64,000 nt of DNA, from NCBI RefSeq assembly GCF_001548095.1, contig NZ_AP014815.1, positions 248,001 through 312,000 on the forward strand, written 5' to 3'. Under the pieces are notes generated by a model. The model was not told the DNA's origin. It was given only the letters and a program-made list of their open reading frames with translations, and made no database searches. Shown here piece after piece: positions 1-64,000 of this stretch. The translations under genes were made by a program, and so were the position numbers. This DNA comes from Geminocystis sp. NIES-3708 (GTDB lineage: Bacteria > Cyanobacteriota > Cyanobacteriia > Cyanobacteriales > Cyanobacteriaceae). Positions within the stretch are counted from its first letter, which is position 1. Every line of letters starts with the position of its first letter.

Positions 1-1
1 T

Positions 2-439
2 GATGTATCTTTATATGGCGTTGATTTATCTTCTGCTTATTTACGCAAAGCCAATCAATTATTATCTCAACTTCCCCAAGAATTACCGCAGTTAATCGAA
101 AGCAACATCGAAAATTTACCTTATCAAGATAATTATTTTCAAGGAATTAGTAACGTTTTTGTTTTTCATGAATTGCCTAATCCTATCAGACAAAAAGTTA
201 TTGATGAATCTTTCCGAGTTTTACAATCGGGAGGAGTTTTCGTGATTTGCGATTCCATACAATTATCAGATTCTCCTGAGTTAGAAGCCATGATGACTAA
301 CTTTTCCATTGCATTTCATGAGCCATTTTATCATGATTATATTCAAGATGATATAGAATTACGCTTAGATAAAGCTGGGTTTAAATATATTGAAGTGAAA
401 ACCTATGGCTTTAGTAAATATTGGGTAGCGACAAAATAA
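2..439 (+). CDS. Class I SAM-dependent methyltransferase, 3' part
   Basis: The frame is open from the left edge, so the 5' end lies outside the window; a TTG at 173 is internal. The visible 145 residues begin with a motif like the SAM-binding strand (LYGVDLSSAYLRKA), followed by a segment resembling motif II/III (NVFVFHELP, then a Gly-rich loop SGGVFVICDS) as in Rossmann-fold methyltransferases. The end YGFSKYWVATK is typical of small cyanobacterial methyltransferases of the UbiE type. The substrate cannot be told. No partner gene follows within 280 bases. Confidence 0.8.
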   Translation, partial: DVSLYGVDLSSAYLRKANQLLSQLPQELPQLIESNIENLPYQDNYFQGISNVFVFHELPNPIRQKVIDESFRVLQSGGVFVICDSIQLSDSPELEAMMTNFSIAFHEPFYHDYIQDDIELRLDKAGFKYIEVKTYGFSKYWVATK

Positions 440-721
440 TTAGAAATTTTAGATTTTTTTCTTGATTTTTATTTCTTCTTTAAAACGAAATTTTCGGAAA
501 ATCTTGATTCACGATACCATCAAAATTATTGATTATTGTTTCTAAAATTTTACAACTACTAAAATTACTATTCTTAAAAATAGCAAGTTGATAGAAAAAA
601 CTAAAAATAATACAAGGTTTAGTGATAATAATTTAATAAGGAAATAACATATAAAGAATAAGTTTAACACCTTAGATTTTACACTCTAAACCTTGCATCA
701 AAATAACAAATATTTTATATT

Positions 722-1060
722 TTATTTCGCATTAATAGCTTCTTGAGAAACAGGTACAAAGTCGCCATGAATGGTTAAAGCTAATAGCATTTCGTCATCT
801 TCAGGGATTAATTTACCACTAAGTACGCAACTTTCATCCTTTCTTGCAGTAGCGGGAATAGTGGCGCGAATATCAGTTTTGGAAAAATTAGGACGATATT
901 CACCAGATTTTTGTTGAACATAATTCCAGAGAATATCTCTGATTAAAGTTTGATAACCTTGACTACCAGATAATGCTTTTAAGCTATCTTTGAGGGTTTT
1001 TTCCAAACGGATACTGGTTACTTCCATTTGAGTTGTCGATGTTCTGTGTACTCCGCGCAT
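722..1060 (-). CDS. Conserved hypothetical protein with ribbon-helix-helix-like N-terminus
   Basis: 112 residues. Residues 12-50 (MEVTSIRLEKTLKDSLKAL onward) have the pattern of a ribbon-helix-helix DNA-binding domain: a short strand of alternating polar residues, then two helices. The C-terminal half (ATIPATARKDESC, then LIPEDDEMLLAL) has no family I recognise. Met12 is an alternative start, but the basic N-terminal extension is plausible. It stands alone, with about 240 bases to the M48 peptidase gene on the other strand. It may be a small transcription factor; its target is unknown. Confidence 0.6.
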   Translation of the reverse strand: MRGVHRTSTTQMEVTSIRLEKTLKDSLKALSGSQGYQTLIRDILWNYVQQKSGEYRPNFSKTDIRATIPATARKDESCVLSGKLIPEDDEMLLALTIHGDFVPVSQEAINAK

Positions 1061-1301
1061 AATTTTTATTCCTTTAAATTATTTAGACATTAGGTGATAC
1101 TAGAGTAGTATAAAACTTCTCTACTTTGCCAAAAATTAGGCAAAAACTTTACAAATATTTACTATCTATTATTACATAAAAGTGATTAAAATGAAATATC
1201 AATTCTAAAAATTGAATTATAAATTTAGTTTTTCGGGCTTTTTCTTCTATTTAAGATAGTTGTTGTTAAAATGTGGAAAAGAAAATTTATCAGCTATAAC
1301 T

Positions 1302-2162
1302 ATGACTATTAAATTGATTGGATTAAAAGCAGACCATTTTCGTCATCCCCTTGATTTAAAAGCAACGACTCAATTAAAGCAAATTCCAGGCTTAGATTTA
1401 GCTATGAGAGGGGTTTTAGGTAGTGTGGCTGAAGATTTTTTTTATCTAAATAATATCGCTTCTAGCATTCTAATTAGTGAAAAACAATTACCAGATTTAT
1501 ATGAATTGTTGTTGTCTGCCTGTGAAGTCTTAGACTTAGACGTACCACAACTTTATATCCAACAAAACCCTATTCCCAACGCTTATACCTTGGCAATTAG
1601 GGGAAAAAAACCTTTTATTGTAATTCATACATCATTACTAGAAATTCTTAACCCTGATGAAATTAAAGCCGTCATAGCTCACGAATTAGGACATCTAAAA
1701 TGCGAACACGGAGTTTACCTAACTTTAGCCAATATCATGGTGTTAGCCGCAGGTTTAATACCTTCTTGGGGAACTTTTGTGGCTCAATCTTTACAAAGTC
1801 AATTATTACAATGGGTGCGTTGTGCAGAATTTAGTTGTGATCGTTCAGCATTATTAGTAGTACAAGATCCCAATGTAGTGATGTCGTTACTCATGAAATT
1901 AACAGGAGGTTCTCCTAGCATTGCCAGTAAATTGAGTTTAGAGGCTTTTATGGCACAAGTTAAAAAATATCAAGCGATGAGTCAGACTGACATCGGTAAA
2001 ATGTTACAAGAAATGCAAACATCTCAATTGACTCATCCCGTGCCGATTATTCGAGCTAAAGAAATTGAAAATTGGTCAACATCTTCCGATTATTATCAGT
2101 TGACCCAGAAAGAAAAAATAGGTTATAATGACAAAAGTACGGGCGGATGGCGAAATTGGTAG
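1302..2162 (+). CDS. M48 family zinc metallopeptidase
   Basis: 286 residues from the ATG at 1302; a longer frame from TTG 1260 adds 14 residues unlike the family. The zinc motif AHELGHLKCEH lies near residue 126, followed by a hydrophobic stretch (NIMVLAAGLIPSWG) and a downstream CAEFSCDRSALL segment that would supply the third zinc ligand, as in M48 (HtpX/Ste24-like) proteases. It is probably membrane-associated and involved in protein quality control. The last seven codons overlap the tRNA-Leu gene, and the tRNA promoter lies in this reading frame. Confidence 0.9.
   Translation: MTIKLIGLKADHFRHPLDLKATTQLKQIPGLDLAMRGVLGSVAEDFFYLNNIASSILISEKQLPDLYELLLSACEVLDLDVPQLYIQQNPIPNAYTLAIRGKKPFIVIHTSLLEILNPDEIKAVIAHELGHLKCEHGVYLTLANIMVLAAGLIPSWGTFVAQSLQSQLLQWVRCAEFSCDRSALLVVQDPNVVMSLLMKLTGGSPSIASKLSLEAFMAQVKKYQAMSQTDIGKMLQEMQTSQLTHPVPIIRAKEIENWSTSSDYYQLTQKEKIGYNDKSTGGWRNW
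2100..2129 (+). promoter_or_regulatory. Sigma-70 promoter for tRNA-Leu, inside the M48 gene
   Basis: TTGACC (2100-2105) and TATAAT (2124-2129) are separated by 18 bases. The -10 box ends 11 bases before the first base of the mature tRNA. Both boxes lie within codons of the upstream metallopeptidase. Confidence 0.75.
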
Positions 2163-2222
2163 ACGCACCACACTCAAAATGTGGCGGCTTCGGTCATGCG
2201 AGTTCGAGTCTCGCTCTGCCCA
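2141..2222 (+). tRNA. tRNA-Leu (CAA anticodon)
   Basis: Cloverleaf with a 7-bp acceptor stem (GGGCGGA with TCTGCCC, one G-T pair), D-loop containing AATTGGTAGAC, anticodon stem CCACA/TGTGG with loop CTCAAAA giving anticodon CAA, a variable arm as in class II tRNAs, and a T-loop GTTCGAGTC. Discriminator is A; CCA is not encoded. The first 22 bases also encode the end of the M48 peptidase. Confidence 0.95.
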
Positions 2223-2292
2223 TGAGTAAAAATAGAGTTTTCCATCAGTAATCATGTTTTTTGTTTAAAAACCTTTACTTTTAGTTATTACA

Positions 2293-2325
2293 AGAATAAT
2301 TGCTTTTAAGAAAGCATTCTTTTGG
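2293..2325 (+). terminator. Possible terminator after tRNA-Leu
   Basis: GCTTT (2302-2306) can pair with AAAGC (2311-2315), with outer bases AGAAT and ATTCT, followed by TTTT. The stem is weak and has an unpaired bulge. Confidence 0.35.
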
Positions 2326-2331
2326 TAAAAT

Positions 2332-2982
2332 CTAACTAGAAGTTTCATACAGGTTATTAATACTTTGGGCACATTGATTGGTAACTAATTCTAATTGTTC
2401 TTTTTTACCAGAAATAGGCGGCTCAATTAAATCACCAATTTTCACATGAATTTTGACAAATTGGGGCATTTTTTTGCCTGGTATGCTAATTTTTTCTGTG
2501 CCACATAAACACACTGGTAATAAAGGGGCTTGAGCTTTTGCCGCAATTAAAGCCGCCCCCAATTTGGGATCATAAATTTTCCCATCAGCAGTACGAGTTC
2601 CTTCAATAAATATACCTGTTGCCCATCCTTCTTCAATTCTAGAAATGGCTTGACGGATTGCCTTACGATCAACACCTTCACGATTTACTGGATAAGCACC
2701 CAAAGCTGTAATTATTTGTGTTAAACCGTTAATTTGAAATAATTCTTCTTTTGCCATATAAGAAACAGGGCGTGTAATGGCAGCAGAAAGTAAAGGAGGA
2801 TCAAAAACACTAGCATGATTACTAACAATAATTAATTTACCTTTAGAGGGTATCTTTTCTCTCCCTGCAACAGTACCTCGGAAATAAAGATGAAATACAG
2901 GATTAACGACAAAAGATCTAACAAGGTGATAAACTGTTGTTTTAGTTTTTTTTACTTTTAGCGATGATTGATTTTGATTCAT
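2332..2982 (-). CDS. plsC: 1-acyl-sn-glycerol-3-phosphate acyltransferase (PlsC family)
   Basis: 216 residues. The acyltransferase motif NHASVFD (HX4D) is at residues 55-61 and the second block FIEGTRT at 125-131, with VPGREKIP-like lipid-binding context (VAGREKIPSKG) before them. It would transfer an acyl group to lysophosphatidic acid at the membrane to make phosphatidic acid. A second PlsC-family gene lies at 21792-22496. The 3' end lies about 110 bases from tRNA-Leu on the opposite strand. Confidence 0.88.
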   Translation of the reverse strand: MNQNQSSLKVKKTKTTVYHLVRSFVVNPVFHLYFRGTVAGREKIPSKGKLIIVSNHASVFDPPLLSAAITRPVSYMAKEELFQINGLTQIITALGAYPVNREGVDRKAIRQAISRIEEGWATGIFIEGTRTADGKIYDPKLGAALIAAKAQAPLLPVCLCGTEKISIPGKKMPQFVKIHVKIGDLIEPPISGKKEQLELVTNQCAQSINNLYETSS

Positions 2983-3053
2983 CCGTTTTTAATAAATATA
3001 AATAAATTGTTAAAATCTGAAAAATTATTATAGTTAACTCACAAATTAATCTT

Positions 3054-3941
3054 ATGTCCAAAAAACAGCAATTTATTCATTGGATCTCAATTCTTGCCAT
3101 TACTTCTGCCAGTTCAGTTTCTGCACAGACTATTATACCGACCGTTAATACTTATAATCAAGATAATTTTTCTATTCCCATTGAAGTTATCCCTCCAGAA
3201 AATAACACTTCTACCCCAGCCTGTAATAACTCTTTCCTTGCCCCTAGTATTGAAACTATCGTTAAACGTTATGGAGGGGGTTGGGGAATTTTAGTTGAAC
3301 GATTATCTGATGGTGAAGCTATTTATCAGTATAACGCTGATCGTGGTTTTATCCCAGCTTCTAACATGAAAATTTTAACTACCGCCGCCGCTTTACAACG
3401 ATTATCTCCCCAAACAACTATCAGTGCTAATAAATCTTTGAAAGAATGGGTAACAGTAACAAATTTAAGAAGTGATAATTATTATGCTGATACTTTACTT
3501 AAAAAACTAGGGGGGGGTGCAGTGGCAAAACAAACTTTAAGTCAATTGGGCATCAATCCTCAAGGCTTTCATTTCGCTGATGGCTCAGGTTTATCTCGAA
3601 AAAATTTAGCAACTCCTAGAGTTTTAGTTGATACTCTTAGGGCTATGTATTCTACACCTCAAAAAGACATCTTTTTTGCTTCTTTACCTACCGCAGGAAT
3701 TAGTGGTACTTTACGAAATAGAATGAAACAAACTCCCGTACAAGGTATTGTTCACGCTAAAACAGGTACTTTAACAGGGGTTAGAGCATTATCTGGTTAC
3801 TTAGATCATCATCAATATGGTACTTTAGTTTTTAGTATTTTAGCTAATAGTCCTAATCAATCTGGTGCTGCTTTAGTACGGGCGATCGATGAAATAGTAA
3901 TTACTATAAATACTAATTATACTTGTCAGTCAAATTATTAA
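3054..3941 (+). CDS. dacB: Compact D-alanyl-D-alanine carboxypeptidase, S13 (PBP4) family
   Basis: 295 residues with a signal peptide ending near residue 24 (SASSVSA-Q). The three active-site motifs are present: SxxK as SNMK at 103-106, SxN as SDN at 140-142, and KTG at 236-238. The family is usually 450 residues or more, with a large insert between SxxK and SxN; here the motifs are only 37 residues apart. The frame is intact, so this appears to be a minimal transpeptidase fold. Predicted role is trimming of peptidoglycan stem peptides in the periplasm. Activity without the insert domains is not certain. Confidence 0.82.
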   Translation: MSKKQQFIHWISILAITSASSVSAQTIIPTVNTYNQDNFSIPIEVIPPENNTSTPACNNSFLAPSIETIVKRYGGGWGILVERLSDGEAIYQYNADRGFIPASNMKILTTAAALQRLSPQTTISANKSLKEWVTVTNLRSDNYYADTLLKKLGGGAVAKQTLSQLGINPQGFHFADGSGLSRKNLATPRVLVDTLRAMYSTPQKDIFFASLPTAGISGTLRNRMKQTPVQGIVHAKTGTLTGVRALSGYLDHHQYGTLVFSILANSPNQSGAALVRAIDEIVITINTNYTCQSNY

Positions 3942-3957
3942 TTATTAACTATTTAAA

Positions 3958-4347
3958 ATGCGAACATACGTTCTTTTATATAATGCAGGTACAGCTAATG
4001 AAGGAATTCACACTATTCAAATAGGAGATCAAGATTTTGTCTTAATCTTTGAATCAGAAGATGATGCCATTCGTTATGCTTTGTTATTAGAAGCTCAAGA
4101 TTTTCCGACTCCTTCGGTAGAAGCTATTGATAAAGAGGAAGTTGAAGATTTTTGTCTTTCGGCTGGTTATGAATGGAAATTTATTAGTGATGGGATGTTA
4201 GAAATCCCCCCCGAAAATAATGTTAATCAAACAGATTGGAATGAAGACGGGGTTTATTCTCCACCTTCTTCTGCTCAATATTCTGAAGCTGAAATGTCGG
4301 CTTTTGAGTTAGAACGCATTCGTCGTCAACTTGAAGGTTTACTTTAA
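3958..4347 (+). CDS. DUF3110 domain-containing protein
   Basis: 129 residues. The N-terminus (MRTYVLLYNAGTANEGIHT) followed by a strand ending in FESEDDAIRYALLLEAQDF matches the cyanobacterial DUF3110 pattern. The C-terminal 40 residues are acidic and probably unstructured. Function unknown. It starts 16 bases after the carboxypeptidase gene, so the two are probably co-transcribed. Confidence 0.8.
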   Translation: MRTYVLLYNAGTANEGIHTIQIGDQDFVLIFESEDDAIRYALLLEAQDFPTPSVEAIDKEEVEDFCLSAGYEWKFISDGMLEIPPENNVNQTDWNEDGVYSPPSSAQYSEAEMSAFELERIRRQLEGLL

Positions 4348-4376
4348 TAATTACCAATTGGGAATTAGGAATTTTA

Positions 4377-4404
4377 TTATTACTCATTATTTATTACTCA
4401 TTAT
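4377..4404 (+). repeat. Two copies of a 14-bp unit (2 x 7)
   Basis: TTATTACTCATTAT is perfectly repeated at 4377-4390 and 4391-4404, directly before the murQ start. A very similar unit occurs before grrM. See the heptanucleotide repeat finding. Confidence 0.8.
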
Positions 4405-4406
4405 TT

Positions 4407-5300
4407 ATGAATCGTGGTCATTTATTAACTGAACAAATTAACATTGCTAGTACGAATTTAGATCAACTTTCAGCATCGGAAATTGTCGATTTATTTAATC
4501 AAGAAGATCAAAAAACTATTGAGGCGATCGCCAATGCTAAAGAAGAATTAGCACAAACCATCGAAATAACAGCAAAAGCTTTGAATAAAGGTGGTCGTTT
4601 ATTTTACATTGGAGCTGGTACTAGCGGACGTTTAGGGGTATTAGACGCTGCCGAATGTCCCCCCACCTTCTGCACAGATCCAGACATGGTACAGGGCATT
4701 TTAGCTGGAGGAGTGTCTGCGTTATTAAAAAGTTCAGAAGCCTTAGAAGATCGCCCTGAAGATGGTGCTAAGGCGATGATTGATCATGGTGTCAACTCCC
4801 TAGATATAGTTATTGGTATTACTGCAGGTGGTACAACTCCCTATGTTCATGGTGCATTAAAAGAAGCTAAAAAATTAGGTGCTGTGGCGATCGCCATGAG
4901 TTGTGTACCAAAAAATCAAGTACCAATTGATGCAGATATTGATATTCGCTTATTGACAGGTGCAGAAATTTTGGCAGGTTCAACTCGCTTGAAAGCAGGA
5001 ACAGTTACAAAAATGGCTCTTAATATCATTTCCACAGGAATAATGGTAAAATTAGGAAAAGTTTACGGTAATCGTATGATTGATGTCTCTGTAACGAATA
5101 GTAAATTAGAAGATCGAGCATTGCGTATTATCAGTGATTTAACTAATTTAGATCGAGAAAGTGCGACTAAACTGTTAATAGCTAGTGGTAATAAAGTAAA
5201 ATTAGCTTTATTAATGCACTGGAGTAATAAAACTTTATCTGAAGCAGAATTGTTGTTGGCAGAAAATAATGGAAATTTACGACAAGCGTTAAATAATTAA
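4407..5300 (+). CDS. murQ: N-acetylmuramic acid 6-phosphate etherase
   Basis: 297 residues, normal length. The SIS sugar-isomerase domain carries the family signature YIGAGTSGRLGVLDAAECPP near residues 68-87 and a C-terminal helical region. It cleaves the lactyl ether of MurNAc-6-phosphate to give GlcNAc-6-phosphate and D-lactate, a cell-wall recycling step. It lies after a peptidoglycan peptidase gene. nanE at 31908-32585 feeds the same GlcNAc-6-phosphate pool. Confidence 0.95.
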   Translation: MNRGHLLTEQINIASTNLDQLSASEIVDLFNQEDQKTIEAIANAKEELAQTIEITAKALNKGGRLFYIGAGTSGRLGVLDAAECPPTFCTDPDMVQGILAGGVSALLKSSEALEDRPEDGAKAMIDHGVNSLDIVIGITAGGTTPYVHGALKEAKKLGAVAIAMSCVPKNQVPIDADIDIRLLTGAEILAGSTRLKAGTVTKMALNIISTGIMVKLGKVYGNRMIDVSVTNSKLEDRALRIISDLTNLDRESATKLLIASGNKVKLALLMHWSNKTLSEAELLLAENNGNLRQALNN

Positions 5301-5314
5301 TAATTAATAATTAA
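5294..5314 (+). repeat. Heptamer TAATTAA in three copies
   Basis: TAATTAA is tandemly repeated three times across the murQ stop codon. The array supplies the stop codon itself. Confidence 0.8.
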
Positions 5315-5405
5315 AATAACCTACATAGACAATATTAATTTTTTATTATCCATTGCATTTACTACCATCAAAAATATAAAAGACTAAGTTTTTGAAGGTG
5401 AAATT

Positions 5406-7718
5406 ATGACTAAAATTGATTGGAAAATTTATCCTTCTGATGATATTCCAGAATGGTTTCATAAAGAAGTAAATCATCTTACAAGCAGAAATAAATCTAA
5501 TTATTTAACTAAGTTATTATGGGGTAGAGGAATTCGTGATTCTCAAAAATTGCAATGGTTTTTAAGTACGAATAATTATTCCTCTTCTTCCCCTTTTGAA
5601 TTTGGTAGAGAAATAAAACAGGCTTTAAAACGTTTAGAAAACGCATGGAATCGAGGAGAAAAAGTTGCTATTTGGGGAAATTATAATATTGATGGTATAA
5701 CTGCCACTTGTGTTTTATGGGAAGGTTTAAAACCCTTTTTCCCCTCAGAAAATCACCTAATTTACTATATTCCTCCTGGTTTTCATAACTCTCAGGGCTT
5801 AACTTATCAATATATTGATTTTCTACAAAAACAGGGGATTAATCTCATTATTACTGCCGATATGGGTAGTGATAATATCAAAGAAATTAAATATGCTCAA
5901 AATTTAGGAATTGATATAATTGTTATTGATCATCATACGTTACCAAATCATCGCCCAGAGGTAATTTCTTTTCTTAATCCCTTAAATTTTGCTGAAAATC
6001 ATCCTTTCTTTGCTCTTTCAGGAGTTGGTATCGCTTATAAATTATTAGAAGCTTTATATCAACAATTTCCTTCTATTTCTTCATTATCCCTTACCTGTTT
6101 ACTTGATTTAGTTGCCATTGGTTTATTAGCTGATACCACTCCTTTAAAAGGTGATTGTCGTTATTTAGCACGAGAAGGTATTAAGATTCTACAACAAACT
6201 CAACGATCAGGTCTTGATTTTCTCGTTCAATTGTGTCAAGATAATGGCGATCGCCCTATGAATATTTCTCAAGGTATTGCCCAAAGAATTAATGCTATTA
6301 ATTATATTCATTATGATCATAATTTGGCTTTTCAATTATTAACAACTACGGATCAAGAATTAGGACGAAAGTTAGCAAATTTAGTTGAGAAAGCTTATTT
6401 TAATGTGAAAAATTTACAAACAAAAATTCTTTTTGAAATACGTAAAAAAATTAATAATTTAGATATATCTAATGGTGGTCTTATTATTCTTGATAATAAT
6501 CAATGGGAAGTAAATTTTTTGCCTTTAATAACTCATCTCATTAGTAAAGAATATAATCGCCCAACTATTTTATTATTTAGTGATGAAAATCAAAATATAG
6601 CTAAAGGTTATGGTTGTTCTATTAATGAGATAAACTTGGTTGAATTATTAAGTAATAAACAAGAATTATTCTATAGTATTATTGAATACCATGATACTAT
6701 AGAATTATCTCTACCTATAGAAAATATCTCTTTAGTTAGAGATAGTATTAATCAACAATTAAGAAGTAAAATTAATCTTGATTTTTTCAAACCATTAATT
6801 AATATTGATTTAGTTGTCACTGTTTCTGAATTAGGTAAAAATTTACGTCATGAATTAAGATTAATTGAGCCTTGTAGTGTTGATAATCCTAATCCTAAAT
6901 TATTAATACAAAATTGTTGTTTTAAAAATCTTACCAATAAAAATCAAAGCTATAAAAATGAAAGAAAAGAAGGAGAATATATTCAAACATCTTTTACTAT
7001 TTACGATCAAAGTTCTCCAGATAAGGGTTTTAATGGTATTTGGTTAGGACATTATAGCAACGAAATTAATCCTAATTCTATATATGATATAGTGGTGGAA
7101 TTAGATTATAATTTTTTGAATAAACAATACTATATTAGGATAATTGATCTTAAACTTAGTCAAAAAAATATTAATTATCTCACTACTATAAAATCTGCTC
7201 CTTTAATTATTGATAATAGACAAGAAATATCAAAATTAGATATTAATGATAATTCTAAAATTATATTAGATAAATGTCCTGTTGAATGGCAAGAAATAAC
7301 CTCTCATTATCAAAATGCTGTCACGAATCAGAAAAATTTGGTCTTAGGTTATCACTATAACAATCAAAAAAATAGTCAAGAATTATGGTATATATTTATT
7401 AATATTATCAAGGCTTTAATTAAAGAAAATGAAGCAAAAAATATTAATATATTATTAGAGATACTTGATATTAGTGAGTTATCACTAAAAAATATTTTAG
7501 ATTCTTTAGAAAAAATTGGCATAGTTTATGAAAATCAAGAAAATAAGCTCCAATTTCAACAAATTTTTACCACTTTTTCCTCTGAAGTTTATCAACAAGT
7601 TAAACAAAATTTTGAAGACATCATTAAGCAAGAAAATTTACAAAAAAATTATTTTTATCAAATACCTATTTCCACAATCAAAGACGAAGTTATTTCTAAT
7701 AACCTAAAACACATTTAA
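5406..7718 (+). CDS. recJ: Single-stranded-DNA-specific exonuclease RecJ
   Basis: 770 residues. The DHH phosphoesterase domain carries WGNYNIDGITATC near residue 90 (family form DYDxDGxT), TADMGS, and the DHH triad IDHHTLPNH at about 174. These are followed by a DHHA1 region and a long cyanobacterial C-terminal extension rich in Asn and Ile. RecJ degrades 5' ends of single-stranded DNA in recombination and repair. The first Asp of the DYD motif is replaced by Asn (NYN), which is worth checking. The start ATG at 5406 is preceded by GAAGGTGAA, a good ribosome site. Confidence 0.9.
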   Translation: MTKIDWKIYPSDDIPEWFHKEVNHLTSRNKSNYLTKLLWGRGIRDSQKLQWFLSTNNYSSSSPFEFGREIKQALKRLENAWNRGEKVAIWGNYNIDGITATCVLWEGLKPFFPSENHLIYYIPPGFHNSQGLTYQYIDFLQKQGINLIITADMGSDNIKEIKYAQNLGIDIIVIDHHTLPNHRPEVISFLNPLNFAENHPFFALSGVGIAYKLLEALYQQFPSISSLSLTCLLDLVAIGLLADTTPLKGDCRYLAREGIKILQQTQRSGLDFLVQLCQDNGDRPMNISQGIAQRINAINYIHYDHNLAFQLLTTTDQELGRKLANLVEKAYFNVKNLQTKILFEIRKKINNLDISNGGLIILDNNQWEVNFLPLITHLISKEYNRPTILLFSDENQNIAKGYGCSINEINLVELLSNKQELFYSIIEYHDTIELSLPIENISLVRDSINQQLRSKINLDFFKPLINIDLVVTVSELGKNLRHELRLIEPCSVDNPNPKLLIQNCCFKNLTNKNQSYKNERKEGEYIQTSFTIYDQSSPDKGFNGIWLGHYSNEINPNSIYDIVVELDYNFLNKQYYIRIIDLKLSQKNINYLTTIKSAPLIIDNRQEISKLDINDNSKIILDKCPVEWQEITSHYQNAVTNQKNLVLGYHYNNQKNSQELWYIFINIIKALIKENEAKNINILLEILDISELSLKNILDSLEKIGIVYENQENKLQFQQIFTTFSSEVYQQVKQNFEDIIKQENLQKNYFYQIPISTIKDEVISNNLKHI

Positions 7719-7872
7719 CTTGTATTTTTTAAAATTAGTAAAAAATCAAAGAAACCCTCAGCTCATTGACTATTTTTACCACTCAACTTAGATCCCTCTG
7801 AGCTTAATACATGAATATGATCCTAAAAGTTTAAAAGATGTAATAATATAGCGAAACCATTTTAGTAAAATT

Positions 7873-8781
7873 ATGTTGAAAAAACTTGTTATCACATCTC
7901 TATCTCTAATGGGTTTATTGCTATCCACGGGCGTAAAACCGACTATGGCTGGTACGGTATTAGAAAATATTGCTAAAACAGGAACTTTTACCGTTGCAAC
8001 TCCTTTTAACACAGTGCCTTATTCTTATTACAATCCTGAAAACGAATTGACTGGTTTTTCCATCGATGTCGTCAAATTAATTCATCAACAATTAGAAAAA
8101 GAATTAGGGCGTAAAATAGAGCTAAATTTTGTCGAAGTTAATTCTATTCAAGAAGCTATTCCGAAGATGATAAGCGGACAGGTAGATATTACTTGTAATA
8201 CAGCTTTTACATGGGAAAGAGATAAATATGTGGACTATACTCTCAGATATACCATTTCTGGCATTCGATTATTAATTCCTAAAGGTAAAGCACCTACTGA
8301 TACTTCTTTTACTAACAAAAAAATTGGTATTCCTCCCCAAACCTTTGTGAGAGATGCCATTAAATTAAATTATCCCAGTGCGATATTAGTGGATGTCAAA
8401 AGTTTAGAAGAAGGAACTAATAGTTTAAATGAAGGTAAAATAGACGCTTTGGCAGGAGATAGCATTCTTTTAGATGGTTTTCGTCAACAAGTTAATCCTG
8501 ATGGATTTGAGCAGTTTCCTCCCTTTGCCGAACCTTCTTTAGCTCAATATGGAGTTGGTTGTATTGTTCCTGAAAACAATTCTGCTTTCTTAAATATTGC
8601 CAATTATAGTATTGCCAGAATGATGGAAGGTTATATTGTTAAAGATCCAGAAATGACTCAATTATTTCAAAAATGGATGGGAGAAAATGGTGTTGTTAAT
8701 ATAGTTAGTGATGAAGCAGTTGAATTATTCTTTAAAACTACGATCATCAATCACGAACAAATTCCTTTTCCTAAAAAATAA
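7873..8781 (+). CDS. grrP: Extracellular substrate-binding orphan protein of GRRM clusters (GrrP-like)
   Basis: 302 residues with a signal peptide (LVITSLSLMGLLLSTG, cleavage after the Ala of TMA near 26). The rest is a family 3 periplasmic solute-binding fold: ATPFNTVPYSYYNPENELTGFSIDVVKLIH and GQVDITCNTAFTWERDKYVDYT are diagnostic. No ABC permease or ATPase is adjacent. Genes for such orphan binding proteins are known next to GRRM radical SAM genes, and here it starts an apparent four-gene operon (gap 27 bases). It may bind a peptide or small ligand linked to the RiPP; the ligand is unknown. Confidence 0.85.
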   Translation: MLKKLVITSLSLMGLLLSTGVKPTMAGTVLENIAKTGTFTVATPFNTVPYSYYNPENELTGFSIDVVKLIHQQLEKELGRKIELNFVEVNSIQEAIPKMISGQVDITCNTAFTWERDKYVDYTLRYTISGIRLLIPKGKAPTDTSFTNKKIGIPPQTFVRDAIKLNYPSAILVDVKSLEEGTNSLNEGKIDALAGDSILLDGFRQQVNPDGFEQFPPFAEPSLAQYGVGCIVPENNSAFLNIANYSIARMMEGYIVKDPEMTQLFQKWMGENGVVNIVSDEAVELFFKTTIINHEQIPFPKK

Positions 8782-8808
8782 AATCAAATTTATAATTGAT
8801 GAAATATC

Positions 8809-9162
8809 ATGAAGATTTCAAATCTGACGTGGTTGGGTTTTTTCTTAACCCTATCGAGTTTGAGTATTTCCCCTAAAACTCTTGCCGTTGAAAGTAATAA
8901 TATCAGTAGTGCCAACAATATTGAAGCTCGTTTAAATCGCATTTCTGAAGCCCTAAAAACCAGAGAAAACAACTTACCAGAAAATCCTTTAGATTATCCT
9001 GATGAAGAAATTTTAGTAGGTGGATTTATCAATGGTGGTGGTGGTTTTCGTAATATAGCTGGTGGTGGCGGTTTTATTAATAATCGAGGCGGCGGTGGTT
9101 TCGTCAATGGGCGAGGCGGCTGGGGAGATGGAGGCGGTGGCTTTATAAATCGCCGTTACTAA
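8809..9162 (+). CDS. grrA: GRRM-system Gly-rich RiPP precursor 1
   Basis: 117 residues. N-terminal Sec-type signal (KISNLTWLGFFLTLSSLSI), a conserved leader block IEARLNRISEALKTRE at about 44-59, then from residue 78 a core of Gly runs with aromatic triads FIN, FRN, FIN, FVN, WGD, FIN and a final RRY. Every Phe and Trp in the core has Asn or Asp at +2. In this family the maturase links the aromatic ring to the third residue's side chain (three-residue cyclophane); that chemistry is known for relatives and inferred here. It shares its leader with the next gene and lies upstream of the maturase gene. Confidence 0.9.
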   Translation: MKISNLTWLGFFLTLSSLSISPKTLAVESNNISSANNIEARLNRISEALKTRENNLPENPLDYPDEEILVGGFINGGGGFRNIAGGGGFINNRGGGGFVNGRGGWGDGGGGFINRRY

Positions 9163-9222
9163 TAATTATGTTCAAAAAATCAGAAAAAATATTTATCCCT
9201 TTATTGTTTGATTAATTTATTT

Positions 9223-9624
9223 ATGAAAATCACAAATTTAACATGGCTAGGCTTTTTAATGACTTTATCTAGTCTTGCCATTGTACCTAAAACTCAGGCT
9301 TTAAATACCGATAACCTTAATAATTTTGATAATATTACCGAAAATATAGAAACCCGTTTAAACCGTATTTCTGAAGCCCTAAAAGCTAGAGAAAAAGACT
9401 TACCTCAAGATACTCAAATAGAAAATTATTCTGAGGAGGATATATTATTAGGACAAGCATTTTTAAATGGTAATAGAGCAGGTTGGGCTAATGGTGGCAG
9501 AAATTGGCGAAATGGCGGTAGCTTCTTGAATAACAACAGAGGTGGTGGTTTCATTAATCAACCCAGAAATTTCCTCAATAATCGTGGTTGGGGAGATGGT
9601 GGCGGTTTTTGGAATCGACGCTAA
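9223..9624 (+). CDS. grrA: GRRM-system Gly-rich RiPP precursor 2
   Basis: 133 residues from the ATG at 9223, chosen because MKITNLTWLGF aligns with the first precursor; an ATG five codons upstream adds a non-matching extension. Leader block IETRLNRISEALKAREK is nearly identical to that of copy 1. The core has eight aromatic-x-Asn/Asp triads (FLN, WAN, WRN, FLN, FIN, FLN, WGD, FWN) and ends FWNRR. It is richer in Trp and Asn and poorer in Gly than copy 1, so the two are diverged paralogues. A 47-base spacer leads to the maturase gene. Confidence 0.9.
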   Translation: MKITNLTWLGFLMTLSSLAIVPKTQALNTDNLNNFDNITENIETRLNRISEALKAREKDLPQDTQIENYSEEDILLGQAFLNGNRAGWANGGRNWRNGGSFLNNNRGGGFINQPRNFLNNRGWGDGGGFWNRR

Positions 9625-9627
9625 AAT

Positions 9628-9655
9628 TTATTACTCATTACCTATTACTCATTTA
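9628..9655 (+). repeat. Imperfect 14-bp tandem repeat before grrM
   Basis: TTATTACTCATTAC then CTATTACTCATTTA, both close to the unit before murQ at 4377. They fill the grrA2-grrM spacer. Confidence 0.7.
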
Positions 9656-9671
9656 TCATTACTTTTAAATA

Positions 9672-10853
9672 ATGGCGATCACAAAAAACAAACTTTCAAT
9701 TAACTTACAAGAATCCTCTCAATTTGGACCTATTTCTTTAGTGGTTATTCAACCAAATTCATTCTGTAATTTAAACTGTGATTATTGTTATTTACCTGAT
9801 CGCCATTTACAAAATCGTTTATCTTTAGACTTAATTGATCCTATTTTTAAAAGTATTTTTACCAGTCCTTTTTTTAAAGATAATTTTACAGTTTGTTGGC
9901 ACGCAGGTGAACCTTTAACCATGCCTATTTCTTTTTATAAATCTGCGTTTCAACTAATCAATGAAGCGGAACAAAAATATAATAAAACTGACTTTGGTTT
10001 TAATCATTCTTACCAAACTAATGGTACATTAATAAATCAAGGATGGTGTGATTTTTGGCAAGAAAATCCTGTGCATATTGGCGTAAGTATTGATGGTCCA
10101 GCATTTTTACATGATGCCCATAGAAAAAATCGCAAAGGTGGTAATTCCCATGATTTAACCATGCGAGGAATTCGTTATTTACAAAAAAATAATATCCCTT
10201 ATAATACTATTTCTGTGATCACCGAAGAATCATTAAATTATCCTGATGAAATGTTTAATTTTTTCCTTGAAAATGAGATTTATGACATCGCTTTCAATAT
10301 GGAAGAAACTGAGGGAGTCAATGAATTAACTTCTCTTCATGGCAAAGAAATTGAGTCTCGTTATATCAAATTTATTGAGCGTTTTTGGCAATTAGTAACA
10401 GAAAGTAAATTACCTTTTATAGTCAGAGAATTTGAGGTATTAATTAGCTTAATTTATAGCGGCAATAGACTAAAAAATACCGACATGAATAAACCTTTTG
10501 TTATTGTTAATTATGATTATTTAGGAAATTTCTCTACATTTGATCCTGAATTATTATCAGTAAAAACAGAAAAATATGGAGACTTTATTTTCGGCAATGT
10601 TTTAACAGATACTCTTGAATATATTTGTGAAACCAATAAATTTAAAGCTATTTATAATGATATTAATGAAGGAGTAAAATTATGTTCAAACAACTGTAGT
10701 TATTTCGGTATTTGTGGTGGTGGTGCAGGTAGTAATAAGTATTGGGAAAATGGTAATTTTGCTTCCATGGAAACTCAAGCCTGTCGTTATCGCATTAAGA
10801 TTTTAACAGATGTTTTAGTTAATGCTATAGAAAAATCTCTTTTGATTTCTTAA
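9672..10853 (+). CDS. grrM: Radical SAM/SPASM peptide maturase GrrM
   Basis: 393 residues. The radical SAM cluster motif CNLNCDYC places Cys at 32, 36 and 39, followed by CWHAGEP. The C-terminal SPASM region has LCSNNCSYFGICGGGAGSNK and a last Cys in QACRY, as in peptide-modifying maturases binding auxiliary 4Fe-4S clusters. Position after two Gly-rich precursors and an orphan binding protein identifies the GRRM family. It should act in the cytoplasm on the precursors before export. Residues beyond the cluster motifs look intact and the length is normal, so the system is probably active. Confidence 0.92.
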   Translation: MAITKNKLSINLQESSQFGPISLVVIQPNSFCNLNCDYCYLPDRHLQNRLSLDLIDPIFKSIFTSPFFKDNFTVCWHAGEPLTMPISFYKSAFQLINEAEQKYNKTDFGFNHSYQTNGTLINQGWCDFWQENPVHIGVSIDGPAFLHDAHRKNRKGGNSHDLTMRGIRYLQKNNIPYNTISVITEESLNYPDEMFNFFLENEIYDIAFNMEETEGVNELTSLHGKEIESRYIKFIERFWQLVTESKLPFIVREFEVLISLIYSGNRLKNTDMNKPFVIVNYDYLGNFSTFDPELLSVKTEKYGDFIFGNVLTDTLEYICETNKFKAIYNDINEGVKLCSNNCSYFGICGGGAGSNKYWENGNFASMETQACRYRIKILTDVLVNAIEKSLLIS

Positions 10854-10898
10854 AGCAATTAAATGCAACGATGTGTAGCATGGTGTGTTCTTCTCTAC

Positions 10899-11160
10899 TT
10901 ATAAATCTGATAAAATCTGTTTATACTGACCATGATCTCTAATCCAAAACCATAAAATACTATCGGATTCATCAACACCTAATGCCCTAAACTCTAATAG
11001 ACCATAAAGTTCTAATTTTTTTCAACTTTAATGAGGGATGACGAGAATTTTCTTTCAATAATTGATATTTTTGATCTGCTATTTTTTGAGTTTTAAGTGG
11101 TAATTTATAATAAAATTGACAAAAGCTATAACTGGTGTAATAACTTATATTTTCTGGCAT
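10899..11160 (-). pseudogene. RelE/ParE-type toxin pseudogene (frameshifted)
   Basis: Starting at ATG 11160, the frame encodes FYYKLPLKTQKIADQKYQLL and SLKLKKIRTLWSIRV and then meets TAG. A second frame continues FRALGVDESDSILWFWIRDH and ends at 10899. Together they match the ParE/RelE-like toxin pattern LW-S-I-R ... YRAL ... ILWFWIG-H. A few codons at the junction (usually G-x-x-YRAL) are lost. The start lies five bases after the decayed antitoxin stop. Confidence 0.75.
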
Positions 11161-11165
11161 TTTCC

Positions 11166-11342
11166 TTATCTAAATTCCTGTTTAACTTGTGCAATCAACT
11201 TATTTAATCTTCCCTTTTCTAAATCTTCCTCTATTTGTTTATCCCATTAATTCTCTGTATATTCATCTATCCAATTAAATAACTCTTTTTGTTCGGTGAC
11301 AGATAAATTTTTGACTTGTTTTTTGATTTCTGTGATAGTCAT
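11166..11342 (-). pseudogene. Small antitoxin pseudogene (internal stop)
   Basis: From ATG 11342 the frame gives MTITEIKKQVKNLSVTEQKE and FNWIDEYTEN, an in-frame TAA, then WDKQIEEDLEKGRLNKLIAQ to a second stop at 11166. The WD-x-QIE-D pattern is typical of short antitoxins paired with ParE-like toxins in cyanobacteria. One substitution accounts for the stop; removing it restores about 58 codons. It precedes the broken toxin in the same direction. Confidence 0.7.
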
Positions 11343-11381
11343 AGTTTAATCATTTTGATATTCAAGAAGAATCTAATTAAA

Positions 11382-11786
11382 TTATTTGAGATGACGCATT
11401 GCCCAAGAGATGAACTCTTCAAGAGAATATACACCTATTAATTTGTCATCAATTTGAGATTTAATCCATTGAATTGCACCTTGACGAATCCCACCACCTT
11501 GTAAAACAACAATTGTCGGGCAAGGATAACATTCACGAATATTTTGAACCAAGTAAGGTAGTTTTTCATCTGCACTACCATTTACGTCTTGCCATTTTGA
11601 TTCAATGGCTAATCCATCGGGAAAATTAAGAGTATCTTTAACAAAAAGATCTATTTTTAACATACCGCCATAGATATTGTGACCTATTTTATATTGAGAT
11701 TGAACACTAAAACCCTGCAATTTTAATGTATGCTGTAAAATACTTTCAGCAGTTCTCCCTGATTTATTAGCTCTACTTCCTGACAT
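11382..11786 (-). CDS. PD-(D/E)XK nuclease superfamily protein
   Basis: 134 residues, intact. The order is a conserved N-terminal Glu in GRTAESILQHTLKLQGF, then the core D-x(n)-ExK: MLKIDLFVKDTL followed by LAIESKWQ (Asp near 46, Glu-Ser-Lys near 62-64), and a helix QNIRECYPCPTIVVLQGGG. Such single-domain proteins are found among restriction and defence genes; the exact substrate is unknown. It shares its strand with the decayed toxin-antitoxin pair and the winged-helix gene around it. A possible 43-codon remnant precedes it. Confidence 0.72.
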   Translation of the reverse strand: MSGSRANKSGRTAESILQHTLKLQGFSVQSQYKIGHNIYGGMLKIDLFVKDTLNFPDGLAIESKWQDVNGSADEKLPYLVQNIRECYPCPTIVVLQGGGIRQGAIQWIKSQIDDKLIGVYSLEEFISWAMRHLK

Positions 11787-11950
11787 GATAAATACAAAAA
11801 TAGATAAAGTTAAGATAAAGATAAAAATAATTGCATCCCCGACTCTTCAGAACATCTAACAGGTATTTTTTCTATATTAGCCACCCACAAAACCCATTTC
11901 ATTAAACATTTTGCTCTTCGTTCTATTGTTTTCAGACTATGATTACCTGG

Positions 11951-12643
11951 TTAAATCATTTCAATCTTTTCTTGAATTAATTCAAGAGTTAAAGCATTTT
12001 TTCCATAGTAAATTTCATCGAAAATTATTGTTACAGGTTTAAAATCGAGCATCAGTTTTGAAAGAAAAGAATATCTATCCCAATGATCATTAAATTTTAT
12101 TAATTGTTCTCCAAAATCTGTTAAATAATAAATGCGAGTTTTTCCTCGCAGATTATATTTTAGTAAATTAAGCTCGGTACAAGTACGAGTAAAATAAGAA
12201 CCGTGTCGTTTTAATGTTTCCTGTTTACCCTTATGCCCTAATTCCCTTCCAATATCAAATGAATTAACAAAACCTTGATGTACAATTTCAACTGTTCTAA
12301 TAATTTTTTCAGGTCTATCTGTTTGAGGAATATAAGGATAATGTTCTTCATCTTCATTCCATTCATGTTTCAGACTATTCATCATTCTCATAATATTTTT
12401 TCGGGGATCTAAATCAAAGCCATAAACACGAATTGTGTTGTGTTCCTTCAATACGTCATAAAGTAAATTTATTTCTCCGCAAGTAAAAACATAGCAAATT
12501 CGGGGAATTTCAGGAAGTCTCCACGCATCAGAACCTTCAATATCTCCATGCTTTTTCAAATGCTCAAATATTGTTTTAATTACTTCTAGTTTATCAGTCG
12601 AAATATTATCAAAAAATTGATTTGCCAGTTCTATTTCAAACAT
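11951..12643 (-). CDS. Unknown protein: RelE-like N-terminus and winged-helix-like C-terminus
   Basis: 230 residues. Residues 1-85 have the strand-two helices-sheet order of RelE/ParE toxins (FEIELANQFFDNIS, a helix IKTIFEHLKKHGD, then INLLYDVLKEHNTIRVYGFD). Residues about 115-185 (VEIVHQGFVNSFDIGRELG, RHGSYFTRTCTELNLL, TRIYYLTDFGEQLIK) look like a winged-helix domain seen beside nucleases and restriction systems. The fold calls are by eye. The gene starts 18 bases after the Phd-like gene and both run the same way, so the two probably form one operon. It could be a toxin-regulator fusion or part of a restriction module. Confidence 0.55.
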   Translation of the reverse strand: MFEIELANQFFDNISTDKLEVIKTIFEHLKKHGDIEGSDAWRLPEIPRICYVFTCGEINLLYDVLKEHNTIRVYGFDLDPRKNIMRMMNSLKHEWNEDEEHYPYIPQTDRPEKIIRTVEIVHQGFVNSFDIGRELGHKGKQETLKRHGSYFTRTCTELNLLKYNLRGKTRIYYLTDFGEQLIKFNDHWDRYSFLSKLMLDFKPVTIIFDEIYYGKNALTLELIQEKIEMI

Positions 12644-12661
12644 AAAAAAACCTCGATAATA

Positions 12662-13054
12662 CTATTTAGATTTAGCTAATACAAAAAACTGTTCATCAGA
12701 TTTTAGGTAATCAAATTCCATTAAAGGAATTGTCAAATAGCTAGTTAAACGACTGCTAAGAAATGCAATAATTTTTCTTGTATGAAAGGTTAAATAGATA
12801 CAATCAATATTTTGCCCTACTAACTCTCCGGCTTCAGTTAATTGTTCTCTAAATTTGGTTAAAGGCATTTCTATATAATTCTCAATGGGAATACCATTTT
12901 CAGGCTCTAAATCTTTGAGTGGTAATAGAAAGCCCACTACTTCACCATAGGAAGTAATAACGATACGTTGATGTCCTAACTGTACCTGTCTTTTGATTTT
13001 CGTTAATTTTATTCTTAATTCAGATATAGGGACAACCTTGAAGTTTTTACTCAC
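12662..13054 (-). CDS. Phd/YefM-like antitoxin-type protein, two half-units
   Basis: About 130 residues from GTG at 13054, which has AAGGAG 8-12 bases upstream; the longer ATG frame (13114) adds 20 unlikely residues. VPISELRIKLTKIKRQVQLG followed by RIVITSYGEVVGFLLPLKDL is the Phd/YefM fold pattern. A second, weaker copy follows (MPLTKFREQLTEAGELVGQN, CIYLTFHTRKIIAFLSS). Such proteins bind operator DNA and neutralise a toxin encoded just downstream, which here would be the 230-residue protein. The duplicated fold is unusual. Family assignment is by pattern only. Confidence 0.6.
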   Translation of the reverse strand: MSKNFKVVPISELRIKLTKIKRQVQLGHQRIVITSYGEVVGFLLPLKDLEPENGIPIENYIEMPLTKFREQLTEAGELVGQNIDCIYLTFHTRKIIAFLSSRLTSYLTIPLMEFDYLKSDEQFFVLAKSK

Positions 13055-13196
13055 AATGTATATTCTCCTTTTTCTTTCATTTAAAATATTAACATTTTTA
13101 ATAAAGTTTGTCAAACATTTTAAACTTTGTGTTTACAAATTATATAATTAAAGGGATTGATAGTTTTTGTTAGTGTGAGAAATCCTCACCATTGAT

Positions 13197-13461
13197 TTAG
13201 AAATTACCAGCTAAGACTTCTTTGTCTATTTTCTCTATTAAGTAAATTGTTTTCAAATTATTTTCAGCTATCAAATAACCTTGTTTTGGAGATTTTTGAC
13301 ACCATTTAATTGCTTGTTGAATATTATGATTTACTCCTAAACCTAAATGATAAATATTACTTAAAATACATTGTAATTCTTGATTTCCTTCTTCTGCTAA
13401 TGGCTTTAATATTGATATTTTTCTCTTCAAAAGCAAGTAAGCCTTTTTCTAAGTTTGACAT
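13197..13461 (-). pseudogene. Sel1-repeat protein, frameshifted
   Basis: ATG 13461 gives MSNLEKGLLAFEEKNINIKA in one frame. The continuing protein (ILKPLAEEGNQELQCILSNI, HLGLGVNHNIQQAIKWCQKS) lies in another frame down to 13197. The second part is a Sel1-like repeat (A-x-G-x-x-x-x-Q ... Y-x-x-G-x-G-V ... A-x-x-W-x-x-K-x-x-x-Q-G). Joining the frames would give a typical small Sel1 protein; the shift lies near 13410. An 85-residue unknown gene lies six bases upstream. Confidence 0.7.
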
Positions 13462-13467
13462 TTTTAA

Positions 13468-13725
13468 TTATATAAACTTATTAGCTACATTTTTACCATC
13501 AACTCTTTCATATTCATCTTCTAATAACCACGAATTAACATCATCATAATTATTACTAGAAAATATTAATTTATACTGTTGTGCAGGATTATAAACTTCA
13601 TATTTTCCCTCATTATCTCCTATCAACATTAAAATTCTAGGTGGGAAAATAATTGTATCAATCCATAATTCCACAAATTGCCAATTATTATTTAATATTA
13701 CGGGGTTTTGTTCTTGAGATAACAT
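13468..13725 (-). CDS. Hypothetical protein
   Basis: 85 residues, family not recognised. Trp and Phe-rich (NWQFVELWIDTIIFPPRILM), acidic towards the end (SWLLEDEYERVDG). No signal peptide or membrane segment. It sits between a YgiT-type zinc-finger gene and the Sel1 relic on the same strand with short gaps, so it probably belongs to the same transcription unit. Confidence 0.55.
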   Translation of the reverse strand: MLSQEQNPVILNNNWQFVELWIDTIIFPPRILMLIGDNEGKYEVYNPAQQYKLIFSSNNYDDVNSWLLEDEYERVDGKNVANKFI

Positions 13726-13739
13726 GATAAATATTCGTT

Positions 13740-13970
13740 CTAAGATGCAAATTTAGCTACTGGTATATTTCTAGTAATTGCGATCGATTTTTTCTGTTGT
13801 TTAATAGTCTCAATTTTTCTCATAGTTTCAGCAGTAAAATAACTTTCACCACAATCTGGACAACTTATTAAAGGTATATTTTCAATGATAAAAAGTTCTT
13901 CATCATTTCCATAACTTCGAGAAATATAGCGAATTTTAGCTTTTCCTGAAATACAAAAATCACACTTCAT
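13740..13970 (-). CDS. YgiT-type zinc finger protein (MqsA-like antitoxin N-domain)
   Basis: 76 residues. Two CxxC pairs, MKCDFC at residues 3-6 and ISCPDC near 36-39, with the family block FIIENIPLISCPDCGESYFT and TMRKIETI. This is the zinc-binding N-terminal domain of MqsA/YgiT antitoxins without the HTH domain, a common short form paired with DUF4258-type proteins. The DUF4258-like gene upstream is frameshifted. The intact gene may have lost its cognate toxin. Confidence 0.85.
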   Translation of the reverse strand: MKCDFCISGKAKIRYISRSYGNDEELFIIENIPLISCPDCGESYFTAETMRKIETIKQQKKSIAITRNIPVAKFAS

Positions 13971-13986
13971 AAATTCTATTTTTTAT

Positions 13987-14205
13987 TTAAGCAGCAACTT
14001 TCATAATATTAGAAGGTAATTGATTTAAAATTAATTCATTCAGTTGAACTTTTTTACTAGCATTATCAATGTCAATACCTACTAAATTACCATTTTCATC
14101 ATAGTCAAGTACAACTCCTTCCGAAATTTCCTGACTGTCAATACTTGGTTTATCCAATAAATGAATATATAAAGAATCGGTATCAGAATAATAGTTAATT
14201 TTCAC
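13987..14205 (-). CDS. DUF2283 domain-containing protein
   Basis: 72 residues, GTG start at 14205 overlapping the TGA stop of the upstream gene by GTGA. MKINYYSDTDSLYIHLLDKP and EGVVLDYDENGNLVGIDI are the DUF2283 signature. Members of this family are often encoded after a DUF4258-like protein and are considered a candidate antitoxin-like partner; function is not established. Direction and overlap show translational coupling to the broken partner. Confidence 0.85.
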   Translation of the reverse strand: MKINYYSDTDSLYIHLLDKPSIDSQEISEGVVLDYDENGNLVGIDIDNASKKVQLNELILNQLPSNIMKVAA

Positions 14206-14445
14206 AGTTTAAATCTCCTATCTGGAAAAGCATTATGAATAGTTCTTTTATCTTCTAACGTTATTACTCGCAAAATTTTATTATCAAATTCTGGAATTAT
14301 CCCCCAAAAACGAAATCGATTATTTTCTTGTGGTTCACATTTTAACGGATTTTTAATAACATGAATACACCATTCTTTTTTTGAGATAAGGACGTTTTAA
14401 TAAAACATCATTTTCAAAATATTGTGTAAATTTATATTCTGTCAT
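14202..14445 (-). pseudogene. DUF4258-like protein, frameshifted in an A-run
   Basis: ATG 14445 encodes MTEYKFTQYFENDVLLKRPY then LKKRMVYSCY and stops. The +1 frame after A7 reads KEWCIHVIKNPLKCEPQ, RFRFWGIIPEFDNKILRVI and TLEDKRTIHNAFPD to the stop at 14202. Removing one A from the A7 run would restore a single frame of about 80 codons. The sequence matches small DUF4258-like proteins encoded beside DUF2283 genes. Confidence 0.75.
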
Positions 14446-14513
14446 TTACTTATTTTTGTCATGATAAATGGAGAAATATTGAGTTAGTTTATTTCTCCAT
14501 CTTAACTAATAAA

Positions 14514-17495
14514 TTAGAAATTACCCGTCAAGGCCTCCTTACATCTGTCACAAATTAAAGGTTCATCGCTAAAAGTACCCACTGTGGTAGAATAATTCCA
14601 GCATCGCTCGCACTTATGACCATCAGCATTAACAACAGCAACCTTTAAAGTCGTCTCCTCAAGCTGAATATCACCAAGATATTGACTGACACTTAAAGCG
14701 GATTCATCACTTACTAACTCCACCTGCGACACAAGGAGAAGATAACGCAACTCATCAACTCTGTTAGCATCGTTCACTCCTTGACTAGGATTGAGACTGG
14801 TTAAAGTTTCCATTAATTTGCCAGTGGTGTCATACATCAACACTTTCGCCTCTAAGGATGCACCGATCGACTTTTGATTACGAGCGTCATCTAATACCTT
14901 GTTTACTCCCGTGCGAATCTTGCGTAATTCTGCCCATTTTTGAGCAAATTCGGGGCTTTTAACCCACTCAGGTTCTAATTTAACCCAACCATTCTCAAAC
15001 ACTGAATTACAGGGTTTCTCGTATGGGAGATTTTGCCAAATATCCTCTGCCATGTGACATAAAACAGGTGCGATCGCCCTTGCTAAATTTTCAAGAATGA
15101 TTGCCATAACAGTTTGACAACTGCGACGACGGGGAGAATTAGGATCAGAAATATAGAGTCTATCCTTAGCAATATCAAGGTAAAAATTAGAGAGATCAAC
15201 TACACAGAAATTTTGTACTTTTTGGAAGAATTTAAAGAATTGATAACTCTCAAATGCTTCCGTAATTTCACTAAAAACTAAATGGGTTTCGTGGAGAATA
15301 TACTTATCTAATTCAGGTAAATTTTCATAACTAACTACATCTTTTTTAGGATCAAAATCGTGCAAATTACCAATTAAAAAACGGGCAGTATTACGAATTT
15401 TACGGTAAACGTCTGCAAGTTGTTTGATGATATTATCACCGATGCGCACATCTCCAGAATAGTCCGTAGAAGACACCCATAAACGCAACACATCAGCACC
15501 ATAGGGCGGTTGTTGTTTCTGATTTTTGCCACCATTGATGATAAGATTCGGATCAACAACGTTACCCAATGATTTACTCATCTTCGTACCCTTTTCATCC
15601 AAGACGAAACCATGAGTCAACACGGTTTTATAAGGAGCGATGCCGTTAACTGCTACACTGGTTAGTAAGCTCGACTGAAACCATCCCCGATGTTGATCAG
15701 AACCTTCCAAATACAAGTCCACAGGGTATTTTAACTCCTCTCGTTGATTGGCAACCGCCGCCCAAGATGAACCAGAGTCGAACCATACATCCATCGTATC
15801 CATACCTTTACGGTAGGTTTTGCCGTTGTTACGATAACTTTCGGGCAATAATTCCTCTACCGACAACTCCCACCAAGCATCAGAGCCTTTTTCTCTGATA
15901 ATATCTCTAACGTGGTTAATCGTCTTCTCATTCAATAATGGTTCGTTTGTTTCCTCATCGTAAAATACAGGAATCGGTAAACCCCAACTGCGTTGACGAG
16001 AAATACACCAGTCACTTCGATCGCCCACCATCGGAGTAATACGATTTTCTCCTTGAGAGGGAATCCATTTAACCTCTTTAATTGCCTTTAATGCCAAGTC
16101 ACGGAAACCATCAACGGAGGCGAACCACTGCTCTGTAGCACGAAAAATTGTCGGTTTTTTAGTACGCCAATCGTAAGGATATTTATGGGCGTAGGCTTCT
16201 TCCTTCCATAAACTACCTTTTGCGGTTAAAGCGTCAATAATCGCCTGATTTGCGTCTTTTAATACGTTTAACCCTTGAAATTCTCCTACTTCTTCCGTAA
16301 AGTTACCTTTATCGTCTACTGGAGAGAGAATAGGCAAGTGATACTTTTGTCCTGTGATATAGTCTTCTAAACCATGTCCGGGGGCAGTATGTACTAAACC
16401 TGTACCAGATTCGGTGGTTATATAATCACCGCCGATGATAATAGGGCTTTCTCTGTCAAAGAGGGGATGCTTATAGGTGGATAATTCTAAGTCTGCACCT
16501 TTGATAACGGTTTTGACGACTAACACAAAATCGAGGGTATTCTTTAAACTTTCGACTAAGTCTTTGGCAACGATGAGAAATCTTGGTGGGCAATAAGTTT
16601 CTTTCTCTGAGGGGGGAATTTCAAACTCTCCCTCAAAATCGGGGGAAATAACAAATTCAGTGCCTCCTTGTCCCGGAATATTAGGAAAGATTACTTCTAC
16701 CACTGCGTAGTCTAAATTACCATTGACAGCAACTGCAAGATTACCCGGAATTGTCCAAGGGGTTGTTGTCCAGATAGCTACTTCAAGATTAGGCATAAAT
16801 TCTGCTAAAGATTGAGACTTTTCGCCTAACTTCGTTACCTTAAAACTAGCATAGATACTGCGAGAAGTATGCCCTTCAGGATATTCTAATTCGGCTTCGG
16901 CTAAAGCGGTTTGTGAACTTGGACTCCAATGAACAGGTTTTAAGCCTCTATAAATATAGCCATTTAATGCCATTTTGCCAAATACTTCAATTTGGGCGGC
17001 TTCGTATTCAGGTAATAAAGTTAAATAAGGTTTTTCCCAATCCCCCCAAATACCGTATCTTTGAAATCCTTCGGATTGTTCTTGTTGTGTTTTGAGAGCG
17101 AAATCATGAGCTTTGTGACGCAGGGTAATGGGGGTTAAGGCTTCTCTTTCTTTACTGGATAAACTCTGTAATACTTTAAGCTCGATCGGCAATCCGTGAC
17201 AATCCCAACCTGGAACATATCGAACTTTATGACCTTGTAATAATTTATATTTATTAATAATATCTTTAAGAACTTTGTTTAAGGCATGACCCATGTGTAA
17301 GCTACCATTAGCGTAGGGTGGCCCATCGTGAAGGATAAAAAGATCTTTAGGATTATTTTGACCTAATTTCTCATAAACCTGCTCTTCTGTCCAAAATTCC
17401 TGTAATTCTGGCTCTTTTTTGACGGCATTGGCTCTCATGTTAAAGCCTGTTTTTGGTAAATTTACTGTATCTTTATAGTTTTTCGGTTCAGTCAC
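14514..17495 (-). CDS. ileS: Isoleucyl-tRNA synthetase
   Basis: 993 residues, normal length. The class I motif HMGH (in GSLHMGHALNK) is near residue 67 and KMSKSLGN near 637. A CP1 editing domain lies between them. The C-terminus has the zinc finger CERCWNYS...CDRC found in bacterial IleS type 1. It attaches isoleucine to tRNA-Ile and edits misacylated valine. Runs on the minus strand after the accessory strip; the upstream 430 bases contain no gene. Confidence 0.98.
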   Translation of the reverse strand: MTEPKNYKDTVNLPKTGFNMRANAVKKEPELQEFWTEEQVYEKLGQNNPKDLFILHDGPPYANGSLHMGHALNKVLKDIINKYKLLQGHKVRYVPGWDCHGLPIELKVLQSLSSKEREALTPITLRHKAHDFALKTQQEQSEGFQRYGIWGDWEKPYLTLLPEYEAAQIEVFGKMALNGYIYRGLKPVHWSPSSQTALAEAELEYPEGHTSRSIYASFKVTKLGEKSQSLAEFMPNLEVAIWTTTPWTIPGNLAVAVNGNLDYAVVEVIFPNIPGQGGTEFVISPDFEGEFEIPPSEKETYCPPRFLIVAKDLVESLKNTLDFVLVVKTVIKGADLELSTYKHPLFDRESPIIIGGDYITTESGTGLVHTAPGHGLEDYITGQKYHLPILSPVDDKGNFTEEVGEFQGLNVLKDANQAIIDALTAKGSLWKEEAYAHKYPYDWRTKKPTIFRATEQWFASVDGFRDLALKAIKEVKWIPSQGENRITPMVGDRSDWCISRQRSWGLPIPVFYDEETNEPLLNEKTINHVRDIIREKGSDAWWELSVEELLPESYRNNGKTYRKGMDTMDVWFDSGSSWAAVANQREELKYPVDLYLEGSDQHRGWFQSSLLTSVAVNGIAPYKTVLTHGFVLDEKGTKMSKSLGNVVDPNLIINGGKNQKQQPPYGADVLRLWVSSTDYSGDVRIGDNIIKQLADVYRKIRNTARFLIGNLHDFDPKKDVVSYENLPELDKYILHETHLVFSEITEAFESYQFFKFFQKVQNFCVVDLSNFYLDIAKDRLYISDPNSPRRRSCQTVMAIILENLARAIAPVLCHMAEDIWQNLPYEKPCNSVFENGWVKLEPEWVKSPEFAQKWAELRKIRTGVNKVLDDARNQKSIGASLEAKVLMYDTTGKLMETLTSLNPSQGVNDANRVDELRYLLLVSQVELVSDESALSVSQYLGDIQLEETTLKVAVVNADGHKCERCWNYSTTVGTFSDEPLICDRCKEALTGNF

Positions 17496-17925
17496 AACGG
17501 TATCCTTAAAGTTAATATAAAATTTCTCTTTCTGTGATTGTATCGTGAACAGGGGTTATCATTGAGATGGAATTATACTTAGTTGATTTCAAATTAGGAT
17601 AAAATAACCAAACTTTTACAAAAAGTAGTTAAAAAAATTAAACAGTTAAACTACGAATTACAAAATTTTGACCTTATGTAATTGATTAACAAACTAGGAA
17701 AATAATGAAAATTAGTAATCATTTATTTCTTACAAAATTCATTTAGATTTCAAGAATAGTGAAAAAACTGAGATTAGTTCTGGCAAAAACAGTCAGAGGC
17801 AACAGAAAAGAGTAATACATGGATGTAAAGATATAAAAGTTTAGAGACAAATTTTAACAGAACATTATTTCATTTAAAACATAAGACTAATCTTTGCTTT
17901 ATCTCTTTTTTGTCATTTTTCGATA
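17496..17925. other. Gene-free region upstream of ileS
   Basis: 430 AT-rich bases between ileS and the IS630 element. I see no coding segment, RNA gene or repeat. It presumably holds the ileS promoter. The missing N-terminal half of the PIN toxin gene was looked for next to the insertion and not found. Confidence 0.5.
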
Positions 17926-18954
17926 TATAGCAGTTTTCATAATTATGAGGTATAGTAACAGCAATGAGTGAATCAGCTATGTATGTCGAACTGTGTTACT
18001 TGTTCCATTGCCGTTGCAATCCCCTCTACCAGATCATTATAATTTCTTGGTTTTAGTTTTCTGATCTGATTTTTGACTTTCGACCAAAAATTTTCAATGG
18101 GTGAAAAATCGGGAGAATATGGCGATAAATACACGAATGATGCTCTCACTTTTTCTATTTCCTCTCTGATTGTTTCTCCTAAATGAATTTTTGCATTATC
18201 CATAATTACACAAGCTCCCGCCCATAATTTTGCGATTAAACCTCTTACCACAAAAGCCTCAAAAGTTAATCCATCTACACAGCCATAAATATTTCTTGAT
18301 GCAACTACTTCCTTTAAAGATATTGCCGTAACCATAGAAACATTGCGACCTCTTTTTTGAGGTTGTTCTCCTCTGATTCTATCTCCTATTTTTGCTCTGC
18401 CATAAAGGCGAACCATTGCCAAATTACTTCCTGATTCGTCCACAAAAACTAAGTTTTCTTGATTAATTTCTCTGACTGTATGCCAATATTCCCATCTTTT
18501 TTCTTGAACCCTCTCACTATGTTTTTCTGTAAGGTAGAGGGTTTTTTTTGACCGTATAGTCAAATTTACGACTGGTTCTATCAATAGTAGATGTACTGAG
18601 TTGAAGTCCAGTTTTTTCCTCAAATAATTCGGCTAATTCGGAGAGAGTAGCGTCATTATTTTCGTCAATAATTTGTAAAAATACAACAATTTGTTCTGAA
18701 TTTATTTTCGGTGGTCTTCACCCAGAATAAAGGGGTTTAAGATCTCCAGTTTCTTGATATTGCTTGAGTATTTTTTGTACAAAACTTTTTGCCACGGCAA
18801 AATTTTGGGCTAATTGACGAATAGACAATTGTTGCTTTTCACGGGCGTGGATGATTTTTTGTCTTAAATCCAAAGAATAAGGACGCATTACATTAATGTT
18901 GATATGGTCTAAATTTCCCCTCACTTCTACCTCATCATTTTAATAAACGCTATA
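17926..18954 (-). mobile_element. IS630-family insertion sequence (decayed)
   Basis: About 1,030 bases bounded by imperfect inverted repeats: TATAGCAGTTTTCATAATTA on the left from 17926, and at the right end (minus strand, from 18954) TATAGCGTTTATTAAAATGA. The two share TATAGC-GTTT and an inner ATGAGGTA. TA dinucleotides flank both ends, as expected from IS630 target-site duplication. It carries one disrupted transposase gene and sits within a PIN-domain toxin gene. Confidence 0.82.
17973..18888 (-). pseudogene. IS630-family transposase, with stop and frameshift
   Basis: The N-terminal part from ATG 18888 (MRPYSLDLRQKIIHAREKQQ, then an HTH SIRQLAQNFAVAKSFVQKI) meets TGA at 18718-18720. The same frame resumes PPKINSEQIVVFLQIIDENN and TLSELAELFEEKTG to an A8 run near 18545, after which the DDE part continues in another frame: VFVDESGSNLAM, CVIMDNAKIH, YLSPYSPDFSPIENFWSKVK. 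All three DDE residues are visible. An A7 run would fuse the frames. The stop needs a separate change. Programmed slippage at the A-run is possible, but the stop argues for an inactive copy. Confidence 0.82.
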
Positions 18955-19233
18955 TTATCGGTTTTAAGTAGAGATAAATTTGCGAAATATATCGAACCAA
19001 AAGAGATTAATGGATTATCGGAACGGATTAAAATAAATTGGCATTATGTCTCAATTATTCAAAAGGTTAATTTATGTCGGGATGAGAAAGATAATAAGTT
19101 TATTGATTTGGCTTTAAATGGTGGGGCTTCTCATCTTATTACTGGCGATAATGATTTATTAGTTTTAAATCCTATTCAAGATATTTCTATCCTTAAACCT
19201 CGTGATTTTTGGGATTTAATAAGTAGTAAATAA
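18955..19233 (+). pseudogene. PIN-domain toxin, C-terminal fragment cut by IS630
   Basis: 93 codons open from the IS end: LSVLSRDKFAKYIEPKEI, then KINWHYVSIIQKVN, RDEKDNKFIDLALNGGASHL and ITGDNDLLVLNPIQD. The D-x-KDNKF-x-x-LA and TGDxDLL blocks are the conserved C-terminal half of PIN-family toxin ribonucleases (COG1569-like). The N-terminal half with the first catalytic Asp is absent from the other side of the element, so the gene is both interrupted and partly deleted. Confidence 0.8.
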
Positions 19234-19244
19234 ACTAGATTTTA

Positions 19245-19525
19245 TTAACTAAAGTCGAGAAATTCCTCGTCAATGCCTTCAAGGGTGGTAAGGGTTTCTA
19301 GTAAAGATTTTTGCTTTATTGGTTCAAAAAATGCCTCTCTTAGTTTGCCTTTTAGTAGCCCTAGGGTGCGGGGAACTACTGCTTTATCTTCTAAGGCTTT
19401 ACGGGTGGTTGTTGATTTTCTTGATTTATTTCTAAGCACATTTGATGGAATAATTCATAAATTTGAATTAGATTTTCTGAGAGAATTTGATGTAATTCTT
19501 GGATGATTTTATCAATTAGCATCAT
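19245..19525 (-). pseudogene. DUF2281-like antitoxin-type protein, frameshifted
   Basis: From ATG 19525: MMLIDKIIQELHQILSENLI, then ELFHQMCLEINQENQQPPVK and TAG. Another frame continues ALEDKAVVPRTLGLLKGKLR and FFEPIKQKSLLETL to 19245. The RTLGLLKGKL-x-FF-x-P block and the N-terminal helix match DUF2281-like proteins. A single indel near 19405 separates the halves. It converges on the PIN relic with 11 bases between. Confidence 0.65.
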
Positions 19526-19552
19526 TTTATTTTATTACTAAGTTTTAATTGT

Positions 19553-20064
19553 TTAATTATCAATTTTAATTCTTATTTTGCCTGTCAATAGTTGTTGCAT
19601 TAGTCCTTTTTTCTGCTTTGTGAATAGTTATTTTTGTTGTTCTAAGATGCTTATTTCTTTTTCTAAATTTTTCAGACAAGATGCTATTTTTTCTTGTTAT
19701 TCTACGCAAGGTAATAGAACCATACACTTTCCTGTTTCTCCTAGATTAATTTTTTTGGAAAAAGCAACATGAATAGTTCTTTTATGTAACTTTTTTTAAA
19801 GTAAATGCTAGAAATAAAACAAGCTAAAAAAGCTGAATTTGTAAACTTATTTTCTTTGATTAGATCAAGACTTACATAAAAAGAGGCGCGAACATCCCAA
19901 TCTATTAAGCGACAAGTTCCAATATCTCCAATTCGAGTCATTAAAATATCATTTCTCTTAATTGAAACTCTTTGTTGTTCATGTTTGAACACTTGCTCTG
20001 ATATAAATTTTGTATTTTTGAAATCATTTGCTGTTAAATTTTCAACGCTATAAAATGGAACTCC
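19553..20064 (-). pseudogene. Type I restriction specificity subunit (HsdS) remnant
   Basis: Reading down from 20064: GVPFYSVENLTANDFKNTKF, VSIKRNDILMTRIGDIGTCR, then a frameshift near 19740 into INLGETGKCMVLLPCVE, a stop, KIASCLKNLEKEISILEQQK, another stop, and KKGLMQQLLTGKIRIKI. The TRIGDIG block and the KGLMQQLLTGK-x-R end are hallmarks of HsdS target-recognition and coiled-coil regions. Several lesions show old decay. No hsdM or hsdR is present in the window. Confidence 0.8.
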
Positions 20065-20381
20065 TTATGTTCACATGATCTCAAAAGTAAAATGATTTTT
20101 CAGATCATTTTAATTCATATTTTAAATCAGCAATGCCAAAATTTGCTATATTAATCCTACAATCTAAAAAATTCTTTGCACCTTGAAAACTTCAATATCA
20201 GCTATTGTACTGTAAGAATTTCAGGAGTCGCTCTGTTTAACCTTTGATCGCCACTAGGCGTTATTTATGGTAAAAACTAGAGAAAGTTTGGTTACTAAGT
20301 TTCCAACTTTATTTTCTAGCTTCCAACTATATTATTTTTGGACAGCTACACCATCTAAAGGTTGTAACTGATTTGGATAAG

Positions 20382-20603
20382 TTAAAGAATACAATTAAAA
20401 GTTTGCCAGTAGGCAACTGGTTGAATAATATGAGACTCCATCTGCTTGATCGTTTGACGTTTGCGACTGCCCTTGAAATATTCTGGCAACACTAAATTGT
20501 TACTAAAATATTTCAAGAGAGGGACTAAGTCTAAATGTTCAATAAAACCAAGGTTAAAGTCTGCCACAAAAACTTCAGATAAGGAGATAGGAAAGCCCCC
20601 CAT
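20382..20603 (-). CDS. Unidentified 73-residue ORF, possible gene fragment
   Basis: MGGFPISLSEVFVADFNLGF, then LDLVPLLKYFSNNLVLPEYF and KGSRKRQTIKQMESHIIQPV. No recognised family, though the basic KGSRKRQTIK segment and compact size recall the start of a transposase. No clear ribosome site. It lies in a 590-base stretch (20065-20653) between the HsdS relic and an RTX gene, which otherwise shows nothing. Confidence 0.3.
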   Translation of the reverse strand: MGGFPISLSEVFVADFNLGFIEHLDLVPLLKYFSNNLVLPEYFKGSRKRQTIKQMESHIIQPVAYWQTFNCIL

Positions 20604-20653
20604 TTTCTTTTAAAATAGTAGTATAAGTCAAACTATCTTTAAAGACTAAAATT

Positions 20654-21676
20654 ATGGCAACTATAAATGGTACAAATAGAAATATATTATTACCGAATTT
20701 ATACTATACAGAAAAATTATTAGGCACAAATTCTAGTGATAACATATATGGCTTAAGAGGTGATGATCTCATTGAGGGTGCAAATGGTAATGATTCTCTT
20801 TACGGAGGACAAATCAGAAATCCAAATCCGTTATTAATATACATTGATGGTCGTGATACTATTTTTGGAGGAGTAGGAAATGATTATATTGACGGAGGAA
20901 AAGAAGATGAGTCTTTGCCCTATATCGATCCTACCACCAATACTGCCATCGCAACTCCATACTTAGATCCATTAACCAATGAAACAGTGGTTATCTATAA
21001 TGGTGATTCCCTTTATGGCAATACAGGCAATGATCGTATTTTTGGGCGAGAGGGTTATGATTACTTACATGGTGGTCAAGATCATGATTATTTAGACGGT
21101 GGTATAGGTAATGATACTCTGATCGGAGGCATTGGTTCAGATATTTTAGTGGGCGGAGTTGGTAACGATTTTTTGGCTGGAGGTAATGGCGGAGTAGCCT
21201 CAGATGGTAGTATTGATTGGTTTGTCTATACTAATCCAAATGAAATCGGAGACAATATTGAAGATTTTACTAAAAGCCAAGACAAAATTGTTTTAAATGC
21301 TTCTTCTTTTGGATTAACGAAAAATAATTTAGTTAACGCCACAAAACCTTCTTCTTTTTCTCTAGCTACTCAGTCAGGTTTATTTACTAACACAACTACA
21401 TTTCATAAACTAGCTTTGACTGAATATGAACAACGAATTGTTGGTATTGGAGTTGGAGATGATCCTGATCTTACTACAGCTTTAGCCAATGCTACTGCTA
21501 AAATTGTAGCTATTATTCCTAATGGTATTACTAGTGATGTGCTACCTGCATCTATTTATTATGATATAGATCCAACAGCAGGAACAAATTATCAACTATT
21601 AGCTACTTTCAATAATGGAAATACTCCTACTCAAAACTTAACCAATACGAATATATTTGATATTTTAATTTATTAG
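20654..21676 (+). CDS. RTX-type calcium-binding repeat protein
   Basis: 340 residues without a classical signal peptide. At least seven degenerate Gly-Asp nonapeptides occur between residues 25 and 185 (for example GANGNDSLYGG, GVGNDYIDGG, GIGNDTLIGG, GVGNDFLAGG). They form calcium-binding beta-rolls. The C-terminal 150 residues (a VYTNPNEIGDNIEDFTKSQD block, then TNTTTFHKLAL) follow the usual cyanobacterial layout. Such proteins are exported by type I secretion through a C-terminal signal. No secretion genes are nearby. The role is unknown; cell-surface or secreted. Confidence 0.88.
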   Translation: MATINGTNRNILLPNLYYTEKLLGTNSSDNIYGLRGDDLIEGANGNDSLYGGQIRNPNPLLIYIDGRDTIFGGVGNDYIDGGKEDESLPYIDPTTNTAIATPYLDPLTNETVVIYNGDSLYGNTGNDRIFGREGYDYLHGGQDHDYLDGGIGNDTLIGGIGSDILVGGVGNDFLAGGNGGVASDGSIDWFVYTNPNEIGDNIEDFTKSQDKIVLNASSFGLTKNNLVNATKPSSFSLATQSGLFTNTTTFHKLALTEYEQRIVGIGVGDDPDLTTALANATAKIVAIIPNGITSDVLPASIYYDIDPTAGTNYQLLATFNNGNTPTQNLTNTNIFDILIY

Positions 21677-21791
21677 AGAAGTAAAAAAAATTATTGACGC
21701 ATAAAAAACTGTCACAAAGGAATAAAAATATTATTAAAAATAGTTTTAAGCTAGAGAAGTAAAAGTTAAAAGCTAATCTAAGCGACAAAAG

Positions 21792-22496
21792 ATGATTATC
21801 AAATCAGACATCAAACCTCATCTAAGCAACCATACAACAGAAATTACTTCTCATATTTCTCCTTGGCTAGTTAAATTAGCTTATCCTTTAGTCACGAGAT
21901 TAATTTTTCCTTTTTTCTTCAAGAAAATTATTATCACAGGAAAAGAAAATGTACCAAAAGATGGTGCGGTAATCATTGCACCTACTCACCGCTCTCGTTG
22001 GGATGCTTTAATAGTACCTTACGCTACAGGTAAATTAGTCAGTGGCAGAAATCCTCATTTTATGGTGTCTGCTAACGAAATGAAAGGGCTTCAAGGGTGG
22101 ATTGTGAGAAAAATGGGTGGATTTCCCGTCAATACTGATAAACCCGGTTTGGATAGTTTACGTCATAGCTTTGATTTATTATGTCAAGAACAAATGGTAG
22201 TGATTTTTCCTGAAGGCAATATTTTTCGCACAGATGAAGTGCAACCTTTAAAAAGAGGGATTGCAAAAATTGCCCTGGAAGTTGAAACTGTAAAACCAGA
22301 GATGAAGATAAAAATTTTGCCTATAAGTATTAAGTATAGTGAATCAATACCTCATAGAGGTTGCAATGTTGTCATTAGTATTGGTAAATGTTTGACGGTT
22401 AAAGATTATCAAAAAGAATCTAGTCGAAAAGATAGCATCGCATTGACGGCTAGTTTAACTGATTCCCTAGAGACGATGACGAAAATGATTGCCTGA
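21792..22496 (+). CDS. 1-acyl-sn-glycerol-3-phosphate acyltransferase family protein
   Basis: 234 residues. The HX4D motif is in PTHRSRWDALI near residue 61-66, with the second block IFPEGNIFRTDEVQ near 139. It differs from the plsC at 2332-2982 in sequence around both motifs, so the two are paralogues with probably different acceptor or acyl preference. It starts about 115 bases after the RTX gene and is 70 bases before shc; a lipid-related pairing with shc is possible but not shown. Confidence 0.87.
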   Translation: MIIKSDIKPHLSNHTTEITSHISPWLVKLAYPLVTRLIFPFFFKKIIITGKENVPKDGAVIIAPTHRSRWDALIVPYATGKLVSGRNPHFMVSANEMKGLQGWIVRKMGGFPVNTDKPGLDSLRHSFDLLCQEQMVVIFPEGNIFRTDEVQPLKRGIAKIALEVETVKPEMKIKILPISIKYSESIPHRGCNVVISIGKCLTVKDYQKESSRKDSIALTASLTDSLETMTKMIA

Positions 22497-22564
22497 TTGA
22501 CTATGATTTATGGTGATGAGATTGTAAAATAAATCTAAAAATTGATTAATAAGTATCCATAACC

Positions 22565-24484
22565 GTGCAAATTATTAACACCCAGGCAATTGATAAAGCA
22601 TCAACCCATACTGCTATCAAACAAGCTCAAGATTATCTTTTCTCTTTACAAAAAAATGACGGTCATTGGTGTGCTTATTTAGAGTCTAATGTTACTATCA
22701 CCGCCGAAGCTGTTTTACTTTATAAAATTTTGGGTGTTGATAATCAAAAGCCTTTACATAAAATTGAACATTATTTGCGATCGCAACAGCGTAGTCATGG
22801 AGGATGGGAGTTATATTACGGAGATGGAGGGGAGTTAAGCACATCCGTAGAAGCCTATATGGCATTAAGATTATTAGGAGTTAGTATCGATGATAGTGCA
22901 TTAGTAAAGGCAAAAAAATTTATTTTAAGTAAAGGTGGTATAAGTAAAAGTCGTATTTTCACAAAATTTCACCTTGCATTGATTGGTTGTTATGATTGGC
23001 GTGGTGTGCCGTCAATTCCTCCATGGATTATGTTATTACCTAATAATCCTTTTTTTACCATTTATGAAATGTCAAGTTGGGCAAGAAGTAGCACAGTACC
23101 CTTATTAATTCTATTCGATAAAAAGCCTATTTTCCCCATTCAACCCAGAATAAAATTAAATGAATTATATAGCGAAGGCATTCATAACGTAAAATATGAG
23201 ATGCCTAGTAATGGTGATTGGACTGATATATTTGGGCATTTAGACAATTTATTTAAACTAGCAGAAGACTGGAATATTGTACCCTTCAAAGAACAAAGTA
23301 TTCAAGCGGCTGAAAAATGGATTATTGAAAGACAAGAAGTTACGGGAGATTGGGGAGGAATTTTCCCGCCCATTACTAACTCTCTTTTAGCTTTTAAAAT
23401 ACTTAACTATCACGTCAATGATCCTATTGTAGTACGAGGATTAGAAGCAGCGGAAAATTTTGCCATCGAAACTCATGATGATTATTTAGTACAATCTTGT
23501 ATCTCTCCCGTATGGGATACAACTTGGAGTTTACGAGCCTTAGTAGAATCAGGAATTAGCCCTAATCATCCGCAATTAGTCAAAGGTGGTGAGTGGTTAC
23601 TAAATAAGCAAATTCTTGATTATGGCGACTGGATTGTGAAAAATCCTCAAGGAAAACCAGGGGGGTGGGCATTTGAGTATGAAAATCGTTTTTATCCTGA
23701 TATGGATGATTCGGCAGTAACTGTTATGACATTACATCAGCTAGAATTACCTCATGAAAATGAAAAAAAAGAAGCCATATTGCGTTGCTTACGATGGATT
23801 GAAACTATGCAATGTCAAAATAAAGGTTGGGCTGCCTTTGACATTAATAACGATGCGAATTGGTTAAATTTTCTTCCTTATGCTGACTTAAAAGCAATGA
23901 TTGATCCTGCTACGGCGGACATCACTGCTAGAGTATTAGAAATGGTGGGAAGTTGTGACTTATCAATGAAAGGAGATAAAATTCAAAATGCAATTTCCTT
24001 TTTAATACATCAACAAGAAAAAGATGGTAGCTGGTTCGGACGTTGGGGGGTAAACTATATCTATGGCACATCAGGAGTTTTATCTGCCTTAGCCGTCATA
24101 GCCCCTCAAATTCATCAACTGGAAATAGAAAAAGGTATTAATTGGTTAATTAGTTGTCAAAATAATGATGGTGGTTGGGGAGAAACTTGTGAAAGTTATA
24201 AAAATCCATCTTTGAAAGGAAAAGGAGACTCGACACCGTCTCAAACAGCATGGGCATTAATTGGCTTATTAGATGGAGGAAATGCTCTTAATAAATTTGC
24301 AGAAAATAGTATTAATCAAGGGATAAAATATCTCTTATCTACCCAAAATGATAATGGTACATGGGAGGAAAAGCACTTTACAGGGACAGGATTTCCGGGA
24401 AATTTTTATATTAACTACCACTTATATCGTCATTATTTTCCTTTAATTGCTTTGGGTAAATATCGGAAGTTTTGTTACCAATAA
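22565..24484 (+). CDS. shc: Squalene-hopene cyclase
   Basis: 639 residues from a GTG start, in the normal range. The catalytic acid motif DMDDSA (DXDD) is at residues 379-382, and repeated QW motifs (QKNDGHW, QQEKDGSWFG, QNNDGGWGE) run along the protein. It cyclises squalene to hopene/diplopterol, the first committed step to hopanoids, at the membrane. A full barrel-type sequence with no break is present. Confidence 0.96.
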   Translation: MQIINTQAIDKASTHTAIKQAQDYLFSLQKNDGHWCAYLESNVTITAEAVLLYKILGVDNQKPLHKIEHYLRSQQRSHGGWELYYGDGGELSTSVEAYMALRLLGVSIDDSALVKAKKFILSKGGISKSRIFTKFHLALIGCYDWRGVPSIPPWIMLLPNNPFFTIYEMSSWARSSTVPLLILFDKKPIFPIQPRIKLNELYSEGIHNVKYEMPSNGDWTDIFGHLDNLFKLAEDWNIVPFKEQSIQAAEKWIIERQEVTGDWGGIFPPITNSLLAFKILNYHVNDPIVVRGLEAAENFAIETHDDYLVQSCISPVWDTTWSLRALVESGISPNHPQLVKGGEWLLNKQILDYGDWIVKNPQGKPGGWAFEYENRFYPDMDDSAVTVMTLHQLELPHENEKKEAILRCLRWIETMQCQNKGWAAFDINNDANWLNFLPYADLKAMIDPATADITARVLEMVGSCDLSMKGDKIQNAISFLIHQQEKDGSWFGRWGVNYIYGTSGVLSALAVIAPQIHQLEIEKGINWLISCQNNDGGWGETCESYKNPSLKGKGDSTPSQTAWALIGLLDGGNALNKFAENSINQGIKYLLSTQNDNGTWEEKHFTGTGFPGNFYINYHLYRHYFPLIALGKYRKFCYQ

Positions 24485-24652
24485 GAATTTAAAAAAAAAT
24501 TCAAAAAGAGGTAATTTTTAATAAAATTAATAAATATTTTGAAAACATTAATTAAAATTTTTGTCAGTTATTACTACTATCTCCTCTTTTCTGTTATTGA
24601 CCATATAAATACAGAAATGATAAACTGAAAACAAATTAGTAATAGTAACATC

Positions 24653-24865
24653 GTAGATGTAATTACTTATACTGAAGCTCAAAAAAACTTTGCTAATGTA
24701 ATGAATCAGGTGTGTGATAATCATGCACTAATTATCATTACTGGTCAATATCAAAAGCTAATACTGACAATGTCTCTAAATGAGTGCATAAAATTAATTG
24801 TACATTTTATTTTTCTCAAAGTTTTGGTAACAATGGGTTTAAACCAATTGCTTGTATATAATTAA
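24653..24865 (+). pseudogene. YefM/Phd antitoxin remnant
   Basis: The frame reads VDVITYTEAQKNFANVMNQV, CDNHALIIITGQYQKLILTM and SLNECIKLI, matching YefM antitoxins (MDAITYTEARxxL-x-x-VMDxV ... PVIITRQ ... VVMMSL). There is no start codon: the initiator position reads ATC GTA. After the SLNE segment the similarity is lost although the frame stays open to 24865. No RelE/YoeB partner follows. Confidence 0.7.
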
Positions 24866-24883
24866 TTTTGCATAAATACTTAT

Positions 24884-24916
24884 AAGATTATGGCTCAATT
24901 AAGATTATGGCTCAAT
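24884..24916 (+). repeat. 17-bp tandem duplication
   Basis: AAGATTATGGCTCAATT is repeated back to back (24884-24900 and 24901-24917, last base differing). It lies downstream of the YefM relic. The 570-base gap 24485-25052 holds only these two features. Confidence 0.75.
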
Positions 24917-25052
24917 GAAAGAAACATTATATTTATTAACCACCCCTAAAAATATCCAACGTCTGAACATAAAGCAGTAAAAGTTAGAGATAATATAAAA
25001 TACCTCAAACTAAATTTAAAGCTGATAAGATAGATAATTATTAACTAAGTAC

Positions 25053-25487
25053 ATGAATTTACCGTCTTTTCTCTGGTTATGGAAAATTGCGGCATGGTCA
25101 ATGGGATTAGCGATCACCTCTTATTTTATACTAGGTATATCGGGAATTTTATTGATTAAATATCGACAAGAAAAAAAACCACGCCCAAAATGGTTACGCC
25201 CGTTTCATTGGATTATAGGAATAATAATCGTTATCCTCGTGTTATTATTGCTATCTATTGGCTTAATCGGCACATTAGGGCATTATGGCAGTTTGGGGCA
25301 TTCATGGCATTTAGGAGCGGGATTTATAGTGGTGACGTTAGTCTTGTCATCGGCGTGGAGTTCTAGTCAAATACATCCTTCTCGACTTTGGGCGAAAAAA
25401 CTTCATATAAGCCTTAATATCGGCTTATTTTTCTCGTTACTTTTTGTTGGTTTAAGCGGTTGGAATGTGGTGCAAAAATACTTATAA
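25053..25487 (+). CDS. DUF4079 membrane protein
   Basis: 144 residues with four hydrophobic segments (about 8-37, 52-74, 83-105 and 121-140). A conserved core HYGSLGHSWHLGAGFIVV and SSQIHPSRLWAKKLHISL matches DUF4079, a cyanobacterial and plastid family with His residues that could bind haem or metal. Function not established. It converges on mnmE with an 87-base gap. Confidence 0.8.
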   Translation: MNLPSFLWLWKIAAWSMGLAITSYFILGISGILLIKYRQEKKPRPKWLRPFHWIIGIIIVILVLLLLSIGLIGTLGHYGSLGHSWHLGAGFIVVTLVLSSAWSSSQIHPSRLWAKKLHISLNIGLFFSLLFVGLSGWNVVQKYL

Positions 25488-25574
25488 TAAATAATTAGGA
25501 TGTGGTAAAAAAGTATAAGTGATGAGTAAAAATTAGAAGATAAGATAAATACTGATAAATGAAATAGATATTTT

Positions 25575-26954
25575 TTATTTACCAATACAAAAACGACTAA
25601 AAATTCTATCTAATACTGATTCTGTTACTTCTTCTCCTGTTATTTCTCCTAAAGCCTGAATAGCAATCCGTAAATCAATAGTCCAAAAATCAAGAGGAAG
25701 TTTATTTTTAATAGTTTCTTCTACTTGTATTAAAGCTAATTTTGCACGGGTTAAACTAGCCGCTTGACGTTGATTAATGGCAATATCTAAATCTTGAGCT
25801 ATAGTTTCTCCTCGTTGAATTGATTTAATAATCATCTTTTCTAAGGCTTCTATTCCCTCATTAATAGCGACGGCAGTGTTTACTACTTGTTTAATTTTAG
25901 AAGGATATTTAACGGTTTCTAAAGTAGCAATATCTGTTTTATTGATCACTAAAATTAAGTTTAATTCTTGAATTTTTTGATAAATTTCTTCATCTTCTTG
26001 AGTCCATCCTACACTAGCATCTATAGTGAAAAGGATTAAATCTGCTTGTGATACGGCTTGAAGTGAACGCTCTACACCAATTTTTTCAACGGTATCTTCT
26101 GTTTCTCTAATTCCTGCGGTGTCTAATACTTGAATAGGGATACCTTCTACTACCAACTGAGATTCTACGACATCACGGGTAGTGCCGGGCAAATCAGTGA
26201 CAATTGCTCGATCATTTTTACTCCAAGCATTCAAAAGGCTTGATTTACCTACGTTTGGACGACCGACAATAGCAACTTTGATTCCACTACGTAATAATTC
26301 TCCTTGATCTTTAGTTTCTAAAATATGTTTAACTTGAAGTAAATTATTGTGTAAATCTCCCTTAATTTGTTCTTCATTTAAAGGTGGCAAGTCGTCTTCA
26401 AAATCAATCCTTGCTTCAACTTCTGCTAAAATATCCAGTAAAGAATGACGCATTTGACGAATTGGTTGTGCTAATTTTCCTCGTAATCCAGCCAAAGCAA
26501 TATGAGAGGCTTGAGGAGATTTTGCCCCAACAATTTCAGCAATACTTTCGGCTTGGGTTAAGTCAATTCTACCGTTTAAAAATGCTCTCAGGGTAAATTC
26601 TCCTGCATTAGCAAGTCTTGCACCATACTCTAAACATAACTCTAAAACTTGTTGCACGGGAATAATACCACCGTGGCAGTGAAATTCGATCACATCTTCA
26701 CGAGTAAAAGAGCGAGGTGATAGCATTAATAAGACTAAAACTTCGTCAATAATTTGTTTTGTATTAGGATTTTGAATATAGCCATAAAGGATTTGATGAG
26801 ATTGCCATGAAGGCTTACCTTGAGGCTGAAAAATTTTTTGAGTAATATCTAATGCCGTTACACCACTTAGTCTGACGATGCCTATACTACCCTGATTTGG
26901 CACAACTGCCGAGGCGATGGCAACAATCGTTTCTTGTTGAATTATATTTTTCAC
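25575..26954 (-). CDS. mnmE: tRNA uridine-5-carboxymethylaminomethyl(34) synthesis GTPase MnmE
   Basis: About 459 residues from GTG 26954, which gives the usual N-terminus [16 protein letters not shown]; a longer frame from 26984 adds ten residues. The N-terminal formyl-THF-binding domain, central G-domain ([22 protein letters not shown]) and C-terminal FCIGK motif with the catalytic Cys are all present. With MnmG it modifies U34 of several tRNAs. On the same strand, psbY lies upstream across a 130-base spacer holding a palindrome. Confidence 0.96.
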
Positions 26955-27031
26955 TATAGAGTTATTAAAGCAACGGAAAAGCAAAAGCTAATTGATTGAG
27001 GAAATACCATGAAATTGGATGAATAGTATTC

Positions 27032-27043
27032 ACCCCTAGGGGT
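27032..27043. other. Palindrome ACCCCTAGGGGT
   Basis: A perfect 12-bp GC-rich palindrome in otherwise AT-rich DNA, in the spacer between psbY and mnmE. It is followed directly by heptamer repeats TTAATTG. A related palindrome lies upstream of truB. Confidence 0.7.
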
Positions 27044-27079
27044 TTAATTGTTAATTGATTAATTGTCCATTGTTAATTG
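27044..27079 (+). repeat. Heptamer TTAATTG repeats
   Basis: TTAATTG at 27044, 27051, 27059 and 27073, with TCCATTG between the last two and one inserted base. It is an STRR-type heptanucleotide array. Confidence 0.75.
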
Positions 27080-27083
27080 TTAT

Positions 27084-27203
27084 CTAGCTTTGTTTTTTTA
27101 AGAATTTTTGTGCTTGATTGATAGCTAATGTACCAATATTATATACTGCCCAACCACCTGCTACTGCTAAAGGTAATACAACGATTAAGATTCTCCAGTC
27201 CAT
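27084..27203 (-). CDS. psbY: Photosystem II protein PsbY
   Basis: 39 residues: MDWRILIVVLPLAVAGGWAV then YNIGTLAINQAQKFL and KKQS. A single membrane helix follows the MDWR start, with the conserved YNIG and a basic end, as in cyanobacterial PsbY. The start has AGGAGTATAAGAAA upstream. PsbY is a small non-essential subunit bound near cytochrome b559 in photosystem II. Confidence 0.93.
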   Translation of the reverse strand: MDWRILIVVLPLAVAGGWAVYNIGTLAINQAQKFLKKQS

Positions 27204-27544
27204 TTTCTTATACTCCTGTTTTTTATAATTGTCTTTATTAGAAAAATGATAACATTTGTTGCAATCATTAAGCAGGAAAAATAATAACTTAGATCAATAG
27301 ACTTTTTGCACAAGTCAGACAATCAGCAATAGGCACTCTTGTAATGTTTATTAAAATTGATAATTTCTCATCTTCAATAGATTTTTTTCACGTTGCAAGA
27401 GGTGAAATATCTTCTTCAAAGTCAAAAAATAATTAAAAATAAGAACTTAGATGAAAAATTAAATCTCACTTTCCATGACAAGCTAAAGTCAATACTAATT
27501 TTGTTATTATTTAAAGATAATAGAGATCTCTCAGATTAATTATT

Positions 27545-28351
27545 ATGAATGACCTTATTCAACGACATAATATTGAAATATTAGGAAATTTAGATTCTAA
27601 AGAAACTTTAATATTTGCTCATGGTTTTGGTAGTCAACAATCAGCATGGCGATTTATTTTACCTGCATTTGAACATAGGTATCGGATTATTTTATTTGAT
27701 CTTATTGGTAGTACTTTTTTAGGAATGAATAAGTTTGACATTGATCATTATCACAGTTTTAAAGATTATGCAGAAGATTTAGTTAAAATTTGTTCTTTTT
27801 TAGAGTTAGAAAAAGTTAGTTTTATTGCTCATTCAGCTAGTTGTATGATAGGAACTTTAGCTGCTTTGAAAAATCCTAGTTTTTTTAAAAAATTTATTTT
27901 TATCGGTGCTTCTCCTCGCTATTTGAATGATGTTAATTATGTTGGTGGATTTACAAAAACCGATGTGATAGGAATGCTAGGAGGAATTACCAAAAATTAT
28001 ACTGACTGGATTCAACACTATACATTTAAAGCCATAGATGATCCAACTCAACCATTATTATCACAAGAATTTGCTCAATGTTTATTAAAGTTAAATCCAG
28101 ATATTGCTTTAATAGTTTTTAAGATGATTATCACTTCTGACTATCGTAAACAAGTGTCAGAATTAAAATTACCAACTTTAATTATTCAACCTCAAGATGA
28201 TCTGTTTGTGCCTCTCAACGTTGGTTTATACTTAAATGAAAATATACAAAATAGTAAAATTCAGATACTTCCGACAAAAGGACATTTTCCTCAGTTAACT
28301 CATCCTTATATCGTTGCTTATACTATTTCTCAATATTTAAAAAGTTCTTAA
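27545..28351 (+). CDS. Alpha/beta-fold hydrolase, RsbQ-like
   Basis: 268 residues. The oxyanion block FAHGFGSQQSAW is near residue 24. The nucleophile elbow is AHSASCMIG (Ser near 97), then Asp in QPQDDLFVPL near 219 and His in GHFPQLTHP near 247. This arrangement is that of RsbQ and its plant homologues KAI2/D14, which bind small butenolide-like ligands. In bacteria the partner is often a PAS-domain phosphatase, which is not nearby here. The ligand is unknown. AGAGATCTCT lies 14 bases before the start and could be an operator or chance. Confidence 0.82.
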   Translation: MNDLIQRHNIEILGNLDSKETLIFAHGFGSQQSAWRFILPAFEHRYRIILFDLIGSTFLGMNKFDIDHYHSFKDYAEDLVKICSFLELEKVSFIAHSASCMIGTLAALKNPSFFKKFIFIGASPRYLNDVNYVGGFTKTDVIGMLGGITKNYTDWIQHYTFKAIDDPTQPLLSQEFAQCLLKLNPDIALIVFKMIITSDYRKQVSELKLPTLIIQPQDDLFVPLNVGLYLNENIQNSKIQILPTKGHFPQLTHPYIVAYTISQYLKSS

Positions 28352-28366
28352 GGTACATATATTTTT

Positions 28367-29164
28367 TTATAGCAATGAATAAAAATGAGCTACAGGACCA
28401 GCTCCTGCCCCTATATCTAGTCCATATTCAAGGGCATTAGTTACATATTCTTTTCCCTGAGCAACGGCAGTAAATAACGGTTTTCCTAGGGCTAAATTGG
28501 CAGTGATAGCGGCGGCGAGAGTACAACCTGTTCCGTGAGTATTTTTTGTATTGATGGTTTTTATTTGTAAAATTTGGCTTTTTTTACCATCATAAAATAA
28601 ATCAATTCCTTTGTTTTTCCCTTCTCTTGCTCCCCCTTTTATTAATATATTTTTTGCTCCTAATTCATAAATTTTTTGAGCTGATTTTTCCATATCTTTT
28701 ATGTCAAATATTTCCACATCACTTAATAATTGAGCTTCATAAATATTCGGTGTTACGATTAAAGCTTTGGGAATTAATAATTTTGTTAAGGTTGTGATCG
28801 CCTGATTATCAATTAGTAATGAGCCTGTACGAGAAACCATGACAGGATCAATGACAATATTCTCTAAAGATATTTGTGTCAAAAAATGGGCGACAGTAGT
28901 CATTATTTCTTGATTAAGTAACATTCCTGTTTTTAAAGACTTAATCTCAAGATCATTAAATACTGCTTCTAGTTGACTTTTGACAATTAAAGGAGGAATT
29001 GGTAAAACATCGGTTACGGTAACAGTATTTTGAGCAGTTACACAAGTGATGACACTACTACCATGTACACGATGGAAAGCAAAAGTTTTTAAATCTGCTT
29101 GAATACCAGCACCACCACCACTATCAGATCCAGCTATAGTTAAAGTTGAAGGAATTTTGATCAT
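28367..29164 (-). CDS. thiD: Hydroxymethylpyrimidine/phosphomethylpyrimidine kinase
   Basis: 265 residues, normal length. The N-terminal TIAGSDSGGGAGIQADLKTF motif and GTGCTLAAA near the C-terminus are the ribokinase-family signatures of ThiD. It phosphorylates HMP and HMP-P for thiamine synthesis. It converges with the hydrolase gene (15-base gap). No TPP riboswitch was recognised upstream; 114 bases separate it from the divergent M16 gene. Confidence 0.95.
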   Translation of the reverse strand: MIKIPSTLTIAGSDSGGGAGIQADLKTFAFHRVHGSSVITCVTAQNTVTVTDVLPIPPLIVKSQLEAVFNDLEIKSLKTGMLLNQEIMTTVAHFLTQISLENIVIDPVMVSRTGSLLIDNQAITTLTKLLIPKALIVTPNIYEAQLLSDVEIFDIKDMEKSAQKIYELGAKNILIKGGAREGKNKGIDLFYDGKKSQILQIKTINTKNTHGTGCTLAAAITANLALGKPLFTAVAQGKEYVTNALEYGLDIGAGAGPVAHFYSLL

Positions 29165-29278
29165 AAATTTTATTTTTGTCTTTCTTTCTCTTATCCGCCA
29201 TTTTTAGCCAAAATCTGAAGTAATTGTTTCTTAATATACAATGGGAATTGTAACTTAAATATTAAGCAAAAATCTGCT

Positions 29279-30550
29279 ATGACCTTCACTTTAGTTAGAC
29301 CTAATTGCCTTCATTCTCCTACTATTACTACATTACCCAATGGTTTAACTATTATTGCAGAACAAATACCTGTTTCTGCGGTTAATCTCAATATTTGGTT
29401 TAATGTGGGTTCAGCGATCGAAACTGATAATATTAATGGTATGGCTCATTTTTTAGAACACATGATCTTTAAAGGTAGTCATAAATTAGCTAGTGGTGAA
29501 TTTGAACGTTTATTGGAAGCTAAAGGTGCGGTGACGAATGCTGCCACAAGTCAAGAATATACTCATTTTTATTTTACTTGCACCCCTGAAGATTTTGCGG
29601 AAATTCTACCTTTACAGCTAGATTTGGTATTAAACCCTCTTTTACCGTCTCCTGAATTTGATAGAGAAAAAATGGTAGTATTAGAAGAAATTAGGAGATC
29701 TCATGATAATCCTCGTCGAAGACTATCAGAAAGAATGATGAACAATGTTTTTCCTAATTTACCCTATCATCGTCCCATTTTAGGTACAACAGAAATTATC
29801 GAAAATTTAACCTGTAAACAGATGCAATCCTTTCATGATTCATGGTATCAACCTTCAGGAATGACAGTGGTAGCAGTGGGAAATTTACCTGTGGAAGAAT
29901 TAACGGAAACGATCATTAATTCCTTAACGATAGATAAAATAAATCCTCAACCAGAAAAAATCAAGTATCAATCAGAATTGCCATTTACAGAAATTATCAC
30001 CGACAAATATATTGACTCTTCTTTGCAACAATCCCGTTTAATTTTAACTTGGCGTGTCCCCGGATTAGAAAATTTCTCAGAAACTTTACCTTTAGACGTT
30101 TTAGCTGTAATCTTGGGACAAGGAAAATTATCAAGATTATTTCGAGACTTACGGGAAAATCGTCATTTAGTAACTCGTATTTCTGCAAATAATATTACTA
30201 ATCAAATACAAGGAGTTTTCTCAATTTCTGCACAATTATCAAAAGAGAACATTTCTGAAGTAAAAGATGCTATTATTAATCATCTCAGGAAAATTCAAAT
30301 TAATGGAATAACCCAGAAGGAATTAAATCGAGTTTGTCAGATTGTGGCTAATCAATTTATTTTTCAAAGCGAAAAACCAAGTGATAGAACTAATTTATAT
30401 GGTTATTATTATTCACAGATAAATACTATAATTCCAGCTTTAGAATATGCGGAAAATATCAGACGTTTGACGATTGAAGATATACAAAAAGCAGCCCAAA
30501 AATTTTTAGACTTAAATGCTTATGGTGTTGTCATAGCTTTAGATAATTGA
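29279..30550 (+). CDS. M16 family zinc peptidase
   Basis: 423 residues. The inverted zinc motif HFLEH lies in MAHFLEHMIFKGS near residue 59, with the distal Glu in VVLEEIRR near 138. The second half (from about 220) is the paired non-catalytic domain, with ILGQGKLSRLFRDLRE. This fits the bacterial PqqL/processing-peptidase type of 400-430 residues with both halves. Cyanobacteria often have two adjacent M16 genes; only one is here. Role in peptide degradation is inferred. Confidence 0.9.
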   Translation: MTFTLVRPNCLHSPTITTLPNGLTIIAEQIPVSAVNLNIWFNVGSAIETDNINGMAHFLEHMIFKGSHKLASGEFERLLEAKGAVTNAATSQEYTHFYFTCTPEDFAEILPLQLDLVLNPLLPSPEFDREKMVVLEEIRRSHDNPRRRLSERMMNNVFPNLPYHRPILGTTEIIENLTCKQMQSFHDSWYQPSGMTVVAVGNLPVEELTETIINSLTIDKINPQPEKIKYQSELPFTEIITDKYIDSSLQQSRLILTWRVPGLENFSETLPLDVLAVILGQGKLSRLFRDLRENRHLVTRISANNITNQIQGVFSISAQLSKENISEVKDAIINHLRKIQINGITQKELNRVCQIVANQFIFQSEKPSDRTNLYGYYYSQINTIIPALEYAENIRRLTIEDIQKAAQKFLDLNAYGVVIALDN

Positions 30551-30751
30551 CTATTAAGCTAAAATCCATTTAACTCTAATTTTTTGATTTTAACAACAAT
30601 CTGTGAAACTTCTTACCCATTACCTATCGTCTAATTTTATTATGGAAACTTTAGATACATCTGAGCTTAATAGTGGTGAACAATGATATATTGAAAGACA
30701 GATTTTAGGTAAGTCAAACTTTAAGAAATAAAAATTATCATCTTAATTTTA

Positions 30752-31891
30752 ATGCGCAATTTTAAATTATCAATTATGGATGTCTATTTGGTAAGAGAGC
30801 TAATAACTCCTTTTTTCTTTAGCGTAGGAATTTTTTCTGCTTTAGGAGTAACCATAGGTACAGTATCCGATTTAAGTTATAAAATTGTCAATTCTAATTT
30901 AGCGTTTATTTCTGCAATACAAATTTTTTGCTTAAAAATACCGGAATATATTGCTTATGGTTTACCTATTTCTGTGTTATTAACAACATTAATAACTTAT
31001 AGTCGCCTCAGTAAAGATAGTGAATTAGTTGCGTTACGTAGCTGTGGAGTGAGTATTTTTCGGCTAGTTACTCCAGCCTTAATCTTAAGTTTATTCGTAA
31101 CAGTTTTAACCTTTATTTTCAATGAATTAATTGTTCCCAATGCTAATTATCAGGCTACCACAATTTTAGTAGAACAGTTGAATGAACAAAGACAATTTTT
31201 ATTAAGAAAAGATATTTTTTATCCTGAATATGTAGAAGTAAAAGAAGATAATGGTCAAAACTATAAACAACTCAAAACTTTATTTTATGCCCAAGAATTT
31301 GATGGTGAAAATATGCAATCTTTAACTATTTTAGATACAGAAAAAAAAGGATTAAATAAAGTAATTCTTTCGGAAAGAGGTACATGGAATAATAAACAAC
31401 AAGTATGGGATTTATTCAATGGAGTGATTTATGATGTCAAAACAAATCCATTCGTGGCAAAAGAATCTTTTTTTCAAGAAAGACAATTTCCTTTATCAAA
31501 AACTCCTTTAGAATTAGCAGCAAAAAGTCGAGATCCTTATGAAATGAATATAGTTCAATCAGAAGAATATATCAAATTATTAAGACTATTAGGAGATGAA
31601 AAAAATGTCTTAATGTTTCAAGTTCGTACAGCTCAAAAAATATCTTTTCCCTTTATTTGTATCATCTTTGCCTTAGTAGGCTCATCTTTAGGCTGTTTGC
31701 CAAACACTGCTAGTAAAGCAACCAGTTTTGGGCTATGTGTTGCTATCGTTTTTGGCTATTATTTTATTAGTTTTTTCATTGGCAGTTTAGGATTAATTGG
31801 ATTTCTTTCACCTTTTATGGCGGCATGGATACCCAATCTTTGCGGTTTATTAATTGGAATTTATTTATTATTTAAACCTAATTTTGCTTAG
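30752..31891 (+). CDS. LptF/LptG family permease
   Basis: 379 residues. Three N-terminal membrane segments (residues about 20-42, 57-82 and 102-128) with YGLPISVLLTTLITYSRLSK and ELVALRSCGVS, then a periplasmic region (140-290) and three C-terminal membrane segments. This is the LptF/G (YjgP/YjgQ) layout of the inner-membrane part of the lipopolysaccharide exporter. Cyanobacteria usually have a single such gene; the ATPase LptB is not nearby. A remnant-like frame (30641-30720) precedes it and is not annotated. Confidence 0.88.
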   Translation: MRNFKLSIMDVYLVRELITPFFFSVGIFSALGVTIGTVSDLSYKIVNSNLAFISAIQIFCLKIPEYIAYGLPISVLLTTLITYSRLSKDSELVALRSCGVSIFRLVTPALILSLFVTVLTFIFNELIVPNANYQATTILVEQLNEQRQFLLRKDIFYPEYVEVKEDNGQNYKQLKTLFYAQEFDGENMQSLTILDTEKKGLNKVILSERGTWNNKQQVWDLFNGVIYDVKTNPFVAKESFFQERQFPLSKTPLELAAKSRDPYEMNIVQSEEYIKLLRLLGDEKNVLMFQVRTAQKISFPFICIIFALVGSSLGCLPNTASKATSFGLCVAIVFGYYFISFFIGSLGLIGFLSPFMAAWIPNLCGLLIGIYLLFKPNFA

Positions 31892-31907
31892 TAATTTTTA
31901 GATGTTT

Positions 31908-32585
31908 TTATCGTATCTCAATTTCGTGGACAAATTTTTGAGCCAATAAATCAATACCTGTAATTGCAGTTCCTACTACTACGGAAAAACAACCTAAATC
32001 TAAGGCTTTTATGACTTCTTGAGGTGTTTTGACGCCTCCTTCACAAATAATTGGCTTATGAATGGTGTTAACTAATTTTTCTATAAATTCAAAGCTAGGT
32101 GGTATCAAATTTTGTGTTGTTTCTGTATAACCGTATAGAGTTGTGCCAATAAAATCAGCTCCTGCTTTTTCTGCTGCGATGGCATTTTCAATAGTATCAA
32201 TGTCCGCCATGACAGGTTTACCGAGTTTTTCTTTAATTTGAGTTATAATTTCTGCTAACTTCTCCCCGTCAGGGCGACTTCTTTGAGTGGCATCAATAGC
32301 GATAATATCCGCTCCTGCTTCACTTACTGCCACTGCATCAGCAAAACGAGGAGTAATATAAACTGATGAATTCAGCCTCATTTGCTTCCATAAACCAATT
32401 ACTGGAATATCTGGCAATAATTGCTTAACCGCTTGAATATGACTAGGGCTATCAATTCTTAAACCTTTTGCTCCTTGGTTTATACAGGCTTTGGCGATCG
32501 CTGCAATGATTTTTGGATCATGTAACGGTGAATCACTGGGTGCTTGACAGGAAATAATGAGATTTGATTTTAAAATTTCGATCAT
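31908..32585 (-). CDS. nanE: N-acetylmannosamine-6-phosphate 2-epimerase
   Basis: 225 residues. The TIM-barrel family pattern is clear: LIISCQAPSDSPLHDP, GAKGLRIDSP, VIGLWKQMR, then MADIDTIENAIAAEKAGADF and ICEGGVKTPQEV. It interconverts ManNAc-6-phosphate and GlcNAc-6-phosphate. No sialic-acid lyase or kinase genes are nearby. Its product is the same as that of MurQ at 4407, so a shared amino-sugar salvage route is plausible. It converges on the LptF/G gene (16-base gap). Confidence 0.9.
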   Translation of the reverse strand: MIEILKSNLIISCQAPSDSPLHDPKIIAAIAKACINQGAKGLRIDSPSHIQAVKQLLPDIPVIGLWKQMRLNSSVYITPRFADAVAVSEAGADIIAIDATQRSRPDGEKLAEIITQIKEKLGKPVMADIDTIENAIAAEKAGADFIGTTLYGYTETTQNLIPPSFEFIEKLVNTIHKPIICEGGVKTPQEVIKALDLGCFSVVVGTAITGIDLLAQKFVHEIEIR

Positions 32586-32642
32586 AAAAAATCCAATGAA
32601 AAACTATAAATTGTTAATTGTCAATAATCTATGATTAATTGA

Positions 32643-33152
32643 TTATTTATAGGCTTTTACACATTCTTCTACTAAAGGTGCAACTTTATCAATATCTTTC
32701 CAACCTAAAATATTAGTCTCTTTTTTCTCTAAATTTTTGTAGCTACGGAAAAATTCGGCAATCTCTTCTAAAATATGAGGTGCAACATCTTTCATGGATT
32801 TAACATGATCATAACGTGGATCTTCTGCTGGTACACATAAGATTTTTTCATCACGATCGCCACCGTCAATCATTTCTAACATACAAATAGGACGAGAGGC
32901 AATAACACAACCGGGGAAAGTAGGCTCATCCATCATCACCATACCATCAAGAGGATCACCATCATCAGCGAGAGTGTTAGGTACAAAACCGTAATCATAG
33001 GGATATTTAACAGAAGAAAACAATACTCTATCTAAGATAAAAGCATTCATATCCTTATCAAACTCATACTTATTTTTGCTACCGCCAGGGATTTCGATTA
33101 AAACATTAATAATACCAGCTTTAGGTTGGGCGGGAATTCTTGATAAATCCAT
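32643..33152 (-). CDS. ppa: Inorganic pyrophosphatase (family I)
   Basis: 169 residues. The signature [14 protein letters not shown] near residue 65-78 carries the three metal-binding Asp residues, with KYEFDKD and YDYGFVPNT before it and the active-site RPI block after. It hydrolyses pyrophosphate to drive biosynthesis. It is divergent from sufB, with a 270-base intergenic region holding a SufR-like site. Confidence 0.96.
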
Positions 33153-33371
33153 TTTTAATAGTTCCTTAACTTAAATTTACAAATACGGTTAATATTTAAC
33201 CATAAATTGATAAAGTGCAAAAAATAATCTTAGGCTATAGCAATCTTAAGTATGTGAGATTTTTTACTGTTGTTAGCTATCATTTATCAGTGGTTAGGTT
33301 TCAAGTGTAGTAATATTTACATATTTATTTCATTGTTAATTATTGATTGTTAACTGTAAAATGGACTTTAG

Positions 33372-33385
33372 CAACCAAAATGTTG
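33372..33385 (+). promoter_or_regulatory. SufR-type operator upstream of sufB
   Basis: CAAC-CAAAAT-GTTG is a perfect CAAC-N6-GTTG inverted repeat, the reported recognition pattern of the Fe-S repressor SufR in Synechocystis. It lies 37 bases before the sufB start, where it could block RNA polymerase. The rest of 33153-33422 shows only AT-rich repeats. Confidence 0.7.
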
Positions 33386-33422
33386 TTAAACTATTTAATT
33401 ATTACTATATTTTGAAATTAAT

Positions 33423-34862
33423 ATGAGTGCCGCCGTTAAAACCTTAGTTAATCAACCTTATAAATACGGATTTATTACAGATATTGAATCGGATACTATT
33501 CCTAAAGGTTTAAGTGAAGATGTCGTAAGATTGATTTCTGCCAAAAAAAATGAGCCTGAATTTATGTTAGAATTTCGCCTTAAGGCTTATCGTCAATGGC
33601 TGAAAATGACTGAACCACAATGGGCACACGTCGGTTATCCTCAAATTAATTATCAAGATATTATTTATTATTCTGCACCCAAACAACAGAAGAAAAAATT
33701 AGATAGTTTAGATGAAGTTGATCCCACTTTACTAGAAACCTTTGAAAAACTCGGTATCTCATTATCTGAACAAAAACGATTAAGTAATGTTGCTGTTGAT
33801 GCTATTTTTGATAGTGTTTCTATCGGTACAACTTTTAAGGAAAAATTAGCGGAGGATGGGGTTATTTTCTGCTCAATTTCTGAAGCATTACAGGAACATC
33901 CCGAATTAGTACAAAAATATTTAGGCAGTGTTGTACCTTCTGCTGATAACTATTTTGCGGCTCTTAATGGTGCTGTATTTAGTGATGGTTCATTTGTATT
34001 TATTCCCAAAGGAGTAAAATGTCCGATGGAATTATCTACTTATTTTCGGATTAATAACGGGGATACTGGACAATTTGAACGGACTTTAATCGTAGCCGAA
34101 GAAGGAGCGTCGGTGAGTTATCTTGAAGGTTGTACTGCTCCTATGTACGATAGTAACCAACTTCATGCCGCAGTAGTAGAATTAGTGGCTTTAGATAACG
34201 CAGACATAAAATATTCTACTGTACAAAACTGGTATGCAGGAGACGTAAATGGTAAAGGCGGTATTTATAATTTTGTTACCAAGCGCGGTTTATGTAAGGG
34301 TATTAACTCGAAAATTTCTTGGACTCAAGTAGAAACTGGATCTGCGATAACATGGAAATATCCTAGTTGTGTTTTAGTGGGTGATAACTCGGTGGGTGAA
34401 TTTTATTCCATCGCCTTAACCAATAATATGCAACAAGCTGATACTGGTACTAAGATGGTGCATATTGGCAAAAATACTCGCAGTACAATTATTTCTAAAG
34501 GAATATCGGCAGGAAACTCGAAGAATAGCTATCGTGGGTTAGTGAAAGTGGGAAATAAAGCCACTGGTGCAAGAAATTACTCTCAATGCGATTCTATGCT
34601 AATTGGTGATAACGCCGAAGCAAACACTTTTCCTTATATTCAAGTGGATAATAATGGTGCTAGGGTTGAACATGAAGCCTCTACTTCTAAAATTGGTGAA
34701 GATCAATTATTCTACTTTGCTCAACGAGGTATATCCGAAGAAGATGCCGTCTCAATGTTAGTAAGTGGATTCTGTAAAGATGTTTTAAACGAGTTACCGA
34801 TGGAATTTGCCGCCGAAGCTGATAAACTTCTCAGTCTTAAATTAGAAGGCAGTGTTGGATAG
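33423..34862 (+). CDS. sufB: Fe-S cluster assembly scaffold protein SufB
   Basis: 479 residues, the standard length. The family blocks are intact: [36 protein letters not shown]-type [20 protein letters not shown], and the C-terminal [14 protein letters not shown] segment. SufB with SufC and SufD forms the scaffold for Fe-S assembly, needed for photosystem I. In cyanobacteria it is normally the first gene of sufBCDS, but chlI follows here and no sufC is in the window. The operator upstream suggests it is still SufR-controlled. Confidence 0.97.
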
Positions 34863-35016
34863 ATAAATAATTAATAAGTAATAAGTTCTTTATCGGTAAA
34901 TTAAGTTTTTCAGCTTAGTTGACGGGTTTTGAACAAACGAATATTATAGAAAGGTTATGCTTATTTACATTGCACTAATTAAATTTAATTCTAAGTAAAT
35001 CTTTTTATAAAAAATT

Positions 35017-36084
35017 ATGACCGCAACTTTACAAGCCCCCCCTAAAAATCGTCGTGTTGTTTTTCCTTTTACCGCTATTGTCGGACAAGAACAAATGAAA
35101 CTTGCATTATTACTTAACGTCATCGATCCGAAAATTGGCGGAGTAATGATTATGGGCGATCGAGGTACGGGAAAATCTACCACTATTAGGGCTTTAGCGG
35201 ACTTATTACCAGAGATTGACGTGGTGGCAGGTGATCCTTTTAACTCCTCTCCTATTGATGTTGAAATGATGACTGATGATATTCGAGACAAAATTGATCG
35301 TCAAGAAGAATTAACAATTATTCAAAAAAAAGTACCCATGGTTGATTTACCTTTAGGTGCAACGGAAGATCGAGTTTGTGGTACGATAGACATTGAAAAA
35401 GCACTTTCAGAAGGAGTTAAAGCCTTTGAACCCGGATTACTAGCTAAAGCTAATCGTGGTATTCTCTATGTTGATGAAGTTAACTTACTTGATGATCACT
35501 TAGTTGATGTATTATTGGACTCCGCCGCTAGTGGGTGGAATACAGTAGAAAGGGAAGGTATTTCTATTCGCCATCCTGCCCGTTTTGTCTTGGTAGGCTC
35601 AGGTAATCCCGAAGAAGGGGAATTACGACCTCAATTACTTGATCGTTTTGGAATGCACGCAGAGATACGCACAGTCAAAGAGCCCGATTTGAGAGTCCAA
35701 ATTGTCGAACAAAGAGGAGAATTTGATCGTGATCCTCAAAGTTTCTTGACTCAATATGAATCACAACAACAAGAATTACAAAAAAAATTAGTTCAAGCTC
35801 AAGAATTATTACCAAAAGTAACAATGGATTATGATATTCGAGTTAAAGTATCAGAAATTTGCTCAGAATTAGATATTGATGGTTTAAGAGGAGATATTGT
35901 TACTAATCGTGCGGCGAAAGCCTTAGCAGCTTTTGAATCTCGTACAGAAGTTACGGCGGATGATATTCGTCGTGTGATGCCGTTGTGTTTGCGTCATCGT
36001 TTAAGAAAAGATCCTTTAGAATCCATTGATTCTGGCTATAAAGTCGAAAAATCCATTAATCGTGTTTTTGGATTAACTGAATAA
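35017..36084 (+). CDS. chlI: Magnesium chelatase ATPase subunit I
   Basis: 355 residues. Walker A GDRGTGKS is at 47-54, Walker B is [10 protein letters not shown] near 149, and an arginine finger region follows ([19 protein letters not shown]). ChlI is the AAA+ motor of Mg-protoporphyrin IX chelatase (ChlI-ChlD-ChlH), the first committed step to chlorophyll. ChlD and ChlH are not in the window, as is usual for cyanobacteria. The C-terminal domain has the [10 protein letters not shown] and [11 protein letters not shown] blocks. Confidence 0.98.
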
Positions 36085-36108
36085 AATTAACAATTAGCAA
36101 TTAAAAAT

Positions 36109-36155
36109 AATAGACAATATGTCTATTCCAGAATTATTGTCTATTCCTTATTTTT
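36109..36155 (+). terminator. Intrinsic terminator after chlI
   Basis: AATAGACAAT (36109-36118) and ATTGTCTATT (36136-36145) form a perfect 10-bp stem with a 17-base loop, followed by CCTTATTTTT. A shorter internal hairpin (AATAGAC with GTCTATT at 36121) can compete. Confidence 0.6.
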
Positions 36156-36160
36156 AACGA

Positions 36161-36174
36161 GGGGTTTAAACCCC
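36161..36174. other. Palindrome GGGGTTTAAACCCC
   Basis: A perfect 14-bp palindrome between the chlI terminator and truB, 35 bases before the truB start. It is GC-rich in AT-rich surroundings and related to the ACCCCTAGGGGT palindrome at 27032. Confidence 0.7.
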
Positions 36175-36209
36175 TTACTGATTTATTCTTCCTCACTCCT
36201 TATTAATCA

Positions 36210-37094
36210 ATGGATGGTTTTCTAAACTTAAATAAACCGCAAAATTTCACTTCTCATGATTGTGTTGCTAAATTAAGAAAGATTTTAAAAACCAAAAAAA
36301 TCGGTCATGGTGGTACTTTAGATCCTTTAGCTACGGGTGTTTTACCCATCGCCATTGGTAAAGCTACTAGATTATTACAATTTTTACCAACAGGGAAGGC
36401 TTATCAAGCTAAAATTAGATTTGGAATTGTTACCACTACCGATGATTTAGAGGGAGATATTATCAAAAAAACTTCAGCTTTTGATTTAACTTTAGAAAAA
36501 ATTACTCCTTATTTACAAGATTTTATCGGTAAAATTCAGCAGACTCCTCCTGCTTATAGTGCCATAAAAAAAGAAGGTAAAAAATTATATGAATTGGCGA
36601 GAAAAGGGGAAATAATAGATATACCAAAAAGAGAAGTAGAAATAACTAAAATTGATATTTTAGACTGGGTAAATGGAGAATTTCCTGAATTAGATTTACA
36701 AGTGTTTTGCGGTAGTGGCACTTATATTAGATCTATAGCGCGCGATTTAGGAGAAAAATTAGGTACAGGTGCAACTTTATCCGCTTTAAATCGAACTCTT
36801 AGCTGTGGAATGATCATAGAAAATAGCTTAGATTTTGAAGATATAACTTCACAAAAAAAAACAAGTGATTTTAAATTAATTAATCTTGATTATCCCTTAG
36901 AAAATTTATCTATGATAAATCTTAATGAAGATGAGAGTAAAAGATGGTGTCAAGGACAAAAAATAGTTATTAATAATAATGTAGATAATCAGTTTTATCG
37001 TACTTATAATTATCTTTGTGAGTTTATTGGTATCAGTGAATTAAAGATGGATGAAAATATAAAATTAATAAAACCAAAAGTAGTTATTAATTAA
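36210..37094 (+). CDS. truB: tRNA pseudouridine(55) synthase
   Basis: 294 residues. The catalytic block GHGGTLDPLATGVLPIAIG puts the nucleophile Asp at residue 38. The other family motifs follow (QQTPPAYSAIKKEGKKLYEL and SGTYIRSIARDLGEKLGTGA). It isomerises U55 in the T-loop of most tRNAs. Length and order are normal. It follows chlI, separated by the terminator and palindrome. Confidence 0.96.
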   Translation: MDGFLNLNKPQNFTSHDCVAKLRKILKTKKIGHGGTLDPLATGVLPIAIGKATRLLQFLPTGKAYQAKIRFGIVTTTDDLEGDIIKKTSAFDLTLEKITPYLQDFIGKIQQTPPAYSAIKKEGKKLYELARKGEIIDIPKREVEITKIDILDWVNGEFPELDLQVFCGSGTYIRSIARDLGEKLGTGATLSALNRTLSCGMIIENSLDFEDITSQKKTSDFKLINLDYPLENLSMINLNEDESKRWCQGQKIVINNNVDNQFYRTYNYLCEFIGISELKMDENIKLIKPKVVIN

Positions 37095-37420
37095 GGAAAA
37101 AATTTTATCTTCAAGTAATTGTTTATCATAAAACAAAAATATATTTATTATCTTTTCTTTTAATTTTATGAAGTTAAAGTTAAATAAATTTTAAAACAAA
37201 GTAAATTGTATATTTTATGTCAAAATTAACAAAACTTAAGTCATAAGATCTGATATTTGTTTTAACTAAAAATTGATTCAGACTCAAACCAGAAGAGCTA
37301 TTTTTTAAATTTATGTGACTAATAAAAAAATACCACAGGAAAATTCTGCTCATTTCAAGATAAAATTAAAAAAAATCTTTATATTATCCATCACTACTGA
37401 TCATAAAGTGGCTAAAACTC
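37095..37420. other. Gene-free spacer
   Basis: 326 AT-rich bases between truB and the HD-domain gene. No coding frame, RNA gene or structured repeat was recognised. Confidence 0.5.
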
Positions 37421-38779
37421 ATGAATCAAACAGATTATCTGTATCAGTGTTGTCAAATACTAAATAATGCCATTACAAAATTGGGTTTTATAGTTACTGA
37501 TGATAAAATCTGTGAAGTTTCTGAATTAATAATTGAGATGATGACGCAAAAATCTCGATATTTTCATAACTTTAAACATATTTTAATGGTATCTAATTCA
37601 GATTATCCTTTAATTACTTTAGCTGGATTATTTCATGATATAGTTTATTGGCAAGTTGATGGTAAAATTCCTTTTAATTTAACACCTTATATCACTCCTT
37701 TTATTGAACAAAAAAATGATAGCTTACTCATAAAAAAACAATTAAATTATCAAGATAATTCTTTTAAAATTTTATTGAATATTTTTGGTTTAAATTTAGG
37801 GGATAATTTATCTAAATTTAGTGGACAAAATGAATTTTTAAGTGCTTTAGTAGCGACAAAAGTATTAGAACCAATTTTATCATTACCTATCATTACTCAA
37901 ATTATTACCTTAATAGAATTAACTATTCCTTTTCGACATATTGACGGCGAAATTAATCAAATAACCGTACTTTTAAAAAAACGTTTAGAAAGAGTAAATA
38001 ATCAGTTTAATTTAGGTTTAAAAGATCAAGATCTTGTTAGTACGATTACCCAAGCTGTTAAACTAGCAAATGTTGATGTGAGCGGTTTTGCTTCTTCTGA
38101 TGTTATGGAATTTATTAATAATACATGGCTATTATTACCAGAAACAAATCATTGCTTAAGAGAAACAACAAAATATACGATTGAAGAGTATAGAATCGCC
38201 TTAGCAAATACTCTTAATTTTATCAATTATTTATCTCCTCAATTTATTTTTCATAATTATAATAATGAACCTTCTAAGGAAGCTTTTCAAGAATTAATTA
38301 ATTCTGCTCAATATAACTTAAAAATTACTAGGCTTTATCTCACCGCTAAATTAGTTAGTATTTCTTTTTTAGAAGCGATTTGTATGCGTTTCTACCCTCA
38401 AATATCTTTATCTTTTTTATTCGGCATACGTGGTAACATGAAGTCTAAACATTTATCATTAATTAATTTTTTACCTGTATTCAATTTTTATGCACCCACT
38501 GATAAAATTGAAAATGATACTTTAGCTTTATTAGAATTAGAATGTCAAAAAAACTTTGAATATCCTTTTAAACAAGCTCTATTTACTACCTTTATTGTTA
38601 AATATTTAACCTTTTCTAAAATTATTATTTATACACAAAAATGTTATCTTTTTTTCGATCATAAAATTACGAACGAAGAATTTTTAAAACTTTTTCCATC
38701 GCCATTAATTACTATTGTTTCTGAAGCCATTGCTCAATTATTAATGGAAAAACGAAAAGCAGTATTAAAGAAATTATAA
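37421..38779 (+). CDS. Predicted metal-dependent HD-domain phosphohydrolase-like protein
   Basis: 452 residues. The N-terminal section has FHNFKHILMVSNS and LAGLFHDIVYWQVD, the H...HD metal-binding arrangement of COG4339-like HD proteins, with His near 46 and HD near 67-68. Later residues have no family I know, apart from Ile/Leu-rich helices and a conserved HIDGEINQITVLLKKRLERV segment. Such proteins are typically cytoplasmic phosphohydrolases; substrate unknown. It precedes a GT39 gene by 28 bases, so co-transcription is likely. Confidence 0.65.
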   Translation: MNQTDYLYQCCQILNNAITKLGFIVTDDKICEVSELIIEMMTQKSRYFHNFKHILMVSNSDYPLITLAGLFHDIVYWQVDGKIPFNLTPYITPFIEQKNDSLLIKKQLNYQDNSFKILLNIFGLNLGDNLSKFSGQNEFLSALVATKVLEPILSLPIITQIITLIELTIPFRHIDGEINQITVLLKKRLERVNNQFNLGLKDQDLVSTITQAVKLANVDVSGFASSDVMEFINNTWLLLPETNHCLRETTKYTIEEYRIALANTLNFINYLSPQFIFHNYNNEPSKEAFQELINSAQYNLKITRLYLTAKLVSISFLEAICMRFYPQISLSFLFGIRGNMKSKHLSLINFLPVFNFYAPTDKIENDTLALLELECQKNFEYPFKQALFTTFIVKYLTFSKIIIYTQKCYLFFDHKITNEEFLKLFPSPLITIVSEAIAQLLMEKRKAVLKKL

Positions 38780-38807
38780 ATTTTCAGATTTCTATTCTAA
38801 TAAACAA

Positions 38808-41381
38808 ATGTCAGTCAAAAATATTTTAACAAATAATTATTCATTATCAGATAAATTATCTAATAGGAGAGTCATTTTATGGCTAATCTTAATCTGGAGT
38901 TTTGGTTTTATAGTTGATCGTATTTGGTTTAGTTTAGATAATACCATACCAGCATGGGATCCTTCGGAATATCTTAATGGAGTAATGGTATATAAAGAAG
39001 CACTAAAAACTCCTCATTTTTTTGATGCTTCATGGTGGCGAGAATTTTGGTTATTATCAAATAAAATACCTCCTTTAATGTATATTTTAACTGCACCTTT
39101 TTTTTTAATATTAGGTGCAAGTGTTGATCATGGTAACTTAGTTTTATCATTATTTAGCTTCATTTTATTAATTTCATTATTTTATTTAGGAGTTTTATTT
39201 TTTAACTCAAAAATTGCTTTATTTGCTTGTTTATTAGTACAATTAATTCCTGCTTTATATTATTATCGACTTGAATTTTTGTTAGATTATCCTCTAACCG
39301 TAATGATAACTTTTAGCTTCACTATTTTTAGTTATTGGTATTTTAGTAAAACTAAATCTTCATGGTGGTTGGCAATTTTATCAGGAATTTCTTTCGGTTT
39401 GGGAATAATGTTAAAACAAACCTTTGTTTTCTTCCTATTTTTACCGATTGTTTTTGCCTTTATATCTTTATTTATATATAAAAAATGGCACAAGTTAACA
39501 CAATTAATTACTAGCTTTTTGATAGCAATTTTTATTTTTTTTCCTTGGTATCGTACTAATTGGCTTTTAATTTTTACATCCGGCAAAAGAGCAACTGTTG
39601 ATTCGGCTATATTAGAAGGTGATCCACCTTTAAATACCTTACAAGCATGGACTTTTTATGGTGAAGTTTTACCTTATTTATTATCATGGCATTTATTGAT
39701 TATTCCTGTTCTTTGTTTGATTTATTTAACTATTAAATATCTAACCAATAAATCAGCTAAATTAAGCAAATTTTCTGCTTTTATTCAATCTAATTTTTAT
39801 CAAAATCAAGTAAATGTCAAAAATAACAACTATTCTTTAACTTATTTGATTACTATTTGGTTAGGAGTATTTTTATTTGGTGGTTACTTATTATCTTCAT
39901 TAAACGTTAATAAAGATGCTCGTTATATTTTACCATTATTACCCATTTTTGCCTTAATTTTATCAGCATTAATTTATAGTTATAAAGCTATTGGCTCTAA
40001 CTTATTAAAATTATTTACAGTCTTATTTGCTATTATTTTAATGCTATTAAATTTATTCCCCATTGGAGGTAATTTTTTAACGGAAAAATTTAGTTCAAAA
40101 ATGCAAAATTTTCCATATATGTCTCAAAAATGGGCTACTCCAGATATTATTCCTACCGCTATTAATATCGCTCCTTACCTAAGATCTAATATCGGTGTTT
40201 TACCTTCCACTGCCGAAATAAATCAACATAATATCTCTTTTTATGGTTCAATTCCTGCTTTTAAAGTATTTGGAAGACAAGTAGGTGTTCAAGAAAAATT
40301 TGTTTTTCAAGATGTTAATTCATTAGATTGGTTTTTGACGAAAACAGGCTATCAAGGCTCGATACCTGATGCTCAAAAAACTACCGTAGAATTAGTTGAA
40401 AATAATGGAGATTTCAAAGTAATTAAACAATGGCAATTACCTGATGAAAGTGAATTAAAATTATACCATCGTCTCTTACCTAATAATGAAGTTTTACCTT
40501 TAAATAGTAGTAATAATAATCTTAAATTAGATGAAATAATTGTGCCGAAAAAAGTCAAACAAGGGCAATCTATTCCTATTACTTATAAATGGTCAGGGTC
40601 ATGGAATAATTTAAATAGTGCCATTCTTGTTCTAAACTGGCAATCTTTGACAAGTCAAGAAAAATGGACACATGATCATCGTCTTGCTATGGGAAATTTA
40701 CACTCTGATAATGTCGCTTTAAAAGAATTAAATCAAGATTTTCAAGTTATCGAAAATACGGCTATGTTTGCTGAAGAAAATTTACCTGATGGAGATTATA
40801 TTTTACAAGCAAGTTATTTGAATATGGATACAGGAGAAAGTTATCCTATTTTTACTCCTAATATTCAAATTACTCTTGACAAAAATGCTGATTTAATATC
40901 CTCTAATAGACAGTTAGATTTAGTTTCTCAAATTAGCAAATTAGCCCCCAATTTATCTCTAGGAATTGATGGTTTAGATCCTATTTTTGCTGATATTGGC
41001 AGAATTAATCAATATGATCCTACTCAAGATTATCTCAAGGTAACTGAAAAAGCTATGCAATATCGATTACAAACTGAGGATAATTTAGGCTATTTATATA
41101 CTTTACTTTTATCTCAAGTATTACAACAAAAAGTTGATGATGCGATCGCAACAGCTCAAAGATTAGTAGAAAAAGATCCTGAAAACCCTTTTAATCATGC
41201 TTATCTAACTTTTCTATACTTGTATGATTGGAGAGGACAAGAAGGAGAAAAAGCCTTACAACCAGCATTAACATTAAAACCAGAAATGATTGAGTTTCAA
41301 TACTTAAAAGGTGTTAGTACTTTGATGCAAGGTAACTTAGTGAAAACATGGTATATTTACAAACAATTATCAAACAGTTAA
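38808..41381 (+). CDS. GT39-type membrane glycosyltransferase with C-terminal TPR region
   Basis: 857 residues. About ten N-terminal membrane helices lie in residues 20-430. The first luminal loop has PAWDPSEYLNG, with the Asp-containing pattern expected for ArnT/PMT-like lipid-linked glycosyltransferases. A KDARYILPLLPIFALIL segment follows. From about 540 the protein is soluble: a beta-rich region (about 580-690) and a TPR-like helical end (DAIATAQRLVEKDPENPFNH). It likely adds a sugar from a polyprenyl-phosphate donor to a lipid or protein outside the membrane. The specific substrate is unknown. Confidence 0.8.
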   Translation: MSVKNILTNNYSLSDKLSNRRVILWLILIWSFGFIVDRIWFSLDNTIPAWDPSEYLNGVMVYKEALKTPHFFDASWWREFWLLSNKIPPLMYILTAPFFLILGASVDHGNLVLSLFSFILLISLFYLGVLFFNSKIALFACLLVQLIPALYYYRLEFLLDYPLTVMITFSFTIFSYWYFSKTKSSWWLAILSGISFGLGIMLKQTFVFFLFLPIVFAFISLFIYKKWHKLTQLITSFLIAIFIFFPWYRTNWLLIFTSGKRATVDSAILEGDPPLNTLQAWTFYGEVLPYLLSWHLLIIPVLCLIYLTIKYLTNKSAKLSKFSAFIQSNFYQNQVNVKNNNYSLTYLITIWLGVFLFGGYLLSSLNVNKDARYILPLLPIFALILSALIYSYKAIGSNLLKLFTVLFAIILMLLNLFPIGGNFLTEKFSSKMQNFPYMSQKWATPDIIPTAINIAPYLRSNIGVLPSTAEINQHNISFYGSIPAFKVFGRQVGVQEKFVFQDVNSLDWFLTKTGYQGSIPDAQKTTVELVENNGDFKVIKQWQLPDESELKLYHRLLPNNEVLPLNSSNNNLKLDEIIVPKKVKQGQSIPITYKWSGSWNNLNSAILVLNWQSLTSQEKWTHDHRLAMGNLHSDNVALKELNQDFQVIENTAMFAEENLPDGDYILQASYLNMDTGESYPIFTPNIQITLDKNADLISSNRQLDLVSQISKLAPNLSLGIDGLDPIFADIGRINQYDPTQDYLKVTEKAMQYRLQTEDNLGYLYTLLLSQVLQQKVDDAIATAQRLVEKDPENPFNHAYLTFLYLYDWRGQEGEKALQPALTLKPEMIEFQYLKGVSTLMQGNLVKTWYIYKQLSNS

Positions 41382-41447
41382 AAAATTGACAATTGTCAAT
41401 GAATAATTAATACTTTATTCATCTTGATGTCAGAAATAGTAATGAAT

Positions 41448-41481
41448 AATCACTCATTGATCATAGTGATTATTGATCAAT
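41448..41481. repeat. Nested inverted repeats between the GT39 gene and mraY
   Basis: AATCACT (41448-41454) pairs with AGTGATT (41465-41471), enclosing TGATCA. ATTGATCAAT (41472-41481) is a perfect palindrome of its own. The loop ATTGATCA and the palindrome share ATTGATCA. It could be a terminator of the upstream gene or an operator; no T-run follows. Confidence 0.55.
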
Positions 41482-41541
41482 ATTTTATTGATTACTAAAA
41501 CTAAATTTAACATTAATTTTGTCTAACTACTTATAAGTAAA

Positions 41542-42606
41542 ATGAAAAGCAATTCTGTATCTTTGAATCGTTTAATAAATCCTACTGGATGGACATTATT
41601 AGTTTTCCTTGGGGGAATTTTAATGATTATCGCTTTCGGTTTTTTAACGATTAATCAAATTTTACCTTTACTTTTATCAACTATTGCCTGTGGTGCTTTA
41701 GGGTATGTAGTCGTACCTATTTTACAAAAAATCAAAGCCTCCCAGATTATACAAGAAGATGGTCCTCAAAGTCATTTAAAAAAAGCAGGTACACCTACGA
41801 TGGGGGGAATTTTCTTCATCCCAACGGCAGTTATTATCGGCTTAATTATGGGAGATTTTACAGGAAACGTGATAGCTTCAGCATTGGTAACTCTTAGTTA
41901 TGGTTTTATCGGTTGGGTAGATGATTGGCAAATTTTACGGAAAAAAACCAATCTTGGTTTAACTCCCAAGCAAAAATTAATCCTACAAATCGGAGTTGCA
42001 ATCATTTTCTGTATTTGGATGTATTTTTCTCAACCTGCTTCTATCACAAGTATCGAATTACCCTTTAATTTCATCTTACCTTTAGGCTTTTTTTTCTGGT
42101 TTGTGGCAACTTTTGTCATGGTAGCACAAAGCAATGCAACGAACTTAACGGATGGAGTTGATGGTTTAGCTGGAGGCACTTGTGCCATCGCATTTTTAGG
42201 ATTAGGAATTTTAGTCGGAGAAAATTATCCTGATTTATTAATATTTTGTCTTGCTATTAGCGGAGGTTGCTTAGGATTTGTCATCCATAATCGCAATAAA
42301 GCATCAGTATTCATGGGCGATACAGGCTCATTAGCATTAGGTGCAAGTTTAGCGGCAGTAGGCATTTTAAGTCAAAATTTATGGGCGTTATTTATCATCA
42401 GTTTATTATTTTTCGTGGAATCTTTATCAGTAATAGCTCAAGTTACTTATTATAAAGCCACCAAAGATGCTGAAGGAAAAGGAAAAAGACTCTTAAAAAT
42501 GGCACCCATTCACCACCATTTAGAATTAAGTGGTTGGTCAGAAACTCAAATTGTGGGAGTATTTTATATCATCAATACTATTTTGATTTTATTGATTCTC
42601 AGTTAA
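41542..42606 (+). CDS. mraY: Phospho-N-acetylmuramoyl-pentapeptide-transferase
   Basis: 354 residues, ten predicted helices. The signature KKAGTPTMGGIFF near 79, DDWQILRKKTNLGLTPKQK near 130-148, NATNLTDGVDGLAGG near 200 and the HHHLELSG loop near 330 are the MraY active-site blocks. It transfers phospho-MurNAc-pentapeptide to undecaprenyl phosphate to make lipid I. In this region it stands outside a dcw cluster. Confidence 0.96.
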   Translation: MKSNSVSLNRLINPTGWTLLVFLGGILMIIAFGFLTINQILPLLLSTIACGALGYVVVPILQKIKASQIIQEDGPQSHLKKAGTPTMGGIFFIPTAVIIGLIMGDFTGNVIASALVTLSYGFIGWVDDWQILRKKTNLGLTPKQKLILQIGVAIIFCIWMYFSQPASITSIELPFNFILPLGFFFWFVATFVMVAQSNATNLTDGVDGLAGGTCAIAFLGLGILVGENYPDLLIFCLAISGGCLGFVIHNRNKASVFMGDTGSLALGASLAAVGILSQNLWALFIISLLFFVESLSVIAQVTYYKATKDAEGKGKRLLKMAPIHHHLELSGWSETQIVGVFYIINTILILLILS

Positions 42607-43096
42607 TTTCTAAGTGTAAAACATAGTTACCCAAATTCAGATGATTACTCCATAACTCATATTCTATTCTTAAAGATTTAGGCAAAGATTTATCAGTTAA
42701 GGTTAAACTACGGGTAAAGTTACGCAAGTGAAGACAATTTTGCTGATTATTATCATCAGCATCATTATTAATCCAGTAACGACTTTTACCATAGATACCC
42801 CTTTCCCAAAAATGACGATAGTTGACACTATTTCTATTTTGCTGAGTCATGATTACTCGATAAGGAGATATTTCTAGCCATAGTAAATTTTTATTACTAC
42901 GATTATTTTTACTCCTTAAGACTTTTGTCTCTGTGTTATCAAAGGCATTGGCAAAATCGATATTACTTATTACCACATGAAACTTATCATGATCTCTTTG
43001 GTAAACAGTAGCAATGGCATCTAAATGAGCAAGAATTTCTAAATTAGTAGAAATATAAGACAAAGAAATAGAACGATATTCGGTTAACATAAGCAA
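42599..43096 (-). CDS. Conserved hypothetical protein
   Basis: 165 residues, family not recognised. It overlaps the mraY 3' end by eight bases (convergent). The N-terminal half (TEYRSISLSYISTNLEILAH, then DHDKFHVVISNIDFANAFDN) is strand-helix mixed. The middle has basic patches and a Trp-rich HFWERGIYGKSRYWIN segment. No membrane segment. It is probably a cyanobacterial lineage protein; function unknown. Met3 is an alternative start. Confidence 0.6.
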   Translation of the reverse strand: MLMLTEYRSISLSYISTNLEILAHLDAIATVYQRDHDKFHVVISNIDFANAFDNTETKVLRSKNNRSNKNLLWLEISPYRVIMTQQNRNSVNYRHFWERGIYGKSRYWINNDADDNNQQNCLHLRNFTRSLTLTDKSLPKSLRIEYELWSNHLNLGNYVLHLEIN

Positions 43097-43176
43097 CCTC
43101 GAAACTTGTTATACTCTAGCATAGATCGAAATGAAAGAGAATTTACGTTTTTCTAAAAAAAATTTCCTGTTGCTAT

Positions 43177-43204
43177 TGCTTTTTTTTTTTCCTTTCGCTA
43201 TAAT
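43177..43204 (+). promoter_or_regulatory. Promoter of tRNA-Asn
   Basis: TTGCTT (43177-43182) and TATAAT (43199-43204) are 16 bases apart. The -10 box ends 16 bases before the mature 5' end, allowing a short leader. Confidence 0.65.
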
Positions 43205-43220
43205 AATTAAATGTGAGCAA

Positions 43221-43292
43221 TCCTCGATAGCTCAGTGGTAGAGCGGTCGGCTGTTAACCGATTGGTCGTAGGTTCGAATCCTACTCGGGGAG
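43221..43292 (+). tRNA. tRNA-Asn (GTT anticodon)
   Basis: 72 bases. Acceptor TCCTCGA with TCGGGGA (one T-G), D-arm AGCTCAGTGGTAGAGC, anticodon loop CTGTTAA giving GTT, and T-loop GTTCGAATC. Discriminator G. CCA not encoded. Confidence 0.96.
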
Positions 43293-43407
43293 TTTTAAAC
43301 ATATAGTAACAAAAAAAGCTATTACTGATTCAATGATTTATTAATTTAACTAATAATATTATTAAGTTAAAAGAAGTTAAGATAAGATTATAAGAGCTTT
43401 TGAAGTA

Positions 43408-43632
43408 ATGGCAACAGTAAATAATCCCAGAGAATTATTCTTAGATGATTCTTTAGATATTGATATTTCTAGCCTAGTAAAAGATATTCTTTTAGTATCT
43501 GATAAAAATGAATTTCATGAAGATGATACCTCTGTGGAAGAAATTAAAGCTAGTTTAATTGGAGCATTACAACGAGTAAAAGAAGGAAAAACTAGATCAA
43601 TTTCAGAATTATGGAGGAAAATTGATGACTAA
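43408..43632 (+). CDS. Small antitoxin-like protein
   Basis: 74 residues, intact. Acidic, helical; the C-terminal block EEIKASLIGALQRVKEGKTR and SISELWRKID is typical of antitoxins paired with RelE/ParE-type toxins in cyanobacteria. Its stop overlaps the start of the downstream toxin gene by eight bases (ATG at 43625). The toxin is broken (see next), so the antitoxin may be an orphan. Confidence 0.7.
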   Translation: MATVNNPRELFLDDSLDIDISSLVKDILLVSDKNEFHEDDTSVEEIKASLIGALQRVKEGKTRSISELWRKIDD

Positions 43633-43978
43633 TAATTTTTCAATTTATGTGAGATTTGCCGATGAATTTGAAAAAGAAAGTATATAATTTATCTAAAAAA
43701 TATTTTAATCTTAAAGAAGATATTAAGTCTACAATACCAATACAATAAAGAGTATTTTATTAGAAGATCGTCTTACAGGCTTTGAGAGTGAAATTTATAT
43801 TTATAAAGTCACAGTCAAAAATAGTAATATACAAAAAGGTAAAAGTACAGGTTATCGTATAATTTATTCATGTGAATCAAAAACAAGTATTTTATTATTA
43901 ATAATTTACAATAAATTTGAAATATGAAATATTAGCATTAATGAAATTAAATTAATTTTAGATAATTATTATAAATAG
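43625..43978 (+). pseudogene. RelE/ParE-type toxin, several frameshifts and a stop
   Basis: MTNNFSIYVRFADEFEKES is followed by a shift from one extra A. The next segment VYNLSKKYFNLKEDIKST ends, then a further shift gives LLEDRLTGFESEIYIYKVTV, QKGKSTGYRIIYSC and TSILLLIIYNKFE, a TGA, then NISINEIKLILDNYYK. The order matches RelE-family toxins (EIYKVRV ... GKSxGYRxIY). Two frameshifts and one nonsense change are needed to explain it. Confidence 0.75.
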
Positions 43979-44043
43979 TAATAAGTTAATTTTTATAATT
44001 CATAAAATTCAAATTTTTTATAAGCTTTTAGGTAGAAAATAAG

Positions 44044-45480
44044 ATGAAAGAATGGCAATGGCAAGAAGAAGATTGGGAAAATACTATCCTCGATTTTGCT
44101 CATTTGCAAGGAGAAATTAATTATAAACAAGCACAAGAATCTTTACAAAATTTATTACTTAATATTGATCTAAAAGAAGAAGAAAAACAAGGCTTAGAAA
44201 CCGATATTGAACATTTAAGCCAAATGTTACAAAAATTAGAAGATTCTGTTATTCAAATTGCTGCTTTTGGTATGGTTGGCAGAGGAAAATCTAGTGTTTT
44301 AAATGCCTTAGTCGGGCAAGAAATTTTTATTACTGGTCCTTTACATGGCGTAACTCGTGAGCAAGAGCAAACTAATTGGCACTTAACCAAGGAAAACATC
44401 GGCGAAAGTCAGCAAAAAGTGCAACGTTTAATTAAAGCCATCGAAAATGTGCAAATACAATTAATTGATACCCCCGGCATTGATGAAATAGACGGCGAAA
44501 CGAGGGAAATTCTAGCTCATCAAATTGCCACCCAAGTTGACTTAATTTTATTCGTGATTGCAGGAGATATAACGAGGGTTGAATATAACGCTTTATGTCA
44601 GTTACGAGAAGTGGGAAAACCCATGTTATTAGTATTTAATAAAATTGATCAGTATCCTGATGCTGATCGCACAGAAATTTATTCTACCATTAGAGATGTT
44701 AGGGTGAGGGAATTATTATCTCCTGATGAAATTGTCATGGTTGCCGCTTCTCCTTTAATTATCACGAGCGTTAAAGATAAACAAGGAAAAATCAGCATTT
44801 CTCGTCAACGGGGAAAACCACAAATTCAAGATTTACAAGTCAAAATTTTGCAAATTCTTCATCAAGAAGGCAAATCTTTAGTGGCTTTAAATGCCATGTT
44901 ATTTACCGGGGAAATTAACGAAAAATTAGTACAACAAAAATTTATTTGTCGAGAAACCCAAGCTGAAAAAATAATTCAAAAAACTGTTATGACGAAAGCC
45001 ACTGCCATTGCTTTTAATCCCGTTACTGCTTTAGATTTATTTACAGGGGCGATTATTGATGTTGCCATGATTTTAACTCTTTCTCATCTTTATGGTATTT
45101 CCATGACTCAACAAAGTGCGGTTAAATTATTACAAAAAATTGCCATGAGTTTAGGAGGAATTACTGCTAGTGATATATTAGTAACATTTGGTTTAAGTTC
45201 TCTCAAAGGCTTATTCGGGTTAGCTACTCCCGTATCTGGTGGTTTAAGTATCGCTCCTTATCTTTCTGTTGCTATTACTCAAGGGGCAATCGCTGGAGTC
45301 TCTACTTACGCTATTGGACAAGTTACAAAAGTTTATCTTGCAAATGGTGCATCTTGGGGGGAAAATGGACCTTCAGCGGTAGTAGAAAATATCATTAATT
45401 CCTTAGATGAAACTTCAATTCTAAATCGTATTAAGTGGGAATTAAAAGCGAAATTGAAAAATCCGAATATATTACCTTAA
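44044..45480 (+). CDS. GTP-binding protein with C-terminal membrane domain (DUF697-like)
   Basis: 478 residues. The G1 motif GMVGRGKSS is at 76-84, G2-region TREQEQTNW, G3 DTPG near 141, and G4 NKID near 200. Residues about 315-430 are hydrophobic (TALDLFTGAIIDVAMILTLS, GITASDILVTFGLSS) as in DUF697 proteins. The N-terminal 70 residues are a coiled-coil-like helix. This is a cyanobacterial GTPase with an Era/dynamin-like G-domain; a role in membrane or envelope maintenance is plausible but unproven. Confidence 0.82.
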   Translation: MKEWQWQEEDWENTILDFAHLQGEINYKQAQESLQNLLLNIDLKEEEKQGLETDIEHLSQMLQKLEDSVIQIAAFGMVGRGKSSVLNALVGQEIFITGPLHGVTREQEQTNWHLTKENIGESQQKVQRLIKAIENVQIQLIDTPGIDEIDGETREILAHQIATQVDLILFVIAGDITRVEYNALCQLREVGKPMLLVFNKIDQYPDADRTEIYSTIRDVRVRELLSPDEIVMVAASPLIITSVKDKQGKISISRQRGKPQIQDLQVKILQILHQEGKSLVALNAMLFTGEINEKLVQQKFICRETQAEKIIQKTVMTKATAIAFNPVTALDLFTGAIIDVAMILTLSHLYGISMTQQSAVKLLQKIAMSLGGITASDILVTFGLSSLKGLFGLATPVSGGLSIAPYLSVAITQGAIAGVSTYAIGQVTKVYLANGASWGENGPSAVVENIINSLDETSILNRIKWELKAKLKNPNILP

Positions 45481-45543
45481 GATTATTTTTCTAAACTATA
45501 AAATTTTTCTCCTTAAATGACCAAATTAGCAAAAGATTTCTTC

Positions 45544-45577
45544 AAAAAAAAAACCCTAATGAGTTAACATTAAGGTT
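45544..45577 (-). terminator. Intrinsic terminator on the minus strand
   Basis: Read on the minus strand, AACCTTAATG, a 6-base loop and CATTAGGGTT form a 10-bp stem with one mismatch, followed by a run of about ten T. It lies about 210 bases beyond the PEP-CTERM gene stop and fits no closer gene. Confidence 0.65.
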
Positions 45578-45784
45578 GAAATTTATTACTCAATCAAGAG
45601 CAATAAATGAGAAAAAACAAATCACAAAAATTAGCCTGATCTTGAGAAGAGTTGATATACAAATCGATTTTCATTATAGCGAATCACAACGACAATTTCC
45701 CTAAATTATCTATATTTATTAGATTTTTTTTAGATTTTTTTCTAATAAAAATTCAACCCAAGGAAATAGAATGACCTTATCTTA

Positions 45785-46450
45785 TTAAGCCTCCGCTGAT
45801 TGTTTTTTAGAAGATTTACTTTTGAATAAACCACCAAAACCTAAAGCAATTCCAGTACCTAAAATGGTTAAAGGTTCAGGTACTTCCACTTGATGGAAAC
45901 TGTTCTGGAATGAGAAAATTGTACCTCCATTAGAAACATAATCGTTACGAACGGCAACAACAGCAGAGCGAGGAACAATACCACCTATATCAGCAGATCC
46001 ATTGGTACTTACCAACTGAGTAGCATTAAAGTCAGTTGTTAACACTTCATTAGGAGCAAAGGAGTTTACAGTAGAATCGAGATCAACTTCCGCGATTACA
46101 TATTTGGGATCTAAGACCTGTACATCGTAATCTAATTTAAAAGCCGCAACATTGCGATTTGCACCTAGTAAATCTAAGCTAAATATATAGTCTTGTCCAC
46201 TAGATGACACATCTATGGTAGCACCATCATCTATGTTATCGCTAAAAATGTATGTAAACTGTTTATCTCCCAAAATGATAGGAGCTTGTTTAAAATCCCA
46301 CAATGTAAGTGCTTGTGCACCAGGAGCAAGAAGAGTTGAACCTGCTAAGGAAGCCACCGTTGCCATTCCCAAGGCAAGAGAGCTAGAAGCTATAGTTTTA
46401 AAAGATTTTTTCCCTAGGGGAATTAGGGAAAGACAAAGAAAATTGTTCAT
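45785..46450 (-). CDS. PEP-CTERM sorting domain protein
   Basis: 221 residues. Signal peptide at the N-terminus (TIASSSLALGMATVASLAGS, cleavage near APGAQA). The C-terminal anchor EVPEPLTILGTGIALGFGGL is the PEP-CTERM motif followed by a hydrophobic helix and basic SKSSKK. The middle domain (about residues 50-185) is beta-rich with no known family. Such proteins are processed by exosortase, and a sugar transferase gene, often associated, starts 285 bases away divergently. No exosortase is in the window. Confidence 0.9.
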   Translation of the reverse strand: MNNFLCLSLIPLGKKSFKTIASSSLALGMATVASLAGSTLLAPGAQALTLWDFKQAPIILGDKQFTYIFSDNIDDGATIDVSSSGQDYIFSLDLLGANRNVAAFKLDYDVQVLDPKYVIAEVDLDSTVNSFAPNEVLTTDFNATQLVSTNGSADIGGIVPRSAVVAVRNDYVSNGGTIFSFQNSFHQVEVPEPLTILGTGIALGFGGLFKSKSSKKQSAEA

Positions 46451-46734
46451 AATTTTAAGGTTTTCCTACTTATTTACACGTAAGTGTTTTCTACTTACCC
46501 AATATAACAGCTTTTTATTTTTTGCCACTAATTTTTGAAAATTTTATTTTTTCTTAATATTTTTTTCCCCATCAAGAATACCTTGCAGATTAATCAAATT
46601 AGAACTTTATAGAATCTTTAATAAAAAAATAACACAATTGGAGAAAAAAAATATATACTAAATAACAAGTCTTATACTTACGTAAAAACACTATAGTGTA
46701 AACTTTTAGTTTATAACCAAGAGGCACAAACGTT

Positions 46735-47427
46735 ATGTTTTTTTCAGACACTAGATTGATTAACCAATATCCTTATGATGAAACATTCATCAATTCTTCT
46801 AATAATTCTTGCTCAACAGTTCATATTTCTACCTTTAGCAATCTGAAAAGGTTTATTGATATTATCGGTTCGTTAGTTGGTTTATTGATTACGGCATTGA
46901 TTTTTATTCCTGTGGCGATCGCCATAAAGTTAGACAGCGAAGGACCAATTTTGTATAGTCAAACTCGTTGCGGATTATCTGGAAAAACTTTTCGGATTTG
47001 GAAATTTCGCTCTATGTATTCTGATGCAGATCAAAAAAAACATTTAGTAGAAAATCAAGCAAAAGGTCATATTTTTAAAAATGAGCAAGATCCTCGTATT
47101 ACAAAAATAGGTAAATTCTTAAGAAAAACCAGCTTAGATGAATTTCCTCAATTTTGGAATGTATTATTTAATGATATGAGCTTAGTTGGTACTCGTCCTC
47201 CTACTCAAGACGAAGTAAATAACTATAGTAAACGTCATTGGTTACGCTTAAACGTAAAACCTGGCATTACAGGAGAGTGGCAAGTAAGAGGAAGATCTTT
47301 AGTGGACGACTTTGAGGAAATTGTTACCTTAGATTTAGATTATCAAAAAAAATGGACTGTTTTATATGACTTAAATTTAATATTGGAAACGATAAAAGTC
47401 GTTTTTCACGGTAAAGGAGCCCATTAA
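46735..47427 (+). CDS. Polyprenyl-phosphate sugar-1-phosphate transferase
   Basis: 230 residues. A single membrane segment (about 40-62), then the catalytic core of the bacterial sugar transferase family: GPILYSQTRCGLSGKTFRIW, KFRSMYSDAD, LRKTSLDEFPQFWNVLFND, SLVGTRPP and VKPGITGEWQVRGRS. It loads a sugar phosphate on undecaprenyl phosphate to start exopolysaccharide. The N-terminal 35 residues are variable. It stands divergent to the PEP-CTERM gene. Confidence 0.9.
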   Translation: MFFSDTRLINQYPYDETFINSSNNSCSTVHISTFSNLKRFIDIIGSLVGLLITALIFIPVAIAIKLDSEGPILYSQTRCGLSGKTFRIWKFRSMYSDADQKKHLVENQAKGHIFKNEQDPRITKIGKFLRKTSLDEFPQFWNVLFNDMSLVGTRPPTQDEVNNYSKRHWLRLNVKPGITGEWQVRGRSLVDDFEEIVTLDLDYQKKWTVLYDLNLILETIKVVFHGKGAH

Positions 47428-47680
47428 ATATCACATTTAACATCTAATATTAAATAATCTAAAATAGTTCGGATTAGCATTTGAATTATAAATAATATTT
47501 TTAATAAATACTATTTTATATAAAGTAAAAAATATAAAATTAAAGGATAAAAAAACAAAAAGAAAAAATGAGGATAAGATTTCTTCTTTTTCTTTATTGT
47601 TAAAAATTTTTGTCATTATTTTAAGCTACAGAACATCAATAATGATAACTTTTTTAACTCTGTAGTAATGATTTTTGACT

Positions 47681-48289
47681 CTATTTAATCATAATTATTA
47701 ATTGATCTACAATTCTATCTACACTGATAGGGATAACTTTTTTGCCTTGTAATGTTTCTTGGGTGAGGATGTGGTGAATTAAACTATTCACAAAAATATG
47801 TGCGATCGCTTCAGAATCAGTTAAACTTAAATCAGAACAATCATCAAGATATTTAGTTAAAATATTCATAGCTGGTTTAGCAACATTTTCTAAAAATAAC
47901 TCTCCTAATTCAGGATAAATTTTAGCAGAAGTAACGATAATATGAACAAAATCTAAATATTGAGGATCATTAACCTCATTAATAATTCTGTCTGCTAATT
48001 CTTTTAATACAATTTCTGGTTTTCCCTGCAATGGTTTTGACCAAACCAGTTGGAATTTTTTTGTAGTCACTTCATAAATTAATGCCTTAAATAATTTTTC
48101 TTTATCACCAAAATGACTATATAAAGTTTGTTTAGAAACTCCAGCAGTTTGGGCAATTTTATCCATAGTTGTACCTAAATAACCATGATTTAAAAATTCA
48201 GATAATGCACCTTGCAAAATCTTTTCTGTTTTTGCTTCCGTTTTTTGCTGATGATAATTTAAAGTCATTTTAGTGTTATAATTTTTCAT
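47681..48289 (-). CDS. TetR/AcrR-family transcriptional regulator
   Basis: 202 residues. The N-terminal HTH is standard: EKILQGALSEFLNHGYLGTT, MDKIAQTAGVSKQTLYSHFG, DKEKLFKALI. The C-terminal ligand domain is not recognised. It is divergent from the devB-like gene with 41 bases between, and a palindrome (ACTGTACAGT) lies in the spacer, so it probably controls the exporter and itself. Confidence 0.92.
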   Translation of the reverse strand: MKNYNTKMTLNYHQQKTEAKTEKILQGALSEFLNHGYLGTTMDKIAQTAGVSKQTLYSHFGDKEKLFKALIYEVTTKKFQLVWSKPLQGKPEIVLKELADRIINEVNDPQYLDFVHIIVTSAKIYPELGELFLENVAKPAMNILTKYLDDCSDLSLTDSEAIAHIFVNSLIHHILTQETLQGKKVIPISVDRIVDQLIIMIK

Positions 48290-48299
48290 ATAAAATCAC

Positions 48300-48309
48300 A
48301 CTGTACAGT
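48300..48309. promoter_or_regulatory. Candidate TetR operator
   Basis: ACTGTACAGT is a perfect 10-bp palindrome in the 41-base spacer between tetR-like and devB-like genes. It is placed to repress both directions. Confidence 0.55.
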
Positions 48310-48330
48310 CTAGTCTAAAATTTAGGCAAC

Positions 48331-49629
48331 ATGGGCGAATCAACATCTTTTTTAAGGAAAAACGGGAAGAAAATAATGATCATGATCGGTATATTTATAC
48401 CTTTAATGATTATATTCACCAGATTTTATCTCTTTCATCAACTAGAAGTCAAAAATACTAAGCAGACCTCAATTACTCAAATCAATCCCTTAAAATCAGT
48501 TACCGCTTTAGGTAGAATTGAACCCCTGGGAGATGTTATTAATGTAATCGCATCACCCACCATGGCGGGAGCAAAAGTGAAAACATTATTGGTTACACAA
48601 GGAGACATAGTTAAAAAAGGTGATACTATAGCCATCACGACGGATTATGATACAAAAAAAGCAGAGTTAGAAACTGCTCAAAAAGAAGTTGAAGTTGCCC
48701 AAGCTAATTTAGCTATTATACAAGCTGGTGCAAAAGAAGGAACTTTAGAAGCACAAGAATCTACTATTGAAAGATTGAAAGCAGAATTAAATGGAGTTAT
48801 TGCCACAAATAAAGCCAGAATTGCTCGGTTAAATGCCCAATTATCAGCAGAAATGTCAGAAAAAAAAGCAGCTATTCAACGGTTAAAAGCAGAAGTAAAT
48901 AATGCAAAATCAGAATTACAGCGTTATCAAGAATTGGCAAAAGATGGAGTAATTTCTACCTCAAATTTGGAATCGAGACAGTTGACTTTTGATACAGCAA
49001 CTCAAAGTTATCAAGAATCTCAGGCAAGTTATCAAAAAACTTTTACTACTTTAACACAAGAAATCCGAGAGGCAGAAGCACTAGCCACTCAACAAGTAAA
49101 TACCTTGACAAAACAAATTGCAGAAGCAGAAGCTAAATTAAGAGAAATTCAGGAAATTCGGCAAGTGGATGTGATACAAGCCAAAACACAAGTAGATAAA
49201 GCTATAACTGTTGTCAAAAATAAAGAAATTGACTTGGAATTAACAAAAATTAAAGCACCTAGTGATGGCAAAATTCTGGAAATTATCGCAAGGGAGGGAG
49301 AAAATATTGATAACCTCAAAGGAGTAGTAGAAATGGCTAATACGACTCAAATGGTAGCCGTAGCAGAAGTATATGAAAGTGATGTTAGTAAAATTAAGTT
49401 AGGACAAGAAGCTAAGATAAAAAGTGATAATGATAGTTTTAATCAAACTTTAAAGGGTAAAATCATTGAAATTAGCCCAAAAATAGGCAAAAAAGATGTA
49501 TTAGAAACAGATCCTGCCGCTAGTGTTGATGCACGAGTGATAGAGGTAAAAATAGCTATTAATCCTGAAGATAATCACATTGTTAATAACTTAATTTACG
49601 CTCAAATCATTGCTGAAATTTCATTGTAA
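48331..49629 (+). CDS. devB: DevB-like membrane fusion protein (HlyD family)
   Basis: 432 residues. One N-terminal membrane segment (about 13-32), then a lipoyl-like domain (LGRIEPLGDVINVIASPTMA, VTQGDIVKKGDTIA), a long alpha-hairpin (about 105-285, with regular Glu/Ala/Lys/Gln), and a second half KIKAPSDGKILEIIAREGEN. This is the periplasmic adaptor of the DevBCA-type ABC exporter, known for heterocyst glycolipid export in Anabaena and present in unicellular cyanobacteria for other substrates. It is followed by devC. Confidence 0.9.
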   Translation: MGESTSFLRKNGKKIMIMIGIFIPLMIIFTRFYLFHQLEVKNTKQTSITQINPLKSVTALGRIEPLGDVINVIASPTMAGAKVKTLLVTQGDIVKKGDTIAITTDYDTKKAELETAQKEVEVAQANLAIIQAGAKEGTLEAQESTIERLKAELNGVIATNKARIARLNAQLSAEMSEKKAAIQRLKAEVNNAKSELQRYQELAKDGVISTSNLESRQLTFDTATQSYQESQASYQKTFTTLTQEIREAEALATQQVNTLTKQIAEAEAKLREIQEIRQVDVIQAKTQVDKAITVVKNKEIDLELTKIKAPSDGKILEIIAREGENIDNLKGVVEMANTTQMVAVAEVYESDVSKIKLGQEAKIKSDNDSFNQTLKGKIIEISPKIGKKDVLETDPAASVDARVIEVKIAINPEDNHIVNNLIYAQIIAEISL

Positions 49630-49643
49630 TAAATATTTATCAA

Positions 49644-49671
49644 TTAATTATTCACTATTAATTATTCACTA
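49644..49671 (+). repeat. Perfect 14-bp tandem repeat before devC
   Basis: TTAATTATTCACTA occurs twice (49644-49657, 49658-49671). The last A is the first base of the devC start codon. No Shine-Dalgarno sequence is visible, so translation would start within repeat DNA. Confidence 0.8.
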
Positions 49672-50822
49672 TGAAAATACCCTTAGCTTGGTTGCAATTA
49701 AGTAGAGAGAAAATACGTTTATTAATCGCTTTAGCAGGAATTGGATTTGCCGATATTTTAATGTTTATGCAGTTAGGATTTAAAACTGCTTTACTAAATA
49801 GTTCTGTGAGATTACACGAAAAAATCGAAGGAGATGTATTTTTAATTAGCCCTCAATCTGATGCTTTAATTGCCATGAAAAGTTTCTCTTCTCGGCGTTT
49901 ATATGAGGCTTTAGGAGTTGATGGTGTAGAGTCGATTAATCCTATTTATATCGGTTTCAGTATTTGGAAAAATCCTGAAAATCAAAACACTAGACAAATT
50001 ATGATAGTAGGTTTTAATCCCAAACAAGGAGTTTTTAACTTATCAGGAGTCACTGAAAATTTAGATAAATTAAAATTACCGGATGTGGTTTTATTTGATA
50101 ATGAATCTCGTCCAGAATTTGGCAATATTTCCCAACTTTATGAACAAGAAAAAGAAGTAAAAACAGAAATTGATAGTCGGCAAGTAAAAGTAGGCGGATT
50201 ATTCACTATTGGTGCAACTTTTGGTGCTGACGGTAACTTGATTACCAGTGATTTAAACTTTTTAAGATTATTTCCTAATCGTAGTAAAGGCTTAATTGAT
50301 ATTGGAGTTATTAAACTTGAAAAAGAGGCTGATTCTACGGCAGTTATTAACACTTTAAAACAGAAATTAAATGGCGGTGATGTTTTAATTTTGTCCAGAG
50401 AAGAATTCTTAAATTATGAAAAAAATTATTGGGAAAGTAGCACTGCTATTGGTTTTATTTTTACTCTTGGTGCAGGTATGGGCTTAGTTGTTGGTATCGT
50501 TATTGTTTATCAAATTCTTTATACTGATGTTGCTGATCATTTACCTGAATATGCTACTTTAAAAGCGATGGGTTATGATAATTCTTATCTTTTAATTCTC
50601 GTTTTTCAAGAAGCAATTATTTTAGCTTGTTTAGGTTTTATTCCGGGTTTTGGGATTTCTAGTTTTCTTTATTATCAGGCGGCAAAAGCTACTGGTTTAC
50701 CCATTATTATGACTAAAGATTTAGCCATATTAGTATTTATTTTAACTGTTATTATGTGCTTTTTATCAGGTGCGATCGCTGTCAATAAATTGAAATCTGC
50801 TGATCCTGCGGACATTTTTTAA
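49671..50822 (+). CDS. devC: DevC-like ABC exporter permease subunit
   Basis: 383 residues. Start MKIPLAWLQLSREKIRLLIA, the usual DevC N-terminus with the first helix. A large periplasmic region lies between the first helix and the last three helices (about 265-290, 310-345, 350-375). The permease fold is of the FtsX/MacB type: SSTAIGFIFTLGAGMGLVVG and EYATLKAMGYDNSYLLILV. An ATPase (DevA) normally follows, but PhzF is next on the other strand. Confidence 0.9.
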   Translation: MKIPLAWLQLSREKIRLLIALAGIGFADILMFMQLGFKTALLNSSVRLHEKIEGDVFLISPQSDALIAMKSFSSRRLYEALGVDGVESINPIYIGFSIWKNPENQNTRQIMIVGFNPKQGVFNLSGVTENLDKLKLPDVVLFDNESRPEFGNISQLYEQEKEVKTEIDSRQVKVGGLFTIGATFGADGNLITSDLNFLRLFPNRSKGLIDIGVIKLEKEADSTAVINTLKQKLNGGDVLILSREEFLNYEKNYWESSTAIGFIFTLGAGMGLVVGIVIVYQILYTDVADHLPEYATLKAMGYDNSYLLILVFQEAIILACLGFIPGFGISSFLYYQAAKATGLPIIMTKDLAILVFILTVIMCFLSGAIAVNKLKSADPADIF

Positions 50823-50831
50823 AATAGTTTA

Positions 50832-50866
50832 GTAATTATTAATTATTAATTGTAATTATTAATTGT
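50832..50866 (+). repeat. Heptamer TAATTAT/TAATTGT repeats
   Basis: TAATTAT, TAATTAT and TAATTGT lie in a row and a further imperfect TAATTATTAATTGTC follows. The array lies downstream of devC and overlaps the 3' end of the convergent phzF-like gene. Confidence 0.65.
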
Positions 50867-51748
50867 CAAAATTCCTTCAGTAATAATTACTGATTCACCC
50901 TTAACTTTAATCTCGGTGATTTTATTATCTTTTTTACTAGCACTAGCTATAATTTTACTAGGACGATTAATCTCTAAACCTTGGTTAATTAACCATTGCC
51001 AATGACCATTAATCTCAGGCTGATAACTAGCTAAATAAGCGGCAAAAGCCGTAGCCGCCGAACCAGTTGCGGGATCTTCTGTTATATTTAAAGCTGGAGC
51101 AAACATCCTCACTTTCCATTCAAATTCATCAACTTGATAACAAGGATATATATGGGGAGCGATATGATTAGATAAAGTTTTTTGCCATGAAATTAAATTA
51201 ATTTGTGCTTTATTTAAAGCGGAAAGACTATTAACAGGAATAATTAAAAAGGGTAAACCGCAAGAAACGGCTCGAGGAGTATATTTATCGCTTAAATCTG
51301 TTTGTGATAAAGACAAAACTTCTGCTAAAGCTAATTTTGAAGGTATATCACTAAAAAATTTGGGAGGATTTGGGGCAGTTAATTCTGCAGAGACGACTTC
51401 ATTATACTGACAGTAAATAGTTACAGGAACGTTACCTATTCTCTCTTGTAAAATAATTTCGGTGGTATTACCCGTTAAGTGTATCATTCCCAAATATGCT
51501 AACAGAAAAGCAGTACCAATGGTCGGATGTCCCGCAAAAGGAATCTCACCAGCGGGGGTAAAAATTCTCACATCAAAGTTAGCTTCAAGGTTGCTAGGAG
51601 GAAAAACAAAAACCGTTTCCGAAAAATTAAATTCTTTAGCGATTTTTGCCATTTTTTGCGAAGATAACTCCTCAACATGGGGAAATACAGCTAATTGATT
51701 ACCACTAAAGGGTTGATTGGTAAAAACATCAAGAGTGTAAAATTTCAT
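50846..51748 (-). CDS. PhzF-family isomerase/epimerase-like protein
   Basis: 300 residues. The typical start MKFYTLDVFTNQPFSGNQLA, catalytic-Glu block EFNFSETVFVFPPS and the FAGHPTIGTAFLL motif identify PhzF. Also present: the C-terminal DPATGSAATAFAAYL block. Members isomerise small metabolites; the substrate here is unknown. No phenazine genes are nearby. It converges on devC (23-base gap). Confidence 0.92.
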   Translation of the reverse strand: MKFYTLDVFTNQPFSGNQLAVFPHVEELSSQKMAKIAKEFNFSETVFVFPPSNLEANFDVRIFTPAGEIPFAGHPTIGTAFLLAYLGMIHLTGNTTEIILQERIGNVPVTIYCQYNEVVSAELTAPNPPKFFSDIPSKLALAEVLSLSQTDLSDKYTPRAVSCGLPFLIIPVNSLSALNKAQINLISWQKTLSNHIAPHIYPCYQVDEFEWKVRMFAPALNITEDPATGSAATAFAAYLASYQPEINGHWQWLINQGLEINRPSKIIASASKKDNKITEIKVKGESVIITEGILTINNYN

Positions 51749-51843
51749 TTTTATTAATTAACAATGGATAAAATTGACTTTTATTGTGTTAATTTATTAT
51801 CGCTTAAAAATCAAAATAAATTAGTTATTGTTCCTTTTATTTA

Positions 51844-52959
51844 TTAATTATTAATAGTTTTTGGATCAAGAGCATCTCTTAAACCATCCCCCAATAAATT
51901 AAAAGATAAAACTGTTAAAATAATTAAAATTGCAGGAGGAAAAATTAACCAAGGTTGTAAAACTAATACTGATGCGTTAGTCCCCAATGATAATAAATTA
52001 CCCCAACTAGGATCTGGTTGTTGAATACCTAAACCAATTAAACTTAAAACTGATTCAGCAATGATAAAACTAGGAATAGATAAGGTTGCAGAAATAATAA
52101 TATAAGTAGCAGTTTGAGGTAGAATATGTTTGATAATAATTTGAAATGAACTTGCTCCAATTGCTTTAGCTGATTGTACAAATTCTTGCTCTTTTATGGT
52201 TAAAACTTGTCCTCTAATGACTCTAGCTAATCCTGACCAACCAATTAAAGAAGTAATTAAAACAATTAATAAAAATCGTTGAGCACTGCTTAAGCTAGGA
52301 GGTAAAATAGCCGCTAATGCTACTAATAAATAAATACCCGGAATGGTCATTAAAACCTCCACCAGTCGCATTAAAATATTATCTAAAATGCCTCCATAAT
52401 AGCCAGCAATACCTCCAATTATCATACCAAGAGGAAAAGAAATTAAAATTCCAATTAAGCCAATAAAAAGGCTAATTCTACCCCCATGTAATAATCTACT
52501 TAGTTGATCTCTTCCTTGTTCATCTGTGCCTAAAAGATTGATTTTCCCTTCCCCTATCGTACCGAATAAATGTCTATTTAATTTAAAACCAGAAAATATT
52601 TCTTTTTCCTTAAATTGAGGAGGAAAAGGTAATTTTATCTGTAAAAATTGATACGGTTCACCTTTAACAAATAAGCCTAGTGGTGATGGTTTTGTATAAT
52701 CAATTTCTAATAAGCGATCGCCTGTTTCTAAATCTGTTTTACCTTGAGTGGTAGGATAAACATGAGGACCAATAAATTGGTTTTGTGGAGTACGCCAATA
52801 AATAGTTGTTGGTGGCAATAAAGAACCGTTTTCTTGAGCAGAATAAGGATTATAGGGTGCGATAAAATCTGCCGCTATAACTATCATGTAGAAAAGTATT
52901 AGTGTAATAGCTCCTAATTTTGCCAAAGGATTTTTATTGAGTTTACGCCACCAATTCAT
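51844..52959 (-). CDS. Opp/Dpp-type ABC transporter permease (subunit C)
   Basis: 371 residues, longer than the usual 280-300. N-terminal helix (about 13-33), then a long periplasmic insert (about 35-150) with GEGKINLLGTDEQGRDQLSR at its end, five more helices, and the permease EAA loop near SAKAIGASSFQIIIKHILPQ. The C-terminal GIQQPDPSWGNLLS and LGDGLRDALDPK are family hallmarks. The rest of a peptide transporter (permease B, ATPases, binding protein) is absent from this window, as is usual for scattered genes in cyanobacteria. Confidence 0.9.
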   Translation of the reverse strand: MNWWRKLNKNPLAKLGAITLILFYMIVIAADFIAPYNPYSAQENGSLLPPTTIYWRTPQNQFIGPHVYPTTQGKTDLETGDRLLEIDYTKPSPLGLFVKGEPYQFLQIKLPFPPQFKEKEIFSGFKLNRHLFGTIGEGKINLLGTDEQGRDQLSRLLHGGRISLFIGLIGILISFPLGMIIGGIAGYYGGILDNILMRLVEVLMTIPGIYLLVALAAILPPSLSSAQRFLLIVLITSLIGWSGLARVIRGQVLTIKEQEFVQSAKAIGASSFQIIIKHILPQTATYIIISATLSIPSFIIAESVLSLIGLGIQQPDPSWGNLLSLGTNASVLVLQPWLIFPPAILIILTVLSFNLLGDGLRDALDPKTINN

Positions 52960-53390
52960 ATATTTTAAAATGATTATTGAAGTTGATGTCCACTATTTTA
53001 ATACCCGAAAATCGTTTTTACCTCAGTTTAGCAAAAGAAAATGGTGAAAGCAAGACAGGGAGGACATCTGAGTTCGACAGAAGAAAAATGGTGAAGACGA
53101 GACAGGTGGACAAGTGGACAGGGAGAAAAATTACCAATAGTTACACATTTTGAAAATAACTTTATTGATTCAAGCAAAATATAATTACCCTATCTGCCTG
53201 TTTTTCTGTTAACAAGAGTCAGTCATTATGTATTTTTAGTCGAACTCAGATCTTTTTTTTAGCAGAAGTTGATAGTTTAACGACTAAAACTAACTCTAAA
53301 AGTCAAGATTTTGAGTTATTATCAATAAACTAAGAGCAAATTAATTAAACAGTCTAAATCAAATTAAGTTCCCCTTATAAATAAACTATT
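52960..53390. repeat. Gene-free spacer with imperfect 30-bp direct repeat
   Basis: About 430 bases without a gene. AGAAAATGGTGAAAGCAAGA (53036-53055, extending to 53065) recurs as AGAAAAATGGTGAAGACGAG (53082-53101, extending to 53111), followed by GACAGG and GGACA in both. The spacing of about 46 bases and the imperfect match suggest an intergenic repeat. Nothing else was recognised. Confidence 0.6.
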
Positions 53391-54365
53391 ATGACAAATG
53401 CAGATAATCGTTTACGCAATGAGTTTTTAAATACTCAAGTAATAACAAGAACAACAGGGAAGCGACTCGGAATAGTAAGAGAAGTATTAGTAGATATTGA
53501 TCGTCGAGAAGTAGTAGCATTAGGATTAAGAGATAATCGTTTAGCGATGTCGGGTATCCCTAAATATATGTATCTTAACAGTGTTATTCAGACAGGAGAT
53601 GTTATTTTAGTAGAAGATGAAAACATAATTGAAGATGTTGATATAGATCTTTATAGTCCTTTAATTAATTGTGAAGTAGTCACCGAAACAGGCGAACCTT
53701 TAGGTAAAGTAAGAGATTTTCAGTTTAACTTAATTGATGGTCAAGTTTTTTCTTTGACTCTTGCAGTGATTGGTTATCCTCAAATTCCAGAGCAATTAAT
53801 CAGTACCTATGAATTATCAGTCGATGAAATCGTTAGTAGTGGACCAAATAGAATAATCGTTTTTGAAGGGGCAGAAGAACGCTTAACTCAGCTTACTGTC
53901 GGTGTTTTAGAGCGATTAGGTATCGGCAGACCAATTTGGGAAAAAGAAGACGAGGAAATGTACTATGCTCCCACAACTCCTCCCGCTAATCAATTGCCCA
54001 CAGGAACTCCCATGAAACCTGTAGTACAGACAGTAAAAAGTCGTCCTGCTGTAGTAGAAGAAAATTGGAATGATGATGAATGGGAAGAAGCAAGACCTGT
54101 AAATGCACCTTCTCGTCAAAAAGCACAATCGATGCCCTATGATGAATATGAAGATGACATCGAAGAAGATAATTGGGGTCAAAATGTAGTGGAAAGAGAA
54201 CCCGCTCCTCGCTATCAATCGAGTAATTATGATGCTCCAAATAAACGAGATTATGATGATGATTCTTTAGAGGAAGATATGTGGGATGATGATGTCGAGT
54301 CTGATTATCGTCCTCAAAGAGTTAATATTCCTCAAAAACAGAGAATTCCTGAATACGAAGAATAA
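53391..54365 (+). CDS. PRC-barrel domain protein with acidic tail
   Basis: 324 residues. Two PRC-barrel-like domains: LRNEFLNTQVITRTTGKRLG to about residue 75, and SPLINCEVVTETGEPLGKVR to about 160. The tail from about 180 is low complexity and acidic (Glu, Asp, Trp, Tyr-rich: EENWNDDEWEEARPV, EEDMWDDDVESDY). PRC-barrel proteins in cyanobacteria are common and of poorly known function. The gene is 79 bases before a DUF3352 gene. Confidence 0.85.
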   Translation: MTNADNRLRNEFLNTQVITRTTGKRLGIVREVLVDIDRREVVALGLRDNRLAMSGIPKYMYLNSVIQTGDVILVEDENIIEDVDIDLYSPLINCEVVTETGEPLGKVRDFQFNLIDGQVFSLTLAVIGYPQIPEQLISTYELSVDEIVSSGPNRIIVFEGAEERLTQLTVGVLERLGIGRPIWEKEDEEMYYAPTTPPANQLPTGTPMKPVVQTVKSRPAVVEENWNDDEWEEARPVNAPSRQKAQSMPYDEYEDDIEEDNWGQNVVEREPAPRYQSSNYDAPNKRDYDDDSLEEDMWDDDVESDYRPQRVNIPQKQRIPEYEE

Positions 54366-54380
54366 AATAACAATGAATAA

Positions 54381-54401
54381 TTAACAATTAACAATTGATA
54401 A
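54381..54401 (+). repeat. Heptamer TTAACAA/TTGATAA repeats
   Basis: TTAACAA, TTAACAA and TTGATAA in tandem between the PRC-barrel and DUF3352 genes. Confidence 0.7.
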
Positions 54402-54444
54402 TGAGAGAAGACAAATAACAAATTCCTAATTAATTAATCTGCCC

Positions 54445-56106
54445 ATGAAATCTCGTTTCCCTGTGTCTAAAATTGTGATAGTGATAGGGGTGATTTTTGT
54501 CGCCGTAGTTAGTTTATGGTTATTTTTTGGCAAATATTCTAATTACATCACCAAAGGAGGAGTTAAAAATAATCCTCAAGGAGTAGTTTTTATTCCCAAA
54601 CAGTCGCCCCTTATGGTGTCTTTATTAATCAATCCTGATAAATTAGGTAACATAGCAACCTTATTACCTTCTAATGGTGAACAAAAACGAGTTTTTAAAG
54701 CGATTGAACAATTAAGAACAAAACTACTATCTCAAGCTCAAGTGGACTCGGTGGAAGATTTACGAGATTGGTTGGGAGATGAAATTACTTTAGCCGTGAC
54801 ATCTTTAGATTATGATCACAATATTGATAATGGTGCTAAACCGGGATATTTGTTAGTAGCTAAAAATAAATCACCAGAATTGGCGAAAGAATTTTTACAA
54901 ACTTATTATGCTAAACAGGCGGTTTCAAATACTGCTGAATTAATTTTTGAACAATATAAAGGAGTTAATTTAGTCTATCAACGTTCTACAATAGTTGATA
55001 CGGAAATTAAACAAGTTGCGGCGGCAGTAGTGGCAGATTTTGTTTTATTTGCCAATGATTTACAGGTTTTAAAAGAAGCGATTAATAATGCTCAAGCTGT
55101 TGATCTTAATTTAGCTCATGATTTAGCTTATCAAAAAGCGATCGCCTCTTTAACTAATCCAAAAGTTAGTCTTGCTTATCTAAATTTACCCACTACCTCT
55201 GCATGGATTACCAATCAAGGGGAAATTTCTATTCCTTCAGTCAATGAAAGCTTAACTTTATCTTTAGCCCTTAATCCTAAAGGATTGATAATTCATTCCG
55301 CCTTATTCGGCACAACGGTAGAGGAAAATCAACCTCCTAGTTTAACAAAGCCACCACAAACCTTAGCTTACATTCCCGATAATAGTATTTTGTCAGTTGT
55401 GGGAGTCAACTTACAAGATTTTTGGCAACAAATTAAGACAGGATTAGACAATAATAACCCATTACCCCAATTAATTTATCAAGGTATTCATCCCTTAGAA
55501 GAATCTTTACAATTAGATTTTGCTGAAGATATTTTTTCTTACATAACAGGAGAATATGGTTTATCGTTATCTATTGATGAAATAAATCAAGAATTAGACT
55601 GGTTATTTGTTACGGAAAAACAAGAAGAATTATTAACGGATAAATTAGATAATATTGCTAAAGACAGAAGTTTGAGTGTTGGCAAATTACCTTTAAAAAA
55701 TAATACAATTACTGCTTGGACACAATTAATTACCACCTCTGAAAATAATTTTTCACGCCTTGAAGCACAAGTCAAAGGAGTACATACACAAAAAGATTCC
55801 TATGAGATTTTAACTAATTCAGTTAATGTTTTAAGTAATAATTTAAGTCATCCCGAAAATAATTTATTACAATCTACTGATTTTCAGTCAATAATTCAAG
55901 ATTTACCCGATAATAACGATGGTTATTTATATCTCAAATGGCAACTTGCAGAACCTTATCTCGTCAAAAAATTTCCTGTGATTAAAATAGTTGAATTAGC
56001 ATTTAAACCTTTATTTGACAATTTACAATCTTTAACTCTTACCAGTGAAGGCGTAGAAAATGGCATTAGACGAGGTACAATTTTCTTTAATTTAGTTGAT
56101 CGTTAA
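54445..56106 (+). CDS. DUF3352 domain-containing protein
   Basis: 553 residues. One N-terminal membrane segment (SKIVIVIGVIFVAVVSLWLF) and a large extracytoplasmic domain. Blocks typical of DUF3352 are GVVFIPKQSPLMVSLLINPD at about 45, a middle region GDEITLAVTSLDYD, and a C-terminal DLPDNNDGYLYLKWQ. Found throughout cyanobacteria, function unknown. It follows the PRC-barrel gene on the same strand. Confidence 0.85.
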   Translation: MKSRFPVSKIVIVIGVIFVAVVSLWLFFGKYSNYITKGGVKNNPQGVVFIPKQSPLMVSLLINPDKLGNIATLLPSNGEQKRVFKAIEQLRTKLLSQAQVDSVEDLRDWLGDEITLAVTSLDYDHNIDNGAKPGYLLVAKNKSPELAKEFLQTYYAKQAVSNTAELIFEQYKGVNLVYQRSTIVDTEIKQVAAAVVADFVLFANDLQVLKEAINNAQAVDLNLAHDLAYQKAIASLTNPKVSLAYLNLPTTSAWITNQGEISIPSVNESLTLSLALNPKGLIIHSALFGTTVEENQPPSLTKPPQTLAYIPDNSILSVVGVNLQDFWQQIKTGLDNNNPLPQLIYQGIHPLEESLQLDFAEDIFSYITGEYGLSLSIDEINQELDWLFVTEKQEELLTDKLDNIAKDRSLSVGKLPLKNNTITAWTQLITTSENNFSRLEAQVKGVHTQKDSYEILTNSVNVLSNNLSHPENNLLQSTDFQSIIQDLPDNNDGYLYLKWQLAEPYLVKKFPVIKIVELAFKPLFDNLQSLTLTSEGVENGIRRGTIFFNLVDR

Positions 56107-56113
56107 TCTATTA

Positions 56114-57379
56114 CTAATAAGTCCAATTTTGTTTTGTTAATAAACTATAAGTTCCATCTTTAACATTAATGCGCTCAGGAATTAATTTTAAATCTCGAAA
56201 AGTATTGGCTTGATGTTGTAAAGCGGTTAAAGTTGCTTCATCAATAGGAATAATTGTCCGTTCGATACTACGTTGTTGTAAATTTTTGATAATCATAGGA
56301 TCAATTTGATGATGCTCCGCTAATCGTTGAGTTGCTTCTAATTCTCGTTTTCTAGCCCAAGTTCCAGCTTCGTTGACTTCTTCTAAAATTACTTTTAAAA
56401 TGTCAGGATAATCTCTAACTAATTCAGGAATAGCGTAATATAATGTGGGAACTTCTATAGAAGCCCGATCTCCAAAAATAGTTTCTAAATCCGCAATACA
56501 ACGACCTGGGTAAGCAGTACGAGTCTGGGTAGAAGTATAAGGAACCCATACTACCCACGCATCTACTTCACCTCGACGAAATTTTGGTAAAGCATCTGGT
56601 TGATTCAGATAAATAGGTTCAATATCACTATAACGTAATCCTACTTTTTCTAAGGCACGAATCAGAACATAATGAGAACTAGAACCTTGATCAAAAGCAA
56701 TTTTTTTGCCTTTTAAATCTGCCAAAGTTTGAATGGGAGAATTGTCTAAAACTAAAATAGCTTGACCTTTGGGAGCAGTATATTTCTCTCGTGCTACTCT
56801 AACAAAAACGTGTTCGGCGGCTTGGGAAAAAATACTGGCAGTGCCTCCTCCACCACAAAAATCGATCGAACCATTACTCAAGGCTTCAATGAGAGAAGAT
56901 GCCGCTAAAAAACTTGTCCAAGTAACGGTAACACCCAATGGTTCAAAGTATTTTTCGAGAAATTTTTGTTCTCTTAACACTTCTAAATTTGTCATCCCTT
57001 CTGGATAACCAATTTTTAGTTGTTTCAGTTTTTTTGCTTCTTTGGTTATATAAATTTGAGTATCACCATTAGAACGCTTATAGAATATTCGATCAAGCAT
57101 AATCGCAAACAGTATGCCGCCAATAAATAAGCCGATGGTTTCCAATACACGGCGATTCGTATTTTTAGGTAGAGTAAATTGACTCACAACGGGCGAAAAA
57201 CTATGATTTGGAATCAAATTAGCAAAACTAGAGTCACTAAAAATAACGCTCCAGAGCAAACTAACAATCAATCCTCCACTAAATAAAAACATAAATCGAT
57301 ATTGAATTCTTTGCCAGAAAATCAATTTAAGCAATGGAAGGAAATTTTTATGAATTTTTTTGAATAAATGATTAAGCAT
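56114..57379 (-). CDS. SsuA/NMT1-like ABC substrate-binding protein, membrane-anchored
   Basis: About 421 residues from ATG 57379; a longer frame from 57469 adds 30 residues of AT-rich codons. Two hydrophobic segments (about 25-45 and 83-100) precede a binding domain: LKIGYPEGMTNLEVLREQKF, GSIDFCGGGGTASIF, LKGKKIAFDQGSSSHYVLIR and VWVPYTSTQTRT. This is the aliphatic-sulfonate/nitrate binding family. The double membrane anchor is unusual. TTGACAATTGTGTCAA (57381-57396) lies just before the start. No ATPase is nearby, though an SsuC-type relic lies at 62726. Confidence 0.8.
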   Translation of the reverse strand: MLNHLFKKIHKNFLPLLKLIFWQRIQYRFMFLFSGGLIVSLLWSVIFSDSSFANLIPNHSFSPVVSQFTLPKNTNRRVLETIGLFIGGILFAIMLDRIFYKRSNGDTQIYITKEAKKLKQLKIGYPEGMTNLEVLREQKFLEKYFEPLGVTVTWTSFLAASSLIEALSNGSIDFCGGGGTASIFSQAAEHVFVRVAREKYTAPKGQAILVLDNSPIQTLADLKGKKIAFDQGSSSHYVLIRALEKVGLRYSDIEPIYLNQPDALPKFRRGEVDAWVVWVPYTSTQTRTAYPGRCIADLETIFGDRASIEVPTLYYAIPELVRDYPDILKVILEEVNEAGTWARKRELEATQRLAEHHQIDPMIIKNLQQRSIERTIIPIDEATLTALQHQANTFRDLKLIPERINVKDGTYSLLTKQNWTY

Positions 57380-57565
57380 ATTGACAATTGTGTCAAAAAA
57401 AATAAAAATGTATTTGATATTGAGTTCAATTTTATTATAATTGTGTCTTAAATTAATCATAATATACAAAATAAACCATCAAAATATTTCGTTAATCAAA
57501 AATATAACATGATGAGAAGATTTTGTAGTTTTACTTAAATAATTATTGGGATAAGGACTTTTATA

Positions 57566-58240
57566 ATGGATTGGTTAATGACAGCCATTAAAATCGGTTT
57601 AGCAACGGGTTTAGCAACTACTTTTGATGATAATATCTATTTAACGGGCTTTTTTAGTAAGGTAAATCGGACTTTTCGCCCGAAACACGTTGTTGTAGGC
57701 GAACTATTAGGCTTTACAACCTTAGTATGTATTAGCTTAATCGGTTTTTTAATCGGTTTAGTAATTTCTCCTAATTGGATAGGTTTACTTGGATTTTTAC
57801 CGATACTAATTGGGTTCAATAATTTACGTTTAATTCTTCTTAGTCGGGATGATTCTTCCAAGGATATATCAGCTAATTTAAGAAAGAATGCTAAATTTCA
57901 TGGCTTTGATTCTCGTCGTTTATCTCTTTGGGAAGTGTTACAAGATCGAAAAACCTATCAAATTTCTGCTGTTACCATTTCCAACGGAGGAAATAATTTA
58001 GGTATCTATATCCCTTTATTTGCTAGTAGTAGTCTGGAAAGTTTAATCGTTATTATCCTCTGTTGTTATGCTCTTGTGCTTGTTTGGCTTTTTATGTCTT
58101 ATAATCTCACTCGTCAACCCGGAATAGCCGTAGTTTTAAGTCGTTATGCCGGTAAACTGTTCCCTTTTGTATTAATGTGGTTAGGTTTACGTATTATTTT
58201 AGACAATGAATCCTATAAACTTTTTTTGCCTTATAGTTAG
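57566..58240 (+). CDS. CadD-like cadmium resistance/transport family protein
   Basis: 224 residues, five to six membrane helices. The start WLMTAIKIGLATGLATTFDD and the block IGFLIGLVISPNWIGLLGFL with PILIGFNNLRLIL resemble the cadmium resistance transporter family (PF03596). The middle GGNNLGIYIPLFASSSLESL is also conserved. Family members are reported with cadmium resistance or with other small ions and amines; the substrate is not shown here. It is divergent from the SsuA-like gene and lies in a sulfur-related context. Confidence 0.78.
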   Translation: MDWLMTAIKIGLATGLATTFDDNIYLTGFFSKVNRTFRPKHVVVGELLGFTTLVCISLIGFLIGLVISPNWIGLLGFLPILIGFNNLRLILLSRDDSSKDISANLRKNAKFHGFDSRRLSLWEVLQDRKTYQISAVTISNGGNNLGIYIPLFASSSLESLIVIILCCYALVLVWLFMSYNLTRQPGIAVVLSRYAGKLFPFVLMWLGLRIILDNESYKLFLPYS

Positions 58241-58333
58241 GGTGTGATGAAAAAGTTTTTTGATGAAGTTAGAAGGCAGGGCGTAGAGACAAGGAGACAA
58301 GGGGAAATCATTATCCGTTATCCACTGTAAAGT

Positions 58334-60613
58334 TTATATGTACATAGCAAAATAATCATTATAAATTTCGGTATTTTTATCGACGGTTTCCGCTATTTTT
58401 TCTTTTTCTTCTTGAGCTAAATTAACATTATTGATAATGCTATCTTGAGAGATAAAATCCCCACAATATTCGTTAGCAGGTACTGCAGAATTCATCTTTT
58501 TAGGATAACTTAAATTAAGATTATTCATGATAGTGATAAATTGCTCACGATTATGGTTAGCAAAGCGAGGATTAAGACGTTTTTCTTCCCCAATGGTGGA
58601 AACTGTACGCCCTTTATAATCATGGGCAGGATATACTAAAGTTTCATCGGGGAGAGTAAATAATTTTTCCGTGACAACATCGTATAATGTACCAGCGTCT
58701 CCTCCTTGAAAATCTGTACGCCCACAACCTCGAATAAATAAAGCATCTCCTGTTAAAAGGTGAGTTTTATTCACGAAATAAGTTATATGACTAGCAGTAT
58801 GTCCGGGTGTGGTAATAGTTTCAATGGTAACAGAGCCTACTTTTAAGGTTTCTCCCCCACTTAAAGAGCGATCAGCTTTAGTAACGGCTGGGTTATAAGG
58901 TACAATGACTTTACATCCTGTTAATGCTCTGAGTTTTCCTGCTCCCGTGATATGATCAGCGTGGAGATGAGTTTCTAAAGAGTAAATTAATTTTAAGCCT
59001 AAGTCTTCTAATACTTCCAAATCTCGATCAACTTGCTCTAATACCGAGTCAACCAATACTGCTTCTTTGGTATAGTTGTCAGCTATTAAATAAGTATAAC
59101 TGCTAGTTTCAGGATCGAAAAATTGACGGAAAATAAAGTTACTTTTACCATTATTAACAGCTAAATTATTCTCTTGCGAAGCCACAGAATAAGCTGGTAA
59201 TGGACGTACTTGTAACGGTAAATTGTTTAGAATAATTTGGGCTAAACTTAAGGCTTGTTGTCTCAATTCTGGCACAGCAATGGTTTCCCATAAATCTCCT
59301 TTACGAGGTGTACCGATGGTATAAATTAAAGATGATACTTGTCCATCGGCGGAAATCACTGCACCATTAGAAGCCGTGTGTATTCCTAAGCCCAAATCAC
59401 TGGGCAAAATCAAACCTTGGGCAATTAAATCGGTAATGAGAGGATGAGATGTTTTACGATAATCCGCAGGAATACCAGTACAATTAATAATGCGATCAAC
59501 TACTAAAAAACTTTCTTCTGATTGATGACGAGGGCGAATTGTTACCGATAGCTTGTTATTCTCCAATTCATAACCTCTGATACGGGCAGGAAAAATTTGT
59601 AATTGTCCTAATGCGATCTTTTCTTCTAAAAGATTCGCAATACTTGGAGCAATACGATGACGGTGTATATCCCAATAGGGTGTTACATGACGTAAAAACC
59701 TTTTTTGCTCGGTAAAAGATAATTTTTTCCATATTTTTTGAGTTATAGGGCGTAAAGAATCAATTACTGAGCGCCAATCATAACCTAAATTTTGAGCTAA
59801 TTTTACTTCCTGACGAATAATTTTAAGTAAAGCTAAAGCATTATTTGGGGCAGTTTCTACCGTTAAAAATGGTGAATAAGGTTGAGCTTTTTTGTGGCGT
59901 TGAGGATATAAACCTCGCCGAGAAATAGCATAAATTTTTCCTGTATGTTGGCGATCTCTTAAAGTGACAATCATATCTACCATCGTTAAGCCACTACCCA
60001 CTAATAACACATTAGCAGTAGAATCAATATTGTCTAAAGCTGAGGTAGACCAAGCATTTTTAACATATTCTTCTTTGGTTACTTCAGGGAGAAAAGGAGA
60101 GTTACCCACTGCCAAAATGACTTTATCCGCCGAGAAGCATCTACCACTACTTAAAGATATAATCGCTCCTTTAACTCCTGCTTCAATACCTACCACTTCA
60201 TCTTTTAACTTTTCTAAGCGCACATCGGAGGAAGTCGTTGCTTCTGCTTCGGCTAAAATCGACTGAATATATAAGCCATAGACTTTACGAGGGATAAAAG
60301 TACTAGCATCGACAGTTTCAGGTAATAAGTTTTTTAACTGTTGCTCATTATAATTTAACCACCGTAACAAATGTCCTGCATCGTAGGGAAAAGCACTCAT
60401 GTTTCCCGCAGAAACATTTAATAAATGACCATTTTCTTCTGTACCATAAGCGATACCTTTTCCAACTTCTTTCGCTCTTTCAATCAATTTAATAATCAAA
60501 GGTTGTGTAGCATTTTTCAGTAAATGAGTTGCAATTAATGAACCGCTAAAACCACCGCCCACAATAGCTATTGTCACAGGATTAGACACATGAAAAAAGC
60601 TGGAATTGATCAT
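58334..60613 (-). CDS. Fusion of FAD/NAD(P)-binding protein with ETHE1-type persulfide dioxygenase
   Basis: 759 residues. The first 480 or so form a flavoprotein: dinucleotide-binding GGGFSGSL near residue 20, then VGKGIAYGTEENGHLLNVSA and a second GSGLT nucleotide fold near 205. The rest is a metallo-beta-lactamase: ETHLHADHITGAGKL with metal ligands near 549-554, TPGHTASHITYF, GDALFIRGCGRTDFQGGDAG and YPAHDYKGRTVSTIGEEKR, the persulfide-dioxygenase signature. Glutathione persulfide oxidation to sulfite is the likely reaction of the second half. A rhodanese gene lies upstream on the same strand, 163 bases away. Confidence 0.9.
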   Translation of the reverse strand: MINSSFFHVSNPVTIAIVGGGFSGSLIATHLLKNATQPLIIKLIERAKEVGKGIAYGTEENGHLLNVSAGNMSAFPYDAGHLLRWLNYNEQQLKNLLPETVDASTFIPRKVYGLYIQSILAEAEATTSSDVRLEKLKDEVVGIEAGVKGAIISLSSGRCFSADKVILAVGNSPFLPEVTKEEYVKNAWSTSALDNIDSTANVLLVGSGLTMVDMIVTLRDRQHTGKIYAISRRGLYPQRHKKAQPYSPFLTVETAPNNALALLKIIRQEVKLAQNLGYDWRSVIDSLRPITQKIWKKLSFTEQKRFLRHVTPYWDIHRHRIAPSIANLLEEKIALGQLQIFPARIRGYELENNKLSVTIRPRHQSEESFLVVDRIINCTGIPADYRKTSHPLITDLIAQGLILPSDLGLGIHTASNGAVISADGQVSSLIYTIGTPRKGDLWETIAVPELRQQALSLAQIILNNLPLQVRPLPAYSVASQENNLAVNNGKSNFIFRQFFDPETSSYTYLIADNYTKEAVLVDSVLEQVDRDLEVLEDLGLKLIYSLETHLHADHITGAGKLRALTGCKVIVPYNPAVTKADRSLSGGETLKVGSVTIETITTPGHTASHITYFVNKTHLLTGDALFIRGCGRTDFQGGDAGTLYDVVTEKLFTLPDETLVYPAHDYKGRTVSTIGEEKRLNPRFANHNREQFITIMNNLNLSYPKKMNSAVPANEYCGDFISQDSIINNVNLAQEEKEKIAETVDKNTEIYNDYFAMYI

Positions 60614-60663
60614 AATTTAACCTATTAAAAATGTCCTTTAAATTCTGAAATATAACATTAAAA

Positions 60664-60681
60664 ATTAATAATATTATTAAT
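60664..60681. other. 18-bp AT-only palindrome
   Basis: ATTAATAATATTATTAAT is a perfect palindrome 50 bases upstream of the flavoprotein-ETHE1 start. ArsR-type persulfide sensors bind AT-rich palindromes, but in this AT-rich genome such a repeat could occur by chance. Confidence 0.35.
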
Positions 60682-60776
60682 AAAATATTTTTTAAAGTAA
60701 ACTTAACATCGATAACTCATAATAATAAATAACGATTAATTATTACAAATTCGATGATAATAAAAACTTTTGATTT

Positions 60777-61142
60777 CTAATTTCTAATTACTTCTTTGCC
60801 ACTATTTTCCCAAGCAGTAATACCCCCCATTAAAGAAACTACATTTTCATAACCTAATTGATTCAAAGTATCTGTTGCTAAAGCACTACGATTACCACCA
60901 CCACAATAACAAATTATTTTTGTAGATTTATCCTTAATTACGTTGTGAATTTGCTCTTTCACTTCTCCTAAACTCAGATGAAGGGTATCCGCTAAATGTC
61001 CACTTTCATACTCATCGGTTTCTCTTACATCCAAAATAATTACATCTTTTTCTGCGATCGCTTTTTGAGCTTCATCGATGGTAATTTCTTGAATACGGGT
61101 TTTTGACTCTTGGGCTAATTCTACTAATTCTTGATGATTCAT
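60777..61142 (-). CDS. Rhodanese-like domain protein
   Basis: 121 residues from ATG 61142; a start at 61178 would add 12 residues. A single rhodanese domain: VIILDVRETDEYESGHLADT and the active loop CYCGGGNRSAL with the catalytic Cys, then GYENVVSLMGGITAWENSG. It can carry persulfide sulfur and would supply or use the substrate of the ETHE1 domain encoded downstream. It follows the MgtC-like gene by about 30-70 bases on the same strand, so the set may be one operon. Confidence 0.88.
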   Translation of the reverse strand: MNHQELVELAQESKTRIQEITIDEAQKAIAEKDVIILDVRETDEYESGHLADTLHLSLGEVKEQIHNVIKDKSTKIICYCGGGNRSALATDTLNQLGYENVVSLMGGITAWENSGKEVIRN

Positions 61143-61210
61143 GTTTTCAATTTTTATTTTAATTGTATTAAAAATCATTTTAAATTATTTTAGATCTAAT
61201 TTGATTTTTA

Positions 61211-61912
61211 TTAGCCAAATTCTTCTTCTAACAAACGCCAACTAACCGATACAACTCCCCTTTGTAAACTTAATCTACTGGCAATTTGTTCTAAAAGTTG
61301 ATCATCTTTGGTTTGGGTTAGCATTTCCGCTTCTAATTTTACTTTATCGGTAGTATCCGCAAAATCCTCACTTTGTAAAGAACGTAATGTGATACTTCCC
61401 GACGTAAGAGATTGTAATAATAATGCGCGAACATGAATTTCCTGTTTTCGTTGACACACTAAAGAAAATTGATAAGCTAATTGTCTTTCTGTGCCTTGTA
61501 AAGATTGTGCATTGATACGATGGGCGATCGGTCGTAAAACAGTATTAGAAAGAAGTACAGCGATCGCACCCATAAAAGCTTGACTGATATAACCTCCTCC
61601 AGCCAAAGAACCAATAGCAGCAGAACACCAAATAGTTGCAGCCGTATTTAATCCTTTAACGGTTAAACCTTCTCTTAAGATAACACCACCTGCTAAAAAA
61701 CCTATCCCAGAAACAACTTGAGCTGCGATACGGGTAGGACTAGCATCCTTCGGAGTTAGTACAGAAAAAATGACAAAAAGTGCTGATCCAGTGGCTACTA
61801 AAGTGCTAGTACGCAATCCTGCCATACGTTGTCGCCATTGACGTTCAAATCCTAAAGCTGAACCTAATAAAAATGCAACAATTATTCTCAGTGCAAAATC
61901 TGTCCACTCCAT
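61211..61912 (-). CDS. MgtC/SapB-family membrane protein
   Basis: 233 residues. N-terminal membrane domain (about 1-135) with LGSALGFERQWRQRMAGLRT, VVSGIGFLAGGVILREGLTV and GLNTAATIWCSAAIGSLAGG, typical of MgtC/SapB. The C-terminal part (about 140-233) is an ACT-like soluble domain ending VVSVSWRLLEEEFG. MgtC proteins are tied to magnesium limitation and membrane potential; the link with sulfur is by proximity only. Confidence 0.88.
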   Translation of the reverse strand: MEWTDFALRIIVAFLLGSALGFERQWRQRMAGLRTSTLVATGSALFVIFSVLTPKDASPTRIAAQVVSGIGFLAGGVILREGLTVKGLNTAATIWCSAAIGSLAGGGYISQAFMGAIAVLLSNTVLRPIAHRINAQSLQGTERQLAYQFSLVCQRKQEIHVRALLLQSLTSGSITLRSLQSEDFADTTDKVKLEAEMLTQTKDDQLLEQIASRLSLQRGVVSVSWRLLEEEFG

Positions 61913-62174
61913 TATTATTTATCCCCCTTCAAAGCAAAAGTTGCTTAGTATTTTCTCTTAATTACTTTTGTCACAACATAAAGGTTAAGAAAAGGTTAAC
62001 AACTTATCTTAGGATACAAATGAGAAAGATGTCAATATGTTTTTTATGTCAAGAAAAAATCTATTCTAATTTGTTTTTAAAATGTTTTTTGATTGTTTTA
62101 ATCTGATTTTGTGTTATAATTTTCTTTAACAGTCATGTATTATTTTCTATATCCATTTATCAAGTCTTAAAGTT

Positions 62175-62708
62175 ATGCCTCAAAAAACTTTAGAAACGAA
62201 AGTAATTGAACCTATCCGCAAGGAAGGATTAAAACAATTAGCCGAAAAAGCTCGTAATAATCCCCAAGCGATCGCCACAGTAAAAACTCGAACTATTTTA
62301 GAGGGAAAGTTTCGTAATTTAAACTATGTGCGTGATTTACCAGCTCATGTAATTGATGAACCACCAACTCTATTAGGAGATGATACTGCCCCCAATCCTT
62401 CTGAAGCGGTTTTAGCGGCGTTGGGTTCGTGTTTATCTGTGGGAATTCATGCTAATGCGATTAGTAGAGGCATTAATTTAACGAAATTAGAATTAAACCT
62501 AGAAGGTGATATTAATATTACTGGTGTCTGGGGCATTGGTGATTTATCAGAAAAAAGACTAGGTTTTACAGATATTCGAGTCAAAGTCGATATTGAAGGG
62601 GATACTACCAGAGAAGAATTAGATGCCCTTATTGTCCATTCAAATAATTGGTCTCCTGTGGCGAATACTTTACGTTTACCCGTCAATATTGATGTGTCTT
62701 TAGCCTAG
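62175..62708 (+). CDS. OsmC-family protein with a single cysteine
   Basis: 177 residues. OsmC/Ohr fold with PNPSEAVLAALGSCLSVGIH (Cys near 85) and a C-terminal VANTLRLPVNIDVS. In Ohr/OsmC a second catalytic Cys lies in the later part of the fold; here the matching segment reads SNNWSPVANTL, with no Cys. The protein may act on persulfides or peroxides by another route, or not be a peroxidase. It lies 260 bases from the divergent MgtC-like gene. Confidence 0.85.
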   Translation: MPQKTLETKVIEPIRKEGLKQLAEKARNNPQAIATVKTRTILEGKFRNLNYVRDLPAHVIDEPPTLLGDDTAPNPSEAVLAALGSCLSVGIHANAISRGINLTKLELNLEGDINITGVWGIGDLSEKRLGFTDIRVKVDIEGDTTREELDALIVHSNNWSPVANTLRLPVNIDVSLA

Positions 62709-62725
62709 TAAATTATTTTAATAAA

Positions 62726-62887
62726 ATGTTGGGAGTAAGGGCTGGTTTAGGTTATTATATTTTAGATACTCGTGATCGTCTTGCCTACTCAGAACTATTA
62801 TCAGTAATTATAATTATTGGTGCTATTGGTTATGGACTTGATTTAGCTTTTCGTTTAGCAGATCAATATTGGAAACATGAAAGATAA
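62726..62887 (+). pseudogene. SsuC-type ABC permease, C-terminal remnant
   Basis: 53 residues from ATG 62726: GLGYYILDTRDRLAYSELLS then VIIIIGAIGYGLDLAFRLAD and QYWKHER. The AGLGYxI ... RDRLAY ... VILLIGLIGYGLD pattern is the C-terminal end of the sulfonate/nitrate-type permease. The first 200 residues are missing. It starts 17 bases after the OsmC gene. A companion binding protein is at 56114-57379, suggesting a dismantled transporter. Confidence 0.7.
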
Positions 62888-62985
62888 AGTCAGTAGATGG
62901 AAAAGTTAATTTATAAACACTTCGATTTGTAAGTCTTTTTCCTATCTACTTTTTTCATCAGAAAACCCATGAAGGCAAACTTTCT

Positions 62986-63858
62986 TTATGTTAAAAGAGG
63001 TTGTAAATTAAATTCCCCAATTTTTTCTCCTTTTAATATTGATTTACGACAGAAAATTTCGCAGGAATTATTCGGACTTTCAATTAATTTTACTTTATCT
63101 AATTGCGCACCTAATTTACTGATAGGTTCTTGTAATAACTGAGCAATATAAACAGCAATATTTTCCGCAGTCGGTACTATTTCTGCAAAATAAGGTATGT
63201 CTTTATTGAGAAAAGTGTGATCAAAAGGCTCTACTACATAATCATCAACAACTTTTTGTAAAGCAACTAGATCTATAATCATACCTGTACGAGCATCCAT
63301 TTCACCTGTTACTGATACTTCTAAATGATAATTGTGTCCGTGACCATTAGGACGAGCACATTTACCATAAATTTCGGTATTTTCTTCAAAACTTAACTCA
63401 GGTAAAGCTAAACGATGTGCGGCACTAAAATGAGTTTGGATAGTTAAAGTGGCTTCCATATTATTTCCTTGATAATTAACCCAAAGTTGAGAATGTTCGT
63501 ACAATTGTATATCTACTAATGGTAAATGAGGTGATAAACGTTCCCATATTACCTTTGCAATATTTTCGGTAGTCGGTAATGTTACCTCAAATTCAGCCCA
63601 TGTATCATTAAGATAGCTATAGTCTAACTGGCTAGTAACTTCTTGTTTGATAACTTTCTTGACGTTAGAAAGATTTTGTACCATGCCATATTTATCCAAT
63701 TCACCGATAATAGATACATATAGCACATAGTTATGTCCATGACCCGGAAAACGACTATTTGCCCCAAATTTGGTTTGATTTTCTGATTCTGATAACTCTG
63801 GCAACCAATAACGATGACTAGCGCTAAATTTCGCCCTACGATTGACGACACATTCCAT
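62986..63858 (-). CDS. Tandem 6-carboxytetrahydropterin synthase-like protein
   Basis: 290 residues with two 6-pyruvoyl/6-carboxytetrahydropterin synthase domains. Domain 1 has SASHRYWLPE and FPGHGHNYVL, domain 2 (from about 135) has SAAHRLALPE, YGKCARPNGHGHNYHLEV and a LIDLVALQKVVDD block. All zinc-binding His residues are seen in both. The catalytic Cys of QueD (in KCARPNGHGH) is present in domain 2; in domain 1 the matching position is Asn (GANSRFPGHGH), so domain 1 may be inactive. Queuosine or pterin metabolism is likely. The final 140 bases of the window lack a gene. Confidence 0.85.
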   Translation of the reverse strand: MECVVNRRAKFSASHRYWLPELSESENQTKFGANSRFPGHGHNYVLYVSIIGELDKYGMVQNLSNVKKVIKQEVTSQLDYSYLNDTWAEFEVTLPTTENIAKVIWERLSPHLPLVDIQLYEHSQLWVNYQGNNMEATLTIQTHFSAAHRLALPELSFEENTEIYGKCARPNGHGHNYHLEVSVTGEMDARTGMIIDLVALQKVVDDYVVEPFDHTFLNKDIPYFAEIVPTAENIAVYIAQLLQEPISKLGAQLDKVKLIESPNNSCEIFCRKSILKGEKIGEFNLQPLLT

Positions 63859-64000
63859 ATAATAATTGGTAATTAGTTAGTTGATGCTTATCTTTAAGAT
63901 TCTTATATTAATTTACCATTTTTAGCTTTACTCTGCTTAATGTTTTATTAAACCTCTTGCAAAATAAAAGAGATAATTAGATTTATGGTTGATGTGTTAT

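Follow-up and report, generated by a model that had tools for sequence, protein, structure and literature searches.

A grrP-grrA1-grrA2-grrM cluster of Geminocystis sp. NIES-3708 is a well-preserved GRRM triceptide member with an aromatic-x-Asn/Asp rule in its precursors

The window, a stretch of 64,000 nt from Geminocystis sp. NIES-3708, was analysed around four genes, grrP, grrA1, grrA2 and grrM (Table 1). The preliminary description had placed them in one direction with gaps of 27, 60 and 47 nt, and this layout was borne out by the ORF coordinates. The mechanically called grrA2 frame opens at a TTG (9208); the start used here is the ATG at 9223. All four proteins exceeded the cut-offs of the curated NCBIfam GRRM models (TIGR04262, TIGR04260 twice and TIGR04261), with GrrP scoring 250 bits against a cut-off of 190, and the proposed GRRM assignment, including the suggested searches of the SPASM protein and the precursors, was thus upheld. 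NCBIfam names the GrrA model 'GrrA/OscA1 family cyclophane-containing rSAM-modified RiPP' and the GrrM model 'cyclophane-forming radical SAM/SPASM peptide maturase GrrM/OscB'. A whole-genome search (4.04 Mb) showed a single GrrM, and GrrA1 and GrrA2 as the only GrrA proteins. Promoter-like sites were not in excess in the cluster region (15 versus 17.2 in shuffles), and no terminators were found there (0 versus 1.5 in shuffles).

Table 1. Features of the GRRM cluster, in positions of the window.
Feature	Position	Strand	Basis
grrP, exported orphan solute-binding protein, 302 aa	7873..8781	+	TIGR04262, Pfam SBP_bac_3, structure model
GrrP probable signal peptide, residues 1-26 (..PTMA|GTV)	7873..7950	+	sequence reading; Ala26 conservation
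grrA1, precursor, 117 aa	8809..9162	+	TIGR04260 74.8 bits, cut-off 31
GrrA1 probable signal peptide, residues 1-26 (..KTLA|VES)	8809..8886	+	site placed by eye
GrrA1 leader, EARLNRISEAL motif	8887..9018	+	leader profile, motif count
GrrA1 core, 6 aromatic-x-Asn/Asp triads	9019..9159	+	triad count
grrA2, precursor, 133 aa	9223..9624	+	TIGR04260 62.3 bits, cut-off 31
GrrA2 probable signal peptide, residues 1-26 (..KTQA|LNT)	9223..9300	+	loose script rule
GrrA2 leader, ETRLNRISEAL motif	9301..9456	+	leader profile, motif count
GrrA2 core, 8 triads, 9 Phe/Trp	9457..9621	+	triad count
grrM, radical SAM/SPASM cyclophane maturase, 393 aa	9672..10853	+	TIGR04261 593 bits, cut-off 310
GrrM CxxxCxxC (C32, C36, C39), 4Fe-4S/SAM site	9765..9788	+	invariant in alignments
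GrrM SPASM-region cysteines C338, C342, C348, C371	10683..10784	+	invariant in alignments

The aromatic residues were counted in the cores of the two precursors, both of them glycine-rich proteins. In GrrA1 all 6 Phe/Trp carry Asn or Asp at +2 (FIN, FRN, FIN, FVN, WGD, FIN), and in GrrA2 the same holds for 8 of 9 (FLN, WAN, WRN, FLN, FIN, FLN, WGD, FWN). Only the Trp in the terminal FWNRR breaks the rule; it has Arg at +2 and sits inside the last Phe triad. The preliminary description had stated that every Phe and Trp, 14 in all, obeyed this rule; its 14 triads, 12 with Asn and 2 with Asp, were recovered, but the two cores together hold 15 such residues, and the inner Trp of FWNRR does not fit. 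When the cores were shuffled 200,000 times, the observed triad count was equalled in no shuffle of GrrA1 and in 5 of GrrA2.

The precursors of homologous loci were then surveyed. GrrM exceeded its cut-off at 55 places in 54 of 386 genomes of the phylum. The loci spanned roughly 5 kb to either side of these places and of two remnants, where the contig allowed, together with a second, overlapping set of 80 loci of named genomes out of 427 relatives. A leader profile, made from 62 N-terminal residues of 24 precursors, detected 132 precursors in 100 of the 135 loci with a GrrM ORF. The E-value limit of 2.2e-5 was chosen at a gap after the list had been inspected (next match, 0.0012); at this limit 35 of the 135 GrrM loci gave no leader-profile match, and in those Microcystis genomes among them that were tested, grrA was located elsewhere in the genome. 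Because the seeds, except L072, had been picked near GrrM by a Gly-content filter, the set of 132 is biased to Gly-rich precursors. It contains 127 distinct sequences and, at 70% identity, 78 representatives; two broken precursors (L031 and L045) were excluded from the counts, leaving 125 and 77, and including both hardly alters them. The number of triads per precursor ranged from 4 to 12, with a median of 8 (125 precursors).

Triads in the homologues were counted in the portion after the leader match of the 77 representatives. Asn or Asp occupied +2 of 632 of the 671 Phe/Trp having a residue there (94.2%, against a background of 16.3%); at every other offset between -6 and +6 the share of Asn/Asp was 3-23%. 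Residues at +2 distributed at random in homologues had been named as what would refute the rule; the distribution is not random, and the aromatic-x-target motif expected of triceptide maturase substrates is conserved in the precursors. With chain ends counted, 384 of 418 Phe and 248 of 300 Trp lie in triads. The rule is specific for Phe and Trp across the homologues: Tyr had Asn/Asp at +2 in 3 of 90 cases (3/105 including chain ends) and His in none of 31 (0/32). The misfits comprise 39 of the 671 Phe/Trp, and a further 47 stand at chain ends. Among the exceptions, a Trp at the C-terminus and the inner aromatic residue of FFN or FWN account for many, and a minority simply do not fit. Asp was found in 63 of 248 Trp triads versus 13 of 384 Phe triads (Fisher p 2e-16), eight of the Phe-Asp triads sitting in one divergent precursor, L162. 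This preference of Asp for Trp fits the Trp-Asn/Asp and Phe-Asn products reported for OscB in the review PMC11002830. The family-wide counts thus reveal the natural substrate residues, namely Phe and Trp and hardly Tyr or His, with Asp used mostly with Trp.

Given that glycine makes up 31% of the tails (77 representatives) and that direct repeats are present at the DNA level inside the window cores, the triads could be taken for a by-product of a copied Gly-rich repeat (GGFxNGG), on which the maturase acts at few positions or none. We regard this explanation as very improbable. The window repeats use differing codons (by eye), the Tyr and His of the same tails stay outside the rule, and the rule is retained in Gly-poor precursors, counted over the second half of each ORF. 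L166, which has no Gly in that half, fits at 8 of 8 Phe/Trp, and among precursors of the leader-found set with little glycine L159 fits at 9 of 9, L162 at 8 of 9 and L150 at 9 of 11. L050, also poor in glycine, fits at 6 of 6; both L166 (E 0.0012) and L050 (0.032) lie outside the leader-profile limit. Two further ORFs fit at 2 of 4 (L054) and 3 of 4 (L055), but the filter by which they were chosen showed only ORFs that had at least two triads, and they are therefore not independent evidence; L050, with its weak leader match, is partly independent. One candidate precursor, L052, fits at 0 of 1. Outside the cyanobacteria, a Phaeobacter plasmid carries a precursor next to a GrrM homologue, and this precursor fits at 7 of 9 (by eye). 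Six plasmid records carry GrrM homologues, all below 60% identity, and among the ORFs of one of them, on a Streptomyces plasmid by thiopeptide-type genes, no precursor was seen by eye.

The maturase itself was examined. The CxxxCxxC motif and four SPASM-region cysteines of GrrM are invariant in two alignments, of 20 and 40 sequences, and its structure model has a pLDDT of 91.5. The closest maturases are those of Cyanobacteria bacterium CG_2015-22_32_23 (an unclassified MAG, 91% identity) and Geminocystis sp. GBBB08 (89%), as ranked among 80 of 427 relatives, from which records very near the window genome are possibly absent. The GrrM model shares its fold with the anaerobic sulfatase maturase anSME (4k36, Foldseek E 9e-24) and with ChlB (9gm3, solved with its leader, E 3.5e-22), both of which are only about 20% identical to GrrM and act on other substrates. 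XncB, of the XyeA/XyeB triceptide system and its XyeB model, and MscB, of the FxsA/FxsB system and its FxsB model, are SPASM enzymes as well. GrrM falls far under both of these models (67.6 bits, cut-off 450, and 90.9 bits, cut-off 370, respectively). Like the prediction for GrrM, the products of XncB and MscB are three-residue cyclophanes, according to PMC11002830.

The primary paper on the OscA-OscB triceptides of cyanobacteria is that of Nguyen et al. 2020. The locus L110 (Oscillatoriales cyanobacterium CG2_30_40_61), which may be the source of OscB, contains two precursors by the leader profile. The OscA-OscB/GRRM system (TIGR04260, TIGR04261, TIGR04262), as described in PMC11002830, has its gene set, motif and maturase family in common with the window cluster, which differs only in the number and order of triads, within the variation seen in the family. 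The same review reports that the bonds made by OscB between residues i and i+2 run from Trp C7 to the Asn or Asp beta carbon, and from Phe C4 to the Asn beta carbon; the three-residue chemistry proposed in the preliminary description, from an aromatic ring to the third residue, is the same. An Aro-Xaa-Asn motif is described for these cyclophane peptides in PMC9062424, and cyclophanes from a 2.6 kb cluster of Lyngbya sp. PCC 8106 are listed in PMC10304443. Because the triad rule matches the published OscB chemistry and the enzyme family is the same, the cluster is a well-preserved member of an already-named kind, the GRRM triceptides. It offers a clean and complete example of a family with known chemistry. 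Among the literature matches listed, which lie outside the field's subscription papers, and in passages of PMC11002830, PMC9062424 and PMC10304443 and the reference lists of PMC9484694 and PMC10885120, no functional study of GRRM products was seen.

In the explanation we propose, GrrM, with its radical SAM and SPASM clusters, would recognise the E-x-R-L-x-R-I leader of GrrA1 and GrrA2 and form a bond between the ring of each Phe or Trp in the core triads and the beta carbon of the +2 Asn or Asp, with loss of 2 H per ring, giving at most 6 predicted rings in GrrA1 and 8 in GrrA2. The bond type cannot be read from sequence alone, and related SPASM enzymes perform other chemistries. GrrM might thus modify the triads otherwise, for instance by an ether link or by epimerisation, instead of forming a C-C cyclophane. 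Such an outcome seems hardly credible, since OscB of the same curated family makes C-C cyclophanes at identical motifs according to PMC11002830, and GrrM reaches 593 bits with TIGR04261 while the next family, AmcB, gives 270 against its cut-off of 425. The bond type is known for relatives, and ring formation in NIES-3708 is predicted; GrrM very probably forms the predicted cyclophanes on the core triads of both precursors.

Recognition of the leader by GrrM and export of GrrA are further predicted parts of the proposal. The leader motif E.R[LIMV]..[ILMVA] was present in 110 of 125 precursors. A hydrophobic N-terminus followed by a small-x-small site was found in 125 of 125 under a loose, home-made rule, which in GrrA1 detected the hydrophobic stretch and placed the cut too early; the strict A-x-A form was found in 84 of 125. 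The stapled GrrA1 and GrrA2 would then be exported via their signal peptides. Darobactin and other well-studied radical-SAM peptides are cleaved, and the final product here could likewise be a short, cleaved, diffusible peptide such as an antibiotic, with GrrP as its immunity or uptake protein. This bears on the fate of the product and is separate from the ring chemistry. We consider it unlikely, given the signal-like N-termini of the precursors and the gene content around the cluster: a family scan (NCBIfam and Pfam) of nine ORFs of 4407-13114, drawn from 19 listed (at least 50 aa, 5000-13500), found no protease, exporter or permease.

GrrP matches Pfam SBP_bac_3, and its model (pLDDT 89.1) gave Glu/Asp-binding proteins as the best Foldseek matches. 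Two GrrP alignments that overlap in part were compared with the PDB as profiles: the best match of A3 (41 GrrP) was the Shigella Asp/Glu-binding protein DEBP (2vha, 2ia4), and A2 (21 GrrP) matched BvgS first and DEBP third. GrrP shares with DEBP the fold, both cysteines (C108 and C230) and an aligned Arg (R116). A3 keeps R116, D196 and the two cysteines in every sequence (n=41), and Ala26 at the probable signal-peptide cut is invariant in 41 aligned GrrP; in A2 R116 is kept in 19 of 21, D196 in 17 of 21 and both cysteines in 21 of 21. Arg24 and Arg75 of DEBP presumably bind the ligand. Unlike in DEBP, the aligned positions are not consistently Arg in GrrP (19/41 and 22/41 in A3; 3/21 and 3/21 in A2), and the window GrrP has Pro and Ala there; also in contrast to DEBP, permease and ATPase genes of ABC-type amino-acid uptake are lacking near GrrP among the nine scanned ORFs. 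With R116 and D196 largely kept and the Arg24/Arg75 positions variable, GrrP may hold an amino-acid-like head group in a variable pocket. A disulfide signature specific to GrrP was considered and rejected: the Cys pair also occurs in unlinked paralogues (by motif) and in DEBP, and is therefore nothing special to GrrP.

The linkage of the three genes was compared in the 54 genomes with GrrM and in a further 23, using start coordinates and including broken copies. GrrA exceeded its cut-off in 50 genomes of the first group and 2 of the second. A GrrP-family gene lay within 3 kb of grrA at 64 of 67 grrA places, and grrM at 46 of 67. At 17 of the 67 no grrM over the cut-off was present within 10 kb. 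Two of them are not genuinely unlinked: G095 is without a GrrM match, and G286 has a grrM remnant adjoining grrA. For the remaining 15, with grrM more than 10 kb off or on another contig, grrP was still within 3 kb in 13. Some unlinked cases may be contig breaks; on single contigs grrA and grrM were 558 kb (G312), 2.3 Mb (G014) and 518 kb (G272, second pair) apart. These results suggest that GrrP may partner the product rather than the maturase. Exported GrrP, as a relative of Glu/Asp-binding proteins without an adjoining permease, would then meet the exported, stapled GrrA. It is possible, though we hold it to be doubtful, that GrrP is a dedicated extracytoplasmic partner or receptor of stapled GrrA, derived from a Glu/Asp-binding protein and co-opted to read the beta-aryl Asn/Asp or the terminus, with grrP-grrA as the functional unit and GrrM as a shared enzyme acting from elsewhere. 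The role of GrrP is the weakest part of the proposed explanation, and the tight grrP-grrA linkage directs functional studies to the question of whether modified GrrA is bound by GrrP.

The genome G095, which has grrA and grrP and no GrrM match, was viewed as a natural knock-out in which the triads might decay after loss of GrrM. Its GrrA keeps 9 triads; thus no decay was seen, and a recent loss of GrrM looks the same here as an assembly gap. That a grrA with so many triads persists where no GrrM match is present counts against the ring-forming explanation. GrrP-family genes were also found with no grrA within 3 kb, at 22 of 76 places, and in genomes without GrrM; the family is therefore wider than GRRM. 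At one of these 22 places, in G093, the GrrP-family gene stands beside a sub-threshold grrA.

The grrP gene, for the solute-binding protein, and the precursor gene grrA were not always accompanied by the maturase gene grrM. Profile searches of the genomes showed grrP and grrA as neighbours, with grrM distant or on another contig, in G312, G014, G080, G097, G235, G253 and G357. Such separation of grrM from the pair was notable in genus g24, which was taken as Microcystis. Genome G095 (loci L182 / L213) carries grrP together with a 9-triad grrA, yet a search of the whole genome found no GrrM match. Decayed clusters were also observed: in G286, grrA is flanked by partial grrM and partial grrP, and in G266 a single 156-codon ORF apparently joins the start of grrP to the end of grrM.

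A GrrP paralogue (G000:C1:2322104-2322859; L205:5063-5962) scored 185 bits, slightly below the 190-bit cut-off. It has one gene on each side, the two having near-identical starts and, by eye only, resembling membrane antiporters.

A GrrM with 62-63% identity to that of the window (L111:391-1512) was found in a MAG labelled Candidatus Eremiobacterota, which may reflect contamination or transfer. The triads across the glycine-poor or glycine-free precursors were of the W-S-N/W-N-D, W-x-N and F-x-D types. The conjugative-typed plasmid pP18_a of Phaeobacter piscinae carries a Trp-rich precursor-like ORF (L219:3633-3977; WLN, WSN, WNN and others), with a GrrM homologue (39.7%) directly downstream.

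Glycine-poor or glycine-free precursors and the small genes beside the window's cluster
Feature	Location	Strand	Context or method
Gly-poor/Gly-free precursor, rule kept	L166:839-1177		divergent GrrM locus
Gly-poor/Gly-free precursor, rule kept	L159:5282-5620		divergent GrrM locus
Gly-poor/Gly-free precursor, rule kept	L162:7190-7519		divergent GrrM locus
small-gene group	window 11382-13114	-	NCBIfam/Pfam scans

The small-gene group includes a PD-(D/E)XK_11 nuclease-like protein, a protein with weak likeness to DUF7226 and a Phd/YefM-type antitoxin-like protein.
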